A stretch of DNA of 64,000 bases from Thermotoga petrophila RKU-1 (GCF_000016785.1 NC_009486.1:1612001-1676000); one strand, 5' to 3'; positions 1-64,000 are shown, counted from the stretch's first letter. The notes: generated by a model from the letters alone, not told the origin. Program-made: numbers and translations.

Positions 1-788
1 ACAGAAGCAGAAGGAGTGGACGAAAGCATCTGACCCGCTGGTGTGAGTTCTGGAATCCCTATATCGAGATTCACGTTCTGGACCACCATGTTCACAAACA
101 ACACGAACAGATAAAAACTGACCACAAAAATACCGAGAGCAGCAAAGACGTAATGTGAAACCTTCAAATTCATTCGAAACTCTTTGAAGAAAACAACAAC
201 GAGTAGTACCACACCTGCCACAGCGATCCAGAAAATGACCTCCCAGAGAAGCTTCATAGCAGGGCTACTGTTCTGTGTGAACTTTTCTATCACGATCACA
301 ACGTTTCTCACCATCTGTTGAACTGATTCAACACCCTCAGGCTGGTGCGTTTCTGAAAAAAGAGACGGAAGCTTGAGTTTTGGAACAAAAATCAGAAGTG
401 GAACCACAGAAGCGTAGAGGAACTTCTTCTCATAAAGGAAAAAGAGGGCCATAGCTCCTGAGACAAAAAGGAGTGAAAATGGATTCCTTTCGAAGATCAA
501 CGAAAGCGCGAAAAAGAAGACCAGCGAATACACTTTTGACCTTTCATTTTCGAAGTCTGAAAGTACAAGGAAAAATGTGACCACCAGAGATAAGAGAATC
601 AGGTCTTTTTCTTTCGAAAGTATCCAGAGAAGGAGACCTGAGATCGGAAGAACGATCAGGTAGGCTCTGGAGAATTTCTTCAAAACCACCGCTACCGCTG
701 AACTTGAAAGGAGCAACAGAGAGTAGAGGTTGATATCTTTCATCAAAACCAGAAGCAAAGCACTACCGAACAACACGTCAAGGAACAC
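1..788 (-). CDS. Multi-spanning membrane protein of a MoxR/DUF58 cluster (3' end outside window)
   Basis: An open frame runs from a GTG at 788 leftwards off the window edge (262 codons visible, no stop). The start is set by an AGGAGGT eight bases upstream, inside the end of the DUF58 gene; the two genes overlap by 11 nt. The visible part is mostly hydrophobic, with about seven predicted membrane segments and a charged soluble loop near residues 125-160. In MoxR-DUF58 clusters the third gene is often a membrane protein carrying an extracytoplasmic transglutaminase-like domain; no such domain is visible here, so I only infer a membrane partner of the ATPase/DUF58 pair. Confidence 0.75.
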   Translation of the reverse strand, partial: MFLDVLFGSALLLVLMKDINLYSLLLLSSSAVAVVLKKFSRAYLIVLPISGLLLWILSKEKDLILLSLVVTFFLVLSDFENERSKVYSLVFFFALSLIFERNPFSLLFVSGAMALFFLYEKKFLYASVVPLLIFVPKLKLPSLFSETHQPEGVESVQQMVRNVVIVIEKFTQNSSPAMKLLWEVIFWIAVAGVVLLVVVFFKEFRMNLKVSHYVFAALGIFVVSFYLFVLFVNMVVQNVNLDIGIPELTPAGQMLSSTPSAS

Positions 789-2016
789 TTTCTATAACCT
801 CCTGAACGGTCATGTTCTCCTGCACTCCCCTCACGATCACGTGGTTCTCTTCGAGTAGCTTCACCTTTTCCAGAAGATCGAGGAGATCTTTCCTCATGAG
901 TAGATAGCTCCTGAAAGGCTTCGTGTTTGGATCGCGTAAACCGTAAGGTATGACAAATACTATCAATTTTGAAACCTGAGACCTTATTCTGAGAAGCAGA
1001 GGAAGTTCCTGCTCCGTCAGGTGTACACAGAAAAGGAGTACAGTATCCGAAGGATCGAATGCAACGGTCTCCAGGACACTCTTCGTATCGGAACGAGGAT
1101 TGTCTGTTCCTCTCACGGTAGCGAGCAGTTCAAAATCCACCACCCAGTCTCGATCGCGATTTTTCCAGATTTCTTCACCTATGACCGTCAATTCCACCGG
1201 TGTGTGACGTTCTTTCAGGTCTTTCACCATGCTCGCCACGAACCGCACCACTTCCTCCTCGTAGTACCTCCTCAGCTCTTTCCAGACTTCTCCCAACTGG
1301 ACATCTTTTGGAAGGTTCAGATCGAGGAGGATTTTCACCCTTCCCAGTGCGGTGTGGTCGTGCTCTTTCACGAGCAATTTTCCATATCTTGCGGAGGCTT
1401 TCCAGTGTATTTTGTTCATCGGCTCTCCGTTGTAATCTCTGAGGCCTTTCAGCATCGTGTTGTCCTCGAGAAGCCTCTGAGGGCTTTTTCTACCCGGCAG
1501 GAGCTCTTTCAGGGCCTCTTTGTAGAATTCGATCGGCACATACTCAGGGAAAACGATCACCTCGTCCTCTACGTTGAACTCCTTCTCCACAGAAAAAGTT
1601 GCGAATGTGTCCTCGATCGTTATGGAAAACCCTTTTAGAATCTTCTTTCCACGTGTTCCAAACGAGAAAACGAACACCAGTTTTTTTGAAGAAGACGGTG
1701 TCAGAGAAATTTCTTCGGTGTCTTTCTTGAAAAACCTGACGGGGGAAAGACTCGGGTTGAGCTTCATCGAAAGCCTCAAGGGACCGGAATAACTGATCTC
1801 GTAGATCATCTCTGCCTTTTCGTCCACGAAAAGTCTGGTTTTCGTGATTTGCCTTTCTATCTTTATCTTTGGAATGGTTTTCAGAGTCAGAAAGAGATCC
1901 AGCCACCTTGTCACGACAAAGAAAACCATCAGAAGAAAAATGTTGTTCTGTGTGAAGATCCATACTGCAACGGAAAAGATTGTGAGAATCACAAGTGGTT
2001 TCTTTCTTACCCTCAT
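778..2016 (-). CDS. DUF58 family protein, membrane-anchored
   Basis: 412 residues. Two hydrophobic segments near residues 7-42 would anchor the protein; the rest is soluble. The family hallmark lies around residues 190-215: GLRDYNGEP followed by IHWKASARYGKLLVKE, matching the DUF58 signature (GLR.Y..GD....IDWKASAR..ELLV). The C-terminal part resembles the von Willebrand A-like fold that usually follows. DUF58 proteins accompany MoxR AAA+ ATPases and are thought to act with them in assembling or maturing extracytoplasmic complexes; the exact substrate is unknown. Its start overlaps the moxR stop by 4 nt and its stop overlaps the next membrane gene, so all three are probably co-translated. Confidence 0.85.
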   Translation of the reverse strand: MRVRKKPLVILTIFSVAVWIFTQNNIFLLMVFFVVTRWLDLFLTLKTIPKIKIERQITKTRLFVDEKAEMIYEISYSGPLRLSMKLNPSLSPVRFFKKDTEEISLTPSSSKKLVFVFSFGTRGKKILKGFSITIEDTFATFSVEKEFNVEDEVIVFPEYVPIEFYKEALKELLPGRKSPQRLLEDNTMLKGLRDYNGEPMNKIHWKASARYGKLLVKEHDHTALGRVKILLDLNLPKDVQLGEVWKELRRYYEEEVVRFVASMVKDLKERHTPVELTVIGEEIWKNRDRDWVVDFELLATVRGTDNPRSDTKSVLETVAFDPSDTVLLFCVHLTEQELPLLLRIRSQVSKLIVFVIPYGLRDPNTKPFRSYLLMRKDLLDLLEKVKLLEENHVIVRGVQENMTVQEVIESVP

Positions 2017-2963
2017 TTGACCACCTTCACACGGTCGAGAATTTCTCTCACTATATCCTCCTTTTTCTCCCTTTTGAGTCTAGACTCCGCGGATTGTATC
2101 ACTCTGTGGGGTATTACATATTTAGCTGCCCTTTTCACATCATCCGGCAGGACGAAATCCCTCCCATCCATGAAAGCAAGGGCCATGGAAAAATGCATGA
2201 GGGCTATGCTTCCACGTGGGCTCATGCCCAGAAGAAGCGACGGATGATTTCTTGTGGCACTGGCTATATCGACGATGTATCTCTTCACTTCGTCACTCAC
2301 AAAAACGTCTCTCACCTTTCTCTGAAGATCTGAAAGCTCATCGGGATTCATGATCGGCTTCAGCTGGCTTATGGGATGTTCTTTTTCCTGGGATGTGAGC
2401 ATCTGAATCTCTGATTCTTCATCGGGATACCCCATCTTCACACAGATCATGAAACGGTCGAGCTGAGCTTCCGGGAGAGGAAAAGTACCTTCGTATTCAA
2501 TCGGATTTTGCGTGGCGATCACGAAGAATCTTTCAGAAAGTTTGTGTGTGATTCCATCCACGGTCACTTGACCTTCTGCCATTGCCTCAAGGAGAGCAGA
2601 TTGTGTTCTCGGTGTTGCCCTGTTTATTTCGTCCGCGAGGAGAACGTCGGTGAACACGGGACCTTTTTTAAAGACAAAGTCTTCCTTCTTTCTATCGTAT
2701 ATGTACAGGCCGGTGAGATCCGTCGGAAGGAGGTCTGGTGTGAACTGAACTCGTCTGAAATCCACTCCAAGAGAAATAGCAAGGGCTCTTGCAAGCATCG
2801 TTTTTCCAACCCCCGGCACATCCTCCATGAGAACATGCCCTTTTGCGAGAAGCGCTGCGACAACAGCTTCAATGATTTCTCTCTTTCCCTTTATCACATT
2901 TTCGATGTTGTTTATCACCCGTTCTATCAATTCAGGATCCCTCCAGATGTATGGTGTTTGCAT
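2013..2963 (-). CDS. MoxR-family AAA+ ATPase
   Basis: 316 residues, full length for the family. Walker A DVPGVGKT is at residues 48-55, Walker B VLLADE at 107-112, and the MoxR-typical sensor-1/loop region with ATQNPIEYEGTFPLPEAQLDRF-like order at about 150-171. A C-terminal AAA-lid domain follows. MoxR ATPases act as chaperone-like remodelers for partner proteins with VWA/DUF58 domains, which fits the immediately downstream DUF58 gene. The ATG at 2963 sits only seven bases after a TATACT box, so the mRNA may be leaderless (see promoter entry); no Shine-Dalgarno sequence precedes it. Confidence 0.92.
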   Translation of the reverse strand: MQTPYIWRDPELIERVINNIENVIKGKREIIEAVVAALLAKGHVLMEDVPGVGKTMLARALAISLGVDFRRVQFTPDLLPTDLTGLYIYDRKKEDFVFKKGPVFTDVLLADEINRATPRTQSALLEAMAEGQVTVDGITHKLSERFFVIATQNPIEYEGTFPLPEAQLDRFMICVKMGYPDEESEIQMLTSQEKEHPISQLKPIMNPDELSDLQRKVRDVFVSDEVKRYIVDIASATRNHPSLLLGMSPRGSIALMHFSMALAFMDGRDFVLPDDVKRAAKYVIPHRVIQSAESRLKREKKEDIVREILDRVKVVK

Positions 2964-2970
2964 ATTTCAA

Positions 2971-2997
2971 AGTATACCAATTGAATTTTAATGCCAA
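2971..2997 (-). promoter_or_regulatory. Promoter of the moxR operon, probably giving a leaderless mRNA
   Basis: Reading the minus strand: TTGGCA (2997-2992), 15 nt, then TATACT (2976-2971) with an extended-10 TGG directly before it. The start ATG of moxR begins at 2963, eight bases after the end of the -10 box, so the expected transcription start (about 2964) is essentially at the start codon. Confidence 0.6.
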
Positions 2998-3017
2998 AAA
3001 ATTGTCGGTACTGGTGT

Positions 3018-3050
3018 ATAATTCTTCAAAAGAAAAGATACTTCAGGAGG
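3018..3050 (+). promoter_or_regulatory. -10 box and ribosome site of the aminotransferase gene
   Basis: A perfect TATAAT lies at 3018-3023 and an AGGAGG at 3045-3050, seven bases before the GTG start at 3058. No good -35 hexamer is visible at 16-18 nt. It is divergent from the moxR promoter in a 94-nt gap. Confidence 0.5.
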
Positions 3051-3057
3051 TGTTGTT

Positions 3058-4293
3058 GTGAATTTAGAAGGCAAGATCTCAAAAATAGGTCGAAACATGA
3101 AATCCTCCATCATCAGAGAAATTCTCAAATTTGCCGCGGACAAAGATGCCATTTCTTTCGGAGGGGGTGTGCCTGATCCCGAAACGTTTCCGAGGAAAGA
3201 ACTCGCAGAGATTGCAAAGGAGATCATAGAGAAAGAGTACCATTATACCCTTCAGTACTCCACAACGGAAGGAGATCCCGCTCTCAAACAGCAAATCTTG
3301 AAGCTTCTGGAGAGGGTGTACAGTATCACAGGACTCGATGAAGACAATCTGGTATTCACCGTTGGATCGCAGCAGGCACTGGATCTCATCGGAAAGCTCT
3401 TCCTCGACGATGAGAGTTACTGCGTTCTCGATGATCCCGCGTACCTTGGAGCCATAAACGCGTTCAGACAGTACCTTGCGAACTTCGTAGTGGTTCCGCT
3501 CGAGGACGACGGAATGGATCTGAACATTCTGGAGAGGAAGCTCTCTGAATTCGACAGAAACGGAAAGATAAAACAGGTGAAGTTCATCTACGTTGTTTCC
3601 AATTTCCACAACCCGGCTGGAGTCACCACTTCCTTGGAGAAGAGAAAAGCGCTTGTCGAGATTGCAGAGAAATACGACCTCTTCATAGTGGAAGACGATC
3701 CTTACGGTGCTTTGAGATACGAAGGGAAAACGGTGGATCCCATATTCAAGATAGGTGGGCCTGAAAGGGTGGTTCTTCTCAACACGTTCAGCAAAGTTCT
3801 CGCGCCGGGTCTCAGAATAGGGATGGTGGCGGGAAGCAAAGAGTTCATCAGAAAGATCGTTCAGGCAAAGCAGTCTGCGGATCTGTGCAGTCCCGCTATC
3901 ACTCATCGTCTTGCTGCACGTTACTTGGAAAGGTACGATCTTCTCGAGCAGTTGAAACCCACCATCGAACTTTACAGGAGAAAGAGAACGGTGATGCTCA
4001 ACGCCCTCGAAGAGTACTTCTCCGATATACCGGGTACGAAATGGGTGAAATCGGAAGGTGGTCTTTTCATCTGGCTTACCCTTCCTGAGGGTTTCGACAC
4101 CTGGGAGATGTTCGAGTACGCGAAGAGAAAGAAGGTGTTCTACGTTCCTGGAAGGGTTTTCAAAGTGTACGATGAACCGAGTCCTTCTATGAGGCTTTCC
4201 TTCTGTCTGCCACCGGATGAAAAGATCGTTGAAGGAATCAAGAGACTCAGGGAGGTTGTTCTCGAGTACGGCAGAGAAAAAAGTCTTCTGTGA
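3058..4293 (+). CDS. PLP-dependent aminotransferase, class I/II (LysN / 2-aminoadipate type)
   Basis: 411 residues from a GTG with a strong AGGAGG. Fold-type I aminotransferase: an N-terminal segment with ISFGGGVPDPE, a mid-region VEDDPYG that contacts the cofactor ring, and the PLP lysine in NTFSKVLAPGLRIG around residue 245-258. The AGGAGGVPDP-type N-terminus and absence of a fused GntR domain place it with the LysN/ARO8-like branch, whose members transaminate 2-aminoadipate, branched-chain or aromatic amino acids; the exact substrate cannot be told. It overlaps or abuts the phosphotransbutyrylase-like gene, suggesting a shared role in amino-acid catabolism or 2-oxoacid metabolism. Confidence 0.9.
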   Translation: MNLEGKISKIGRNMKSSIIREILKFAADKDAISFGGGVPDPETFPRKELAEIAKEIIEKEYHYTLQYSTTEGDPALKQQILKLLERVYSITGLDEDNLVFTVGSQQALDLIGKLFLDDESYCVLDDPAYLGAINAFRQYLANFVVVPLEDDGMDLNILERKLSEFDRNGKIKQVKFIYVVSNFHNPAGVTTSLEKRKALVEIAEKYDLFIVEDDPYGALRYEGKTVDPIFKIGGPERVVLLNTFSKVLAPGLRIGMVAGSKEFIRKIVQAKQSADLCSPAITHRLAARYLERYDLLEQLKPTIELYRRKRTVMLNALEEYFSDIPGTKWVKSEGGLFIWLTLPEGFDTWEMFEYAKRKKVFYVPGRVFKVYDEPSPSMRLSFCLPPDEKIVEGIKRLREVVLEYGREKSLL

Positions 4294-4304
4294 GGAGTGA
4301 GAGA

Positions 4305-5189
4305 ATGTTTCTGGAAAAACTGGTTGAGATGGTTCGTGGAAGGGGAAAAAAGCTCGCAGTTGTGGCTGCAAACGATGATCACGTGATAGAAGCCGTTTAC
4401 AGGGCCTGGAAGGAAAGGGTGTGCGAGCCTGTTTTGTTCGGCCCAGAGGAAGAGATCACCAGAATCATCGAGGAACTCGTTCCTGAATGGGAGAGCCCCC
4501 AAATCATAGATTGCCCACCAGAAGAGGCAGGAAGACTCGCTGTGGAGGCCGTCTCAAAGGGAGAATGTGATTTTCTCATGAAAGGAAAGATAAAGACAGG
4601 AGATTTGATGAAAATCTATCTGGATGAAAAATACGGTCTTCGAACGGGAAAGACGATGGCGATGGTGAGTGTGATGGAAATACCCGATTTCCCGAGACCA
4701 CTCATCATTTCCGACCCTGGTATGCTGATAAGTCCCTCTCTGGAACAGAAAGTTGACATGATAGAACACTGTGTTCGAGTGGCAAATGCTTTGGGAGTAG
4801 AGAGACCAAAAGTCGGAGTAGTGGGAGCCATAGAGGTTGTGAATCCAAAGATGCCCATCACGATAGAAGCGGCCATTCTTTCAAAGATGAACCAGAGAGG
4901 ACAAATAAAGGGTTGTATCGTCGATGGACCGTTCGCACTGGACAACGTCGTCTCAGAAGAAGCAGCGAGAAAGAAAGGGATAGAAAGCCCCGTGGCGGGA
5001 AAGGCTGACATCCTGATATTACCAGACATAGAAGCAGCGAACATTCTGTACAAAGCCCTGGTTTTTCTTGCTAAAGCGAAATCAGCTTCTACCATTCTTG
5101 GTGGGAAAGTCCCTGTAGTTCTCACATCACGTGCAGACTCGAAGGAAACGAAGTTTTACTCGATAGTCCTCTCGGCGATATTTGCTTAG
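4305..5189 (+). CDS. Phosphate butyryl/acetyltransferase family protein
   Basis: 294 residues from ATG 4305, chosen because AGGAG lies seven bases upstream (4293-4297); an in-frame GTG at 4290 inside the previous gene is less likely. The sequence resembles Ptb/Pta: an N-terminal region GKKLAVVAANDDHVIEAV, then KGECDFLMKGKIKTGDLM, followed by the conserved C-terminal stretch with GCIVDGPFALDNVVS and ADILILPDIEAANILYKAL. These enzymes exchange phosphate for CoA on short or branched acyl groups, feeding acyl-phosphate to a butyrate-type kinase. No kinase gene is adjacent. The stop TAG overlaps the TAA of the convergent gene in the four bases TTAG. Confidence 0.87.
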   Translation: MFLEKLVEMVRGRGKKLAVVAANDDHVIEAVYRAWKERVCEPVLFGPEEEITRIIEELVPEWESPQIIDCPPEEAGRLAVEAVSKGECDFLMKGKIKTGDLMKIYLDEKYGLRTGKTMAMVSVMEIPDFPRPLIISDPGMLISPSLEQKVDMIEHCVRVANALGVERPKVGVVGAIEVVNPKMPITIEAAILSKMNQRGQIKGCIVDGPFALDNVVSEEAARKKGIESPVAGKADILILPDIEAANILYKALVFLAKAKSASTILGGKVPVVLTSRADSKETKFYSIVLSAIFA

Positions 5190-5839
5190 AAAACGCACCT
5201 TTTCAGAACATCGAGGAGGATCAGATTCGAGAGAAAACCGTATCTTTCGTAGTTTTTTCTGAACTCTTCTTCTGTTTCCCTGCCGCATACGTCAACAATT
5301 GTCTTTATGGCGAGAAATTTCTTCTCGTTCTCATGACACACCTTTGCCACGGCAGCGGAGTCCATATCGACGCAGAGAGCTCCCGTTCTTCTTTTTATCT
5401 CTTCGGCTTTCTCCTTTGTTGTCACAAAGGCGTCCCCACTCGCTATCAGCCCCGTTTTGATCTCTCTATTCGAATAGGCAATCACCTTGTTTTCAAGATC
5501 TTCACTTCCCGAAACGATGATTCCTTCATCACCGAGAGCCGTTTCGAAATCGTACTCAACGTAGGAATCTCCTATCACGACATCTCCAACTTCAACACCT
5601 TCCAGACCGCCGGCGTTTCCCGTCAAAAAAACGGTATCAATGTTGAATCTATCCAGAAAGGCCTGAGTAACGAGTGCGGCTTCCACCTTCCCAATAAAAC
5701 CGTAGCTCACGACCACCTCGTTTCTTCCTACAACTCCCCGCTGATAGTATCTTTTCAAAAGCCGTCCTTTCTCCAGAACTTCCATCTCCATGATCATGGG
5801 TTCCACTTCTATCTTGAACACACCGAGAACCAGGATCAC
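5186..5839 (-). CDS. Nucleoside phosphorylase / MTA-SAH nucleosidase family protein
   Basis: 217 residues from a GTG at 5839, preceded by GGAGGT. The fold is PNP_UDP_1-like: an N-terminal strand ILVLGVFKIEVEPM, the glycine-rich FLTGNAGGLEGVEVGDVVIGD that binds the base/phosphate side, and a C-terminal VDMDSAAVAKVCHENEKKF with the MD(S/M)E-like loop that in MTA/SAH nucleosidases holds the ribose-binding glutamate (here MDSA, so the key Glu is shifted or absent). MTAN enzymes recycle methylthioadenosine and S-adenosylhomocysteine; given the altered loop I name only the family. It lies downstream of ferritin behind a terminator. Confidence 0.75.
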   Translation of the reverse strand: MILVLGVFKIEVEPMIMEMEVLEKGRLLKRYYQRGVVGRNEVVVSYGFIGKVEAALVTQAFLDRFNIDTVFLTGNAGGLEGVEVGDVVIGDSYVEYDFETALGDEGIIVSGSEDLENKVIAYSNREIKTGLIASGDAFVTTKEKAEEIKRRTGALCVDMDSAAVAKVCHENEKKFLAIKTIVDVCGRETEEEFRKNYERYGFLSNLILLDVLKRCVF

Positions 5840-5857
5840 ATTCCCACCTCCAGATGA

Positions 5858-5880
5858 GAAAAAAGGGGCGCGGTGCCCCT
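5858..5880 (-). terminator. Rho-independent terminator after ferritin
   Basis: On the minus strand a 6-bp stem AGGGGC/GCCCCT (5880-5875 with 5869-5864), loop ACCGC, is followed by a run of six T. It starts right at the ferritin stop codon and ends about 14 bases before the ribosome site of the nucleosidase-like gene, so it may act as a partial terminator within a two-gene unit. Confidence 0.8.
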
Positions 5881-6371
5881 CACTCTCTCTGTCCAAGGTA
5901 CCTGTCGAGCTGGAAGATCACAGACATCTGACCATTTGCCTTTTCCAAAAGGTCGAGGATTTCTCTCACCTGGTCCTCTTCTTCCACCTGTTCGTCAACG
6001 AACCACTTGAGGAAGCTCACAGTAGCATGATCCTTCTCTTCCGAAGCTAGTTCCAGAATGTTGTAAATCGACTGAGTGACGAATTCTTCGTGTTTCAACG
6101 CAGCTTCAAAGGCGTCTTTTATTCCGTTCCAATTCGAGGGTGGCTTTTCTATAGCTTCGAGTTCAACTCTCCCTCCTCTGTCGTAGATGTATTCGTAGAA
6201 CTTCATCGCGTGGGTGAGTTCTTCCTGCGCTTGCTTCTTCATCCAGTGGGCAAAACCCTTGAATCCTTCAGCATCAAAATAAGTTGCCATCGAAAGATAG
6301 AGATAGGAAGAGTAGATTTCTTTGTTCAATTGATCGTTGAGTGCTTTCCTCACTTTTTCTGAGATAACCAT
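5880..6371 (-). CDS. ftn: Ferritin (non-haem, prokaryotic type)
   Basis: 163 residues, the usual length for bacterial ferritin. Four-helix bundle with ferroxidase ligands visible: NKEIYSSYLYLSMATYFD (helix A Glu), then KKQAQEELTHAMKFYEYI (helix B EExxH), and a third helix with the EEKDHATVSFLKWFVDEQVEEE motif. Stores iron as a mineral core inside a 24-mer and limits Fe(II)-driven oxidative damage in the cytoplasm. The ATG has AGGAGGTGAG upstream. A promoter with two TTGCCACA repeats lies just before it, suggesting metal or redox control. Confidence 0.95.
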   Translation of the reverse strand: MVISEKVRKALNDQLNKEIYSSYLYLSMATYFDAEGFKGFAHWMKKQAQEELTHAMKFYEYIYDRGGRVELEAIEKPPSNWNGIKDAFEAALKHEEFVTQSIYNILELASEEKDHATVSFLKWFVDEQVEEEDQVREILDLLEKANGQMSVIFQLDRYLGQRE

Positions 6372-6392
6372 CGTCTCACCTCCTACTGTACA

Positions 6393-6421
6393 ATTCTACC
6401 ACTTGCCACACTTTTGCCACA
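6393..6421 (-). promoter_or_regulatory. Ferritin promoter with tandem TTGCCACA repeats
   Basis: On the minus strand TGGTAGAAT (extended -10, hexamer 6398-6393) precedes ferritin by about 20 bases. Two direct repeats TTGCCACA (plus strand 6403-6410 and 6414-6421) are spaced 11 bp start to start, one helix turn, and cover the spacer and the -35 position. This arrangement fits an operator for a repressor, identity unknown. Confidence 0.45.
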
Positions 6422-6469
6422 TTTTTCTGTTAAAGTTTAGGCAGAGATCTGTTGAAGGGGGCGGTTGTT

Positions 6470-7114
6470 ATGAGATTTTCTGTCATGATCTATCTTCTGG
6501 TGATTTCGTCTTTACTGTTCTCAGGAAGTTTTCACAAAGAGTTTCCCTTGCAGACTTGGAACTCACACTATCCAGAATCGGCGTGGGGAGCTGTTTACTC
6601 TAAAAACATCGTAACAAGGCTTGTTTCCGATAAAGTTGTGGCGGTGAACGTGTATAAGACAAAGGAAATATCAACAGAATCCGGTGCAGGTCCTTTTAAA
6701 GATATAGCACACACTATCGTACTCATGCTTTTCTCCACCATCATATCTCTGATGCTTTCCTATGTTTTGAAAGAAGCAGTTTTCATCGAGAATAGAGTTA
6801 TAGAAAATATCGATAACGTTTATTCTAAAATAATCTACATTTCTGGTGCCAACCTGTGGAGAAAATTCCTGACTGACAACGCGGCGCAGTGGGATGAGGT
6901 ACACACCGAACCATCCACTTTCACCCAGATAAGCTTCGAATTTGATCTTTCAAGCAATTTCCTTTCTGAGAGATTCGATCACTATACCCTCGTTTCAACC
7001 TCTACTCTTTACGTATACGAAGAAGAAATTGTGAACGCGTTCTTCGAGATCGTAAAAAACGGCAAAAAGCTTCCGCATGGTGCTTCGTTCAGTTTCGGAT
7101 GGCCCTATGAGTGA
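6470..7114 (+). CDS. Unrecognised exported / membrane protein at the head of a pilin-like gene cluster
   Basis: 214 residues from ATG 6470, preceded by GAAGGGGG. I do not recognise a family. An N-terminal hydrophobic segment (residues 4-19) looks like a signal peptide; a second membrane segment is near residues 75-95 (TIVLMLFSTIISLMLSYVL). The following ~110 residues are soluble and likely extracytoplasmic. It lies 12 nt upstream of a pilin-like gene and in the same direction as three such genes, so it may be a component of a type IV pilus-like or pseudopilus assembly; this is context only. Confidence 0.7.
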   Translation: MRFSVMIYLLVISSLLFSGSFHKEFPLQTWNSHYPESAWGAVYSKNIVTRLVSDKVVAVNVYKTKEISTESGAGPFKDIAHTIVLMLFSTIISLMLSYVLKEAVFIENRVIENIDNVYSKIIYISGANLWRKFLTDNAAQWDEVHTEPSTFTQISFEFDLSSNFLSERFDHYTLVSTSTLYVYEEEIVNAFFEIVKNGKKLPHGASFSFGWPYE

Positions 7115-7126
7115 GGAGGGATTAGT

Positions 7127-7426
7127 TTGAGCTTGATAGAAAACGTGGTGGCCCTTATTCTGGTAGGAGTTGTTTTTGCGTTTTTTGTTCTTTTTCTCAA
7201 CCAGGTTATTGAGAAATCCATGAGGTATTATGTGGACATAACGAAAATTTTCCAGATCCAAAAAAATCTGGATGAGATATTTGTAGCAGAGGAACTGTAC
7301 GACGGCTTTGAAGAAGTCAATTCTGCTCTCGTTTTGAGAAAGAACGGTGATTCGGAAACCCTGAGTATAACTCTTTACAGATCGAGTGAGAAAAATCCGG
7401 TCTTTGTTTTCACGTATGCGAAATGA
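7127..7426 (+). CDS. Small pilin-like membrane protein
   Basis: 99 residues from a TTG start with GAGGAGGG six bases upstream. The first residues read MSLIENVVALILVGVVFAFFVLF, resembling the mature start of type IV pilins (SLIEV.VAL.I) with a glutamate at position 5, followed by one long hydrophobic helix and an amphipathic, mostly polar C-terminal part. There is no room for a leader peptide: an in-frame stop lies 15 bases upstream. It is either a leaderless pilin-like protein or a single-span membrane protein that mimics one. Flanked by other pilin-like genes. Confidence 0.65.
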   Translation: MSLIENVVALILVGVVFAFFVLFLNQVIEKSMRYYVDITKIFQIQKNLDEIFVAEELYDGFEEVNSALVLRKNGDSETLSITLYRSSEKNPVFVFTYAK

Positions 7427-7436
7427 GGTGGTCAGT

Positions 7437-8744
7437 GTGAAAGGAAGCGCACTGGTTTTTGCCCTTCTGGTTATGATTTTAATGTCAGCGGTTTTTCTTG
7501 TTACACTGAGTGTGTATAAAAAAGTGGAAAGAGACTACATCACCGAACTGAAAAAAATCATGGTTTTCAACGTTACACGAAGTACTCTGGAGACAGTTTA
7601 CGAATACCTCAAATCCAAACCCGATAAATTACGGGCGTATCTCGGTGAATTTCAAGCGGAATTGAAAGAGTTTCCTGGAACGGTAAAGCTTGTGCTCTCT
7701 GAAATTGGAGAAGACAATTACAAGCTAACCTGCACCTCTGTACTGGATGAGTTCACCGACACTCAAACGATCGTTTTCAGAAAAAAAAGCAATCTTTTTT
7801 CTTACGCAGTGGTTGCTCTTGGAAAGCTGAATCTTTCTAATGTCGCAGAAATTTACGGGAATGTTCTGTATAGAGGGGAAAGCAAGCTTTCTGTTCCAAA
7901 CAACTTCGTTCTCAACGGTAATTTGATCGTTGAGAAGGCCGAACTTGAACTTTCTAACAATGCAGTAATAACTGGAAACGTAGAAGTTCAGAACTCAAAT
8001 CTCACCATGTCTAACAAATCCCGTATTGGAAGTCCTGATAAACCTTCCATTGTGAAGGTAAAAGAGAATGTAGTTTTGCGTAACAACTCAGAGTTGTACG
8101 GAGACGTTTATGCGGGCGGAAATGTAGAGAGTTCCGGAACGATATCTGGTCAAACTTTTGAAAACCGTGATGACATCGCTTTTTCCAATCCTCCCAATTT
8201 TCCTCCACCTGAGATTCCAAACGATCTTCCTTCACCAAGTGGAGAACTGGTTCTCTGGCATAGAGAACAAACTCTCACATCGGGCACTTACAGTTACAGT
8301 GCTGTAAAAGTTCAAGAAAAGAGTAAATTAATTGTCGATACATCGAACAGCGATGTTATTTTGAGAGTTGGAGAGTTAAATGTCGATATTGATGGAATAA
8401 TCGAGGTTAAAGGATCGAACAACCTTATTATCTATGTGGATCAAAAAGTTACCTTTTCAAACAACGCGGAGTTTAAGACACCAGATGGTGGAAAGGTTTT
8501 CATCGTATCTGATAAAAATGTTGACATCTCATTCTCTAACAATTCAAGTATAGAAAACCTGTACATTTACGCACCGGGTGCAAAGGTAACGTTCAGTAAC
8601 AATGCAAGTTTCAAAGGCTCTGTTGTGGCCGGAGATGTGAGTTTGTCGAACAATGCGGAATTTGTAGAACCTCAATCTGTTCCTGTGGAAGTTTCTGGAG
8701 AATCCAGTGCCGATTTTGAAATCGTCGAATGGGGGAAAGACTGA
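7437..8744 (+). CDS. PilX-like minor pilin with repetitive beta-solenoid body
   Basis: 435 residues from GTG 7437, chosen because GAGGTGG lies just upstream; an ATG at 7419 has no ribosome site. The N-terminus MKGSALVFALLVMILMSAVFLV is PilX-like: very short leader ending in Gly, then a hydrophobic helix without Glu5. From about residue 130 onwards there are many short repeats around the motif (L/F)SNN(A/S) plus G-N-V or G-S-V turns (for example LSNNAVITGNVEV, FSNNASFKGSVVAGDV), the pattern of a right-handed beta-helix or bactofilin-like polymer fold. A proline-rich linker (NPPNFPPPEIPNDLP) divides two repeat blocks. Probably a surface adhesin or tip component; function inferred. Confidence 0.7.
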   Translation: MKGSALVFALLVMILMSAVFLVTLSVYKKVERDYITELKKIMVFNVTRSTLETVYEYLKSKPDKLRAYLGEFQAELKEFPGTVKLVLSEIGEDNYKLTCTSVLDEFTDTQTIVFRKKSNLFSYAVVALGKLNLSNVAEIYGNVLYRGESKLSVPNNFVLNGNLIVEKAELELSNNAVITGNVEVQNSNLTMSNKSRIGSPDKPSIVKVKENVVLRNNSELYGDVYAGGNVESSGTISGQTFENRDDIAFSNPPNFPPPEIPNDLPSPSGELVLWHREQTLTSGTYSYSAVKVQEKSKLIVDTSNSDVILRVGELNVDIDGIIEVKGSNNLIIYVDQKVTFSNNAEFKTPDGGKVFIVSDKNVDISFSNNSSIENLYIYAPGAKVTFSNNASFKGSVVAGDVSLSNNAEFVEPQSVPVEVSGESSADFEIVEWGKD

Positions 8745-9241
8745 TGAGAAGTGGTTATACCCTGGTTGAAACTCTTGTTTCTTTCATCGTTTTGATAGTT
8801 ATTCTGGGGACATTTTTCATCGTTTCGATGTACTCTATAAGAACTCTGAATATCGTGAAAGATTTTGGAGAATACTCCTACCTTTTGAGTACGATGAAAA
8901 GCAAGATCACAAACCTGCTTCTGTTCGCGTCGGATGCCACAGCGGTGGATACTTACCCGTCACTGGACAATCAGTGTGTGCTGTACAAAGAAGGAAAATC
9001 ACTGATCTTCGAGTGTTCCGATGGAGAAAAAATATACCTCTCTGATAACATTTCCGATGCAACATTCATCGTGAAAACCTTTTCTATCAGAGACAAACCG
9101 AGAAAAATCGTTGTCTTTCATATCGGTGTTCTAACACCGTTTGAAGGCCAAACCGCAGCCACTTTTTCCGTGCCACTCATGAACTCCCACAGATCTTCAG
9201 GGGCAACTTCTGAAGGGAAGTATCTCCTAGTAGAGTACTAA
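8744..9241 (+). CDS. Type IV prepilin-like protein
   Basis: 165 residues. ATG 8744 overlaps the stop of the preceding gene by one base; an ATG 15 bases earlier is an alternative. The N-terminus reads MRSG then YTLVETLVSFIVLIVI, a clear prepilin-peptidase site (G|YTLVE, Glu at +5) followed by a hydrophobic helix. The rest is a small soluble domain of beta-type composition. Such proteins are cleaved and N-methylated by PilD and polymerised as minor pilins/pseudopilins. Last gene of the cluster; a flagellar pair follows after a promoter. Confidence 0.82.
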   Translation: MRSGYTLVETLVSFIVLIVILGTFFIVSMYSIRTLNIVKDFGEYSYLLSTMKSKITNLLLFASDATAVDTYPSLDNQCVLYKEGKSLIFECSDGEKIYLSDNISDATFIVKTFSIRDKPRKIVVFHIGVLTPFEGQTAATFSVPLMNSHRSSGATSEGKYLLVEY

Positions 9242-9264
9242 AATTCTCAATTTCGAGTCGATAT
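9239..9264 (+). promoter_or_regulatory. Candidate sigma-28 (FliA/SigD) flagellar promoter before flaG
   Basis: TAAA at 9239-9242, 14 nt, then GTCGATAT at 9257-9264. This matches the Bacillus SigD type TAAA-N14/16-GCCGATAT with one mismatch. It lies about 35 bases upstream of the flaG start and immediately after the pilin-like gene stop, and both downstream genes are flagellar. Confidence 0.5.
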
Positions 9265-9299
9265 AAAATTATGGAGAATGTCAGATGGAGGGATCCACG

Positions 9300-9653
9300 A
9301 TGAGGATCGATCCCACGGATGGGAAAGGAAACGAGGTGTTTCGTAGAGAAATAACAAGAAGTGAACTCCACGTGGAAGCGAACGGATCAACACCCATCGC
9401 TGAGATGAAAAAGCAACAGGAAGAAGATGTTCAAAGAGCCATAGAAGAATTTTCGAGGAAAATGGAAAAACTGAGGAAAATCTTCAGGGGAGAGGCTGAG
9501 TTCAGATACGACAGTGAACTGAACTTGGTGATCGTGAAGATAAAAGACACCGAAACGGGAGAGATCATAAGGCAGATCCCTCCTGAGGTGATGGTGAAGA
9601 TCGCAAAGAGCATAAACGAGCTGCTCGGGATACTCGTAGACGAAAGGGTGTGA
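9300..9653 (+). CDS. flaG: FlaG family flagellar protein
   Basis: 117 residues from ATG 9300 with GGAGGG seven bases upstream. The C-terminal 60 residues carry the FlaG family pattern: FRYDSELNLVIVKIKD, then TETGEIIRQIPPEVMVKI. The N-terminal half is charged and probably helical/disordered. FlaG proteins are linked with flagellar filament length or cap function and are commonly encoded right before fliD, as here (4 nt gap). Confidence 0.88.
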   Translation: MRIDPTDGKGNEVFRREITRSELHVEANGSTPIAEMKKQQEEDVQRAIEEFSRKMEKLRKIFRGEAEFRYDSELNLVIVKIKDTETGEIIRQIPPEVMVKIAKSINELLGILVDERV

Positions 9654-9657
9654 TCAC

Positions 9658-11481
9658 ATGGACCTGAGCAAAATAGCCAGCACCATAAACATGAGATATT
9701 ACTCACAGCTGGGTGGTTTTCAGGTGGGAGGAGCTGTCAGTGGACTCGACACCCAGTCCATCATAAACGCCATTCTCGAGGCGGAGAGCCAGCCGCTTCA
9801 GAATCTCACAGAAAAGTACGAAAAGTACGAGCTCATGCAAAAAGCCTACGAAGAGGTGAAGACAAAGCTCAGAGAATTCAGAGATCTGGTCTACAGCTTC
9901 AAACTCCAGAGTACTGTTGTCCAGAAAACAGCCGTTTCTTCCAGCTCTCTTCTTTCGGCTGAGGCTTCTTCCGTGGCCGTCACAGGTGTATACCACGTAA
10001 AGATCGTTCGAACCGCGACTTACACTACACTGACTGGAGCGAATGAAGTTGTTCCGTCTCCCGATTCAACGAAGACGTTTGGAGAACTCAATTACATGTA
10101 CACACCTCAGGAAGGAACCGTGAGACTGTACAACAACGATACAGGAAACTACGTGGACGTTCAGGTTCTCTCCACAGATACCATAGACGACATCGTCAAC
10201 AAGCTGAACAGCGCTCTTTCTTCTGCTGGAATAACAGGAAGCGCCAGCTACGACACTAGCACCGGAAAGCTCAGCATCACTTCCGACAAGAACTTCTCGC
10301 TCGTCGATATCACAGGAAACTTCACGAAGGTGTTTCATCTGGATGAAGCCAGTCTGAACTACAGCAGTGGAAATTACTCTCTCACCAGCACGGCTTCCGT
10401 TAGCGGCCTTTCTACGGTGAAAACGCTCCTGCAGATTGCCACATACACTTCAAAGACCATAATAAGTGGAAAGGTGAAGATAAACGGTGTGGAGATAGAA
10501 TTTGATCAGAACGAAACGTTGTCTTCCCTTATAAAAAAGATAAACGACAGCGAAGCCGGGGTTACCGCCAGCTATGATTACCACGCGAACAGAGTTGTGA
10601 TCACTTCGAAAACTTCCGGCCCTGAAGCCATCACTCTGGAAGACACGGACGGAACCGGTTTGTTCTCGCTTCTTGGAATAGAAAATCACAGTCTCTTCGT
10701 GGGTCAAAAAGCTCATCTTCAGATCAGTATGGATGGTACAAACTGGGTGGACGTGTATTCAGACACGAACGACGTGGAGTACAACGGTGTCACTTTCCAT
10801 ATCTCTGGAGTGACATCCGAAACGATCACCGTTGATGTGAAAATCGACACAGATGCGATAGTTGAGAAGATAAAAGGATTCGTAGATAAATGGAACGAAA
10901 CGATGGATTATCTGAACGAAAAGCTTACAGAAGAACCGGTAACTGACAAATCCGAAGAAGAGATGACAGAAGAGGAAAAAATGAAAGGAGTTCTGAAAGG
11001 AGACGATCTGTTAGAAGAGATCTTCTCCCGTCTCAGGGGGTTCATCACGTATAAAGCCGAAGGAGACATAAACTACCTCTGGGAACTCGGGATCAGCACA
11101 GGGGACATAGGAACCGGATACGAGAACATGATGAAGGGCCATCTCGAAGTGGATGAGGAGAAACTGAAACAGATAGTGGAAGAAGATCTGAACAAGGTAT
11201 GGGAGTTCTTCGGTGGAGCGAACGGTTTCGCTACACAGCTCGACGATTATTTATGGGAACAGGTGAAGTTCAACGGAAGAATTGATCAGTTTGCTGGAAT
11301 CAGTGGTCGAATAGAGAGAGAACAGAGGTTCCTTGCCACACAGATAGCGAGTTGGATCGAAAGGCTCTCCAAGAGAGAACAGGAACTCTGGAGGAAGTTT
11401 TCAGCCATGGAGGAAGTGATCTCCCGGCTTCAAGCTCAGGGAAGCTGGATATCTCAGGCTCTGCAGGGTAATAACAAGTGA
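9658..11481 (+). CDS. fliD: Flagellar hook-associated protein 2 (filament cap) FliD
   Basis: 607 residues. The N-terminal region has the conserved cap signature GGAVSGLDTQSIINAILEAE around residues 23-42 and an adjacent heptad-rich coiled-coil (residues 45-80); the centre contains FliD repeat domains with beta structure (ITSDKNFSLVDITG, VITSKTSGPEAITLED), and the C-terminus returns to a coiled-coil (about 545-600). FliD caps the growing filament outside the cell and folds incoming flagellin. A strong terminator follows 43 bases after the stop. Translated just behind flaG. Confidence 0.95.
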   Translation: MDLSKIASTINMRYYSQLGGFQVGGAVSGLDTQSIINAILEAESQPLQNLTEKYEKYELMQKAYEEVKTKLREFRDLVYSFKLQSTVVQKTAVSSSSLLSAEASSVAVTGVYHVKIVRTATYTTLTGANEVVPSPDSTKTFGELNYMYTPQEGTVRLYNNDTGNYVDVQVLSTDTIDDIVNKLNSALSSAGITGSASYDTSTGKLSITSDKNFSLVDITGNFTKVFHLDEASLNYSSGNYSLTSTASVSGLSTVKTLLQIATYTSKTIISGKVKINGVEIEFDQNETLSSLIKKINDSEAGVTASYDYHANRVVITSKTSGPEAITLEDTDGTGLFSLLGIENHSLFVGQKAHLQISMDGTNWVDVYSDTNDVEYNGVTFHISGVTSETITVDVKIDTDAIVEKIKGFVDKWNETMDYLNEKLTEEPVTDKSEEEMTEEEKMKGVLKGDDLLEEIFSRLRGFITYKAEGDINYLWELGISTGDIGTGYENMMKGHLEVDEEKLKQIVEEDLNKVWEFFGGANGFATQLDDYLWEQVKFNGRIDQFAGISGRIEREQRFLATQIASWIERLSKREQELWRKFSAMEEVISRLQAQGSWISQALQGNNK

Positions 11482-11523
11482 TCATAGTACAGCTTTCAGT
11501 TTAAAAATCATCTGTTTTGAATG

Positions 11524-11561
11524 AAGGGCAACTTTTTGGGGGTTGCCCTTTTTGCTTTTTT
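11524..11561 (+). terminator. Rho-independent terminator after fliD
   Basis: Perfect 9-bp stem AAGGGCAAC/GTTGCCCTT (11524-11532 with 11542-11550), 9-nt loop, followed by TTTGCTTTTTT. Confidence 0.92.
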
Positions 11562-11586
11562 AAACTATGAAGATCTGTGATATAAT
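11558..11586 (+). promoter_or_regulatory. Promoter of the BTAD-type regulator gene
   Basis: A perfect TATAAT at 11581-11586 with a weak TTTTAA 17 nt upstream, overlapping the end of the fliD terminator T-run. The gene starts 60 bases downstream with GGGGAGAGGGG as ribosome site, giving a roughly 50-nt leader. Confidence 0.45.
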
Positions 11587-11645
11587 GACAGTAAAATAAC
11601 ACTAAAAAGTTTCGAATTATTTTAAATAAATGGGGAGAGGGGATT

Positions 11646-12695
11646 ATGAGTATTTTTGTGAAAACCTTTGGTGGAACAAGAGTTATCAAGGATGGTGATT
11701 TTGTAAACGCAAGAGACTGGCCATCGCAGAAAGCATTTGCGCTGTTCAGGTATCTCGTTTTCAGAGGAAATGAGGAAGTGTCCGTTGAAGAGATCTACAA
11801 CCTCTTTTGGGAAGGCATGGACGACACATTCGCGAAATCCAACCTGAACACCACACTCCATATCATAAGGAAAACCACCGGAATAACGAGCGAACAGCTC
11901 TTTGTGAAGGGAGACCTCTGCTGTTTCTTCCCGGGAAACGAAATCACCATAGACGTGGATGTTTTCGAAGAATGCCACAAAAGTCTGATGAAAACCACGT
12001 CAGATACTGAACGTGAAAAACTCCTTAAGAAGATGTTCGAGATCTACACAGGTCCCTTTCTGATCGAAGACATTTTCGCAGAATGGATTCAGGAAATCAG
12101 AGAAATCTACGAATCGTGGTACTCGGATGTTCTGAAAGAACTCTTCGAGTTGTACTTGTCGAAAAAAGATTACAACGCTGCTCTCGAGATGGTGAACGTT
12201 TATTTTCAGAGGGAACCTTACGATGAGGACATGTACTACAGAACAATAGAGGTTCTTCTGAAAAAGGGCGAGATCACAAGGGCAAAACGCGTATACGACA
12301 GACTCTCAAGTCATCTTATGGAGATAGGGATAAAACCTCGATTGAAATTCGATGATTTTCTCTCCAAAAGGAGCTCAGAATTCATGCTGAATGGCAACAA
12401 AGCAATTGTGGTCGATGAAAAGCTCTTTGAGAAGTTTCTCTTTCTGGAGAGTCGAAGGAGAGAAAAATCCTTTGTCCTAGTTGAAGTGAAACTGACAGAT
12501 AAGAGTATTAACACTGAAGATGTCTCCCAAAAAGTAGCGTTTCACCTTCGAAAAGGTGACGTGATTACCTTCTCAGGTGAAACTATCCGAATTCTCTTCC
12601 ACTGTCCTGAACAGCGTCGTCCAACAATGGAAAAACGCGTGGTAAACACACTTGAGAAAATAGGGCTGAAGAAAGGCCAGTACGAAATTTCCTGA
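11646..12695 (+). CDS. SARP/BTAD-type transcriptional regulator
   Basis: 349 residues. Residues 1-95 look like an OmpR-type winged helix (DWPSQKAFALFRYLVFRGN then VEEIYNLFWEG, LNTTLHIIRKTTG), the form found in SARP activators. Residues 97-245 match the bacterial transcriptional activator domain (BTAD), a TPR-like helical array with FEIYTGPFLIEDIFAEW and YFQREPYDEDMYYRTIEVLL. The last ~95 residues are an additional alpha/beta domain (KSFVLVEVKLTD ... RKGDVITFSGETIRILF) that I do not recognise. It lies alone between the flagellar and secretin gene groups, with its own promoter, so regulation of one of these neighbours is plausible but unproven. Confidence 0.82.
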   Translation: MSIFVKTFGGTRVIKDGDFVNARDWPSQKAFALFRYLVFRGNEEVSVEEIYNLFWEGMDDTFAKSNLNTTLHIIRKTTGITSEQLFVKGDLCCFFPGNEITIDVDVFEECHKSLMKTTSDTEREKLLKKMFEIYTGPFLIEDIFAEWIQEIREIYESWYSDVLKELFELYLSKKDYNAALEMVNVYFQREPYDEDMYYRTIEVLLKKGEITRAKRVYDRLSSHLMEIGIKPRLKFDDFLSKRSSEFMLNGNKAIVVDEKLFEKFLFLESRRREKSFVLVEVKLTDKSINTEDVSQKVAFHLRKGDVITFSGETIRILFHCPEQRRPTMEKRVVNTLEKIGLKKGQYEIS

Positions 12696-12706
12696 AAATG
12701 CAGATT

Positions 12707-12747
12707 AAAAAATAGCGCCGCCACCTCGCATGTGAAACAGCGACGCT
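12707..12747 (-). terminator. Probable terminator of the secretin-cluster operon
   Basis: On the minus strand an imperfect 8-bp stem (AGCGTCGC with GCGGCGCT, one mismatch) closes a long loop and is followed by A and six T. It lies about 50 bases after the stop of the barrel-like protein gene at 12799. Confidence 0.5.
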
Positions 12748-12798
12748 CAAAGAAATGTACTTAACGAATGTATCGGGAGAAATGGGGATAGAGAAGGA

Positions 12799-13905
12799 TC
12801 AGAACGAGTATCTCACTCCGATGAAAATTCTGTAATTCGTAGAGTCATACACTACTCCCAGAAGAACAGTTATACTCTTGCTGAGATCATACCCTGCACT
12901 TAGTGACGTCTCCCACGACATTTTTTCGAGTGTCCAGTGACTTTTGAAAGAAAGGCTTGCGGAAAATCTGTCGAACTTCAGATCCCCCCTACCCCACCAG
13001 AGTATTCCGGAGAATTTTGTGAGATCGAAGAGCACGTACACACCAGCTGAGAGAGAAAGGTTTCCCACACTGGTACGATCTGAAAATCCAGCTCCCAAAT
13101 ATCTGAACCGCCAGTAGATAGCCCCGAGTTTCAATTCTTCTCCAAACAGTTTCGTTTCTACGAGAAGTCCATCGGGAAAAGAAGCGGAAAAGTGGATACT
13201 TTTGTTCAACCAGAGACTTATTTTAGCTTCTGGGTAAGAGGAAATCAGTATGAAACTCTCTTCAGACTTTTCTTCTTTACCCATGAACTCCTCAAGCCCA
13301 GAAATGTTTCCCGCAACGAAAACTTTTTCTTCAGGTGGTTTTTCTACAACAAGAGCCCTGCAGAAAACGACCATTCTGTGTTCTTTCTCATCCGTTTCGA
13401 ATTTGGAATAAGCAATCGGTTGAAAGTCCTCTTGAGAGATCCATATCTTTGTTCGAAGATGTGCGCTGTCCAGTCTCATTTCGATATCAGATAGAACACT
13501 TTGTTTATCCAGCTGTTGTGGTGTTATCGAAAGGTACATCTCTTGCACCGTTGTCATTCCCTGTGTTACTGTGAGGATCTCCTCCCTTCCTACACGTAGG
13601 ACGGCCGATTTTCCGAGAACGGTCAGGATCCAGGGTTTTGAAAGAATTCTATAAGAATCGCGTATCACGGGAAATTTCACTTTTATGGAGAATGGAAAAA
13701 GCTTCAGTTCTATCGTATCATTCGAATAGTGTATCGAACCCTCGTTGGACTCATCGGTACTGAGATAGAGCTCCTCCAGAGAAACTCTAATTCCGGTGCT
13801 CTCTTTCACTTCTGCCATTACAAACTGATACATGATCATGGGCTCCGAGAACACTGTTGCAAAAGCGAGAATCAGAAAGATCATCAGCGACCATTTCATG
13901 ATCAC
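12799..13905 (-). CDS. Exported protein with likely C-terminal outer-membrane beta-barrel
   Basis: 368 residues with a signal peptide (residues 3-20, cleavage near FSEP). Not a family I recognise with certainty. The middle (about 95-180) has a secretin-beta-like flavour (VGREEILTVTQGMTTVQEMYLSITPQ). From about residue 225 alternating polar/hydrophobic strands recur (SLSAGVYVLFDL, SASLSFKSHWTL, WETSLSAGYDL) and the chain ends in IFIGVRYSF, a terminal phenylalanine as in outer-membrane barrels. It would sit in the outer sheath (toga). It starts within the last bases of the secretin gene (4-nt overlap), so the two are translationally linked and may act together. Confidence 0.65.
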   Translation of the reverse strand: MIMKWSLMIFLILAFATVFSEPMIMYQFVMAEVKESTGIRVSLEELYLSTDESNEGSIHYSNDTIELKLFPFSIKVKFPVIRDSYRILSKPWILTVLGKSAVLRVGREEILTVTQGMTTVQEMYLSITPQQLDKQSVLSDIEMRLDSAHLRTKIWISQEDFQPIAYSKFETDEKEHRMVVFCRALVVEKPPEEKVFVAGNISGLEEFMGKEEKSEESFILISSYPEAKISLWLNKSIHFSASFPDGLLVETKLFGEELKLGAIYWRFRYLGAGFSDRTSVGNLSLSAGVYVLFDLTKFSGILWWGRGDLKFDRFSASLSFKSHWTLEKMSWETSLSAGYDLSKSITVLLGVVYDSTNYRIFIGVRYSF

Positions 13906-15065
13906 TCACTTCCCTGGATTTCCGCCTTGATGAATATGTAGAGTTCTTTTTGGGAATCTTTTTTCGTTGTACCACCGAAGAGGTATCGTATGAGTGGGAT
14001 CTTGTTCAATATGGGCACACCGGAGCCGGTCTGGGCGCTGTCTTCGATGGTGGCACCGGAGATCACAACGGTCTGACCATTTTTCAGGAAAAGTGTTGTA
14101 GAGAGTTCGTTCTGTTTTACAGCGAATGTTCCGAGTTTCTCTCCTGCGAAGTGACTGACTTTTGGTGAGAGTGTAAGCTCGAGTTCTTCTTTGTCCATCA
14201 CACGCGGTTGAATCTCGATGCTCACTCCAACGTCTATGGACTCGATTCTGCTCACCGCTCCTTCGGCCTCGAGGAGAACAACCTGTCTTTCCCCTAAGAA
14301 AAGAGAGGCCTTTTCTCCACTCTTCACGATGATCCAGGGATCGGCTGTGATCTTCGCTTTCTGATCTTCCTCGAGGAGTTTTAATTTTGCCAGAATTTGG
14401 CCAAAAACGTCTGTCTGAACATTGAGGATTCCTGTTACCAAACCGAGAGTAGCCGTCCAGTTCTCGTTGAATTCCTGCCCGGAACCGAAGGAATAATCTA
14501 AACTGTTCAATCCCAGTTCATTCGAATAATCTCTGGAAATTTCTGTGACGATCACACTGATCTTCACCTGTGGTATCGGGATGTCTATCTTTTTGAGATC
14601 TTCCTCGAATTCCCGTATGATCTCTTCAGGTGCTGTGATGGTTATCATGTTGTTCTTCTCGTTGAACCTGACGTAATTCCTGTAAACTGCTGGCAAGAGT
14701 TCCTGGGCATCGGCTGTGGTTATGTATTTCAACTTGTAGGTCCCTGTAACTGCAAGGTATCTGAAGGCGGGATTCGCTGGATCTGGTGATCCCACGAAGT
14801 AAAACCCGTCCATCTTTTTGAAAACATACCCTCCAGGCATGAGGATCATCTTCAGTGCCTGCTCTAAGGGTACTTCGTTGAGCTCCATAGTGATGAAGCC
14901 AGTCACAGTAGTGTCCGCTATGATTGGAATTCCTGTCTGTGCGGAGATGTCTGAGAGGGCATCCAGAATGTATGTATCCTGGAATATGTTGCTCACAAGA
15001 GGTTCCTCCTGCGTTATCACCACCACCGCTATCAATACGAATAAAACGAAACTGAGTTTTCTCAT
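13902..15065 (-). CDS. Secretin (GspD/PilQ superfamily), compact form
   Basis: 387 residues, short for the family. A signal peptide (1-18) is followed by an STN-type domain (about 28-75: DALSDISAQTGIPIIADTTV), an N1/NolW-like KH fold (about 108-160: YKLKYITTADAQELLPAVY) and the secretin core (about 167-383: ISVIVTEISRDYSNELG through VPILNKIPLIRYLFGG). The VPxLxxIPxxxxLFG signature is intact. Secretins form gated outer-membrane channels for type II secretion, type IV pili or phage export; the small N-terminal part suggests a minimal channel. Neighbours are an Ig-like protein and three paralogous secreted proteins rather than GspC/E/F genes. Confidence 0.88.
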   Translation of the reverse strand: MRKLSFVLFVLIAVVVITQEEPLVSNIFQDTYILDALSDISAQTGIPIIADTTVTGFITMELNEVPLEQALKMILMPGGYVFKKMDGFYFVGSPDPANPAFRYLAVTGTYKLKYITTADAQELLPAVYRNYVRFNEKNNMITITAPEEIIREFEEDLKKIDIPIPQVKISVIVTEISRDYSNELGLNSLDYSFGSGQEFNENWTATLGLVTGILNVQTDVFGQILAKLKLLEEDQKAKITADPWIIVKSGEKASLFLGERQVVLLEAEGAVSRIESIDVGVSIEIQPRVMDKEELELTLSPKVSHFAGEKLGTFAVKQNELSTTLFLKNGQTVVISGATIEDSAQTGSGVPILNKIPLIRYLFGGTTKKDSQKELYIFIKAEIQGSE

Positions 15066-16693
15066 TCCCCATTCCTCCCTTCCATCTGGAAAGACTTTCT
15101 CAAAACGATCGGTGTCTTACCGTAGTCGCACCTTGCAAGCAGTTCGTACTGACTCTCTTCCAGCACAATGGGTATGAAAATGCTGAAGATCCTCTTCGTT
15201 CCTGGAAGAACAGGATTCGTTGACGAAATCTCTTCCTGAATGAGACTTTCCACTTTCTCTGGTATTATGAGACCTTCGTCCGTTACCTGCTGAGGCGTGA
15301 TCCTGTTCAAACCGAAAGTGATCTTTGGCAGAAGATGATAGTTTCCTGTGTTCTCAAAAATGATGTCCGCATAAACACCATCTTCTTTCACGGTGTAAAC
15401 CAGATCGGCGCTCGCTTCTATTGTGATGTCTTCATCCTTTCCGACAAACACAAGAAGATTCGCTCCTACTTCCGTCTTTAAACCCCCTTCTGTTTTAAAG
15501 ATCACATCCGCATAATAACCCCCCGTGAAATTTTCTGGAACTCTCACGGCGACACGCACGTTTCTGGACTGTCCAGGTCTCAAACTGAAAGAAGACGGAG
15601 TGAGGTTGATCCAGTCGGGAGGAGTACCCCTTTCTTCTTCCGGAAGGATCTCCCCGTAGATGTCGTAAACCAGGGGTAGAATCTTTCCTTCCACCTGAAG
15701 GGTCTCTTCTCCCAGGTTCGATACTTTCACTATCGATGATCGGTATGATCCTGGAAGTGCCTTAATTTCGATGTCTACTGGATCAATTGTGATCATCACA
15801 GGATTTGCTTCCTTCTTCTCTTCTTCGGTTTCCACTTTTTCTGAACTCACTGTGAACGTGGTCTCTGCCACGATCGGTCTCCTTCCACCGTAATCGACAA
15901 CGGCCCTCGCGATGTATTCTCCGGGAGGAAAGAATCTTCTTGTGATCGTTCTCATGTTGACCGTGCTGTCGGGGAGAACAACTCCTCTTCCCGCACCAAG
16001 TGGCATCTTCGCTATTGTTCGACCTTCTTTTGTTTTTATCGTGAGTGTACCTTTCGTGATTATGTGAACATTGCTCTTGTTCAAAACTCCAAGAGTGAAT
16101 ACCAGTGCTCCGTCTCCTATCTGTATCCTTATGGAAGGTATATCATCGGACCTTTCCACTTTGAAATAGGCGGGGAATGCCTCTATCCTCTTTCTCGTTC
16201 CGGAGACAACGATTTCTAAAAAACTCGCCATCCTGTATTTGAATTCGATCTCACCGTAGGCTCCCTCTTCGGTGGGCCTTTGTGTCTCTTGTGATTGAGG
16301 TGTCTGGATTTCAAAGGTAACGGCGCCGTAGAGTCCTCCAGAAACACCCCTTGGAACGTTCACCGTGACGATGACCGTTTTGGTTTCCTTGGGGGGAACG
16401 GTGATCGTATCGGGTTCCACCCTCACCCACCTTGCGATCGAATATTTTGTGCTTCCCGGCTGTTTCAGATCGTACGCTCCTTCCACTGTTTCGACTACAT
16501 CCATAACCAGTGCCTTCAAAGTGATGGATTCGAATTCGCTGTCGTTCTCCAAGAAGATCTCGTAGCTGAAACTCGTTCCCGGGTTCACAGTTTTACTCAC
16601 CACAATGGGATCCATTCGAATGGAAATACCCTGCGCAAGAAAAACAGCACTCATCAGAATCAGAACCATTAAACTTATCCTTCTCATCCCCAT
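15062..16693 (-). CDS. Exported tandem Ig-like protein resembling DUF916/WxL-interacting proteins
   Basis: About 543 residues from ATG 16693; a GTG three bases upstream and an ATG six bases downstream are alternatives behind the same GGGAGA site. A signal peptide (residues 5-22) precedes two homologous halves of about 260 residues. Each half contains an Ig-like strand set ending in a Gly-Gly-(L/Y)-Y turn (VPRGVSGGLYGAVTFE in the first, VPENFTGGYYADVIFK in the second) and a closing segment (EYIARAVVDYGGRRPIV versus QYELLARCDYGKTPIV). This layout resembles DUF916/WxLIP or periplasmic chaperone-like proteins that bind surface proteins. Stop and start overlap with the secretin gene; likely a partner in surface protein display. 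Confidence 0.7.
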   Translation of the reverse strand: MGMRRISLMVLILMSAVFLAQGISIRMDPIVVSKTVNPGTSFSYEIFLENDSEFESITLKALVMDVVETVEGAYDLKQPGSTKYSIARWVRVEPDTITVPPKETKTVIVTVNVPRGVSGGLYGAVTFEIQTPQSQETQRPTEEGAYGEIEFKYRMASFLEIVVSGTRKRIEAFPAYFKVERSDDIPSIRIQIGDGALVFTLGVLNKSNVHIITKGTLTIKTKEGRTIAKMPLGAGRGVVLPDSTVNMRTITRRFFPPGEYIARAVVDYGGRRPIVAETTFTVSSEKVETEEEKKEANPVMITIDPVDIEIKALPGSYRSSIVKVSNLGEETLQVEGKILPLVYDIYGEILPEEERGTPPDWINLTPSSFSLRPGQSRNVRVAVRVPENFTGGYYADVIFKTEGGLKTEVGANLLVFVGKDEDITIEASADLVYTVKEDGVYADIIFENTGNYHLLPKITFGLNRITPQQVTDEGLIIPEKVESLIQEEISSTNPVLPGTKRIFSIFIPIVLEESQYELLARCDYGKTPIVLRKSFQMEGRNGE

Positions 16694-16704
16694 CACTCTC
16701 CCAT

Positions 16705-16741
16705 AAAAAAATAAAAGGCGAGGGAAGAAGCCCCTCGCCTT
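16705..16741 (-). terminator. Strong hairpin terminator between secreted-protein genes
   Basis: A perfect 10-bp stem AAGGCGAGGG/CCCTCGCCTT (16741-16732 with 16724-16715), 7-nt loop, then TTATTTTTTT on the minus strand. It follows the first secreted paralogue gene and lies just upstream of the Ig-like gene start, so it should cut transcription between them and make the paralogues more abundant than the secretin genes. Confidence 0.88.
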
Positions 16742-16756
16742 CCTTTTTCAAAAGAT

Positions 16757-17404
16757 TTATCTCTGGCTGTTCACGTATTCTTCGAGATCTTCCACGTAGT
16801 CTCCTTCGTCGTCTATCCAAGGTTTCTGGTTCTTGAGGGTGAGTATTATTATTCCAGAATCTCTGTAGGTGGATGCACTGTTGCATCTTTCAACGTGTAT
16901 CCTGTTCCAGAGTTTGTAAGTCACACCATTGTGAAGGATTTGGCTGTCAGGTACCAGAAGACTGACATCATTCAGTTCAGGTGCTGGTGTCCAGATATTT
17001 TCTGGTATTGGAAGTTGTGGCCCAAACGCGTAGTCTACTTCGATCGTATCATCGATGCTCGTTCCCGTTGCGTACTTCAGGTGATCAAACCCGCTGAAGG
17101 TGATCTCAAGATCGCTGTTGCTTTGAAGTGTGGCTGAGATACAGTTGGCAACGTACGTTCCAGGTTTTCTCACGAACCAGGTCCATTTTGTTCCTGTAAG
17201 ACTCCACTTCACCCACTGGGCAACCTGAACCTCGAGGGTCACAGGAATTTCCCACTGACGCTTGTTACAGTTACCGCTCTCTGGCATGTCTATGAATACC
17301 CTTGCGTTATCTGGATCTCCATTATAAGCGTAAACGTCTACGAATTCAGCGAAGAACATGGAACTCACTACCAAAGCCAGCATAATCAACAAAAGTCTTC
17401 TCAT
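16757..17404 (-). CDS. Secreted protein of a three-member paralogous family (copy 1)
   Basis: 215 residues with a signal peptide (1-19). Homologous over its whole length to the next gene and, over the last ~150 residues, to the third. Shared marks: GNCNKRQWEI, TKWTWFVRKPG, LHNGVTYKLWNRI, CNSASTY followed by D-SG, and a C-terminal QKPWIDDEGDYVEDLEEYV. Cysteines in CNK and CNSASTY, conserved in copy 2, probably pair as an extracellular disulfide; a third Cys follows YVAN. Beta-rich and acidic near the end. No known family recognised. Preceded by GGAGGGG and followed by a strong terminator. Confidence 0.75.
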   Translation of the reverse strand: MRRLLLIMLALVVSSMFFAEFVDVYAYNGDPDNARVFIDMPESGNCNKRQWEIPVTLEVQVAQWVKWSLTGTKWTWFVRKPGTYVANCISATLQSNSDLEITFSGFDHLKYATGTSIDDTIEVDYAFGPQLPIPENIWTPAPELNDVSLLVPDSQILHNGVTYKLWNRIHVERCNSASTYRDSGIIILTLKNQKPWIDDEGDYVEDLEEYVNSQR

Positions 17405-17459
17405 ACCAATCCCCTCCTCAATTATCCTCGATAGAGTTCATTACTTATCATTGTCTTTC

Positions 17460-18137
17460 CTATCTTTCATTGGTCACGTAATTTTCAAGATCTTCCACAT
17501 AGTTTCCTTCCTCGTCGATCCACGGCTTTTGATTCTGGAGTGTCAGGTAGATGTACCCGGTGTCTCTGTAGGTGGACGCGCTGTTGCATTCAACCACATT
17601 GATTCTGTTCCAGAGGTAGAAAGTCAATCCATTGTGGAGGTCCTCGCTATCGACCAGTGTGTAGGAAAGATCGTTGACATTTGGTGCCCTCACCCAGCTA
17701 TCCTGATCTGGCATACCTCCTGTTGTCATCACTGCGTAATACGCTTCGATTTCTGGATTGACACTGCTTGTTCCTGTGTAGGTTGGATCGTCGAAGCCAC
17801 TGAAGCTCACAAGAACATCACCGTTGCTTGCTACTGTTCCTGTAACAGAGTTCGCGTAGTAATCCCCGGGTTTTCTCACAAACCATGTCCACTTCGTCGC
17901 GCTCAAACTCCATTCGAGCCACTGGGCGACTTGAACTTCTGTTGTAAATTGAATCTGCCATTCAGGTTTGTTACAGGACCCATCGGTTGGGAACGCGCTG
18001 AACGCCCTTGCCAGGTCGTTTGTTGCTGGTAGACTGATGTACTCACCATCCACGTACTGCCAGACTTCAAGTATTGACTGTGCCAGTGCAAATGTGAACA
18101 AAACTCCCATCAAAACTAACCAGAGTAACTTTCTCAT
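17460..18137 (-). CDS. Secreted protein of a three-member paralogous family (copy 2)
   Basis: 225 residues with a signal peptide (1-19, ...FALAQ). It repeats the motifs of copy 1 nearly residue for residue: GSCNKPEWQI, EVQVAQWLEWSL, TKWTWFVRKPGDYY, LHNGLTFYLWNRI, CNSASTY then DTG, and QKPWIDEEGNYVEDLENYV. The central 40 residues differ more, with GTVASNGDVLVSFSGFD. Probably a beta-sandwich subunit exported to the periplasm or toga. It has its own AGGAGGGG ribosome site and lies 20 nt after the third copy. Function unknown; repetition in tandem suggests subunits of a common surface layer or fibre. Confidence 0.75.
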   Translation of the reverse strand: MRKLLWLVLMGVLFTFALAQSILEVWQYVDGEYISLPATNDLARAFSAFPTDGSCNKPEWQIQFTTEVQVAQWLEWSLSATKWTWFVRKPGDYYANSVTGTVASNGDVLVSFSGFDDPTYTGTSSVNPEIEAYYAVMTTGGMPDQDSWVRAPNVNDLSYTLVDSEDLHNGLTFYLWNRINVVECNSASTYRDTGYIYLTLQNQKPWIDEEGNYVEDLENYVTNER

Positions 18138-18156
18138 AAAAATCCCCTCCTTCTAC

Positions 18157-19098
18157 TCACCTTTCTGGTGAGGTATCGATGTACAGTTTAGAATTGCTGA
18201 TGGTGAAGGTTATAACGCCCGTGCTGGTGTAGGTGTCCGCTGACAGACTCTTTGGAACGTTGATTTTTTGCCACAGAGAAAAGCTGTCTTCCAGAAAACT
18301 GAGGTCGTCGAACCACTCTGTGGGAATCTCGTCACCATAGGCCACTTTCAAATCCACATCGGTTGACTCATTTGAGGGATCGGGAAGATTCACGTAGATC
18401 GAAAGATGCGTGTTCGCTTCAACTTCGAGCACCTTCACAACGTACACACCCGGTTTCTTCACAAACCAGGTGACCTTTGTACCGCTCAGGTGGATCTTCA
18501 CGCACCGCGAAAGCCTTCCTCCCCATGCGGTTTCTTCTCTTCCACTGCTGCTACTCACAACTCCATGAAGAAGAATGTAGTATTTGTTGTTCAGCCTTTT
18601 CAACCCGGTGAAACTGTTTTGGAAAAGAAAGGAGAGAGGAACCTTAAAGATGTAGATGTTCACGGGTGAGTCAAACTCTTCCTTGAACGGAAACTGACCC
18701 GGCGCCTGATTCCCCTCGGGCTCTTCGGAGAGAACGTTGAGGTGTGTTTCTTCCAGATTCCACTCATCGCTGATATCCACTCTGACGTAGAGATATTCTG
18801 AATCGTTCCAGACGGTGACGGTTCCCACCACCGTGTCCTGACCTGCCCAGAAGCTGAAAAGTTTCTCCCCATCTCCCAGCTCGTATTCCATGTAGTAGTA
18901 CCATTGACCCTTCCCACGATAGGAGTTCATTTCAACAACGCTCCCTGTGGTTTGTCTCTGAGCAGGTGGGAGGACAAACACATCTTCCTTGATTTCTTTT
19001 TCCCACCTCCCGAGTTCTTTGTTGTATTTATAGATCGTCGTGGAAAAAGAAAGAACGAAAAGAAAAACAATGAAAACCCCCAATCCCCATCTTCTCAC
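18157..19098 (-). CDS. Secreted protein, third paralogue with an extra N-terminal domain
   Basis: 313 residues from a GTG behind GGAGGCGG, signal peptide 1-20. The C-terminal half (about 200-313) matches copies 1 and 2 (GTKVTWFVKKPGVYVV, SLWQKINVP, DTYTSTGVITFTI) but lacks their Cys pair and the acidic tail. The N-terminal half (about 45-150) has VVGTVTVWNDSEYLYVRVDIS and EWNLEETHLNV, a pattern I know from many secreted or cell-surface proteins of unclear role. Could be an anchor or the first subunit. First gene of the minus-strand cluster; divergent from the cupin gene with an inverted repeat between. Confidence 0.72.
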   Translation of the reverse strand: MRRWGLGVFIVFLFVLSFSTTIYKYNKELGRWEKEIKEDVFVLPPAQRQTTGSVVEMNSYRGKGQWYYYMEYELGDGEKLFSFWAGQDTVVGTVTVWNDSEYLYVRVDISDEWNLEETHLNVLSEEPEGNQAPGQFPFKEEFDSPVNIYIFKVPLSFLFQNSFTGLKRLNNKYYILLHGVVSSSSGREETAWGGRLSRCVKIHLSGTKVTWFVKKPGVYVVKVLEVEANTHLSIYVNLPDPSNESTDVDLKVAYGDEIPTEWFDDLSFLEDSFSLWQKINVPKSLSADTYTSTGVITFTISNSKLYIDTSPER

Positions 19099-19151
19099 GG
19101 TACCGCCTCCTACGCTTCAAACTCTATTCGAACGAATGAAACAGGGTTGAA

Positions 19152-19170
19152 ATTGAAAGAAATTTTCAAT
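19152..19170. repeat. Inverted repeat between divergent genes (possible operator)
   Basis: Perfect 7-bp arms ATTGAAA / TTTCAAT separated by 5 bases, in the gap between the third secreted paralogue and the cupin. A second short palindrome ATTCG-AA-CGAAT is nearby on the left. AT-rich chance matches are possible. Confidence 0.3.
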
Positions 19171-19227
19171 GAGTGTTCAATGAAAAAACAATAAAAACTG
19201 GTAGACTTCTAACGGGAGGTGAGAGGC

Positions 19228-19497
19228 GTGGAAATGAAGATAGAAAAGCCCACACCCGAGAAACTCAAGGAACTCAGCGTTGAGAAATGGCCCATCTGGG
19301 AAAAAGAGGTCAGCGAGTTCGATTGGTACTACGATACGAACGAGACCTGCTACATACTGGAAGGCAAGGTGGAAGTCACAACAGAGGATGGAAAAAAGTA
19401 CGTCATAGAGAAAGGTGATCTCGTCACCTTTCCGAAAGGTTTGAGGTGCAGGTGGAAGGTTTTAGAGCCGGTCAGAAAGCACTACAACCTCTTCTGA
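19228..19497 (+). CDS. Small single-domain cupin
   Basis: 89 residues from GTG 19228, chosen because GGGAGGT ends seven bases upstream; a GTG nine bases earlier overlaps that site. A single cupin barrel of the DUF861/EutQ-like size: residues 25-60 SEFDWYYDTNETCYILEGKVEV and 65-85 KGDLVTFPKGLRCRWKV give the two cupin motifs. The usual metal-binding histidines are mostly absent (Tyr, Thr and Cys positions instead), so metal use is doubtful. T. maritima has an equivalent structure with no known function. The SRP RNA promoter starts within its last codons. Confidence 0.85.
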   Translation: MEMKIEKPTPEKLKELSVEKWPIWEKEVSEFDWYYDTNETCYILEGKVEVTTEDGKKYVIEKGDLVTFPKGLRCRWKVLEPVRKHYNLF

Positions 19498-19499
19498 AC

Positions 19500-19528
19500 T
19501 TGAAACCTTCTGGAAAGTGTTGTAGAAT
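19500..19528 (+). promoter_or_regulatory. Promoter of the SRP RNA gene
   Basis: TTGAAA at 19500-19505, exactly 17 nt, TAGAAT at 19523-19528. The expected start, about 19534-19536, coincides with the first base-paired nucleotides of the SRP RNA. Confidence 0.8.
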
Positions 19529-19533
19529 ACTGA

Positions 19534-19807
19534 TGCACCACGCTAGGCGGGGGGCTGGCGGTCCCCTGTACCCGAAATCCGCCGTACGCGGGGCCGAATT
19601 CCCACCCGAGGCTCTTCGGGTCGGGAAACGGCGTGACTCGGGGGCGATGAAGACCGGGTCCCACGCAACGGAACCCTGTGAACCTGGTCAGGCCCGGGAG
19701 GGAGCAGCCATAAGCAGGTGTTTCCGTGTGCCGTGGGGGAGCCCGGTTGGAGCCTTCCGATCATGCACGCCCCGGTCCGGAGAAGTCGACGGTGGGTGCG
19801 TGGTGCA
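19534..19807 (+). ncRNA. ffs: Signal recognition particle RNA (long bacterial type with Alu domain)
   Basis: About 274 nt. The 5' and 3' ends pair perfectly over ten bases: TGCACCACGC (19534-19543) with GCGTGGTGCA (19798-19807). The Alu-domain signature follows the 5' strand (GCTAGGCGGGG, CCTGTACCCGAAATCCGC), and the S-domain apical loop is canonical: AACCTGGTCAGGCCC (19681-19695), a GGGA tetraloop, GGGAGCAGCC. It binds Ffh and targets ribosomes making membrane proteins. A T-rich stretch ATTTTTCTTCT right after the 3' end can terminate transcription. The start codon of the next gene lies inside the 3' strand. Confidence 0.96.
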
Positions 19808-20249
19808 TTTTTCTTCTGGTTACTCCCTCGTTGAAACGTTGGCCCTCATGTTCTGCATTTGCATGGTTGTGATGATAGGTCTTTTTTCACTTTCTCTCGC
19901 TATGAAGACACGTGCCCGCCTCGTTTACGACATCGATCTTCTGACTGACGAATTCTACGCAGTGGATTTTATGAGACACGAATACGAGGTGAAAGCCGCG
20001 GCGTCTCCCTCTGTTTCTGTCACATCGAACAGGTTGAGTTTTAACGCGGATTACGATAAGAAAACTGGTACGATCTCTTACCTTGTAATATTCAAGGACG
20101 GTCTGTACAAGATTGTTCGTTTCGGTCTGAGTGGAGAGGGGAACAACTATCTGATAGAAACAAAAAAGAAAATTCACTTTTCACGGGAAGGGAAGGTATT
20201 CTCCGTGACGATAGGGGACACTATCTACGACCTTGGGATCTCAGAGTAG
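19800..20249 (+). CDS. Type IV prepilin-like protein starting inside the SRP RNA gene
   Basis: 149 residues if GTG 19800 is used (GTG 19803 is equally possible; a GGTGGG lies 3-6 bases upstream). The N-terminus VVHFSSG then YSLVETLALMFCICMVVMIG has a clear prepilin-peptidase site with Glu at +5 and a hydrophobic helix; any later start would remove it. The remaining ~110 residues are a soluble beta-type domain. It resembles the pilin-like gene at 8744 and probably joins the same pseudopilus. Both start codon and ribosome site lie in the paired 3' strand of the SRP RNA. The stop overlaps the convergent antiporter gene by 9 nt. Confidence 0.72.
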   Translation: MVHFSSGYSLVETLALMFCICMVVMIGLFSLSLAMKTRARLVYDIDLLTDEFYAVDFMRHEYEVKAAASPSVSVTSNRLSFNADYDKKTGTISYLVIFKDGLYKIVRFGLSGEGNNYLIETKKKIHFSREGKVFSVTIGDTIYDLGISE

Positions 20250-20843
20250 ACCCCTGTGTTTTATGAAGTAGTACACGATGATCCAGCTACCCAGCATCAC
20301 TTTCAAGTACACCACCATGTTCGCTGGAACTATGAGGTTTCTTCCCGGGAGTATCAGAACAACGAGGAAAAGAAAAACGATCATGATGAACTTCTCCAGG
20401 AAGTAGGCTCGTGTTCTCTCGAACTTCCTCTCGAAGTTTTCAAAATCTTCCACCATGGCTATCAGAGCGAGCGCCGTTCCGCCCGCGACTCCAGCAGAGA
20501 ACCCACCACCCGGGCTCACATGACCTTCGAGCGCGAGGTACAGCGATCCCACGAGGAGAAAGAACGCTATGAATCTGGCAAAGATCCTGATCGTGACGTC
20601 CGATATGCCTTTTATCTCCTCCGGAGTGGGAAGGTAGGCCATGTGGAGGGAGACTCCGAACACCGCGAGCGAGAAGACAAGAACCTCGAAGACCGTATCG
20701 TACACCCTGTTCAGAAGGTAGATCTGGGTGATGGGATTTTTAACCACTGGGTTTTCAAAGTTCACCTGAACTTTCTCAAAACTTCCGTTCAACAGGACAA
20801 CAAAACAAAAAACAACGAAGATGGTGATCCACACCCATCTCAT
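20241..20843 (-). CDS. mnhB: Mrp-type antiporter subunit MnhB
   Basis: 200 residues. A first hydrophobic segment near residue 8-22 is followed by a large periplasmic or cytosolic stretch, then membrane helices. The MnhB domain signature SPGGGFSAGVAGGTALALIAM is at about residues 115-135. MnhB is a small core membrane subunit of Mrp Na+/H+ antiporters and related membrane-bound hydrogenases. It is the last gene of a seven-gene Mnh-like run and starts 4 nt inside the stop of the fusion subunit gene. Confidence 0.88.
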   Translation of the reverse strand: MRWVWITIFVVFCFVVLLNGSFEKVQVNFENPVVKNPITQIYLLNRVYDTVFEVLVFSLAVFGVSLHMAYLPTPEEIKGISDVTIRIFARFIAFFLLVGSLYLALEGHVSPGGGFSAGVAGGTALALIAMVEDFENFERKFERTRAYFLEKFIMIVFLFLVVLILPGRNLIVPANMVVYLKVMLGSWIIVYYFIKHRGLL

Positions 20844-21508
20844 CCGATCTCCTCCCCGAAGTATTTCTTTTTCAATTCTTCTACAAACTCCTTTTCGGTT
20901 CTGAGAAATTCTCTGAATCTCATTCTCAACTCCTCGTCCGCGAAAAGAATGTGGTAACTCCCATCTTTTTGGAAAACGTGATTCAATTGCTCGCCTCTGT
21001 ACACCCTCTCCGTGTACCTCAGCAGATCGAGTCTTTCATCCTCAAGGTAGAAGATCTTTGTTTCCAGATAGCCTTTTTTGTCCTCACTGAACACCCCGCC
21101 ACAGGCAACATCCACCTTTCCATCGTTCAAAGCCTCAAGAAGGTCTTCCAGAGAGGAAAACTCGACGAACTCTGATCTGTAGTCATACTTCTCACAGAAC
21201 CTCTTCAGAAGTTCGTATTCGAAACCCATGAACGCCTCTCCCAATTTCTCAAACAGGAGCCTGACAGTTGTGAATCCGATCTTCACTCGATCCCTTGACT
21301 TTAGAGCGATCAGATAAACGAGGGTGGTGAGAAGCGCTCCAAGGAGGGCCTCCGCGATGGCCACGTCGGGAGAAGAAAAGAGTGTGTACAGAAGAACCGC
21401 CAGAACGCTCAAGGCCGTTCTTCCAATGACTGCGTTCAGTCTTATCGGAGTGAAGATCGTGTACAGAGAGACAGAGACCATCAGAATCAGTACCAGATTT
21501 TCTATCAA
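20840..21508 (-). CDS. MbhD/MnhA-C-type membrane subunit fused to a solute-binding-protein-like domain
   Basis: 222 residues from a TTG at 21508, placed by GGAGGG six bases upstream and overlapping the mnhG stop. Residues 3-70 hold three membrane helices with the MbhD/DUF4040 pattern (NAVIGRTALSVLAVLL, SSPDVAIAEALLGALL), normally the C-terminal part of MnhA. Residues 75-218 match family-3 periplasmic binding proteins: VKIGFT at the start, MGFEYELLKRFCEKYDY, SLEDLLEALNDGKVDVACGG, and the terminal LKKKYFGE. At ~143 residues only lobe 1 plus the C-terminal helix is present; the second lobe is missing. Fusion seems genuine since there is no frame break. A ligand-sensing subunit is possible but inferred. 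Confidence 0.8.
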   Translation of the reverse strand: MIENLVLILMVSVSLYTIFTPIRLNAVIGRTALSVLAVLLYTLFSSPDVAIAEALLGALLTTLVYLIALKSRDRVKIGFTTVRLLFEKLGEAFMGFEYELLKRFCEKYDYRSEFVEFSSLEDLLEALNDGKVDVACGGVFSEDKKGYLETKIFYLEDERLDLLRYTERVYRGEQLNHVFQKDGSYHILFADEELRMRFREFLRTEKEFVEELKKKYFGEEIG

Positions 21509-21741
21509 GATGATCCCTCCGTGTACATACGTGCTATAACGTGTGAAACGAAAGGTCCCCATACGAGAAGGAGTATCACCATGAGAATCGTTCTCGAAAC
21601 GTCTTCCCAGAAGTTGAGTACGATGAAAAGGGAACCCACCGTGTCTGAGATTCCTATGAGGTGGATCTTCAGAAAGAAGTCTTTTTTCAAAAGCGAAAGG
21701 AGAGTGCCGAGGAACATCAAAACTACACCGATGTAGATCAT
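21505..21741 (-). CDS. mnhG: Mrp-type antiporter subunit MnhG
   Basis: 78 residues from ATG 21741. Three membrane helices; pattern IGVVLMFLGTLLSLLKKDFFLKIHLIGISDTVGS matches the MnhG/PhaG family (usual length 80-120 residues), though the text here is given only in pieces: IGVVLMFLGTLL, then HLIGISDTVGS. Small membrane subunit of Mrp complexes. Overlaps both neighbours by 4 nt. Confidence 0.85.
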   Translation of the reverse strand: MIYIGVVLMFLGTLLSLLKKDFFLKIHLIGISDTVGSLFIVLNFWEDVSRTILMVILLLVWGPFVSHVIARMYTEGSS

Positions 21742-21980
21742 CCTCTGTCCCTCCTCAGAAAGTAAGAGAACAGAATAATTCCGCTTCCGCCGGCGAGCAG
21801 ATAGAACACCGCGACGTCCCTTGCCTGAGACAGTCCCGGAACGAGATACGAAAGAGCGTAGATCAAAACACCAACCTTCGTCGAAAGCGAGGAAATCCCC
21901 AGGAGTTTTTCCCATTGGTTTTTCCCCAAGAGCACCTGAAGAACGCTCAAGATTAACGGAGAAACAAGAAACCATCTCAT
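21738..21980 (-). CDS. mnhF: Mrp-type antiporter subunit MnhF
   Basis: 80 residues from ATG 21980, overlapping the mnhE stop. Three membrane helices and the family pattern STKVGVLIYALSYL with a following YLLAGGSGIILFSYF. The first membrane segment ends in a less typical KNQWEK loop. Its position between E and G subunits is the normal Mrp order and supports the call more than sequence alone. Confidence 0.8.
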   Translation of the reverse strand: MRWFLVSPLILSVLQVLLGKNQWEKLLGISSLSTKVGVLIYALSYLVPGLSQARDVAVFYLLAGGSGIILFSYFLRRDRG

Positions 21981-22348
21981 TTTTTTCTCTCCCCCACCTG
22001 ATGGACTACCATGTAACCTTCTTCTGAGACGATCACCAGTGTTTTTGGAGTGAGTGTGATGGTGAGTGTTTTTTCGAGCTCTTCCCACTCGTCTTTCACC
22101 GCAACCTCGTAAGCCCTTTTAGCCCCGTTGTGGAAAATCAAAACCAGAATCGATTCAAAAACCGCTTTTGGAACGTTGTAGAAGAGTTTCAACACAAGAA
22201 CGGGAAACTTCTCAAAGTGTACAGGCCTTGTGAAGATGTACGTGACAACACTCATCAAGACTCCAAGTACGATTGTTGTCAGAGTCGCTTTCTGAGACAA
22301 AACTATGAAGAAAACGGTTCCTGTTATCACAGCGACAAGAGAAGACAA
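21977..22348 (-). CDS. mnhE: Mrp-type antiporter subunit MnhE
   Basis: 123 residues from TTG 22348, preceded by GGGGGTGG; the gene begins 22 nt inside mnhD. Two or three N-terminal membrane helices, then a soluble tail with the MnhE hallmark TLTPKTLVIV followed by a VH motif (MVVHQVG). MnhE is needed for Mrp assembly. Confidence 0.87.
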   Translation of the reverse strand: MSSLVAVITGTVFFIVLSQKATLTTIVLGVLMSVVTYIFTRPVHFEKFPVLVLKLFYNVPKAVFESILVLIFHNGAKRAYEVAVKDEWEELEKTLTITLTPKTLVIVSEEGYMVVHQVGERKK

Positions 22349-23685
22349 GCCACCACCCCCAAAAGATAGACCCCGAGCATGGACTCGAAGTCTTCAAGCG
22401 GATACTTTTCTATCCTCACGTTCTTGAAGAGAAAGTAAACCAGGAGTCCCGCACCTGTTAAGAAGAAGCTTTCAAGAGCTTTTCCCCAGCTAGCAAAATA
22501 AAGTCCTATCGTCAGAGAAGTGGCGAATAGAACAGGATTATACATCCCTGGTAGTTTCTTTTTGAATTCGAAAGGCTTCAAGAGGAACTTCCAGAAGGAA
22601 GCGGCGGTTCCAACAAAGGCGAGTTTCATCAGCATCTTCTCCCATCCATGAAGCTGTTCGAGAACCAGATTCTTCGAAAAACCCGCAAGGCCTGGAAGTC
22701 CCATGATCGAAAGACTTGCCATCGAAAGAGACAGCCACGTCCAGAAATCGAGTTTTTTCCACTTAGTTACATCTCTTTCCGGGAGATCATCTTTCAGAAG
22801 AAAAAGCCAGGCTTTGGAAATTCCATGTGAGAGAGCGTAAACTGGAGCTGTGGCCGGTGACACGAGGACTATCCCTATCTGTGAAAGAGTACTGTAGGCA
22901 AGAATTCTCTTGTAATCCTTCGAAAGAAAGGCGAACAGAACACCCGAGAGCGCCGAAAAGATGGCAAAGATCTTCACCACATCCCAGTTCACCACGTGTT
23001 CCAACCGAACAAGTGCGTATACAGCACTCTTCACAACAACACCGGATAGAACCGCTGAAACGGGTGTTTCTGCCTCTGAATGAACCTGAGGGAGCCACAT
23101 ACTGAAAAGAAACACACCAGCTCTCAGGAGAAGACCGGTCGCGACGAGAGTGGAGGCAAATGAGTTCACCTTTGAAATGTCTGAGATCGAGAGTGTACCG
23201 TTTTCCGCGTATAAAACACCGATTCCTATCAGGTACAAATTCATACCCACGGTACCCAATATCAGATACTTGAAGGCGGACCAGTACTGAATCTTCTTTT
23301 TTCCCTCCACGACGAGAAGGAAAGTGATGAGGGATACCACCTCAACCGTGACGTATATGTTGAAAAGATCGTAACTCACGAACGCTAAGTTCAGCGTTCC
23401 AAGGAGTATCAGCATGAGATTCGAGAGGCTGTAGCTCATGTTCTTTGTGAAGACTGCTAGAAAAACAACGGCCGTGAGGATGAGAAAGAAATATGATGTC
23501 TGATCTAACAGAAGGTGGACACCGAAGTTTCCTGTCAAAACAAGATCGAAACGATATCCAAAAATCACCATCGTGACTATGAAAAGAAAATTCACCAACA
23601 CTATCCACCCGGGAGTTTTCATCTTTAAGAAAAGAAAGATGATCCCGAGCGATATGATGAGGAAATTGTAAACGAGAAAGATCAC
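22327..23685 (-). CDS. mnhD: Mrp-type antiporter subunit MnhD (NuoM/N-like proton channel)
   Basis: 452 residues from GTG 23685, about 14 membrane helices. Conserved charged residues of the antiporter family are visible: Glu in YVTVEVVSLITF (about 115), Lys in FKYLILGTVGMNL (about 140), Lys in GVVVKSAVYALVRL (about 219), and ALSHGISKAWLFLL (about 290), the helix normally with HAxFKxLLF. It should move protons or Na+ through the membrane. In this operon it is the only NuoL/M/N-type subunit; a large MnhA is not encoded beside it. Confidence 0.92.
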   Translation of the reverse strand: MIFLVYNFLIISLGIIFLFLKMKTPGWIVLVNFLFIVTMVIFGYRFDLVLTGNFGVHLLLDQTSYFFLILTAVVFLAVFTKNMSYSLSNLMLILLGTLNLAFVSYDLFNIYVTVEVVSLITFLLVVEGKKKIQYWSAFKYLILGTVGMNLYLIGIGVLYAENGTLSISDISKVNSFASTLVATGLLLRAGVFLFSMWLPQVHSEAETPVSAVLSGVVVKSAVYALVRLEHVVNWDVVKIFAIFSALSGVLFAFLSKDYKRILAYSTLSQIGIVLVSPATAPVYALSHGISKAWLFLLKDDLPERDVTKWKKLDFWTWLSLSMASLSIMGLPGLAGFSKNLVLEQLHGWEKMLMKLAFVGTAASFWKFLLKPFEFKKKLPGMYNPVLFATSLTIGLYFASWGKALESFFLTGAGLLVYFLFKNVRIEKYPLEDFESMLGVYLLGVVACLLLSL

Positions 23686-24014
23686 TCTTTCTTTCCCCCT
23701 TCTCTGTCGAGTCTGTCGGAAGAGACCGAAGAGTACTTGGAAGCGATCACACTGGCAATGGTGACAAGAAGCGCCACAGTGGCGAATCCTATCACTATCG
23801 AGGTGATGATCAGAGCCTGTGGGACAGGGTCGGCTGAGTTCTGCTGAAACGGTATCGGAACGGCTTCTCCCTGCCTTCTGGAGATGAGGACAAAGAAGCT
23901 GACAACACCCGTTCCCATGATATCGAGCGAGATGATTTTCTTTATCAGATCCCTGTTGATCAGAACTCCTAAGAGTCCTATAAGGACAAGAACAAGAGTC
24001 AACCGTTCAGCCAC
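23682..24014 (-). CDS. mnhC: Mrp-type antiporter subunit MnhC (NuoK-like)
   Basis: 110 residues from GTG 24014. Three membrane helices; the signature NSADPVPQALIITSIVIGFA is at about residues 59-78 and matches NuoK/MnhC (DPVPQALVLTAIVIG). The C-terminal tail is basic/acidic and cytosolic. First of seven Mnh-like genes; overlaps the upstream radical-SAM gene by 16 nt and mnhD by 4 nt. Confidence 0.93.
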   Translation of the reverse strand: MAERLTLVLVLIGLLGVLINRDLIKKIISLDIMGTGVVSFFVLISRRQGEAVPIPFQQNSADPVPQALIITSIVIGFATVALLVTIASVIASKYSSVSSDRLDREGGKKE

Positions 24015-24952
24015 TTTTCGACCACCTCTTTTCCGATGAAAAAGAGAGCCTCCGTGTAAGAAAGATCACCGAACCTGAATTCATCTTCCACCTCTACTTC
24101 TGTACCTTTGAACCAGGCGATGTAATTCTCCGGGACGACGATTCTCGATGGTTTCAACTTTTCAATCACCTTCTTCATCGTTTTCTTTCTCACTCTGTCA
24201 CCGAGAGATGGATCGAAAGGACCTGCGACCACGTACTTTCTCAACTCAACAGGAACATGATATCCTATTCTGATCACTTTTGTTCCCCAGCCCTCAAGGA
24301 TGCAGACGAGATCAGAGCAGATATCTACTGCTTCTTCGACGTCCAAAGGTGTGTATCCCTTCTCTTTCATCATTCTGTGGAGTTCTGTTCCTTCAAAAAC
24401 GAGTGTTGGGTGTATTCGCACCATATCTGCTCCACATTCCACGGTTCTCAGCGCGGACAGAATTTCTCCCCTTCGATCACTTCCTGGAAGCCCTACCATC
24501 AGATGAACACTGAGGACAAATCCGTTCTTTTTGATGAGTTTGCAAGCTCTCTCAGCTTCTTTGGAGGTGTACCCTCTCTTCGATTTCTCAAGCACTTCAT
24601 CCAAGAAAGACTGAACTCCTACTTCGATCACGTTCACACCGTATTTTTTCAGAATCTTCAGTTTTCTTTCGTTTATCTCGTCCGGACGCGTTGAGACTCT
24701 GATCGACTTCACCACGGGAAATCCCTTCACAAATCTCAGATACTCTTCCATCTGTTCTTCTGAGAGACCAGTGAACGTTCCTCCGTAGAATCCCAGTTCG
24801 TATTCATTCGACGTTCTGGAGTACTCTTCTATAATTCGTGCGATATCATCAAGAGATGGGACTTTCGTCTGTCCCGTGGCTTTTATCTGATCGCAGAAGA
24901 CGCACCTTCTCTTACAACCCGCGTACGGCAGAAAAACAGGTATTATCTTCAT
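23999..24952 (-). CDS. Radical SAM protein of the Elp3-like family
   Basis: 317 residues. The 4Fe-4S ligating triad is CKRRCVFC (C-x3-C-x2-C) near residues 13-20, followed by the GFYGGTFTG strand and [11 protein letters not shown], typical for Elp3-/HemN-related radical SAM enzymes; further hallmarks are [16 protein letters not shown] and [14 protein letters not shown]. No GNAT domain is attached (full Elp3 would be ~500 aa). This type is commonly encoded next to rnc, as here. The substrate is unknown; a role in RNA modification is a reasonable guess from family relatives. Confidence 0.85.
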
Positions 24953-25671
24953 GATCTCTCCTTCAAAAGCTTTTCGTAGGCGATTCTTGCGGCCTCCTTT
25001 TCGGCTTCCTTCTTGGTTCTGCCTCTGCCCATGGCGATAGACTTTCCATCTACTCTCACTTCCACAACGAAAATCCTGTCACCGTCGTTTTTTTCCGTTC
25101 TCACCAGTACGTATTCCGGAGGCACTTTGTGTTCGCTCTGGACTATTTCCTGGAGAGCCGTTTTGTAGTCGAAGAGCATTTCACCCCTCATGATCTTTTC
25201 TATGTAGAGCTCAAATTCCTCTTCAAAGAGCTCCTTTATCTTATGATAGCCTTGATCGAGGTATATGGCGGCCAGAAGCGCTTCAAACGCGTCGGCAAGT
25301 ATGGAATCTCTATCACGTCCTCCGGTTTTTTCCTCTCCTTTTCCGAGAAACAGAAATTTACCAAGGTTCAGCTCCCTGGAAACCATAGCGAGCACTTCCT
25401 CACTCGCCGCGGCGGATTTCGCTCGGGCCAGGTCTCCCACTTCCGCTTCCGGATATTTCTTGTAGAGTATTTCACACACGAAGAGCTCCAGAACGGCGTC
25501 CCCCAGAAACTCCAGCTTTTCGTTCGATTCCACGTCTTTCCTCCCCGCTTGATTCTGCTCGTTCGCGTAAGAACTGTGGCATAGAGCCCGAAAGAGAAGT
25601 TCTTCGTTCTTGAAGTTGATTCCTGTTTTTTTCTGAAACTCCTCCACGATCTTTCTCTCACTCTCGTTCAA
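24949..25671 (-). CDS. rnc: Ribonuclease III
   Basis: 240 residues from TTG 25671, placed by GAGGTG seven bases upstream within the end of the phosphodiesterase gene. The endonuclease domain has the signature [15 protein letters not shown] (about 50-64) with the catalytic acidic residues, and a second [15 protein letters not shown] (about 128-142). The double-stranded-RNA-binding domain covers about 165-238 ([10 protein letters not shown] to [14 protein letters not shown]). It processes rRNA precursors and other duplex RNAs in the cytoplasm. Confidence 0.96.
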
Positions 25672-26221
25672 TGAGTATCACCTCTTTCAAAACCTTACCC
25701 TCCAGCGAACAGAGGTAGAATTTTTCCTCATCCGTATCGATGATACCAAAGGTCGGACCAGTCTCAGATTTTGGAAGAGAAACCGATCCCGGATTCAAAA
25801 GTAACACCCCTCCACATCTTTCTGCCATTGGGATATGAGTGTGACCGAAAAGAACCACGTTGCATCTATGTACCTGTGCCAGGCTCACAGGATCTCCTCC
25901 TCCGTATTCGAACTGATCACCATGAACAAGGAGCATCTTCACATCTCCCAGGAATTCCATTCCGATTCTGGGCATCTCCGGAACTTCCAGAACCCTCACG
26001 TCCACATCCGCATCACAGTTTCCGCGTATGTATTTCACGCGGTGTCTTTTCAAGAGTGATGCGAGTTCCTTTGGACTGTACCCCTCGGGAAGAGGATTCC
26101 TGGGACCGTGGTAGAGAACATCACCAAGATGCCAGATTTCATCGAAACTTCCCGCACTCTCCAAAGCCTTCTCTGTGTGCGACAGTGAACCGTGTGTATC
26201 CGAGATCACAAGAATCCTCAA
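25658..26221 (-). CDS. YfcE/MJ0936-type metallophosphoesterase
   Basis: 187 residues from a TTG at 26221 with GGAGGGG about 6 bases upstream; an in-frame TTG two codons earlier is too close to that site. Calcineurin-like metal motifs: LVISDTHG (7-14), [26 protein letters not shown] and FGHTHIP. Such small enzymes hydrolyse phosphodiesters with two metal ions; physiological substrates are generally unknown. A second family member is encoded at 50347. Overlaps rnc by 14 nt. Confidence 0.9.
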
Positions 26222-26223
26222 AG

Positions 26224-28484
<2,261 letters not shown>

Positions 28485-28493
28485 GGCTTCACC

Positions 28494-29435
28494 TCACAAC
28501 AGCGTTGCTATCATAACTGCCTTTATGGTGTGCTTTCTGTTCTCCGCCTCGTCCCAGACCCTGCTCTGTTTTCCTTCGATCACTTCGTAGGTGACTTCCT
28601 GACCTTTCACCGCCGGAAGACAATGCATGAAGATCGTTTCTGGTTTACCTGTCATCTCCATCACTCTTTTATTCACCTGATAAGGCTTCAAAAGGGATAT
28701 TCTCTCCTTTTCTTTGTCTTCTTCCCCCATGGATGCCCACACGTCCGTGTAAACGACATCGGCACCTGCGAGTGCCTCTTCCAAATTTGATGTGAAAGAA
28801 ACGCTTGCACTGGTTTCCCTCGCTATCTCCTGACACCTTTCGAATATGTCAGGTCTGGGCTTGAGTTCTTCGGGACCACACGCTACAAAATTCATGCCCA
28901 TCTTCGCACAGGCGATCATGAGGGAGGTCGCAACGTTGTTTCTGGTGTCCCCCATGAAAACAACCTTTACACCCTTCAATCTGCCGAAATTCTCCTCTAT
29001 GGTCATCAGGTCGGCGAGCGCCTGTGTCGGGTGAAAGTCGTCGGTGAGTCCGTTGTACACGGGAACACCGGAGTACTCAGCCAGCTTTTCCACAGTTTCC
29101 TGTTTGTAGCCCCTGAACATGATGGCGTCCACCATTCTTCCAAGAACGCGCGCGGTATCCTCGAGTGATTCTTTCGTTCCAAGGTGTATGTCGTTCGGTG
29201 AGAGAAAGATCGCATGTCCCCCTTCTTCCGCAAAAGCGGTTTCAAAGGCGAGTCTCGTTCTTGTCGATCTCTTCTCGAAGATCATGGCGAGTGTCATCCC
29301 TTTGAACCTTTCGGTTCTCAGTCTGGACCTGCTCTCCATCTTCACCTGCTTTGAGATATCGAGCAGGTATCTGATCTCTTCAGAAGAAAAATCAAGAAGA
29401 GTGAGAAGAGATCTCCCTTTCATGTTCACAGACAC
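28494..29435 (-). CDS. argF: Ornithine carbamoyltransferase
   Basis: 313 residues from GTG 29435 with GGAGGT seven bases upstream. Carbamoyl-phosphate site FEKRSTRTRLAFETA (about 53-67), HPTQALADL (about 137-145), and the ornithine loop FMHCLPA (about 268-274). Converts ornithine and carbamoyl phosphate to citrulline in arginine synthesis. It sits between the nucleotide genes purA and tmk and argS is a few genes upstream, without other arg genes in the window. Confidence 0.96.
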   Translation of the reverse strand: MSVNMKGRSLLTLLDFSSEEIRYLLDISKQVKMESRSRLRTERFKGMTLAMIFEKRSTRTRLAFETAFAEEGGHAIFLSPNDIHLGTKESLEDTARVLGRMVDAIMFRGYKQETVEKLAEYSGVPVYNGLTDDFHPTQALADLMTIEENFGRLKGVKVVFMGDTRNNVATSLMIACAKMGMNFVACGPEELKPRPDIFERCQEIARETSASVSFTSNLEEALAGADVVYTDVWASMGEEDKEKERISLLKPYQVNKRVMEMTGKPETIFMHCLPAVKGQEVTYEVIEGKQSRVWDEAENRKHTIKAVMIATLL

Positions 29436-29438
29436 ACT

Positions 29439-30632
29439 TCACACCTCCACTATATCTTCGAGTTTTTCACCCGTGGATATGTACTTTACCGGTCTTCCTG
29501 TCTCTCTTTCTATGAAATCAACAAAGCGCTCGAAGTTCTTGTCTTCCAGAGATTTCCAGCCATCGAAGATTTCGTAGATGGGTTCTTTCTTTTCCAGATC
29601 TCTGAGTGAAGCGAGATCTCTCCCATCGGAGTAGCGCACACAGACCTTGATCTTTTCAAAACCGTTCAGTACATCTGCTTTGGTCATGATCAGAGAATCG
29701 ACCCCGGCGATCTCAATGGCGTACCTGAGAAGTGGCAGATCGAGCCAGCCGCATCTTCTTGGCCGACCGGTCGTGGAACCGTATTCGTGCCCCGCTTTTC
29801 TCAACTTCTCTCCTTCTTCTCCTGTGAGTTCTGTCGGGAAAGGACCTTCTCCAACTCGTGTTGTGTACGCCTTGAAGACGCCTAAAACCTCATCTACTTC
29901 CATAGGAAAGCCCATTCCCGCACTCACACCCGAGGAGGAACAGTTCATACTCGTGACATACGGGTACGTTCCCACGTCCAGGTCCAGAAGGACCCCCTGT
30001 GTTCCTTCGAAGAGAACGCTCTTCTTTTCGAGGATCTTTTTCAACTGGATCGGTGATACGACGAAGTCTTTTATCGTCTCATAGAAGGCGGAAAGATCCT
30101 CCATCATTTTTTCTGTGTCGAAATCCACCCCGTAGATCTTCTTCAAAGAGAGGTTCTTTTCGAGGAAATATCTGAGTTTTTCTTCGTTGCCGAGCTCCGC
30201 GACTCTCACGTTCACCCTCATAACCCTGTCGGCACAGGCGGGACCTATCCCTCTCTTTGTGGTGCCTATCTTCAACACTTCGTCTATTATCCTGTCCATT
30301 TCTTTGTGCACTGGAAGAACTACGTGAGCACTTTCGGAGATGAAGATTTCACCCGAATAATCGGGAAATTTCTCTTTCAATTCCCTCAGTTCTTCTGTCA
30401 GCACCTGAGGATCCAAAAGCACTCCGCTTCCTATAGCGATTCCTTTGTTTTTCGTGAAGTCGGCCGAGGGAAGGAGGTGGTGTATCACCTTGAAATCTCC
30501 GTAATTCACGGTGTGCCCGGCATTCGCTCCACCTGAGAATCTCGCCACGATATCGTGGTATCTGGAAAGATAAGTTACCACCTTGCCTTTTCCTTCGTCT
30601 CCCCATTGAAGTCCAACCACAACACGGTTCAT
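29439..30632 (-). CDS. purA: Adenylosuccinate synthetase
   Basis: 397 residues from ATG 30632; GGAG lies eight bases upstream and an in-frame GTG nine bases earlier would overlap purB. GTP-binding WGDEGKGK at about residues 10-17, the NAGHTV segment, FEGTQGVLLDLDVGTYPYVTS, and GRPRRCGWLD (about 297). Forms adenylosuccinate from IMP and aspartate, next to purB which completes AMP synthesis. Confidence 0.97.
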   Translation of the reverse strand: MNRVVVGLQWGDEGKGKVVTYLSRYHDIVARFSGGANAGHTVNYGDFKVIHHLLPSADFTKNKGIAIGSGVLLDPQVLTEELRELKEKFPDYSGEIFISESAHVVLPVHKEMDRIIDEVLKIGTTKRGIGPACADRVMRVNVRVAELGNEEKLRYFLEKNLSLKKIYGVDFDTEKMMEDLSAFYETIKDFVVSPIQLKKILEKKSVLFEGTQGVLLDLDVGTYPYVTSMNCSSSGVSAGMGFPMEVDEVLGVFKAYTTRVGEGPFPTELTGEEGEKLRKAGHEYGSTTGRPRRCGWLDLPLLRYAIEIAGVDSLIMTKADVLNGFEKIKVCVRYSDGRDLASLRDLEKKEPIYEIFDGWKSLEDKNFERFVDFIERETGRPVKYISTGEKLEDIVEV

Positions 30633-30637
30633 TCGCT

Positions 30638-31933
30638 TCACTCCTTTTCAAAACGTTCGAAGATGTGATCCACGTGTTTCAGATAATAAGAGGCATCGAA
30701 GAGTTCCTCGAGTTCTTCCTTAGTAACCAGTTTCTTAACGTCTTCATCCTCGAGGAGGTACTCGAGGAAGTGTTTTTCGGAGTTCCAGGTTTTCAGAGCG
30801 TTTCTCTGGACGATATCGTACGCCTCTTTCCTCGTGAGTCCTTTCTCTATGAGTTTCAACAGGACTCTCTGGGAAAACACGAGTCCTTTTGTGCGATCTA
30901 TGTTCTTCTTCATTCTTTCTTCGTTCACCTTCATGTTCTTCACCACGTTTGTGGCCGTGACGATCATGTAGTAAAGAGTCTGCGTAGCGTCGGGAAAAAC
31001 GTATCTTTCAACGGAGGAGTGTGAAATGTCCCTCTCGTGCCAGAGTGCGATGTTTTCAAGGGAAGGATCGACGTACGCCCTCATCATTCTGGAAAGTCCC
31101 GTGAGTCGCTCGCAGGTGATAGGATTCTTCTTGTGGGGCATGGCACTCGAACCCCTCTGGCCTTCCCTGAACGGTTCTTCCACCTCGAGCACTTCCGTTC
31201 TTTGGAGGTGTCTGATCTCTACAGCGATTCTTTCTATCCCCGCCGCCACGATCGCGAGTGTGGACAGATAGAAGGCGTGGCGGTCTCTCGGAACAACCTG
31301 AGTGGAGACGGGTTCAGGTTTCAAACCCAGGTACGAAAGCGCTTTCTCCTCCACCTCCGGTGGTACGTTTGCGTAGTTCCCAACGGCACCGCTGATCTTA
31401 CCGTAAGAAACTTCCTCTATTGCCCTCTCGAGGCGCTGGATGTTTCTTTTCATCTCGGAGTACCACCCGAGGACTTTCAAGCCAAAGGAAGTGGGTTCCG
31501 CGTGGACACCATGTGTTCTTCCGATGGTGGGAGTGTGTTTGTATCGATTTGCAACTTCCCAGAGCACGTCACAGAATTCCCTGAGGGATTCTAACAGGAT
31601 CTTCCCTGCTTCCACGAGAGCGAGGGAATTTGCGGTGTCGAGAACATCTGAAGAGGTGAGACCGTAGTGGAAGAATCTCGAGTCTTCTCCTATCATCGAG
31701 CCGATTCCTTCGACGAACGCCACCACATCGTGGTTCGTTCTCTCTTCTATCTTTTTGAACAGTTCCACATCTATCTTAGCTTTGTTCCTTATCCTCTCTG
31801 TCACTCCCTTCGGAATCATTCCCAGCTCTTCGTACGCCTTCGTCACTGCCAGTTCCACTTCCAGCCATCTTCTGTACTTCGCTTCCTCCGTCCAGAGATC
31901 CTTCATCGGTGACAGCGAATACCTTTCTACCAT
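30638..31933 (-). CDS. purB: Adenylosuccinate lyase
   Basis: 431 residues from ATG 31933 (GGGAGGG upstream), the length of the T. maritima enzyme. Fumarase-superfamily signature GSSAMPHKKNPI around residues 260-271 (catalytic Ser loop), THGVHAEPTSFG (about 140-151, catalytic His), and LTSSDVLDTA (about 85). Cleaves adenylosuccinate and SAICAR with release of fumarate. The first 158 nt overlap the tail of a membrane protein gene in another frame. Confidence 0.97.
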   Translation of the reverse strand: MVERYSLSPMKDLWTEEAKYRRWLEVELAVTKAYEELGMIPKGVTERIRNKAKIDVELFKKIEERTNHDVVAFVEGIGSMIGEDSRFFHYGLTSSDVLDTANSLALVEAGKILLESLREFCDVLWEVANRYKHTPTIGRTHGVHAEPTSFGLKVLGWYSEMKRNIQRLERAIEEVSYGKISGAVGNYANVPPEVEEKALSYLGLKPEPVSTQVVPRDRHAFYLSTLAIVAAGIERIAVEIRHLQRTEVLEVEEPFREGQRGSSAMPHKKNPITCERLTGLSRMMRAYVDPSLENIALWHERDISHSSVERYVFPDATQTLYYMIVTATNVVKNMKVNEERMKKNIDRTKGLVFSQRVLLKLIEKGLTRKEAYDIVQRNALKTWNSEKHFLEYLLEDEDVKKLVTKEELEELFDASYYLKHVDHIFERFEKE

Positions 31934-32351
31934 CTTTTTCCCTCCCAAACAGATCTCTTACGAACACGAGCGCAACAACAGGAAAAACAAGATAAGAAGC
32001 CGTTGGATATCTAACGCTCGCTACCTTCCACAACGCCATTGCTACGAGAAACCAGAAAAGCAATTTGAAAGGTACGTTCACGGCTTTTTTCTTTGCAAAA
32101 CCGGTGACGACCAGAGGAAAGAAGGACAGCACCAGAAACAACTCTGCTCGATCGTAATTTGTTCCCTTCAAATATTCGAACCCCTCGAGGACGAGGATAA
32201 AGATCAAACTCACATGGAACAGAGTCTTTTCTCTCTCACTTCTGGTGAAGAAGAAAAAAACAGAGGCGACAAGAGCGAGTATCGATACAAAAGCACTGTC
32301 TTTCCATGAGAGAACAGCGAAGATCAGAGAAAGTCCCGATCCTAACATCAT
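31776..32351 (-). CDS. Small unrecognised membrane protein, tail overlapping purB
   Basis: 191 residues from ATG 32351 (a second ATG follows immediately; GGGG a few bases upstream). Five or six membrane helices occupy residues 2-133; short basic loops (RSEREK, FAKKKAV) suggest cytosolic sides. No family recognised. From about residue 140 on, the chain is a Gly/Ser/Asp/Glu-rich tail encoded inside purB in another frame. Starts within the stop of the rRNA methyltransferase gene (TGATG overlap). Confidence 0.65.
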   Translation of the reverse strand: MMLGSGLSLIFAVLSWKDSAFVSILALVASVFFFFTRSEREKTLFHVSLIFILVLEGFEYLKGTNYDRAELFLVLSFFPLVVTGFAKKKAVNVPFKLLFWFLVAMALWKVASVRYPTASYLVFPVVALVFVRDLFGREKDGRKVFAVTDEGSLDGGSEVQKMAGSGTGSDEGVRRAGNDSEGSDREDKEQS

Positions 32352-33667
32352 CGATCCCCTTTCACGAGAGTCACAGCAGTTTCCACATGGTAAGTCTGGG
32401 GAAACATGTCGAAGGGCTTCACCCTGAGAATAGAGTAGCCGTTCTCCACCAACACCTTGAGATCCCTCGCCAGAGTGGAAGGCTCACAGGAAACGTAAAC
32501 GATCCTTTCGGGTGAAAGTCTCACTATTTCTTTCACCACTTCTGGACCCGCACCTGATCTCGGTGGGTCCAGGATTATTCTGTCTGCCCTTCCGCTGTAG
32601 TTTTTCAGGAAATCCAGTACATCCTGTTCCACGTATTCTATGTTCCTTCTGCTGTTTATGTTCGCGTTAGCCTTTCCAGCCTTCACAGCGACCCTGCTGG
32701 ATTCAACAGAGATCACCCTCGCTGCTGAGAAGGAAGCCCTCACAGAAAACGTTCCAATACCCGCGTACAGATCGAGCAATACTTCGTTACCCTGAAGTGC
32801 CAGTTCCCTGTACACATGATCTATCAGTTTGGATGTGACGGAGTAGTTACTCTGAAAGAAGGCGGTCGGTGGAATTTGAAACCTCTCCCAGTCGAACTCT
32901 TCTACAATTACACCCTCACCATAGAGGGTTCTGTACGGTCCCCTCAGAACCACAGAGTCTTTCGAATTCATCACATGGATGATGGAGTGGATCTTTGGAA
33001 ATCTCTTCAACACAGCTCGAACCAGATCCTTTTCCCAGGGAAAGGATTCTGTCTTCGTCACGAAAATCACCATGAACTGGTCCGTGCTGAATGCGTACCT
33101 GATCACGAGGTGCTTGAGTACTCCCTTTTTCGTTTCCCAGTTGTAAACAGGAACGTTGAGTACTTGAACGGCCTCTTTGACGGTGTTCAGAATCTCACCC
33201 GTGCCTTCCGGTGCCACTTCACAGTCTTTTATATCGATCACAAAATCGGAGTCTCTCTTTTTCAACCCTAATTTTCTTCCCTGGAAATGAAACTCCATTT
33301 TCGTCCTGTAATGAAAAACAAGGTCACTCGGTTCCACATCTTCCACTTCTGCCTTTAGATTTGAGCGTTCGAAAAGATCAAGCAATACCTCCTTTTTGTA
33401 TCGGAGCTGGGTTTCATATTTCACATCCATCCAGTGACAGCCACCGCATCTTCCGAAGTACCTGCAGGGTGGTTTCGTTCGATCTTCAGATTCTTTCAGA
33501 AGGGAAACTACCCTTCCAAAAGAAAAATCCCTTTTCTCTCTGTAAGTCTTTATCAGAACTTCCTCACCGGGATACGCTCCTTCGACGAGAACCACCTTGC
33601 CGTTCGAAAGATGGGCAAGGCCGTAGCCTCCGTTGACCATTTTTTGTATCTTCACCTGCTCCAGCAT
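32348..33667 (-). CDS. 23S rRNA (uracil-C5)-methyltransferase, RumA/RlmD family
   Basis: 439 residues. N-terminal TRAM domain (1-58: VNGGYGLAHLSNGKVVLVEG), then a 4Fe-4S cluster motif CRYFGRCGGC (about 70-79), SAM-binding LLDLYAGIGTFS (about 295) and the catalytic IVYVSCEPSTLARDL with the nucleophilic Cys (about 395). Methylates C5 of uridines in 23S rRNA (positions such as U747 or U1939 in E. coli numbering); the exact site cannot be read. Lies 3 nt behind argS. Confidence 0.92.
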   Translation of the reverse strand: MLEQVKIQKMVNGGYGLAHLSNGKVVLVEGAYPGEEVLIKTYREKRDFSFGRVVSLLKESEDRTKPPCRYFGRCGGCHWMDVKYETQLRYKKEVLLDLFERSNLKAEVEDVEPSDLVFHYRTKMEFHFQGRKLGLKKRDSDFVIDIKDCEVAPEGTGEILNTVKEAVQVLNVPVYNWETKKGVLKHLVIRYAFSTDQFMVIFVTKTESFPWEKDLVRAVLKRFPKIHSIIHVMNSKDSVVLRGPYRTLYGEGVIVEEFDWERFQIPPTAFFQSNYSVTSKLIDHVYRELALQGNEVLLDLYAGIGTFSVRASFSAARVISVESSRVAVKAGKANANINSRRNIEYVEQDVLDFLKNYSGRADRIILDPPRSGAGPEVVKEIVRLSPERIVYVSCEPSTLARDLKVLVENGYSILRVKPFDMFPQTYHVETAVTLVKGDR

Positions 33668-33670
33668 CTT

Positions 33671-35311
33671 TCACATCCTTTCTGGTGCAGAAACTCCTAT
33701 GAGTTTCAGGCCCTTTCTTAAAACGATACCCGTTGCGAGGGCGAGGTTGAGTCGCGCGTTTGAAAGTTCGGGATTTTCAGGATCCACTATCACGTGTTTG
33801 GTGTAGAACGCGTGGAAGGACTCAGCGAGCGACTGGAGATAGTTCGTGAGCCTGTTCGGTGCAAACATCTGCGCGACCTCTTTCAGAACGGTGTTGAACA
33901 TTCCAAGGTTTCTCATCAAAACCCTTTCTTCTTCGTTTCCAAGCAGTTCAAGGTGTTTTCCCTCTTCAAACTTCACACCTTTCTTTTCCGCGTTGGAGAA
34001 GAGATTGTAGATCCTAGCGTGTGCGTACTGAACGTAATAAACTGGGTTATCCATGGATTTTGCCTTCGCCAGATCGATATCGAACACCATGTGGGTATTT
34101 GGATCTACCATCGCGAAGAAGTATCGAACAGCGTCTCTTCCCACCTCGTCGAGAAGTTCGTCTAAGGTGACGAATTCTCCTGCTCGCGTGGACATGCGAA
34201 CGATTTCATCATCACGTTTCAGAGTAACGAACTGATGCAGTATTACGTTGAAGAAATCGTCAGGAATATCGAGGGCTTTCATCGCTGCTTTCATCCTTGG
34301 TATGTGGCCGTGATGATCACTACCCCAGATGTCGTAAACCTTCCTGAAACCTCTCTTGTACTTCTTGTAATGATACGCAATGTCTGTCATGAAGTACGTG
34401 TATGTGCCATCGCTTCTCACGAGAACCTTGTCCTCTTCATCTATGAAGGCAGAGACTTTCAACCACACAGCACCGTCTTTTTCGTAAACAACATCCCTGT
34501 CTTTGAGAAGTTTCAGCACCTCTTCGACAGTTCCATCCTCTATCAAACTCTTTTCTGAAAAGTACACATCGAACGAAGAACCGATCTTTTCGAGAGTATC
34601 TTTCATAGAAGAGAGAATCCTGTTCAGCGCTGTCTGTTTGAAAAGCTCTTCCACTTCTTCGTTCCACAGATCTTTGTATTTATCTCCGATCTCACTCACC
34701 AAATCCCTCGCGATGTCCACGAGGTATTCCCCACGGTAGCCCCCTTCGGGAATTTCTTTTTCAACTCCAAGAAGCTGATTGTACCTCGCCCAGAGAGACT
34801 GAGCGAGAAGCTTTATCTGTTTTCCAGCGTCGTTTATATACATTTCTCGTGTAACATCGTAACCGAGTTCTTTGAAGACTTCGGAAAGAACGTCACCTAT
34901 GATGATCTGTCTACCGTGTCCAACGGTGAACGGTCCCGTTGGATTTGCACTTCCATACTCGAACTGTATTTTCACTCCGTTTCCAGTGTTTTCTCTCCCG
35001 TATTCGTCTTTTCTTTCCAGCACAGTTTTAACCACTCCGCGGAGCAGTTCGTTCGACAGGAAGAAATTTATGAAACCGGGTCCCATGATTTCTATCCTGT
35101 CAAACGAGGGATCTTCATCGAGACTTTTTACGATTTCTTGGGCTATCTCACGCGGGTTTTTCTTGAGAGTTTTCGCGAGCTTCATGGCAGCATTGGTGGA
35201 CAGATCTCCGAATTCCTTTTTGGGTGGAATTTCGATTTCGAATTCGATTTCTGAATCGTACACTTTAGAGATGACTTCAGACACCTTTTGCCTGATCGTG
35301 TTCACCAGCAC
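33671..35311 (-). CDS. argS: Arginyl-tRNA synthetase
   Basis: 546 residues from GTG 35311, with GGAGGT eight bases upstream. Class I signature [14 protein letters not shown] (HVGH form HIGH, about 120), and the KMSKS-like loop [17 protein letters not shown] (about 373). An N-terminal Arg-tRNA core-recognition domain (1-90) and C-terminal DALR anticodon domain are of normal length. Essential for translation; the same run holds hisS upstream. Confidence 0.97.
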
Positions 35312-35354
35312 CCTACTGCACCTCCAGGTTTCAGATTTTGCTGATTTTTCGGAG

Positions 35355-36185
35355 TTATCCCCTGAAAAGTATGTGTTTCACCGTATCTATTCTGTGTCTC
35401 TTTCCCTTTAGAAGATCCAATTCGAGATCCACGGACATTTTCACACCACAATCTTGTCGCAAAAAACCTGTCAGGTTCGGCGTGAGTGGAATAGGAGCGC
35501 TCACATAGTTTTTCCCTCTGTAAGTTTTTCCAAGGAACGTTCCTTTTGGAGAAACTTTTATTCCAAAAACTTCAAGGCTCTGGGAACGTGCCCATAGGCC
35601 CTTCTTTTCTTTCCACCAATCGTTTTCTTCCGTCTCCAGATCGAAGTGAATGAAAGTAAAAACGTCCTTTTCCACTAATGGTCTCAAAGCCTTTGAGGAG
35701 AGTGTGTCTTCTTTTCTAAGAATTGCGACGTACCATCCTCCAAAATCTGAAACCACGAACCTTTCCCTGAGAGTGTATCGATGCACCACTTCACCGTTCT
35801 CTATCACCAGTACATCTGGGGATGTCCTGAAGGTTTCCACACCCGGAGCGACGATCGGTACATTCAATCCTTTCGAAATGAATCGAAGCAGATCTGTGTA
35901 AAATGGATCGAGTCTTTCAAAACGCTCCATTCTTATCGGGGAAACTCCGGCGAGAAGATTTCCCGTCAATCTCGGGAAGATCAGAAGATCCATGAAGAGA
36001 AGGTCTTCCTGTAAAACTTCCATCAGAGCATCTATGAAATCGTCTGCGGATTTGAACATCTGGTCCAGAGGAAACGTGACGCACACTACTCTTTTTACAC
36101 CTTTTCTCCTTCGGTGCTCTCTTGAAATTTTTCTTTTCGGAACCAATCGCTTTTTCACCATTTTCCAGATAATGTTCTCAAACAT
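35355..36185 (-). CDS. Degenerate nitrilase-fold protein (catalytic residues missing)
   Basis: 276 residues, basic N-terminus (KRRKGVK). The order of segments follows the carbon-nitrogen hydrolase fold: [20 protein letters not shown], then [11 protein letters not shown] (where the catalytic Glu of FPEL is Arg), [17 protein letters not shown] (normally GK...Y.K with catalytic Lys), and [14 protein letters not shown] in place of the G..ICYD Cys site, followed by [17 protein letters not shown] like the RA.EN strand. I call it nitrilase-like and probably inactive; a binding or structural role is possible. The alignment is by eye. Overlaps the next gene by 8 nt. Confidence 0.55.
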
Positions 36186-36699
36186 CTTTGACTTCCTCCG
36201 ATGAAAAGAAACTCTTTTTCAGCTCCAGAAAAACAGGAGCTACTCCCTCCGCTACTACCCCCGTTTGATTCTTCGTTTTTTCGAGAGGGAAGTAAATGTT
36301 GTTGTGAACCTTCCCCAGGAAATTCAATAAAACTATGGAGGCCAGAGCCGTTTCCTGTGTGTGCGCCCAGAACTTTGCCTTCACAAAATTGAAATCTATG
36401 AAGTTGTGAATCTCACAAAAACCGACCACCAGTTTTGCATCGTTCTCTTTTGCGATGTAGAAGACTTCCGGGTAGAGGGCAAGATCTCCACCCACCACAA
36501 AAATCTTTATGCCGGTATCCGCGATCCCGAATTCGTAACCTTTTCTCCATTCTTTCCCATTTTTTCCGACGATGAAGAATTTGCTGGTACCCACGATGGA
36601 AAATCTGGCGTTGTCCGGAATCACATCCAGCCAGGATACGAAAAGGTCTATCGTTTCAAACTCTTCAAGAGATACGGGTGACCCAACCAGAATTTTCAA
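36178..36699 (-). CDS. Short nitrilase-like protein lacking the catalytic Cys
   Basis: 173 residues from TTG 36699 (GGGTGGGG upstream). The stretch GIKIFVVGGDLALYPEVFYIA matches the nitrilase pattern GVxICYDxxFPExxRxLA, but the Cys-Tyr is replaced by Gly-Gly; further on KFWAHTQETALASIVLLNF corresponds to the RAxENxVFVV strand. With 173 residues against about 260 for active nitrilases, the N-terminal part is reduced. Adjacent to another degenerate copy, so the two may form a heterodimer. No catalytic function is claimed. Confidence 0.5.
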   Translation of the reverse strand: MKILVGSPVSLEEFETIDLFVSWLDVIPDNARFSIVGTSKFFIVGKNGKEWRKGYEFGIADTGIKIFVVGGDLALYPEVFYIAKENDAKLVVGFCEIHNFIDFNFVKAKFWAHTQETALASIVLLNFLGKVHNNIYFPLEKTKNQTGVVAEGVAPVFLELKKSFFSSEEVKDV

Positions 36700-36726
36700 C
36701 TTGCCCCACCCATTTCAAGTATAGCA

Positions 36727-37989
36727 TCAATCTTTTGAGACTCTTTCAGCGATGTAATCGACGGCGAAATCTCGATCGACTTCAACCTGGTCTCCTGTTT
36801 CGAGGTCGCGGAGAATTACGATTCCTTTCTCCAGTTCCTCATCACCAATAATAACCGCGTACCTCGATCCCATTCTGTGGGCGTGTTTAAGCTGACCGGA
36901 AAGTTTTCTATCCATGATGTCCACATCCACACTCAAGCCTTTCTTTCTCAATTCAACCGCGAGCTGAACGCCATCCGCAAAGGCCTTTTCACCAAGAGTT
37001 ACGACATAAACAAGATGAACGTTTTTTATCGGGATTTCTATCTCCTCTGCTTTCAGAGCGAGTATTATTCTCTCTATACCACCTGCAAAACCAAGAGCGG
37101 GTACAGAAGAACCTCCGAGCTCCACGAAAAGGCCATCGTACCTTCCGCCACCCGCGATGGTGTTCTGGGCTCCCAGACCTTCGTGTCTCACCTCAAAGAC
37201 CGTTCTGGTGTAGTAGTCGAGCCCGCGAACCAGAGTGTGATCTTCTACGTATTCGATCTCGAAAGTGTTGAGGTATTCTTTCAACTTCTCATAATGTGTC
37301 TTACAGGAATCACAGAGATAGTCGACGCTCTTCGGTGCATTCAGAGCGTATTCGTGGTCCACCTTGCAATCGAGCAGTCTCAAAATGTTCGTCTCGTAAC
37401 GTCTTTTGCAGTCGTCACAGAGATTAGCCAGGATTTGACCGTAATACTCCTTGAGAGCTTCGCGATAGTTTTTTCTACACGCCGAACAGCCTATGGAGTT
37501 CAAGTGAATCCTGTATTTCGTGAGTCCGAGCTTTCTCAAGAAGGTATCGACCAGCATGATCACCTCGAAATCCGCTTTTGGAGATTCGGATCCGATGATC
37601 TCAAAACCTACCTGGTGGAACTGCCTCAATCTCCCCGATTGTGGTTTTTCGTATCGAAACATGGGACCTATGTAGTAATATCTCTGCTGAAAACCCCTAT
37701 CTATCAGAGAATTTTCCAGAAAAGCCCTGACGACAGGTGCAGTACCCTCTGGTCTCAGAGTGATGCTCCTTCCCGCTTTGTCCTGGAAGGTGTACATCTC
37801 TTTTTGAACGATGTCTGATTCTTCCCCCACACTTCTAACGAAAAGCTCCGTCTGTTCGAATATGGGAGTTCTGATCTCCTCTATTCCTGCGCTTTCACAT
37901 ACGTTTCTGAAGGTTTCCTCAACGTATCTCCAGTACCATATCTCTTCACCGAAGATATCATTTGTTCCTTTTATCCTCTTGTAATTCAA
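36727..37989 (-). CDS. hisS: Histidyl-tRNA synthetase
   Basis: 420 residues from a TTG at 37989 with AGGAGGT eight bases upstream. Class II motif 1-3 and HisRS signatures: TLRPEGTAPVVRAFLE (motif 2 side, about 78), YIGPMFRYEKPQSGRLRQFHQ-type motif 2 (in pieces YIGPMFRYEKP, GRLRQFHQVG), LVRGLDYYTRTVFEV (about 254), and GGGRYDGLFVELGG (about 281). A Cys-rich insertion (CSACRK, LCDDC, LCDSC) is typical for the clostridial/Thermotoga type and may bind zinc. Overlaps trkH by 4 nt. Confidence 0.97.
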   Translation of the reverse strand: MNYKRIKGTNDIFGEEIWYWRYVEETFRNVCESAGIEEIRTPIFEQTELFVRSVGEESDIVQKEMYTFQDKAGRSITLRPEGTAPVVRAFLENSLIDRGFQQRYYYIGPMFRYEKPQSGRLRQFHQVGFEIIGSESPKADFEVIMLVDTFLRKLGLTKYRIHLNSIGCSACRKNYREALKEYYGQILANLCDDCKRRYETNILRLLDCKVDHEYALNAPKSVDYLCDSCKTHYEKLKEYLNTFEIEYVEDHTLVRGLDYYTRTVFEVRHEGLGAQNTIAGGGRYDGLFVELGGSSVPALGFAGGIERIILALKAEEIEIPIKNVHLVYVVTLGEKAFADGVQLAVELRKKGLSVDVDIMDRKLSGQLKHAHRMGSRYAVIIGDEELEKGIVILRDLETGDQVEVDRDFAVDYIAERVSKD

Positions 37990-39485
37990 CTATTCACACC
38001 TCCTCTTCCTTCGAAAAGGATCTTCACATCTCTTATGATTCTCACGATCGCGTAGAAAACGACGAGGAATTCCAGTCTTCCAAGGAACATGCCAACCGTC
38101 ATAGTCCATATTACACCCACCGGAAGATCCGGGCTGGTGAGACCCACCGAGAGACCAACTCCATTCATAGCGGATGAGAATTCGAACATGGAGATCAGTG
38201 GATCGTATCCGTAGCTCATGAGGATCAAAGTTCCCACCAGGTAGGTCAGGGCGTAGACACCGAAGAAAACGAACATGTCCTTTATGATTCCGTTGTCTAT
38301 GGTCCTTCTTTTTTCTCCTTTCCAGACGACGATCTTTTCAACTTTTCGTCTCGGCCCTATGAAATCGATGATGGATCGATATATCAGTTTCAGTGTGACG
38401 AACACTCTGAACTGTTTCAAACCATCTGCAGTTGAATCCATCATTCCACCGAGCATCATGATAACGGTGAGAAGATACACAGCGATTGGAAGAAGAGTAA
38501 CCCATGGAACAAGATCGGCGTTGGAGAACCCGGTAGTCGTTATCGCAGAGACCACCTGAAAAATCACGTACCTGAGTGCCTTTTCGTGAAAAACCTTCTT
38601 GGCCGGTTGCAAAAGAAACAGCGATGCGATGACAATGGTGAACCCCATGAGCCAGGGTTCTCCGTTCTTGACGAAGGCTTTGAAATTTCCCTTCCAGAGG
38701 GTGTAGTGGATTCCAAATCCCGTTCCACCGAGTAACATGAGAACGATGGTTATCACTTCTATCGATACACTGTTATAGTACCCAATACTCGAGTTCTTCA
38801 CCGAAAAACCACCCGTTGCGAGAGCGGTGAGAGAATGGTTGAAAGCGTCGAACCAGGGCATACCGGCCATGTGAAGAAGGAACACTCCAGCGACGGCGTA
38901 CGCGACGTATATAACCATGATAACCTTCGTGGAATGGGTCACATTTGGAAGTATGTTGTCCACCCGGCCTTCAGAACTGTAGAGGGAAGCCCCAAGAGGC
39001 CCGATCAATGTGGCAAGCATTATAACGGCAAAGCCCGCTCCTCCAATGAACTGCATGACGCTTCTCCATACCAGAAACACGTGTGGAAGCTTCTCCACGT
39101 TGGGGAACATGGTGAGCCCTGTTGTAGTCCAGCCACTTGTGGCCTCGAATATCGCCTGATGGAGATTCAAAAGACCTGCTATGGTGAATGGAAGCGCCGA
39201 AAGGACCACCGCAGCGCACCACGTTGTGACGACTATCACCGCACCTTCTTGATATCCCACTACACGAGTCTCATTCAATTTTGAAACTTTTTTAAGAACC
39301 ACACCGGAAACAAAAGAAATGATCGAGGGAACCAGAAAAGACGTTATGTACATCCACTCTTCAGGATAGAAAATCACAAAGATTGTTGGTAGAAGAAGGA
39401 TCACAGGAAACCAGACCAGAAGCTGACCTACGTACCAAAAAATCACCTTGAGTCTGTATTTGATGCTGGTCATCAGGTCTTCCAA
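37986..39485 (-). CDS. trkH: Trk-type potassium transporter, membrane subunit TrkH
   Basis: 499 residues. Start taken at TTG 39485 (GGTGAGAAG upstream); ATG 39473 is an alternative. Eight or more membrane helices arranged in four MPM repeats with pore loops: FEATSGWTTTGLTMF (about 124), NHSLTALATGGFSV (about 226), VVSAITTTGFSNAD (about 310), and SSAMNGVGLSVGLT (about 440). Ion selectivity glycines are present in each. Imports K+ with the two RCK-type subunits encoded directly upstream. Confidence 0.94.
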   Translation of the reverse strand: MEDLMTSIKYRLKVIFWYVGQLLVWFPVILLLPTIFVIFYPEEWMYITSFLVPSIISFVSGVVLKKVSKLNETRVVGYQEGAVIVVTTWCAAVVLSALPFTIAGLLNLHQAIFEATSGWTTTGLTMFPNVEKLPHVFLVWRSVMQFIGGAGFAVIMLATLIGPLGASLYSSEGRVDNILPNVTHSTKVIMVIYVAYAVAGVFLLHMAGMPWFDAFNHSLTALATGGFSVKNSSIGYYNSVSIEVITIVLMLLGGTGFGIHYTLWKGNFKAFVKNGEPWLMGFTIVIASLFLLQPAKKVFHEKALRYVIFQVVSAITTTGFSNADLVPWVTLLPIAVYLLTVIMMLGGMMDSTADGLKQFRVFVTLKLIYRSIIDFIGPRRKVEKIVVWKGEKRRTIDNGIIKDMFVFFGVYALTYLVGTLILMSYGYDPLISMFEFSSAMNGVGLSVGLTSPDLPVGVIWTMTVGMFLGRLEFLVVFYAIVRIIRDVKILFEGRGGVNS

Positions 39486-39491
39486 TTCTTC

Positions 39492-40148
39492 TCACCTTCC
39501 AAGCAGCGTTTCTTCCACTATTTCTTTGGCTTCTGCACTCGCGATCACGTACAATTTATCACCAGAGAGGATTTCCGTATCTCCTCTCGGAACCACGAAC
39601 ACTCCACCGCGAACGATAGCAGCAACGATACTATCCCTTGGAAGCGGAAGATCTTTCAACTTCTTTCCCACAACCGGACTGTCTTCTTCCACGTTCACAC
39701 TCATGAACTCGATACCTTGTTCCAGCGGTATGATACTGGAAAATTCATCCGGAAAGATGAGAGCCTCCACCGTGTTCGTTATGAGGGTGGTGAGATTCAA
39801 AACGGTTGTGATACCCATTCTCTTGAATATTTCCATGTTTCCCGGATCGTTAACAAGGCTCACCACTCGTTTTACCCCGAAGTCTTTCATCACGAGTTGT
39901 GCGATGAAGAGATTAACCTCATCCCTCGGAGTTAGAATCACCACCACATCGTTTTTTGAAATCTCAGCGTCTCTGAGGACCTCTTTATAACTACCATCTC
40001 CGTGTATGATCGTCGCCTTCAATTTCTTGGCGAACTCTTCGCAGAGTTCTCTGTCTTTGTTTATGATCACCACGCCGTACTTTCGCAACAGCATGGAGCG
40101 CGCAAGGTAATACGCTGTCATTTCTCCACCGATTATTATGACTTTCAA
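39492..40148 (-). CDS. trkA: TrkA-type K+ transport regulator with RCK_N and RCK_C domains
   Basis: 218 residues. An RCK_N Rossmann domain (1-120: IIIGGEMTAYYLARSML, VVIINKDRELCE, IHGDGSYKEVLRDAEI) and a C-terminal TrkA_C/RCK_C domain (about 135-215). The glycine-rich loop is GGEMTA rather than GxGxxG, so NAD(H) binding may be weak. Second of two regulatory subunits, 4 nt overlap with the first, 6 nt before trkH; together they gate the TrkH channel. Confidence 0.88.
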   Translation of the reverse strand: MKVIIIGGEMTAYYLARSMLLRKYGVVIINKDRELCEEFAKKLKATIIHGDGSYKEVLRDAEISKNDVVVILTPRDEVNLFIAQLVMKDFGVKRVVSLVNDPGNMEIFKRMGITTVLNLTTLITNTVEALIFPDEFSSIIPLEQGIEFMSVNVEEDSPVVGKKLKDLPLPRDSIVAAIVRGGVFVVPRGDTEILSGDKLYVIASAEAKEIVEETLLGR

Positions 40149-40576
40149 TCTTCTTCACTCCCTGTGATGAACTCCTTCACTTTCTCTATCATAAGAACAG
40201 CGGGACAGATGGTCTTTATTCCATTCTCCTCAAAGATCTTTATTCTTTCCGGATCGTAGACCCTGGCGATCACGTTCTCTACGTTGAACATGTACCTTGC
40301 GTTCATCGAGATGAAGAAATTCGTGCTGTCGTCATTCGTGAACGCAAACACCATGTCCGCTTTTTCCATACCACACTCTTTCAGAGTTTCAAACTCTGCG
40401 GCATCCCCCACCACGGTGAAGCCAGAAAACTCGGAATTGAGCCTGTGAAACGCGTATTCGTTTTTATCCACAACCACGACACTGTGCCCCGAAGAGGACG
40501 CGAGATTGGCTATCAACGATCCAAGTCTTCCACAGCCGAATATCACGATGTACTTGCTTTTCTGTTTTTTTGGCAT
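40145..40576 (-). CDS. Single RCK_N-domain protein (second TrkA-type subunit)
   Basis: 143 residues, only one RCK_N domain. An intact nucleotide loop VIFGCGRLGSLIANL (12-26), then SVVVVDKNEYAF with the acidic ribose-binding residue (D37), and VVGDAAEFETL. There is no TrkA_C part. Paired with the two-domain protein downstream, which has a degenerate glycine loop, it is likely the nucleotide-sensing half of a hetero-oligomeric ring. Confidence 0.88.
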   Translation of the reverse strand: MPKKQKSKYIVIFGCGRLGSLIANLASSSGHSVVVVDKNEYAFHRLNSEFSGFTVVGDAAEFETLKECGMEKADMVFAFTNDDSTNFFISMNARYMFNVENVIARVYDPERIKIFEENGIKTICPAVLMIEKVKEFITGSEED

Positions 40577-40595
40577 ACTGTTAGCTCCCTCACCT

Positions 40596-41264
40596 TCAAT
40601 ATCTGTACCTGTGAATCCTTCTCATCCTTAAAATATATCCCCAAATCATCCCGTAGACAAATCCACCTATGTGTGCCCACCACGCTATTCCGTAGGATCC
40701 AACAAGGCCGTTCAGAACTTGGATAAAGAACCAGATCATCAGATAGTAGAACGCGGGTATTTCCACGAGTGTGAGGAAGAAGAAGAACGGAAACAAAGTC
40801 ACTATTCTCGAGTACGGAAACAGCACGAAATAAGCTCCCATAACTCCGGACACCGCACCGGATGCACCAACCATGGGAGTTGTTGAATGAAGTGTAAAAA
40901 CGAACTGTGCGAGTGCGGCAAAAATGCCGGCAGATAGATAAAACAGAGTGTAGCCAAAGTGTCCCATCTCGTCTTCTGTGTTGTCTCCGAATATCCAGAG
41001 GAACCACATGTTACCCAGGATGTGCCAGAATCCTCCGTGCAGGAACATGTGGGTTATAAAAGGAAGAAGAGAAAAGCCAAGTGTTTCTTTTATCCTCTCA
41101 ACTGTGTAACGAGCCGGCACAAGACCGTACCTGTACATGAACAGGAGAAGTTCTCTATCGTTCAACATGAGTTCATACACGAAAACAACCACGTTTATCA
41201 AAATCAAAGCCATCGTCACGTAAGGTTTCTTTCTGCTTGGGAGAATGTCGTAAAGAGGAAGCAC
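40596..41264 (-). CDS. Rhomboid-family intramembrane serine protease
   Basis: 222 residues from GTG 41264 (GAGGTGATATT). Six membrane helices. The catalytic Ser is in GASGAVSG (S135), the catalytic His in AHIGGFVYG (H198), and HMFLHGGFWHILGNMWFLW (about 72-90) gives the His-Asn oxyanion loop. Cleaves membrane-spanning segments; substrate unknown. Confidence 0.93.
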   Translation of the reverse strand: MLPLYDILPSRKKPYVTMALILINVVVFVYELMLNDRELLLFMYRYGLVPARYTVERIKETLGFSLLPFITHMFLHGGFWHILGNMWFLWIFGDNTEDEMGHFGYTLFYLSAGIFAALAQFVFTLHSTTPMVGASGAVSGVMGAYFVLFPYSRIVTLFPFFFFLTLVEIPAFYYLMIWFFIQVLNGLVGSYGIAWWAHIGGFVYGMIWGYILRMRRIHRYRY

Positions 41265-41268
41265 AATA

Positions 41269-42117
41269 TCACCTCATCAGATAATCAGATATGTTCGATC
41301 TTTCCACCACTTCTGGCACTATCTTCGATCCGTCTCCTGTCACAATCACAACCACACCTGGACCGTGCCCTGCCGAAACGCAGGCTGAGTGTACCACAAC
41401 ACCTATCGATACCGCACCTTTCTTGTACTTTCCTACTCCATAGGAATTGTCGTGGTCTTGAATTGCAACAAGGTCCCCAAGTCTCAAATCCTTTACTCCA
41501 AGATCCTCGGGATTCGATGCCATTATATCGTAGTCGGTGGAAGCACTGCTCGAGGCACCAATTCCAGATCCCATCATGTACGATGGAATCTTCGCAACAA
41601 CAGGTACGTGGATTTTCCCGTTCTTTTCCTGTACTCCGAGTTTTTCGAAAAGATCTGGATCGATGTTCATCACCTTCACATCCGGATGGTCCAGAAGTTT
41701 CAATCCCTGCCCCCAGGCCTTTATCAATATCTTATCTCCTACCGTAAGCTTTTCAAGAACATCATCCTCAAAGTGAACGAGAACATGGTTCACCCCTCCG
41801 TGTTTTCCCGTGACGAATCCCCTACTTCCCTTCGCGTCTCCAGACATCACGATCACTTCGTTTCCTATACACGAGAGAGTCATCAGCGGTATTTCCTCTT
41901 CCTTATTCCTTGCCATGACAGAAACACCCGGTTCTACGTGGTCTCCTGCCCATCCGTAAGCACTGTCACCCACTTTCACGTTGTAGGTGATGCCCCCAAG
42001 CACTGGAATTACCCTCACTGTCCCTTCGGTTGTTACACTGTAAGGAGACCTCATTTTCGCTGGAGCGATCTCTCCAACAACCGAAATTCGAACGAGTCTG
42101 TCTTTGTTAGTTCTCAC
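41269..42117 (-). CDS. DUF4438 family protein
   Basis: 282 residues from GTG 42117, chosen because GGAGGT lies seven bases upstream (an in-frame GTG at 42126 overlaps it). Glycine-rich throughout with GSGIGASSSASTDYDIMA, GVVVHSACVSAGHGPG and VIVTGDGSKIV segments; many beta strands. The family is uncharacterised though a T. maritima relative has been structurally studied. First gene of the large minus-strand run and divergent from metG. I would not assign a function. Confidence 0.8.
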   Translation of the reverse strand: MRTNKDRLVRISVVGEIAPAKMRSPYSVTTEGTVRVIPVLGGITYNVKVGDSAYGWAGDHVEPGVSVMARNKEEEIPLMTLSCIGNEVIVMSGDAKGSRGFVTGKHGGVNHVLVHFEDDVLEKLTVGDKILIKAWGQGLKLLDHPDVKVMNIDPDLFEKLGVQEKNGKIHVPVVAKIPSYMMGSGIGASSSASTDYDIMASNPEDLGVKDLRLGDLVAIQDHDNSYGVGKYKKGAVSIGVVVHSACVSAGHGPGVVVIVTGDGSKIVPEVVERSNISDYLMR

Positions 42118-42177
42118 AAATCTCACCTCCAGTGTGTGGTATCATTGAGTAGATAGGGAAAACAAGGAGGTGACACT

Positions 42178-44067
42178 TTGAAATTTTACATCACCACCCC
42201 AATCTACTACGTGAATTCTGAGCCTCACATAGGAAGTGCCTACACCACTATTGTAGCCGATATCATCGCTCGCTACAAACGTTTCATGGGTTACGATGTG
42301 TTCTTTCTCACGGGAACGGACGAACACGGCCAGAAGGTCCTGCAGGCAGCCCAGCAGGCTGGAAAGGACCCGCAGGAATTCTGTGACGAACTGGCTGAAA
42401 AGTTCAAACAGCTCTGGAAAGAACTGAAGATCACGAACGATTATTTCATCCGAACCACAGACGAAATGCACATGAAAACCGTCCAGGAATTCGTTGCGAA
42501 GATGAAAGAAAACGGAGACGTCTACAAGGGCATCTACAAGGGATGGTACTGTGTCCCCTGTGAGACGTTCTGGAACGAGGACGAGGTTATAAAGGAAGGA
42601 GAAGAACGTTTCTGTCCGGAGTGTAAAAGACCCGTCAAATGGGTGGAGGAAGAGAATTACTTCTTCAGACTTTCGAAATACAGAGATCCTCTCCTGAAGT
42701 ACTACGAGGAGCATCCCGATTTTGTGGAACCGGACTTCAGAAGAAACGAGATGCTGAAGATTCTCGAAGGTGGTCTCAAAGACCTGAGCATCACCAGGAC
42801 GACCTTCAAATGGGGCGTTCCCATGAAGGACGATCCGGAACACGTGATCTACGTGTGGGTGGACGCGCTCATAAATTACATATCCGCTATAGGATACGGC
42901 TGGAACGATGAGATGTTCAATAAATGGTGGCCTGCAGATTTGCATCTGATAGGAAAAGAAATAAACAGATTCCACTCCATCATATGGCCTGCGATGCTCA
43001 TGTCGGTTGGACTCCCACTTCCAAAAAAGGTGTTCGCACACGGGTGGCTCACGGTGAACGGCCAGAAGATCAGTAAGTCCCTCGGCAACGCTATAGACCC
43101 CAGATTCTTCGTGAAGAGATACGGCAACGACGTGGTGAGGTATTACCTGATACGGGATATCATGTTCGGAAAAGACGGCGATTTCTCGGAGGAAAGGCTC
43201 GTCCACAGATTGAATTCCGATCTCGCGAACGACTACGGAAATCTCCTTCACAGGATCACGGCTATGATAAAGAAGTATTTCAACGGAAGACTTCCTTCTC
43301 CTTCTGCTCAGGAAGGGCTCGATAGCTGGCTGAAGGAGAGATTCTTCGAAACAAAAGACGCTTACCATGAACTCATGGATTCCTACCGGCTCACAGAAGC
43401 CCTGGACAAGATATGGGAGTTCATAGCAGATGTGAACAAGTACTTCAACGACACGAAGCCCTGGATACTTGGAAAAGAGGGAAATATGGAAAGGCTCGGA
43501 ACGGTGCTGTACAACTCACTGGAGGCCGTGTTCAAGGTGGCTCTGATGACACTCCCGGTGATGCCAGACACCTCCAAAGAAGTGTTCAGGAGAGTGTCCT
43601 TTGAAGAAAAGCCTTCGAAGGAACATCTGGAAAACTGGGGAGTTCTGAAGTCTGGTTCCACAGTGATCCACGGCGAACCTCTCTTCAGAAAAATCGACGC
43701 GAAAGACTTCAAAAAGGTGGTGGAGACGGTGTCGGTCGAACAGAACGTGATCACAATAGATGATTTTTCCAAAGTAGATCTCAGAATTGCAAAGGTCCTC
43801 GAAGCGGAGAAGGTTCCAAATTCCAGAAAACTTCTCAGATTGATAATCGATCTTGGAACGGAAAAGAGACAGATAGTGGCGGGAATTGCAGAACACTACA
43901 AACCCGAAGAACTCGTAGGAAAACTGATCGTCGTTGTCGCTAATTTAAAACCCGCAAAACTCATGGGCATAGAGTCTCAGGGAATGCTCCTCGCCGCAAA
44001 GTCCGGCGATACCTTGAGACTTTTGACTGTAGATGGAGAAATCACACCAGGTGCGAAGGTGTCCTGA
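42178..44067 (+). CDS. metG: Methionyl-tRNA synthetase with C-terminal tRNA-binding domain
   Basis: 629 residues from TTG 42178 (GGAGGTG upstream). Class I signatures SEPHIGSAYTT (12-22, HIGH) and NGQKISKSLGN (about 296-306, KMSKS). Zinc-knuckle cysteines CVPCETFW and FCPECKRP. The last ~110 residues (ITIDDFSKVDLRIAKVLEAE onwards) form a Trbp111-type OB-fold domain that assists tRNA binding and dimerisation. Starts the plus-strand housekeeping run. Confidence 0.97.
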   Translation: MKFYITTPIYYVNSEPHIGSAYTTIVADIIARYKRFMGYDVFFLTGTDEHGQKVLQAAQQAGKDPQEFCDELAEKFKQLWKELKITNDYFIRTTDEMHMKTVQEFVAKMKENGDVYKGIYKGWYCVPCETFWNEDEVIKEGEERFCPECKRPVKWVEEENYFFRLSKYRDPLLKYYEEHPDFVEPDFRRNEMLKILEGGLKDLSITRTTFKWGVPMKDDPEHVIYVWVDALINYISAIGYGWNDEMFNKWWPADLHLIGKEINRFHSIIWPAMLMSVGLPLPKKVFAHGWLTVNGQKISKSLGNAIDPRFFVKRYGNDVVRYYLIRDIMFGKDGDFSEERLVHRLNSDLANDYGNLLHRITAMIKKYFNGRLPSPSAQEGLDSWLKERFFETKDAYHELMDSYRLTEALDKIWEFIADVNKYFNDTKPWILGKEGNMERLGTVLYNSLEAVFKVALMTLPVMPDTSKEVFRRVSFEEKPSKEHLENWGVLKSGSTVIHGEPLFRKIDAKDFKKVVETVSVEQNVITIDDFSKVDLRIAKVLEAEKVPNSRKLLRLIIDLGTEKRQIVAGIAEHYKPEELVGKLIVVVANLKPAKLMGIESQGMLLAAKSGDTLRLLTVDGEITPGAKVS

Positions 44068-44080
44068 CGGAGGGATGTGA

Positions 44081-46495
44081 ATGCCAGAGATCCTGATAAA
44101 CAAACCCGTAGAGGATGAACTTGTTGAGTCTTATCTTCTGTACTCGATGAGCGTTATAGTGGGAAGGGCCATTCCGGACGTTCGGGATGGCCTCAAACCC
44201 GTTCAGAGGAGAATTCTCTATGGAATGTACGAACTCGGTCTCAAACACAACTCACCCACCAAGAAGAGTGCGAGAATCGTCGGTGAAGTGATGGGTAAGT
44301 ACCATCCTCACGGTGACGCACCCGTGTACGATGCCCTCGTGAGGATGGCTCAACCGTTCACGATGAGATATCCACTCATCGAGGGTCAGGGAAACTTCGG
44401 TTCCATAGACAGAGACCCTCCAGCTGCGATGAGGTACACGGAAGCGAGACTCACGAAGCTTGCCGAAGAAATGCTCGAAGACATAGAAAAGAACACGGTG
44501 AACATGGTCGACAATTTCGACGGCACGTTGAAGGAGCCGGAAGTCCTCCCATCCAAGGTGCCAAATCTCATAATAAACGGTGCCTCCGGTATAGCGGTGG
44601 GAATGGCCACAAACATACCTCCACACAATCTCTCCGAGACCGTGGATGCCCTGATTTATTTGATCGATCATCCAGAAGCCACGGTTGAAGAACTCATGCA
44701 GTTCATAAAAGGACCGGATTTTCCCACAGGAGCCGTGGTAGTGAACGCTTCTGAATTGAAGAAGGTTTACGAAGAGGGAAGAGGCAGGATCATCGTCAGA
44801 GGAAAGGTGCACGTCGAGGATGGAAAGAGAGTAAAGCGAGTCGTCATCACGGAGATTCCGTACGGAGTCAGTAAAGCGGGTCTCATAGAACAAATAGCAA
44901 AAATAGCGAAAGACGACGAATCACTCCCAATCAGGAACATAAGAGACGAATCCGATAAACGCGGAATGAGGATAGTTATAGAGATCCCGAAGGACACCAG
45001 CGAAGAGGTCATAATAAACAATCTCTACAAGAGAACTGCTCTTCAGGATTACTTCAACGTTCAAATGCTGGTCATAGACAAACACAAAAGACCCAGGTTG
45101 ATGAATTTGAAAGGATTGATGGAGGCCTTCCTCGAGCACCGCTTTGAAGTCATCAGAAGAAGGGCAAGGTACGAATACGAACAGTACACAAGGAGGGCAC
45201 ACGTTGTTGAAGGTCTCTTGAAGGCGGCAAGAGCGATAGGTGTTGTTGTGGACATCGTGAGGAACAGCAAGGATGTGGAAAGTGCGAAGCAATCACTCAT
45301 GGAAACACTCGAAATCACCGAAGAACAGGCAAAAGCCATTCTCGACATGAGACTTTCGAGGCTGACTTCCCTCGAAATAGAGAACCTTCAAAACGAATAC
45401 TCCGATCTGGTCAGGAAGATCTCAGAAGTGAAGGAAATACTCGAGAAGGACGAAAAAGTAAAGGAGATAATGAAAGAAGAATTCCTCTACTTGAAGCAAC
45501 AATACGGGGATCCCAGAAGAACAGAAATAACAGATCAAAGTATCCAGTACAACGAAGAGGAACTCATTGTCGAAGAAGACGTGGTGATAACATTGAGTCA
45601 TAACGGCTATTTAAAGAGCACACCGCTGAACAGCTACAGATCGCAGAAGCGTGGGGGTAAAGGAATCACCGTCTCGAAACTCACTGAAGATGACGAGGTC
45701 GAGTTCGTTGTGGTCGCGAAAAACACCGCATCGACCCTGTTTATAACGAACCTCGGACGGGCGTATGTTCTCAAGAATTATCAGCTGGAAACCACCGGTA
45801 GAAACACGAGAGGAAGACACATCACCGCGTTTCTGAATCTCGAAGACACAGAAAAGATCGTGGCACTCGCTTCTCTGAACGGTGATGGCAATGATCTTGT
45901 GATCGTTACAAAATCTGGGAAGATCAAAAGAACCGCTCTCAAAGAGTTTGAAAACGCCACCAGCAATCGCGGTGTCAGAGCCATAAAGATAGAACCTGGA
46001 GATGAGATCGTCAGCGCCAGGGTTGTTAACAGCGAAAAAGAAACACTCATAGTGGCAACGAAGATGGGTATGGCCATCAGATTTCCGGTGAGTGATGTTC
46101 GCAGAATGGGAAGAAATGCGGCCGGAGTTCAGGCGATAAAGCTTCAGCCAGGAGACGAAGTGGTGAGTGTGGACGTGATACCTCCAGGTGAGGAAGGAGA
46201 GATTCTCACCGTGACAGAGAAGGGATTCGGCAAGAGAACACCCGTTCAGCTGTACAGGATTCAAAGAAGGGGAGGAACGGGTCTCAGAAACATCTCCGAT
46301 GTGAACAAAACGGGATACGTAGTAGCTGTGAGATACGTGAGGGGCGACGAAGAGATAGTGGTGGTCACAAGAAACGGCATGATGATCAGATTTCCCGTGT
46401 CTGAAATCGGTGTCATCGGTCGTGTAACGAAAGGTGTGAAACTCATCGAACTTGGAGACGATACCATATCGAAGGTGGCGGTGGTGAAAGATTGA
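44081..46495 (+). CDS. gyrA: DNA gyrase subunit A
   Basis: 804 residues, normal length. The active-site tyrosine is in RYTEARL (Y119); [14 protein letters not shown] (74-87) is the quinolone-region signature. The C-terminal pinwheel contains several repeat blades and a GyrA box SQKRGGKGI near residue 520, the element that distinguishes gyrase from topoisomerase IV (Q(R/K)RGGxG). With GyrB introduces negative supercoils. No intein or split. Archease start overlaps its stop by 4 nt. Confidence 0.97.
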
Positions 46496-46866
46496 GGAAA
46501 CCCATAGAGCACACTGCCGATATCGCTTACGAGATATCCGGGAACTCTTACGAAGAACTTCTGGAAGAAGCGAGGAACATCCTTCTCGAAGAAGAAGGAA
46601 TCGTTTTCGATACCGAAAAGAAGGAGAAAACGTACCTTCTTGAAGAGACGGAGGATGCTTTCTTTGACACGGTGAATGACTGGATTCTCGAGATATCGAA
46701 AGGATGGGCTCCCTGGAGGATTAAAAGGGAAGGGAACGGGTTAAAAGTAACTTTCAGGAAGATCAGAAAAAAAGAGGGGACCGAAATAAAAGCCCTCACA
46801 TACCATCTTCTGAAGTTCGAGCGTGATGGAGATGTTCTGAAAACGAAGGTGGTGTTCGACACTTGA
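46492..46866 (+). CDS. Archease
   Basis: 124 residues from TTG 46492. Family signature [14 protein letters not shown] at the N-terminus (metal-binding Asp10 region), and a C-terminal [13 protein letters not shown] strand with the second acidic site. Archeases activate RtcB-type RNA ligases by promoting guanylylation. No rtcB is in the window. Overlaps gyrA and lexA by 4 nt each, so tight translational coupling. Confidence 0.92.
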
Positions 46867-47456
46867 AAGATCTCACGGAAAGGCAGAGAAAGGTGCTTCT
46901 GTTCATAGAAGAGTTCATAGAGAAAAATGGATATCCCCCCTCGGTGAGGGAGATCGCGCGGCGCTTCAGAATCACCCCGCGCGGCGCTCTTCTCCATCTA
47001 ATTGCTCTGGAGAAGAAGGGTTACATCGAAAGGAAAAACGGCAAACCGCGGGCACTGAGGGTTTCGAAAAGCATAAGGAACAAAATACCTCTGATTGGAG
47101 AGATTCGTGCAGGTGAAAAAAGAGAAGCGGTTGAATACCTGGAAGATTACATAGAAATTCCTGAGAGCTTTCTTTCGAGCGGTTACGATCACTTTTTGTT
47201 GAAAGTAAAAGGAGAAAGCATGATAGAAGAACACATCTGTGATGGGGACCTCGTTCTTGTGAGAAGACAGGATTGGGCGCAGAACGGGGATATCGTGGTG
47301 GCGATGGTTGACGGAGAGGTGACGCTAAAAAAGTTCTATCAGAGAGGTGATACGGTAGAGTTGAGGCCCGCTAACAGAGAGATGTCGTCGATGTTTTTCA
47401 AGGCGGAAAAGGTGAAAATCCTGGGTAAAGTGGTGGGAGTTTTCAGAAAACTCTAA
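46863..47456 (+). CDS. lexA: LexA-type SOS repressor
   Basis: 197 residues from TTG 46863. N-terminal winged helix (1-65: RQRKVLLFIEEF, YPPSVREIARRF) and S24 peptidase domain. Self-cleavage site Ala83-Gly84 in EIRAGEKRE; catalytic Ser119 in KGESMIEEH and Lys156 in GEVTLKKF. RecA-stimulated autocleavage releases the DNA-damage regulon. No clear self-operator is seen inside the run, since its promoter would have to lie in gyrA/archease. Confidence 0.96.
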   Translation: MKDLTERQRKVLLFIEEFIEKNGYPPSVREIARRFRITPRGALLHLIALEKKGYIERKNGKPRALRVSKSIRNKIPLIGEIRAGEKREAVEYLEDYIEIPESFLSSGYDHFLLKVKGESMIEEHICDGDLVLVRRQDWAQNGDIVVAMVDGEVTLKKFYQRGDTVELRPANREMSSMFFKAEKVKILGKVVGVFRKL

Positions 47457-47467
47457 GGGGGGATAAA

Positions 47468-47809
47468 ATGTTTCCCTACAAGATTGTGGATGATGTGGTG
47501 ATATTGATGCCGAACAAAGAGCTCAACATAGAGAACGCGCATCTGTTCAAAAAATGGGTTTTTGACGAGTTTTTGAACAAGGGTTACAACAAGATATTTC
47601 TGGTCCTTTCGGATGTGGAGAGCATAGACAGCTTCAGTCTGGGTGTCATTGTAAACATTTTGAAGAGTATCAGCAGCAGTGGCGGCTTCTTTGCACTGAT
47701 ATCTCCAAATGAGAAAGTAGAGCGAGTCCTCTCTCTGACGAATCTGGATCGTATAGTGAAGATATACGATACGATATCGGAGGCCATGGAGGAGGTGCGA
47801 AGAAAGTGA
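47468..47809 (+). CDS. STAS-domain anti-sigma factor antagonist-like protein
   Basis: 113 residues, a single STAS domain. Pattern: VVILMPNKELNIENAHLF, then FLVLSDVESIDSFSLGVIVNIL, where Ser in DSFSLG matches the phosphorylatable site of SpoIIAA-type antagonists. No kinase or sigma factor is encoded next to it. The stop overlaps rpiB start by 4 nt. Confidence 0.88.
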   Translation: MFPYKIVDDVVILMPNKELNIENAHLFKKWVFDEFLNKGYNKIFLVLSDVESIDSFSLGVIVNILKSISSSGGFFALISPNEKVERVLSLTNLDRIVKIYDTISEAMEEVRRK

Positions 47810-48237
47810 AGATCGCTATTGCATCGGACCACGCAGCTTTTGAACTGAAAGAGAAGGTGAAGAACTACCTTCTGGGCAAGGGAATAGAAGTGGAAGATCA
47901 CGGTACCTACTCCGAGGAATCCGTTGATTATCCGGACTATGCGAAAAAAGTCGTTCAATCCATTCTGTCGAACGAAGCGGATTTTGGAATCCTTTTGTGT
48001 GGTACAGGACTCGGGATGTCAATTGCCGCAAACAGGTACAGGGGCATAAGAGCGGCTCTCTGCCTTTTCCCGGACATGGCAAGACTCGCGAGATCGCACA
48101 ACAACGCAAACATCCTCGTTCTTCCGGGAAGACTCATCGGGGCAGAACTCGCTTTCTGGATAGTGGATACCTTCCTTTCAACACCCTTCGACGGAGGAAG
48201 ACACGAAAGGAGAATCAGAAAGATCGATGAGGTTTAA
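47806..48237 (+). CDS. rpiB: Ribose-5-phosphate isomerase B
   Basis: 143 residues from GTG 47806. [16 protein letters not shown] (3-18, with D8 and H9 in the phosphate/sugar pocket), catalytic Cys65 in [17 protein letters not shown]. Interconverts ribose-5-phosphate and ribulose-5-phosphate. Overlaps prmA start by 11 nt. Confidence 0.95.
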
Positions 48238-49021
48238 AGAGCTGATCTTTCCTTTGAGAGTCGAAGAGGAAGAAATCGTAGAAAAATTTTACGAAGAGGG
48301 ATTCTTCAATTTCGCGATAGAGGAAGATGAAAAGGGAAAGAGGGTGTTGAAGATCTACCTTAGGGAGGGTGAACCCCTTCCTGATTTTTTGAAAGATTGG
48401 GAGATTGTTGATGAGAAGATCACCACTCCCAAAGACTGGATAGTCGAGCTCGAACCCTTTGAAATCGTCGAGGGAGTATTCGTAGATCCAACTGAAAAGA
48501 TAAACAGAAGAGATGCGATCGTGATAAAACTGTCTCCCGGTGTGGCGTTTGGCACAGGTCTCCATCCCACCACGAGAATGAGCGTCTTCTTCCTGAAAAA
48601 GTATCTGAAGGAAGGAAACACTGTGCTCGACGTTGGATGTGGAACGGGAATACTCGCCATCGCTGCCAAAAAACTCGGTGCGTCTCAGGTGGTAGCGGTC
48701 GATGTGGATGAGCAGGCCGTCGAGGTGGCTGAAGAGAACGTTCGAAAGAACGACGTCGACGTACTGGTGAAATGGTCGGATCTTCTCTCAGAGGTGGAGG
48801 GTACTTTCGATATTGTGGTGTCCAATATTCTGGCTGAGATTCACGTGAAGCTACTCGAAGATGTGAATCGTGTCACACACAGAGATTCCATGCTCATACT
48901 CTCAGGGATCGTTGACAAGAAAGAAGACATGGTGAAAAGGAAGGCCAGTGAACACGGATGGAACGTTTTGGAGAGAAAGCAGGAGAGAGAATGGGTAACT
49001 CTCGTGATGAAAAGATCGTAG
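48227..49021 (+). CDS. prmA: Ribosomal protein L11 methyltransferase PrmA
   Basis: 264 residues. The N-terminal substrate-recognition part is followed by the SAM-binding core: [15 protein letters not shown] (about 105), [19 protein letters not shown] (about 131), and the catalytic-motif replacement VSNILAEI (about 192), all typical of PrmA. Trimethylates L11. The short N-terminal domain matches compact thermophile forms. The DUF501 gene begins 31 nt inside its end. Confidence 0.92.
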
Positions 49022-49503
49022 AGTGGCAGATTGGAAGAAAGATCACGAACATGAATCGGGTGGCTTATCGCTGTCCATACGGCTATCCGGTTGTGATCGA
49101 AAGTCTGCCCATCAAGAATGGAAAGCCGTTTCCCACGCTCTACTGGCTCACCTGTCCCCACTTGAGAAGAGAAGTATCCAAACTCGAGAGCGAAGGGTTC
49201 ATAAAGAAACTCGAAGATCGAATAGCGTCCGATGTGGCGTTTCGAGAAAAGATGAGGAAGGCACACTTAGAAGTGATAGAGAGAAGAAAAAGGCTCCTCA
49301 CCGAAGAGCATTCTTTTCGTGAAGTTCTGGAAAAGGTGGGAACCGGTGGTATTCGAGATTTCTCGAAAGTGAAGTGCCTCCACCTTCATTTGGCGGATTA
49401 CCTGGCAGGTGTTGGAAATCCCGTTGGAGAAACCGTGTGGAATCTCATCGAAAAGAAATTCTGTGATGATGTTTTCTGCAAAATCGGGGAGGCGAGAGAA
49501 TGA
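48991..49503 (+). CDS. DUF501 family protein
   Basis: 170 residues from ATG 48991 with AGGAGAGAGA right upstream; an ATG at 48958 lies deeper in prmA. Pattern: [52 protein letters not shown]-(VGNPVG) and a final NLIEKKFC. Conserved Cys/His suggest a metal site (CPYG, CPHL, CLHLH). Family function unknown. Overlaps panC start by 4 nt. Confidence 0.85.
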
Positions 49504-50342
49504 AGATCATAGAAACCATAGAGGAAATGAAGAAATTCTCCGAGGAAATGAGAGAGAAGAAAAAAACGATAGGATTCGTCCCCACCATGGGATACCTCCA
49601 CGAAGGGCACCTGTCTCTTGTGAGAAGAGCAAGGGATGAAAACGATGTGGTCGTGGTGAGTATTTTCGTGAATCCTACCCAGTTCGGTCCCAACGAAGAC
49701 TACGAGAGGTACCCAAGAGATTTCGAAAGAGACCGAAAACTTCTCGAAAAAGAAAACGTGGACTGCATCTTCCATCCGTCAGTCGAGGAGATGTATCCTC
49801 CCGATTTTTCCACCTACGTTGAAGAAACGAAGCTTTCAAAACACCTGTGTGGTAGATCCCGTCCTGGACACTTCCGTGGAGTGTGCACCGTGGTCACGAA
49901 GCTCTTCAACATCGTGAAACCTCACAGGGCGTACTTCGGTCAAAAAGATGCACAGCAGTTCAGGGTTCTGAGGAGGATGGTGAGAGATCTGAACATGGAC
50001 GTGGAAATGATCGAGTGTCCCATCGTGAGAGAACCGGATGGCCTCGCGATGAGCTCAAGGAACGTGTATCTGTCGCCCGAAGAAAGGCAGCAGGCGCTTT
50101 CGCTCTATCAGTCTCTGAAAATAGCGGAGAATCTCTATCTGAACGGTGAAAGAGACGCAGAAAAGATAAAAGAGGAGATGATAAAGCACCTTTCCAGGTT
50201 CGATAAGGTGAAGATAGACTACGTGGAGATTGTGGACGAGGAGACTCTGGAGCCGGTTGAGAAGATCGATCGAAAGGTGATCGTCGCGGTGGCTGCCTGG
50301 GTTGGAAATGCAAGACTCATAGATAACACGATCCTGGGGTGA
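49500..50342 (+). CDS. panC: Pantothenate synthetase
   Basis: 280 residues. [19 protein letters not shown] (24-42) holds the HIGH-like ATP site; [18 protein letters not shown] (about 59) and [16 protein letters not shown] (about 144) bind pantoate and beta-alanine; [18 protein letters not shown] (about 168) with KMSKS-like SSRN. Joins pantoate and beta-alanine for CoA synthesis. Confidence 0.97.
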
Positions 50343-50346
50343 GAAC

Positions 50347-50820
50347 GTGAAGAGGTTCCTTTTGATCTCCGACTCACACGTTCCCGTGCGCATGGCCAGT
50401 CTTCCGGATGAGATACTGAACTCTTTGAAAGAGTACGATGGCGTGATAGGCCTTGGAGACTATGTGGATCTGGACACGGTGATCCTTCTTGAGAAATTTT
50501 CTAAGGAATTCTACGGAGTTCACGGAAACATGGATTATCCAGACGTGAAAGAACACCTTCCGTTCTCGAAAGTCCTGCTTGTAGAGGGTGTCACCATAGG
50601 AATGTGTCACGGGTGGGGTGCCCCGTGGGATCTGAAAGACCGTCTTTTGAAGGTCTTCAACGAAAAACCTCAGGTGATACTCTTCGGACACACCCACGAA
50701 CCGGAGGACACGGTGAAAGCGGGTGTGAGATTTCTGAACCCGGGAAGCCTCGCTGAAGGCTCTTACGCCGTCCTTGAACTGGACGGGGGTGAAGTACGAT
50801 TCGAGTTGAAGACCTTGTAA
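50347..50820 (+). CDS. YfcE/MJ0936-type metallophosphoesterase
   Basis: 157 residues from GTG 50347. Short calcineurin-like phosphoesterase: LLISDSHVPVR (4-14), IGLGDYVD (34-41), VHGNMDYPDV (59-68), MCHGWG, and LFGHTHEPED (108-117). It is a shorter relative of the 25658 protein. Substrate unknown. The next gene begins within or just after its end. Confidence 0.9.
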   Translation: MKRFLLISDSHVPVRMASLPDEILNSLKEYDGVIGLGDYVDLDTVILLEKFSKEFYGVHGNMDYPDVKEHLPFSKVLLVEGVTIGMCHGWGAPWDLKDRLLKVFNEKPQVILFGHTHEPEDTVKAGVRFLNPGSLAEGSYAVLELDGGEVRFELKTL

Positions 50821-50849
50821 AAGAGATCGTCGAGGACATAAGAGAAACC

Positions 50850-51761
50850 GTGAAAGACGGAAAGCTCTACGTTGCCTTCTCCGGGGGAAAGGACAGTTCG
50901 CTGGTGGCAATCCTGGCGAAGATGGCCCTCGGAGAAGAAAGGGTGGAGCTCGTCACCGTGGACTGGAGCCCTTACACCTACGAGAGATCGAGAGAGATTG
51001 TTCGAAACTTCGCAGAAAAACACGGCTTGAAACACACTTTCATTCCTTCCAACAGAATGCAGGAGAAGGTCTGGAGACACGGTCCATCCTGCAACGCCTG
51101 CACCCGCGACGTGAAGACCGTTTTGGTGAAAAGATACGCTCAGGGTCACCTCGTTGCGAGCGGTGCAAACGCCTCCGACAGCTGGGGAAAAACGGGCCTG
51201 AAGGTCTTCGACGGTGTCTACTCACCACTCTGCAGGGTCGGTAAAGAAGAGATAAACGAGATGCTGAAGTTCCTCGGACTGGAAGTGAAGAAGATCGGTG
51301 AGTCTGCGGGAAGAGAAGGATGCAAACTGAAACACCTTCTGAAGATGCTCATAAACCCGGATTACCACGGAAAAGCTGTTTCTACTGCAAACGAGATCCT
51401 TCTCAGAGTTCTCGAAGAACATGGCTTCAAGCCGGAACTCGCCAACGTGAAGATCATCGGGCCGCTTTCAAGAAACATCGCCCTCGTGAATGTGAAACCT
51501 CTTCCACCAGAAAAGGTGATGAACGAGATCGTCGAAAAGCTCTCCGCAGAAGAGACGATAGACGGGGTCATCGTGGTCGATGGCCCTATGAAACTCGTGG
51601 TTCTGGCCAGTCCCGCGATCTACAGGAACGAAGAGTCAAGAAAGTGGATAAAGGAGGGAAGGCTTCAACCGGAGTTCGCCTTCCCCATCGAGATCGAGTG
51701 GAGAGAATCGAAGAACAACAAACTTCGCACCTTTCAGGTGGTCGATGCCAGAAAGGAGTGA
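50850..51761 (+). CDS. PP-loop ATPase of the TtcA/TilS-like superfamily
   Basis: 303 residues from GTG 50850, but the reading frame is open upstream to 50793 and an ATT at 50799 has a much better ribosome site (GGGGGTGA, six bases). P-loop YVAFSGGKDSSLVAI (7-21 here); further VTVDWSPYTYERSREIV, GPSCNACTRDVKTVL with C-x2-C, and SGANASDSWGKTG. These N-type ATP pyrophosphatases adenylate RNA or carbonyl groups (tRNA 2-thiolation, lysidine formation); the C-x2-C pair suggests a sulfur-transfer type. Precise function unresolved. Confidence 0.8.
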   Translation: MKDGKLYVAFSGGKDSSLVAILAKMALGEERVELVTVDWSPYTYERSREIVRNFAEKHGLKHTFIPSNRMQEKVWRHGPSCNACTRDVKTVLVKRYAQGHLVASGANASDSWGKTGLKVFDGVYSPLCRVGKEEINEMLKFLGLEVKKIGESAGREGCKLKHLLKMLINPDYHGKAVSTANEILLRVLEEHGFKPELANVKIIGPLSRNIALVNVKPLPPEKVMNEIVEKLSAEETIDGVIVVDGPMKLVVLASPAIYRNEESRKWIKEGRLQPEFAFPIEIEWRESKNNKLRTFQVVDARKE

Positions 51762-51765
51762 GACT

Positions 51766-51852
51766 ATGGCCTTCAGATGTCCCCTTCTGCTCTTTCTGAG
51801 AAAGATATTCAAGTTCAGAAGAAAACCGAAGTTCATCGTGAAGAAGAGCTGA
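51766..51852 (+). CDS. Possible 28-residue basic peptide
   Basis: ATG 51766 with AGGAG seven bases upstream opens a frame of 28 codons to TGA 51850-51852. The product MAFRCPLLLFLRKIFKFRRK then PKFIVKKS is hydrophobic at the front and strongly basic behind, with one Cys. It lies directly after the PP-loop gene (4 nt) and overlaps the 3' end of the convergent glycosidase gene by 20 nt. No homologue known to me; the ribosome site is the main support. Confidence 0.4.
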   Translation: MAFRCPLLLFLRKIFKFRRKPKFIVKKS

Positions 51853-54793
51853 GAACGGCGACGTTTTCCAGGCCGAAGGGCAGCAGGATGTATCTGTCCG
51901 TGTGGTGCTCGAAATCTATGAAGCTCTTCGGTCTTCTGAAGGTCTCCTCGAGAACGTCTGCCTTGTGGTTCGCCTCTATGAGGTTGAACAGTGTGTTTGT
52001 GAGGACGAGTTGGAGTTCGTTTTTTCCATTTCTCAGAGCATCTGTAATATCTATCATGAAAGGTCTCCAGAAAAGAACGCCCAGGAACTTCCCGTTCAGA
52101 ATCACCTCGACCGAGGCCGCCTCCACACCGTTCAGCTTGAGGAAGTATCTTTTCCCCGGGTCTTTTTTACACTCAAATATCTTTTTGAGCGTGAAGGATC
52201 CCACATAGAACGGGTACCCGTCCCGTGTGATGTCCCTGTGATCCGGTACCTTGGGTGCATCGATCACGTACCTCGTCTCGTCCACGTTCACAAGTGAAAA
52301 ATCTCCCACAAGATATATCGTCTCCACCTCTGTTGGCCTGTGATTCTCTGGATCTTTCACCCTCGTGTGACACCCCGGGCCTGTGATGTTGTTTTCTTTT
52401 CTTCCCTCCAGAACAACCGTGTTCTTTCCTTCTCTGACGAGATCTGTGATCTCCATCTTTCCAAAGTTCACATCCAGGAAATTCTGTTCCTCGTTGAAAA
52501 TGCAGCTTTTTCTTTCGTACCTCACCTCTCGACCGTTCACCGTGATTCTGTCAAGATTTTCCGCGCACTCAACGACGAGAAAGAGTTTTTGAGGCTTTTT
52601 CCTGACCTCGAAAGAGTACTCCACCCTGAACGGTGTACCATCCGGTAACCTGTAGAACTCGTACCAGATCTTCGAGACGAACTCGTTCCTGAAAACCCTT
52701 CCACCCGCTTCAAAATACTCCACCCTGTCCACTGGAAGAACGTTGAAAGAGTTCATCTTCACTTCGAAATCGTTCAGTGCCGTCTCGAAATCGAATTCTT
52801 TCTCCAGAAGAACTCCTGTTGAAACCACTTTCTCATCTTCCGCAGGAACCTCCTCGTCCGTTACCCAGATACAAACACTCGACGCTGGGAACATGACAAA
52901 CTCGTTTTCCTTCAGCTCCACCAATTTGAAATCGAACAGGTCTATCGCGTACGTGTGTTTTCTCTTTTCCTTCAGTTCCAGATGGCAGTGCACTTCCCGG
53001 TCGATGTCCGTGTTCGCAAGAAAGAGAAGATAAGATCCGTCTTCCAGCACTCTCTTCTGCGCGATCACCGCTTTTGCATTCTCTTTCGTTTTCGTATCCA
53101 GAACATCCACAGAAGAGAAGGGTTTGAGTTCTTCGATGAGATCTTCGAGCGTTTCAAAAACACGAGCCTTTTTGAGGAATTCGATTCTTCCCTTCTTTCC
53201 TTCCACTCTTTCCGGGAAGAACCTGCCGTACCTGAAATCCTTCAAAACAAAGACCTTACCACCGTTTTCTGCCAGTGAGTTCAAAAGTTCCACAGTAGAA
53301 CTTTTCAGATTCAGGAGCGGTGGCAGCACCACGACTTCGTATTCGTACTCTCCTACTCTCAGTTTTGCCTCTTTCACTCTTCCATGTTTTGAGAGGATCA
53401 TCTCGTCGCCGAAGTGGAAGTCTATCTTGTTCGCAACGAGTTCCTTTGTGATCGTATCGAAGAGCTCGTTGAGCTTATCGATCTCGTCATCGAACTTAGA
53501 ATACACACACCACGCTGAGGAGATGGGATGTATCATGAGCACTTTGACCTCTCTCTTTCCCTGTGTGACGATGTGGTTCAGTCTTGCAAAGTAATCCGAC
53601 AGGAATCTTTCGTTCTTCCACCAAGGCTGTTGATAGAAGAGATTCGGTGGGTAGTCCCTCTTTCTCTCTCCTCTCATCGAGTAAAGACTGAGATGCGGGT
53701 TTATGTACGTGACACCGAGAACCGCCTGCCAGTCCGCTATCCATTTTCTGTGCAGAAAACTCACGTGCTGACCCGTTGTACCGAACGTTTCGCAGAGCAC
53801 CCATTTCTTCCCTAACTGCTCTGCCGCCGATGAAACCTGCTTTATCGTGACCACCTGTTCCAGGTGTCTGGCGAGTTTGTCTATTCCCGGTATCTGCATG
53901 TATTCGTAGTGTGGCATCGCGGCACCTATCCACTCCACCTGTCCTCTGAGTGTATCTTCTGCCATGTAGTGTCCCGTCATGAAGATGCCGTTTTCTTCAC
54001 ACCACTTCGCGTACGGGATCGTGAAGTTTTCGATGAACAGACTCGTCGCAACATCGAAGAAATCGTATCTCACCTTCATGTAGTCCTTCACGTTGAAGAA
54101 GAGTTCTTCTAAGTGGTCTCTGATGTCGTATCCCTTTCGCCTCAAAAACTCCTCTGGAAATCGTTCTGTCCAGGGGAGTGTGGTTTCTTTAGGGTGATGC
54201 ACTCTCAGATAGGTGGGTTCATCGGTGAAGATCCCGGGGATGGAGACTCTGAAAAGATCACCGCACGATTTTTTGTATCTCTCGTGTGTCGATCTGAGAA
54301 ACGCCTCTGTGGTCTCTCTTGAGAGCAGATCGACGTAGCAGGTTCCGTTGAACCACGGATCACCAAGCTTCATAACGCGTTTTACCACGTAGAATTCTTC
54401 GCCGTCTCTTTCTATCTTTTTCAGGATCTCATCTTCTGGTTTGATCTGATCCTTTTTCAAGAGTGTGAGGTATTTGTGCCTGTGTTCCGGTTTTTCGAGT
54501 GGCACGATTCCTCCAGCGAATCCGGAAGGCCATTTGTCCTCATCGTAGAGCCAGGCGAGCATCCCGAGTCTTCTGGCGTGTTCTGCACAGCTTCTTACGA
54601 GTCTCATCCACTCCTCAGAGAGGTATTCCGTTACAAGCCCCACTCTCGAGTGCATGAAGAAGCCTCCGTAGCCCTTCTCATACATTTCGTCTATCTGCCT
54701 TAGAAGTTCCTCCTCGCACAACTTATCGTTCCAGCTCCAGAAGGGAGCGGGTCTGTACCACACACCCGGATTTTTCAGTTCTTCCAGGTTCAT
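51833..54793 (-). CDS. Large glycoside hydrolase, probable alpha-L-rhamnosidase (GH106-like)
   Basis: 986 residues from ATG 54793 (GAGGTGGAAAT upstream); the frame is open further upstream but that part overlaps rhaB. The N-terminal catalytic region has APFWSWNDKLCEEELLRQI, GYGGFFMHSRVGLVTEYLSE and AWLYDEDKWPSGFAGG. A central part and C-terminal beta-sandwich carbohydrate-binding domains (about 700-960: FRVEYSFEVRKK, YFLKLNGVEAASVEVILNGKFLG) follow. Sequence family is called GH106-like from memory, so the activity rests mainly on context: it lies with RhaB/RhaD/RhaA. No signal peptide is visible, so it probably acts in the cytoplasm on imported oligosaccharides. Confidence 0.8.
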   Translation of the reverse strand: MNLEELKNPGVWYRPAPFWSWNDKLCEEELLRQIDEMYEKGYGGFFMHSRVGLVTEYLSEEWMRLVRSCAEHARRLGMLAWLYDEDKWPSGFAGGIVPLEKPEHRHKYLTLLKKDQIKPEDEILKKIERDGEEFYVVKRVMKLGDPWFNGTCYVDLLSRETTEAFLRSTHERYKKSCGDLFRVSIPGIFTDEPTYLRVHHPKETTLPWTERFPEEFLRRKGYDIRDHLEELFFNVKDYMKVRYDFFDVATSLFIENFTIPYAKWCEENGIFMTGHYMAEDTLRGQVEWIGAAMPHYEYMQIPGIDKLARHLEQVVTIKQVSSAAEQLGKKWVLCETFGTTGQHVSFLHRKWIADWQAVLGVTYINPHLSLYSMRGERKRDYPPNLFYQQPWWKNERFLSDYFARLNHIVTQGKREVKVLMIHPISSAWCVYSKFDDEIDKLNELFDTITKELVANKIDFHFGDEMILSKHGRVKEAKLRVGEYEYEVVVLPPLLNLKSSTVELLNSLAENGGKVFVLKDFRYGRFFPERVEGKKGRIEFLKKARVFETLEDLIEELKPFSSVDVLDTKTKENAKAVIAQKRVLEDGSYLLFLANTDIDREVHCHLELKEKRKHTYAIDLFDFKLVELKENEFVMFPASSVCIWVTDEEVPAEDEKVVSTGVLLEKEFDFETALNDFEVKMNSFNVLPVDRVEYFEAGGRVFRNEFVSKIWYEFYRLPDGTPFRVEYSFEVRKKPQKLFLVVECAENLDRITVNGREVRYERKSCIFNEEQNFLDVNFGKMEITDLVREGKNTVVLEGRKENNITGPGCHTRVKDPENHRPTEVETIYLVGDFSLVNVDETRYVIDAPKVPDHRDITRDGYPFYVGSFTLKKIFECKKDPGKRYFLKLNGVEAASVEVILNGKFLGVLFWRPFMIDITDALRNGKNELQLVLTNTLFNLIEANHKADVLEETFRRPKSFIDFEHHTDRYILLPFGLENVAVLSSSSR

Positions 54794-56220
54794 ATTTCCA
54801 CCTCTTTGTATTTCTTCCACTCTTCGTAGCCCTCGTTCCACTCTTCCATATTTTCCGGCTCGAACGTTTTCAATTCGAAGGATTCTTTCACGATCTTTCT
54901 GGCTTCGTTGATGTTTGCTATCGCTCCCAGGGTGATCAGCTGAACGAGTGCGTTCCCGATGGGAGTGGCGTCCACAGGACCCGCCACCACCGTCTTCCCC
55001 GTCGCACTGGCTATGAAACTCATCAAAAGATCGTTTCTCACAGCTCCACCCACCACGTGGATTTTCCCGTATCTTTTGCCGGTGAGTTCTTTGATCTGCT
55101 CCACGATCCATCTGCAGTTGAACGCAAGGGATTCGAAGATGAGCCGGGAGATTTCTCCGATCCTCTCCAGGATTTTCTGGCCCGTTCTTTCAAGATAATT
55201 TCTGATCCTCTCCAGCATGTTTCCAGGGTGGAGAAACTCTTCTCTATCGGGATCGAGAAACGCCTGGAAACCAGGGGCATTCCTGGCCGATTCGATGATC
55301 TCCGAATAATCCTTCTTCCAGATTCTGTTGCACTCTTCCAGAAGCCACATGCCCGTTGCGTTTTTTAGAAACCTGATCTTCCCGTACCCACCTTCGTTCG
55401 TGAAATTTCTCTCCAGTGCCTCTTTGCTCAGAAGTGGTCTTTCCAGCTCTGTTCCCACAAGAAACCACGTTCCAGAGCTGATGTAGATTCCTTCCCCCTC
55501 AAACGGTACGGCAACGACGGCGGAAGCGGTGTCGTGGCAGGCGGTGGTGATCACGTTCATACCTTTTTTCACTCTGCATTTTCCCAGGACGGTACCCGGT
55601 GGAACCACCTTTGGGAAGATCTCAGTGGGAATGGAAAGTTTTTCGAGAAGGTCGTACGCCCATTCCCGGTCCGGCACACTGTAGCACTGAGAAGTGCTCG
55701 CGATGGTGTACTCACTCACCATCTCTCCAGAAAGCCAGAAGTTGAACACGTCGGGGATCATCAGAAGGTGCTTTGCCGTCTTCAAGAACGGATCGTTCGA
55801 GAGCACCATGGAGTACAGCTGATAGAGTGTGTTTATCTCCATGAACTGTATACCCGTTCTCTGGAATATCTCATCTTTTGGAACCACTTCGAAGGCCTTT
55901 TTCATGACTCCCTTCGTTCTCACATCCCTGTAGTGATAGGGAAGAGATACGAGTCTTCCATTTTCGTCGAGTAAGGCAAAATCCACACCCCATGTATCCA
56001 CCCCAACAGACTGTGCGTCAGAGGCCTCAAGAACACCCTTTATCTCCTCGTAGAACCCGGGAAGATTCCACACGAAGTGTTCTCTATCCTTCCCAGGAAG
56101 AAAGGTTCCTTCTGTTCTGAATCTCTTTATTTCTTTCACCGTCAACCTGTCTTTCAACTCCACCTCGTAGATCTTTCCGTTCGTTGCTCCAAGATCGATC
56201 GAGAGGACCTTCACAGCCAT
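54790..56220 (-). CDS. rhaB: Rhamnulokinase (FGGY kinase)
   Basis: 476 residues. FGGY family: SIDLGATNGKIYEVEL (6-21, phosphate loop), GVDTWGVDFALLDENG with the PYHYRDVRT stretch that is characteristic of RhaB, AVPFEGEGIYISSGTW (about 238) and the C-terminal IHVVGGAVRNDLLMSFIAS (about 398). Phosphorylates L-rhamnulose to the 1-phosphate. ATG overlaps the aldolase stop by 10 nt and the glycosidase start lies within its stop. Confidence 0.94.
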   Translation of the reverse strand: MAVKVLSIDLGATNGKIYEVELKDRLTVKEIKRFRTEGTFLPGKDREHFVWNLPGFYEEIKGVLEASDAQSVGVDTWGVDFALLDENGRLVSLPYHYRDVRTKGVMKKAFEVVPKDEIFQRTGIQFMEINTLYQLYSMVLSNDPFLKTAKHLLMIPDVFNFWLSGEMVSEYTIASTSQCYSVPDREWAYDLLEKLSIPTEIFPKVVPPGTVLGKCRVKKGMNVITTACHDTASAVVAVPFEGEGIYISSGTWFLVGTELERPLLSKEALERNFTNEGGYGKIRFLKNATGMWLLEECNRIWKKDYSEIIESARNAPGFQAFLDPDREEFLHPGNMLERIRNYLERTGQKILERIGEISRLIFESLAFNCRWIVEQIKELTGKRYGKIHVVGGAVRNDLLMSFIASATGKTVVAGPVDATPIGNALVQLITLGAIANINEARKIVKESFELKTFEPENMEEWNEGYEEWKKYKEVEI

Positions 56221-56921
56221 CCCTCCGGAACACCCGTGGGATTTCTTCCGAGGCTGAGCACTCTCAAAAGGATCTCCGCCGCTTTTTCCAGGATCTCGAC
56301 TCTGTCGTAGGCCTCCGCGACGTCTTTTCCAAAAGCCACAACACCGTGTTTGTCCCAGAGAACGGCATCTTTTCCTACTGATTTTTCTACCGTTTTCAGG
56401 CCGAGCTCTACACTGCCGGGTTTCTCAAACTCGACAACGGAGATCCCTCGTGGGAAGAAGATGAGAACCTCCGGGTGGATCTTCATCATCTTTGGAAGAA
56501 GTTCCTGGAAGTCTTCCAGATTCATCAAAGTGAGCAGGTTCAGAGGGTGAGTGTGAACGATGGCTTTCTTTTCCGGATTCATCTCCTTGAATTTTGCGTG
56601 GATCATGAGGTGTGTGGGAAACTCACTGGTGGGTTTTCCGTTTCCATGGAGTATTTCGTAGTGTTTCCCCGGAAGGACGTGAAGAAGACAGATCTTGCTG
56701 TCGTCTTCGTAGACTTCTCTCATTCTTGAACCCGTTGCCGTGATCAGAAGGTACATCTCGGGACCGTCGTAATCGAACCCGTATTCGTTCACACTCTTGA
56801 CCTCGTACCCTTCTGGTCTTTCATCCAGTCTGACAGAGATGTTCCCTGCGTTCGCCTCGGAAAGGCCCTTTATGGCAAGCCAGTAAGCTACTTTTTGAAT
56901 CTCTCTTATCGTCTCTCTCAT
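56211..56921 (-). CDS. rhaD: Rhamnulose-1-phosphate aldolase (class II)
   Basis: 236 residues. Class II aldolase/adducin family: EANAGNISVRLDE (22-34), ITATGSRMREVYED (about 56-69), zinc histidines in VHTHPLNLLTLM (about 118), and WDKHGVVAFGKDV (about 198). Splits rhamnulose-1-phosphate into DHAP and L-lactaldehyde. ATG overlaps rhaA stop by 4 nt. Confidence 0.94.
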   Translation of the reverse strand: MRETIREIQKVAYWLAIKGLSEANAGNISVRLDERPEGYEVKSVNEYGFDYDGPEMYLLITATGSRMREVYEDDSKICLLHVLPGKHYEILHGNGKPTSEFPTHLMIHAKFKEMNPEKKAIVHTHPLNLLTLMNLEDFQELLPKMMKIHPEVLIFFPRGISVVEFEKPGSVELGLKTVEKSVGKDAVLWDKHGVVAFGKDVAEAYDRVEILEKAAEILLRVLSLGRNPTGVPEGWL

Positions 56922-58066
56922 CGTCTCTCTCTCCTTCTTTTTTCCATGTAGTCTTCTTCCCGAAAGACTCTGAGCGGATCCTCCGGAAGACCCTTCTGCC
57001 TTCTGTACTCCCTCAGAATCGGCCTTACGTCTGTTCGAAACGCATCCATGAGAATTTCTTCTGCTTCAACCACATCACAGTTTTTCTGAGCCTCTTTCAA
57101 GCGTTCTTGATCGATGAGCAGAGCCTTTGCAAAAAGTTCCTGGGCGATCAAAACAGATTGTATCATCGCGAGGATCTTCGGTTTTGTGATGTGGGCCTGA
57201 TCGAACATGAGAACCACCTTCTTTGCAGAGTCAGAAAGTTCAGGATCTCTCCATGCAAAGACGATCTCCTTGAAGATCAAAAACACCTCGTACGGATTTA
57301 TGGAGGCGATCGTGAGATCGTCGTCTGCGTATTTCCTGTTGTTCAGGTGAAAACCTCCGAGTTTCTTCTCAGACAGAAGTGTTGCAACGATGTACTCTAT
57401 GTTCGTTCCTTGGGGATGATGCCCCAGATCGACCAGCACGAGGGCTCGCTCTCCCAGCTTTTCAGCGAGAAGATAACTCGTTCCCCAGTCCGGTATGTCC
57501 GTGTGGTAGAAGGCAGGCTCGAAGAACTTATACTCTATGAGGAGATACATGTCGGCCGGCATGTTCTCGTAGATGTACCTCAGGGACTCTTCGAGCCTTT
57601 TCTTCCTGGAGCGGAAATCGTCCTGACCGGGATAGTCCGTTCCGTCCGCGAGCCACAGACTGATCACCTTTGAACCAGTTTTTTCGGCTATGTCCACGCA
57701 CTCCATCACGTGAGCGATCGCTTTTTTTCTGATCTTCTCACTGGGATTGGTGAGGCTTCCGTACTTATAATCAGGATCCTGAAACAGATTCGGGTTGATT
57801 GCACCTATCTTCAAGCCTTTCTCTTCAGCAAACTCTCTCAGTTCCTCCCAGTTTTCCACTTTGTCCCAGGGAATGTGAAGGGCAACGGAAGGACAACAAC
57901 CTGTGAGACGATGAACGAGAGCGGCGTCTTCTATTCGTTCGAAAACGTTCCGGGCGGCTCCTTCTTCGTGGAAGACGGCAAACCTCGTTCCTGCATCGCT
58001 GAACGCCCAGGAGGGAAGTTCGAACATCAGCTCGTCGAGTTCTTCAAAAATCTTTTCCATATTCAT
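56918..58066 (-). CDS. rhaA: L-rhamnose isomerase
   Basis: 382 residues from ATG 58066 (TGATG overlap with the upstream gene, GGAGG before it); a second in-frame ATG six bases later is possible. TIM-barrel xylose-isomerase-like: ALHIPWDKVENWEELRE, VISLWLADGTDYPGQDD, LLIEYKFFEPAFY (metal Glu), LVLVDLGHHPQGTNIEYI (metal Asp/His) and GFHLNNRKYADDDLT. It belongs to the TIGR02629-like branch rather than the E. coli RhaA type. Converts L-rhamnose to L-rhamnulose with a divalent metal. Confidence 0.92.
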   Translation of the reverse strand: MNMEKIFEELDELMFELPSWAFSDAGTRFAVFHEEGAARNVFERIEDAALVHRLTGCCPSVALHIPWDKVENWEELREFAEEKGLKIGAINPNLFQDPDYKYGSLTNPSEKIRKKAIAHVMECVDIAEKTGSKVISLWLADGTDYPGQDDFRSRKKRLEESLRYIYENMPADMYLLIEYKFFEPAFYHTDIPDWGTSYLLAEKLGERALVLVDLGHHPQGTNIEYIVATLLSEKKLGGFHLNNRKYADDDLTIASINPYEVFLIFKEIVFAWRDPELSDSAKKVVLMFDQAHITKPKILAMIQSVLIAQELFAKALLIDQERLKEAQKNCDVVEAEEILMDAFRTDVRPILREYRRQKGLPEDPLRVFREEDYMEKRRRERR

Positions 58067-58410
58067 CACTCCTCCCAATAACCGATGGTTGTCATAAGAG
58101 TGTAGTGATCCTTTCCAGCGTCAAGGCGTGAAAGTTGCATGACAACAGGTGCGTTGCTTTCCGCCATTATGCTGTAAGGCTTACATTTTGGTATACCAAG
58201 TTTGTCCAGTCTCAGGTGCAAACTCTTCATTGGTGAAATTTCTACTTCATGAACAACTGGTTCAGAGTCTTCGAAGAGGAACGTGATCCTTATTTTTGCT
58301 GTTTCATCACCCGTATTCATGATACACAGAGATTCATGAGAAACAAGATATCCTCTTTTGCCATTTGGAATGTAACCATCTGGAAAGAACCATTTTCTGG
58401 CACCGTTCAT
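58066..58410 (-). CDS. Sensory rhodopsin transducer family protein (ASRT/PF07100 type)
   Basis: 114 residues, whole length of the family. Pattern: ARKWFFPDGYIPNGKRGY, LCIMNTGDETAKIRITFLFED, then YSIMAESNAPVVMQLSRLD. Named after the Anabaena sensory rhodopsin transducer; a T. maritima relative has been solved as a beta-sandwich. No rhodopsin is expected in this organism. Being the first gene of the rhamnose operon, it more likely binds a sugar or effector, or aids the isomerase. It starts about 50 bases left of the DeoR operator. Confidence 0.88.
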   Translation of the reverse strand: MNGARKWFFPDGYIPNGKRGYLVSHESLCIMNTGDETAKIRITFLFEDSEPVVHEVEISPMKSLHLRLDKLGIPKCKPYSIMAESNAPVVMQLSRLDAGKDHYTLMTTIGYWEE

Positions 58411-58459
58411 TATTCATCACCTCTGGGTACGAATTCATACATAAAGTTATCATAAATTA

Positions 58460-58486
58460 ATCACAAAAGTCAACGATGTTTGTGAT
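58460..58486. promoter_or_regulatory. Operator between rha operon and deoR-type regulator
   Basis: Perfect 8-bp arms ATCACAAA (58460-58467) / TTTGTGAT (58479-58486) separated by 11 bases. On the plus strand the right arm overlaps the likely -10 (GATAAAAT at 58484-58491) of the regulator; on the minus strand the left arm is TTGTGA, 17 nt before TATGTA, a possible -35. So one site could control both divergent units. Confidence 0.65.
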
Positions 58487-58517
58487 AAAATCTTTCGAGA
58501 AGAAAGGAGGTGTTGAT

Positions 58518-59276
58518 ATGAAGGAAGAAAGGCTCAAGGAAATTCTTGACATAGTGGACAAAAACGGTTTCATCAGCATGAAAGATCTTCAGGAACAACT
58601 CGGCGTTTCGATGATCACCGTGAGAAGAGACGTGGCAGAACTGGTGAAAAGGAATTTGGTGAAAAAAGTACATGGTGGCATAAGGAAGGTGAATTATTTT
58701 GAAAAGGAAACAGATTTCATGAAACGACTCTCAATAAACAGAGAAGCAAAAGAGAAAATTGCCCAGCTTGCGCTGAACTTCGTTGAAGATGGAGACATTA
58801 TCTTTCTGGACGCAAGCACCACTGCGCATATCTTTGCCAAACACCTGGCCTCGTCTCAAAAGTCCGTTCACGTTATCACAAACAACCTGCTCACTGCAAT
58901 GGAGCTCTCGAAGAACTCCGATATAAGCGTTGTTCTGCTCACAGGAAAGGTGAATCCGGAGAACCTGGCTGTGGAAGGCTCTCTGACGATAGAGTGTGGG
59001 AAAAAATTCTCCGTGAAAAAAGCCTTTGTCTCCTGTAGAGGAGTGACTGCGGAAGAAGGAACCTACGAAATAAACACCATGGAAATGGGAATAAAAGGAA
59101 TTTTCGTGGAAAGAGCGGAAGAGATCTTCGTACTCGCTGACTTCAGCAAAATAGGAAAAAGATCGCTGGCACATCTGATACCCGCAGAAAAAATCGATCA
59201 TCTCATCACCGACAGAAAACCTCCAGAAAATCAGTATGAAATATTCAGGGAAAAAGGTGTGGAAATTGTTTATTGA
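58518..59276 (+). CDS. DeoR-family transcriptional regulator
   Basis: 252 residues from ATG 58518 (GGAGGTG upstream). N-terminal winged helix with the DeoR signature: ILDIVDKNGFISMKDLQEQL, MITVRRDVAELVKRNLV, VHGGIRK. The effector domain is the DeoR C-terminal sensor, ISIDSSTT-like FLDASTTAHIFAKHL (about 95), VVLLTGKVNPENL and CRGVTAEEGTYE. Such repressors respond to sugar phosphates. Position suggests that it senses a rhamnose-pathway intermediate and controls the surrounding genes, with GH4 24 nt downstream. Confidence 0.92.
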   Translation: MKEERLKEILDIVDKNGFISMKDLQEQLGVSMITVRRDVAELVKRNLVKKVHGGIRKVNYFEKETDFMKRLSINREAKEKIAQLALNFVEDGDIIFLDASTTAHIFAKHLASSQKSVHVITNNLLTAMELSKNSDISVVLLTGKVNPENLAVEGSLTIECGKKFSVKKAFVSCRGVTAEEGTYEINTMEMGIKGIFVERAEEIFVLADFSKIGKRSLAHLIPAEKIDHLITDRKPPENQYEIFREKGVEIVY

Positions 59277-59300
59277 TTAATTCAACAGGGAGGTGCACAC

Positions 59301-60701
59301 ATGCCTACCATTGTATTTGTAGGAGCGGGGAGCGTAAGGTACACGATCAAGCTGGTAGGGGACCTGGCGAAGACACCGGAGCTGTATGGGTCAAGACTGG
59401 TATTGATGGACATCGACGAAGAAAGGTTGAAAGCAACGTACGTTCTCGTCACAAAGTACCTCAGAGAACTGAATGCAGAGTACACAGTGGAACAGACAAC
59501 AAGCCTTGAGAAAGCACTTGAAGAGGCAGACTTTGTCATCAACACAGCCCTCTACAGGGCACCAGGACACGAAGATGGATACGTACACTACGAGATCATG
59601 AGGGGAGTAGGAGAGAGACATGGCTACTACAGAGGGATAGACAGCCAGGAGCTGAACATGGTCTCGGACTACTACACACTCAGCAACTACAACCACCTGA
59701 AGATGAGCCTTGATATAGCAAAGGCAGTGGAGAAGATATCACCGAATGCGTGGATACTGCAGACGGCCAATCCCGTTTTTGAGATCACGCAGCTTGTGAA
59801 GAGACTTACGAAAGCGAAGATAGTGGGTTTCTGCCACGGATATGCGCACGTGTTCCACCTTGCGAAGGTACTCGGTGTGGAGCCAGAAGAATTAGACTGG
59901 CAAGTAGCAGGGGTGAACCATGCGATATGGATGAACAGGTTCAGGTGCAGAGGGGAGGATCTCTATCCGAAGCTGGACGAATGGATAGAGAAGAACGCGT
60001 CGAAGTGGGAGCCGAAGAATCCATGGGATGTGGACTTTTCACCTGCAGCGATAGACATGTACAGGTTCTACGGGATGTACCCGATAGGGGACACGGTGAG
60101 GAGTGGGACATGGAAATACCACTACGATCTTGAGACAAAGAAGAGATGGTACGGGAAGTTTGGAGGGATAGACAACGAAGTGGAGAGGCCGAAGTTCTAC
60201 GAGAGTTTGAGAAAGCAGAGGAAGAGACTGATGGAACTTGCGAAAGAAGTGGAAAAAGATCCAACGATAGAGCTGACGAAGGTGTGGCCTGAGGTGTTCA
60301 CAACAGGCAGTGAGAGTGTAGAGCAGCACATACCGTTCATAAACGCGCTTGTGAACAACAAGAAAGCGAGGCTTGTGTTGAACATAGAGAACAGAGGGGT
60401 GATAAAGGGGATACCGGACGATGTGGTGGTGGAGGTGCCGGTGGTAGTTGATAAAGAAGGGATACATCCGGAGAAGATAGAGCCTGATCTTACAGACAGG
60501 ATCAAGAAGTTCTATCTTCTTCCAAGGATACTCAGGATGGAGTGGGCACTTGAGGCGTTCATATCTGGTGACAGGAGGGTTCTGGAGGAGATCCTCGTCA
60601 GGGATCCAAGAACCAGATCTTACGAACAGGCTGTTGCTGTCATCGATGATATCCTTAACCTCCCCTTCAACGAGGAAATGAAGAAGCACTACGGCGGTTG
60701 A
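59301..60701 (+). CDS. Family GH4 glycosidase, CHG subgroup (alpha-glucuronidase or alpha-galacturonidase)
   Basis: 466 residues. NAD-dependent GH4 enzyme: IVFVGAGSVRYTIKLVGDL (4-22, NAD loop), NTALYRAPGH, LQTANPVFEIT, FCHGYAH with metal ligand Cys178-His179 and GVNHAIW with His207. GH4 members use NAD+, Mn2+ and a redox elimination. The CHG motif (rather than CHE of alpha-glucosidases) is associated with uronic-acid-specific members; the rhamnogalacturonan context points to galacturonic or glucuronic acid. Original annotations often call it alpha-glucosidase. A strong terminator follows. Confidence 0.85.
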   Translation: MPTIVFVGAGSVRYTIKLVGDLAKTPELYGSRLVLMDIDEERLKATYVLVTKYLRELNAEYTVEQTTSLEKALEEADFVINTALYRAPGHEDGYVHYEIMRGVGERHGYYRGIDSQELNMVSDYYTLSNYNHLKMSLDIAKAVEKISPNAWILQTANPVFEITQLVKRLTKAKIVGFCHGYAHVFHLAKVLGVEPEELDWQVAGVNHAIWMNRFRCRGEDLYPKLDEWIEKNASKWEPKNPWDVDFSPAAIDMYRFYGMYPIGDTVRSGTWKYHYDLETKKRWYGKFGGIDNEVERPKFYESLRKQRKRLMELAKEVEKDPTIELTKVWPEVFTTGSESVEQHIPFINALVNNKKARLVLNIENRGVIKGIPDDVVVEVPVVVDKEGIHPEKIEPDLTDRIKKFYLLPRILRMEWALEAFISGDRRVLEEILVRDPRTRSYEQAVAVIDDILNLPFNEEMKKHYGG

Positions 60702-60723
60702 AAAACCGATTTGTAAAAACCGT

Positions 60724-60749
60724 AGCGCCCCATAAGGGGCGCTTTTTTG
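60724..60749 (+). terminator. Rho-independent terminator after the GH4 gene
   Basis: Perfect 8-bp stem AGCGCCCC/GGGGCGCT (60724-60731 with 60736-60743), loop ATAA, then TTTTTTG. Confidence 0.95.
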
Positions 60750-60861
60750 TTGTAAGGGGTTGTAAAAAAAAGAAAAACGAATGTGATCGACAATAATCAA
60801 CCATATTTGTCCTTGATAGTTCAACATCAGAATTATTTTGTACTGAAAATCGTTGACCTGG

Positions 60862-60922
60862 TTGTACAACAGTTGATATCATATTGATAATGTCAAGATC
60901 ACAATGGTTCATTTTTGTGATC
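60862..60922 (+). promoter_or_regulatory. Promoter and inverted-repeat operator of the binding-protein gene
   Basis: TTGTAC (60862-60867), 18 nt, GATAAT (60886-60891). Right after it lies a perfect inverted repeat GATCACAA (60897-60904) / TTGTGATC (60915-60922), over the expected start of transcription. The half-sites are the same as those before the deoR-type gene (ATCACAA/TTGTGAT), though spacing is 10 rather than 13 bases. Confidence 0.6.
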
Positions 60923-60948
60923 ATTTCTATAACGTGGGGGGTGGTACG

Positions 60949-62916
60949 ATGTTCAGGAGAGTTCTGTGGGGCCTTCTTGTAGTAATCTTCGCAGCCCAGA
61001 TCCTTGCTATTGGACTCAACAAAATCGTTCCCGGTGAGTATTACAATCTCACCGACTACGAACGTCTGACAGGCAAGAAGATCACGAAATTCAACGAAGC
61101 ACCGATGTTGAAAGAGATGGTTGAGAAAGGACTGCTTCCACCTGTGGAGGAAAGGCTTCCGAAGAATCCGGTTGTGGTGACACCTTATGAGGAGATAGGT
61201 CAATACGGTGGTACCTGGAGAAGAGTATGGTTCGGCCTTCCGGATCAGCCCAATGTCGATAAGATCGCTGTCGAGAAACTCGTGATGTTCGATAAGACCG
61301 GTGGGGTAATACTTCCGAATATCCTCGAAGAGTGGCAGGTTAGCAGTGATGGTAAAACGTTTGTCTTCAAGATAAGAGAAGGGCTGAAGTGGTCTGATGG
61401 TGTGCCTGTCACCACAGAGGACGTGAGATTTTGGTATGAAGACATTTTACTGGATGAAAATCTGACCCCTACGATTCCTTCCTGGCTGATCGCTGGAGGT
61501 AAACCCTTAAAAGTAGAAATCGTCGATAAGTGTACATTCAAAGTAAATTTCGAAGTCCCCTATCCTCTGTTTCTCTATCAGCTAGCATACCGGGGACAGG
61601 GCGGTTACGTTTTCGTTGTCCCATCGCACTATCTGAAAAACTTCCATCCAAAGTATGTCCCGCTTGAAAAACTGACACAAATGGCGAAGGAAGAAGGATA
61701 CGATTACTGGTGGCAACTTTTCGCTGCGAAAGGTACCAATACCAATGCGTGGATTACGAATCCTGAGCTTCCCGTACTCTATCCATGGAAATTGAAGAAA
61801 TTGACTGATTCACAACTCGTCATCGAAAGGAACCCATACTATTTCAAGGTGGATCCTGAAGGGAATCAGCTTCCATACATAGATGAAATAGTGTTCTACA
61901 GGATTCAAGACAAACAGATGGCGCTCATGAAAGCTATGGCTGGAGAAATAGATATGCAAACCAGGCACTTTGGAACGGAACAGTTCACTATATTACTTGA
62001 GAACAGGGAAAAAGGTGGCTATAGAGTTTTGAGATGGGTTTGGGGTGTTGGCAGCATAGTAACGTTCTATGTGAATCAAAATGTGAAAGATCCCGTTCTT
62101 AGAGAACTCTTCCAGAATCCAAAGTTCAGATACGCCCTTTCACTGGCGATAAACCGAGAAGAAATAGCTACCCTGGTCTTCCACAACCTTGGTGAGCCAC
62201 GTCAAGCATCACTGATCACAGGTGTTGCTTTCTACGATCCTGAATGGGAGAAAGCATATGCGGAATATAACCCTGAGAAGGCGAACGCTCTCTTGGATGA
62301 AATAGGCCTGACAAAGCGAGATGCCGAGGGTTATAGAATAAGATCGGATGGCAAAAGGTTGGAAATAATAATAGAGTACTCCGTAACAGACGCTGTTGTT
62401 GACGTACTGGAGATGGTAAAACAGTACTGGGAAAATCTGGGTATCAAGGTGCTCCTGAAACCTGAGGAACGATCGCTCTACATGACAAGGTGTGAAGCAG
62501 GAGAGCCTGAAATAGGTGCGTGGTCATTCGACAGATGTGCAGCCGTATTGAGCGATCCTGGAAGGTTACTGGGAACAGTGTGGGATGGCCCATGGGCACC
62601 TCTTTATGCAAGGTGGTACATTTCCGGTGGAAAAGCTGGCGAGGAACCACCAGAAGGCTCAGACATTAGAAGAATCTACGAGCTTTGGGACAAAGTAAAA
62701 GTAACCGTCGATGAAGAAGAAAGAGACAGACTTTTCAAGGAGCTCATCAACATTCATAAGAAAAATATCTTCTTCATAGGAACGGTGGGAGAAGTCCAGA
62801 TACCTGTCATCGTGAAGGACAATTTCAGAAATGTCCCTGATGGATTAATCTTTGATCATCCTCTCTTCAGTCCAAAGAATGCCCGACCGGAACAATTCTT
62901 CTTTGAACTGAAATAA
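60949..62916 (+). CDS. Extracellular oligosaccharide-binding protein (SBP family 5)
   Basis: 655 residues from ATG 60949; a signal peptide spans 1-22 (...FAAQILAIG). Family-5 binding protein: GGTWRRVWFG, FVFKIREGLKWSDGVPVTTEDVRFWYE-type region (given here in parts KIREGLKWSDG, TTEDVRFW), LVIERNPYYFKVDPEGNQLPY-like (LVIERNPYYF), and YALSLAINREEI. In Thermotoga such proteins bind oligosaccharides rather than peptides. Transport permeases/ATPases are not in the window; likely beyond PL11. Substrate likely rhamnogalacturonan oligosaccharides. Confidence 0.9.
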   Translation: MFRRVLWGLLVVIFAAQILAIGLNKIVPGEYYNLTDYERLTGKKITKFNEAPMLKEMVEKGLLPPVEERLPKNPVVVTPYEEIGQYGGTWRRVWFGLPDQPNVDKIAVEKLVMFDKTGGVILPNILEEWQVSSDGKTFVFKIREGLKWSDGVPVTTEDVRFWYEDILLDENLTPTIPSWLIAGGKPLKVEIVDKCTFKVNFEVPYPLFLYQLAYRGQGGYVFVVPSHYLKNFHPKYVPLEKLTQMAKEEGYDYWWQLFAAKGTNTNAWITNPELPVLYPWKLKKLTDSQLVIERNPYYFKVDPEGNQLPYIDEIVFYRIQDKQMALMKAMAGEIDMQTRHFGTEQFTILLENREKGGYRVLRWVWGVGSIVTFYVNQNVKDPVLRELFQNPKFRYALSLAINREEIATLVFHNLGEPRQASLITGVAFYDPEWEKAYAEYNPEKANALLDEIGLTKRDAEGYRIRSDGKRLEIIIEYSVTDAVVDVLEMVKQYWENLGIKVLLKPEERSLYMTRCEAGEPEIGAWSFDRCAAVLSDPGRLLGTVWDGPWAPLYARWYISGGKAGEEPPEGSDIRRIYELWDKVKVTVDEEERDRLFKELINIHKKNIFFIGTVGEVQIPVIVKDNFRNVPDGLIFDHPLFSPKNARPEQFFFELK

Positions 62917-62934
62917 TAAGCATCTACCGGAATT

Positions 62935-62961
62935 ACCCGGTGGTCCACCACCGGGTTTTTT
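62935..62961 (+). terminator. Rho-independent terminator after the binding-protein gene
   Basis: ACCCGGTGG/CCACCGGGT stem (62935-62943 with 62948-62956), 4-nt loop, then TTTTTT. It separates the binding protein from PL11. Confidence 0.95.
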
Positions 62962-62971
62962 ATTGCCGATC

Positions 62972-63001
62972 TTGAATTTGCAGATCATAACATGATAAAA
63001 T
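62972..63001 (+). promoter_or_regulatory. Likely promoter of the PL11 lyase gene
   Basis: TTGAAT (62972-62977), 18 nt, TAAAAT (62996-63001). ATCAT-AAC-ATGAT, a short palindrome, lies inside the spacer. About 40 bases to the start. Confidence 0.45.
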
Positions 63002-63040
63002 CTGTAACTGATGATGATCATTTTATGGGGGGTGATGCTG

Positions 63041-64000
63041 GTGAAAAGATCTCTTTTGATTCTGATTTTGACCATCGTCTGTTCCCTTTTGCTCTTCGGA
63101 GCCCGGCAGATGGAATACCTCAAAAGAGGGATGGTAGCCATCAAGACTGATGAGGGAGTCTTTCTGAGCTGGAGAAAACTGGGAACCGATCCTGAAGATG
63201 TCAGATTCCACATCTACCGCGATGGGCAAAGGATAACCCCCGCTCCCGTCAGCTTGACCAATTTCCTCGATCCTGAAGGGACACTTGAGTCTGTATACAA
63301 AGTGATTCCTGTGATCGGAGGGAAAGAGCGGGTTGAAGAAGCTTCAAAAGAGGTGAAAGTCTGGGAGAAGAACTATCTTGAGATTCCCATCAGAAAACCG
63401 GAGGGAGGTGTCACACCAGACGGTGTGCATTATGAGTACACCGCAAACGATGCAGCTGTCGGAGATTTGGACGGTGATGGTGAATACGAAATCGTTCTGA
63501 AATGGGATCCTACCAATTCGAAGGACAACGCACACGATGGTTACACTGGGAACACATATCTTGATGCCTACGAGTTTGACGGAACACACCTCTGGAGGAT
63601 AGACCTGGGTAGAAACATCAGATCAGGTGCACATTACACACCTTTCATCGTTTATGATCTCGACGGCGATGGCAGAGCAGAAGTTGTTTGCAGAACTTCC
63701 GATGGTACAGTGGATGGACAGGGGAACGTGATAGGAGATCCAAACGCGGATTATCGAAACGAGAAAGGAAGGATCCTCACGGGGCCGGAGTACTTGACGG
63801 TGTTCGATGGATTAACAGGAAGAGCTCTGGTAACAGTTCCGTTCGAACCTGCACGGGAAACTGTGGAGAGCTGGGGAGACAACTATGGAAACAGAGTGGA
63901 CAGATTCCTGATGGCAGTTGCTTATCTGGATGGCCAGAGACCGAGTGTTGTCTCTTGCAGAGGTTACTATGCCAGAACTGCTCTGGCTGCTTACAACTTC
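63041..64000 (+). CDS. Rhamnogalacturonan lyase, PL11 family (3' end outside window)
   Basis: 320 codons visible from GTG 63041 (GGGGGG about eight bases upstream; ATG 63035 is an alternative). A signal peptide (2-20) shows secretion. The visible domain matches PL11 lyases such as Bacillus YesW: GVFLSWRKLGTDP, then AVGDLDGDGEYEIVLKWDP, YLDAYEFDGTHLWRIDLG, GAHYTPFIVYDLDGDGRAEV and CRTSDGTVDG. The DLDGDG loops are calcium-binding turns of the beta-propeller. It cuts the rhamnose-galacturonate backbone of rhamnogalacturonan I by beta-elimination. Catalytic residues further on are not covered by the window. Confidence 0.95.
   Translation, partial: MKRSLLILILTIVCSLLLFGARQMEYLKRGMVAIKTDEGVFLSWRKLGTDPEDVRFHIYRDGQRITPAPVSLTNFLDPEGTLESVYKVIPVIGGKERVEEASKEVKVWEKNYLEIPIRKPEGGVTPDGVHYEYTANDAAVGDLDGDGEYEIVLKWDPTNSKDNAHDGYTGNTYLDAYEFDGTHLWRIDLGRNIRSGAHYTPFIVYDLDGDGRAEVVCRTSDGTVDGQGNVIGDPNADYRNEKGRILTGPEYLTVFDGLTGRALVTVPFEPARETVESWGDNYGNRVDRFLMAVAYLDGQRPSVVSCRGYYARTALAAYNF

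Follow-up and report, generated by a model that had tools for sequence, protein, structure and literature searches.

The window, i.e., the whole stretch of 64,000 nucleotides that was analyzed, comes from the genome of Thermotoga petrophila RKU-1, a single contig of 1,823,511 bp. The six minus-strand ORFs predicted here between positions 12,799 and 19,098 are present, co-directional and kept together as a unit in relatives. The first four lie 19, 55 and 60 nt apart, in that order, and each of the remaining two overlaps the preceding gene by 4 nt (Ig/secretin and secretin/barrel). In a hydropathy scan, each of the six encoded proteins exhibits a Sec-type signal-peptide-like N-terminus, as originally claimed, and no second strong hydrophobic segment. 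The reported lack of T2SS core genes (GspC/E/F/G) within the group was likewise upheld. The features of the locus are as follows:

18157–19098, minus strand: para0, secreted two-domain subunit of 313 aa (ORF; signal peptide; no Pfam or NCBIfam family)
17460–18137, minus strand: para1, secreted pilin-like subunit of 225 aa (ORF; AF2 model; structural matches)
16757–17404, minus strand: para2, secreted pilin-like subunit of 215 aa (ORF; 52% identity to para1)
16713–16743, minus strand: terminator-like hairpin with a T run in the gap between subunit and machinery genes, a candidate attenuator (dG -26.9, z -4.05)
15062–16696, minus strand: tandem WxLIP-like Ig protein of 544 aa with four Ig-like domains, a proposed periplasmic chaperone (PF06030, 8e-8; AF2; WxLIP 9i1y/9i25; internal duplication)
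13902–15065, minus strand: compact secretin (N0-N1-secretin) of 387 aa, a proposed outer-membrane channel (Pfam; tree)
12799–13905, minus strand: putatively secretin-derived protein of 368 aa with a predicted C-terminal outer-membrane beta-barrel (hhalign; beta-signal)
12714–12747, minus strand: terminator-like hairpin that closes the gene set
11646–12695, plus strand: BTAD-domain transcription regulator of 349 aa, converging on the gene set (PF03704)

The gene set is linked far beyond chance, since the unit turns up again in the majority of the Thermotogota studied and also in further phyla. Among 61 Thermotogota genomes, a compact secretin lies within 3 kb of the Ig gene at 38 of 39 Ig loci, and an Ig gene was detected at 38 of 43 compact-secretin loci, at least three of the other five starting at a contig end. 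The secreted subunits were not found to occur regularly without their partners, as the Ig gene is present within 3 kb at 21 of the 22 subunit loci of these genomes, the exception being a contig end. At another of these five secretin loci (G052), the Ig position is taken by a 518-aa protein that was missed by single-sequence search and labeled as Ig by the family profile. Outside Thermotogota, one scan of species genomes revealed relatives in Halanaerobiaceae/Halobacteroidaceae, in other Bacillota MAGs and in one Atribacterota MAG. The module is repeated in most Bacillota neighborhoods, reaching two to four copies in some genomes, and, within the order to which one Halanaerobiaceae MAG belongs, a search with the Ig profile only placed the double Ig protein in about 9 of 38 genomes. 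The Atribacterota MAG has a partial module, with the Ig genes on a different contig from the secretin/barrel pair. Distant versions in other families retain the Ig–secretin–barrel order, while the adjoining subunits are very different. A second locus of genome G010 (L111:6562-8473 and G010:C19 16277-16537) has apparently decayed: its barrel gene is intact, the secretin is present as fragments and no Ig gene was found there. The suggestion that the genes serve to build the toga was not supported, since toga-less bacteria also carry the module (Halanaerobiales and further Bacillota, together with a partial version in the Atribacterota MAG) and these loci are absent from the main text of a toga proteomics paper (PMC3387000).

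Two elements of the locus had escaped the original prediction. One is the hairpin between the subunit and machinery genes: of 41 subunit–Ig gaps, 21 contain a terminator-like hairpin with a T run, compared with an expectation of 0.16 from mononucleotide shuffles; about six of the 41 gaps come from one genus and a few represent duplicates or single-Ig loci. The stems are of unrelated sequence in different lineages. In turn, the Ig gene mostly abuts or overlaps the secretin gene across loci. Such a layout fits subunits made in excess and would be expected where many subunits are needed per machine; in the pap and fim operons, a hairpin likewise lies between subunit and machinery genes. The other element is the BTAD regulator, which belongs to the module; the genome encodes no other PF03704 protein, and BTAD genes adjoin around 16 loci.

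The Ig protein had been described as tandem Ig-like and resembling DUF916/WxLIP, and both traits were borne out. It scores above the Pfam cut-off for WxLIP_PGBD/DUF916 (PF06030; 32.8 vs. 27.3 bits, E 8e-8), as well as for fn3_5 and FixG_C, and its two halves are homologous (hhalign probability 99.7 over 232 columns). The AF2 model, built from 12 sequences (pLDDT 84.8), contains four Ig-like domains. The top lines of the Foldseek search with this model were giant multi-Ig chains with TM of about 0.2; the first meaningful two-domain overlay was the Enterococcus faecium WxLIP (9i1y/9i25; TM by target 0.46–0.55), so that the model resembles WxLIP and not PapD. A PDB sequence search with the Ig profile gave nothing significant. 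WxLIP proteins are thought to be wall-bound partners rather than shuttling chaperones, which is a point against a chaperone reading. Nevertheless, WxLIP forms a perpendicular Ig pair that was proposed, from AlphaFold2, to insert a beta strand into WxL (PMC10599100), and on account of this predicted strand insertion the module protein may be regarded as chaperone-like. At four loci (L144, L155, L157, and L158), single-unit Ig relatives form trios with a small secreted protein and a protein of 830–1330 aa, and the start of L156, which is cut by a contig end, matches these trios. We considered the large trio proteins as ushers and rejected this assignment, as their Pfam domains are SdrD_B, CarboxypepD_reg, DUF11, and FlgD_ig and not PF00577; the trios perhaps represent another export system with the same helper.

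The kinship with WxLIP raises an alternative, according to which the Ig protein holds the subunits on peptidoglycan or the cell surface in a WxL-like manner, the secretin and barrel proteins serve merely as a route, and neither a strand-donating chaperone nor a fiber is involved. It would account for the PF06030 match, shared by 6 of 12 family members, and for WxLIP being the best two-domain structural match; moreover, a single WxLIP accompanied by secreted beta proteins is a feature of WxL clusters too (PMC10599100). Yet, we consider anchoring unlikely, as the WxL domain (PF13731) was found in none of the 61 Thermotogota genomes (Lactococcus control positive), and the Ig protein gave no DUF3324 hit in the Pfam scan and no C-terminal transmembrane helix in the hydropathy scan. 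Further points against it are that the Ig gene is strictly linked to genes for a secretin and an outer-membrane barrel, a linkage that WxL clusters lack, and that the subunit model matches pilins, albeit weakly.

Concerning the subunits, the original description of three paralogous secreted proteins holds in part: para1 and para2 are full-length paralogs with 52% identity, while the 313-aa para0 shares just its C-terminal ~110 aa with them and carries an extra N-terminal domain (extra domain at residues ~42–195, subunit domain at ~199–310). Neither para1 nor para2 belongs to a Pfam family; para0 gave only sub-threshold Pfam hits and no NCBIfam family, and for its N-terminal domain no significant match was found in Pfam, NCBIfam, or PDB. 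Residues ~42–195 of para0, with the motif ETHLxV...GNQxPGQFPxK...ETAWGG, make up a candidate adhesin domain. By analogy with two-domain adhesins, para0 is a likely candidate for a tip/adhesin or founding subunit.

The AF2 model of para1 (pLDDT 83, 11-sequence alignment) weakly resembles fiber subunits and not unrelated enzymes. Chaperone-usher pilins, namely CfaB, FimA/F/G/I, CsuA/B, CsuE, PapH, and the PapG pilin domain, constitute 31 of its 50 best PDB structural matches, many of the matching chains being redundant FimA/FimI entries, and cannulae and TasA appear as well; these matches are weak, the best E being 1.7e-3, so that no match reaches 0.001, and TM by target lies mostly in the range of 0.2–0.5. 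PDB sequence searches with the subunit profiles returned nothing significant, and spore-coat-U membership was rejected, being indicated by a single relative at E 0.08. Profile comparison linked subunits across lineages (e.g., E 7e-17, 1e-9, and 4e-11; pairwise values from profiles that include the signal peptides). The motif [ST]N-x(1,3)-alternating hydrophobics, picked after inspection, is present in 40 of 56 subunits vs. 56 of 270 other ORFs, and many subunits end in a G-x-Y-type last strand.

These data also bear on the idea of a two-step export of soluble or coat proteins that form no fiber, with the Ig protein as carrier, the secretin/barrel pair as gated exit and the subunits as coat or enzyme-like proteins. 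Both the length and the sequence of the subunits indeed vary greatly from lineage to lineage, and the cannulae among their structural matches are tubes, not thin pili. However, the common ending and SN motif suggest one polymerizing subunit family, and the attenuator-like hairpins fit a high-copy structural subunit, which makes export without a fiber improbable in our opinion.

The product of the fifth gene agrees with its description as a compact secretin, with PF00263 (E 1.7e-37) and Secretin_N (3e-8) both over the cut-off and N0/STN below it. It falls under the NCBIfam subfamily cut-offs for PilQ (123.7 vs. 284 bits), GspD (103.5 vs. 351), and SctC/YscC (88 vs. 238). In an unrooted tree built on the secretin core, in which some rows are long, one branch (88/99) parts 17 PilQ/GspD-type secretins from 35 compact ones of the same genomes, and within the compact group the sequences of Thermotogota and Bacillota are intermixed (97/97 for 20 rows). 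At L104:8073-9232, the compact secretin of genome G036 is split into two ORFs, by a frameshift or a sequencing error. As a rule, secretins act together with an inner-membrane assembly motor. The gene set encodes none, and no ATPase/platform gene was recognized beside the window locus or more than 30 relatives (ORFs read; HMM scan of some neighbors). The compact secretin is probably the ortholog of T. maritima TM1117, an identity that we presume from the place of TM1117 beside TM0088 in a table of competence genes and from the gene order counted from the locus number of the neighboring cupin.

That it is PilQ, as annotated, in a type IV pilus or competence channel with the operon neighbors as accessory pilus/competence proteins is very improbable: the competence gene table of PMC5637354 lists TM1117, next to TM0088, under the name PilQ and prepilin-like genes flank the locus at distances of 4–5 kb and 0.7 kb, but the genome has a second, long secretin, tree grouping and the far lower subfamily score both disfavor this identity, and it is the Ig and subunit genes that recur beside the secretin, where no pilus ATPase/platform gene was recognized. 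The prepilin-like genes, all on the plus strand (7386–8744, 8729–9241, and ~19805–20249; DUF7305 PilX-like, N_methyl-like, and one directly after the SRP RNA), were left aside, as the other loci do not have them. The large bacterial SRP RNA (RF01854) occupies 19538–19803 on the plus strand; part of the ORF called across it (19446–20249, plus strand) is spurious, with the probable start of the prepilin near 19805.

The last protein of the set (368 aa) gave only sub-threshold Pfam hits. Its description as barrel-like is in line with a prediction from the C-terminal outer-membrane beta-signal with a terminal aromatic residue: the window protein ends in IGVRYSF, and such a signal ends 14 of 31 relatives vs. 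11 of 550 controls. What had gone unnoticed is its putative secretin origin. Close relatives align with the secretin C-terminal region (hhalign probability 95, E 2e-8) and distant ones with N0-N1 (probability 99.9, E 1.5e-31), 10 of 19 distant relatives having STN hits. The Atribacterota version has N0 and N1 together with a truncated secretin domain, and its C-terminal extension ends in the barrel signal. For these reasons, the barrel protein looks like a secretin paralog that gained a barrel and whose N-domains were lost in Thermotoga. In Atribacterota, two secretins are adjacent (L127:1448-3196 and L127:252-1451), of which the second carries a barrel-type extension at its C-terminus; this pair may represent the ancestral form of the barrel protein. 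Elsewhere, at L110:5796-8775, the Ig gene is directly followed by a barrel-family gene with no compact secretin, and at three loci (L093:12446-13165, L111:7853-8473, and L112:2548-3273) the barrel gene is followed by an extra secreted protein of ~200–240 aa, for which no family was found.

Taken together, it is highly probable that the genes make up an envelope module dedicated to export/assembly, whose cargo is the small proteins; the original proposal of a surface-assembly set, in which the secretin and barrel proteins form the outer-membrane part, the Ig protein resembles a chaperone and the subunits are exported, is supported. As to how it may work, we infer a chaperone–secretin pathway, like chaperone–usher but with a secretin in place of the usher, a full mechanism for which the prospects seem to us evenly balanced. 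Sec would carry the pilin-like beta subunits para0, para1, and para2 to the periplasm. There they would be bound and stabilized by the tandem WxLIP-like Ig protein, probably through a beta strand that it lends, and passed to the dedicated compact secretin ring. This ring and its secretin-derived barrel partner would constitute the outer-membrane exit. Outside the cell, the subunits may polymerize into a fiber by donor-strand exchange, with the two-domain para0 as its likely tip or founding subunit. The BTAD regulator would control the gene set and the hairpin after the subunit genes would keep subunits in excess over the machinery.

Somewhat more tentatively, the module could represent an undescribed class of outer-membrane fiber assembly, in which a secretin without an ATPase-driven platform replaces the usher, and a dedicated export system of Thermotogota that is also present in diderm Bacillota. 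In the open-access papers searched we found no description of such a module, and the only published mention encountered was that of TM1117 as PilQ in the competence table (PMC5637354). The component families are known, and their combination appears undescribed in this literature; the novelty concerns the architecture, with a predicted function. According to Abby et al. (PMC4793230), Thermotogae were the sole diderm clade with none of the protein secretion systems searched for, and were guessed perhaps to possess their own. The module provides a concrete candidate for such a system, in cultivated species, and is common to diderm Bacillota, a group of importance to the question of how the outer membrane arose. 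Provided that the proposed pathway is true, secretins can act as fiber exits without a motor, the chaperone–usher logic arose a second time from different parts and the annotation of TM1117 as PilQ is to be corrected.

Several known systems share single traits with the module. TasA/camelysin fibers and Pyrodictium cannulae, which are donor-strand polymers, show a weak fold match to the module subunit, but they work without a secretin, the cannulae have no known chaperone, and neither matches the module subunits in sequence. With T2SS, type IV pili, Tad, and T3SS, the module has in common an outer-membrane ring with N0, N1, and secretin domains; its secretin, in contrast, belongs to a separate lineage below all subfamily cut-offs and no assembly ATPase/platform was recognized within the module. 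The Gram-positive WxL/WxLIP clusters are approached through the Ig protein, which passes the WxLIP_PGBD cut-off and matches 9i1y/9i25. Yet, the module possesses two WxLIP-like units and a secretin in the operon, and it is not a member of these clusters because there is no WxL domain, DUF3324 hit, or membrane helix. In turn, it is not a chaperone–usher system, since neither the usher (PF00577) nor the PapD-type chaperone (PF00345, PapD_N) was found over the cut-off in any of the 61 Thermotogota genomes, the E. coli controls being positive; the exit is instead a secretin with a probable secretin-derived barrel, and the Ig protein is a double WxLIP-like pair. What the module shares with the Fim, Pap, Csu, and CFA/I systems is the make-up of the gene set itself: putatively pilin-like subunits with a larger two-domain subunit, a gene for an Ig-fold helper and a gene for an outer-membrane exit.
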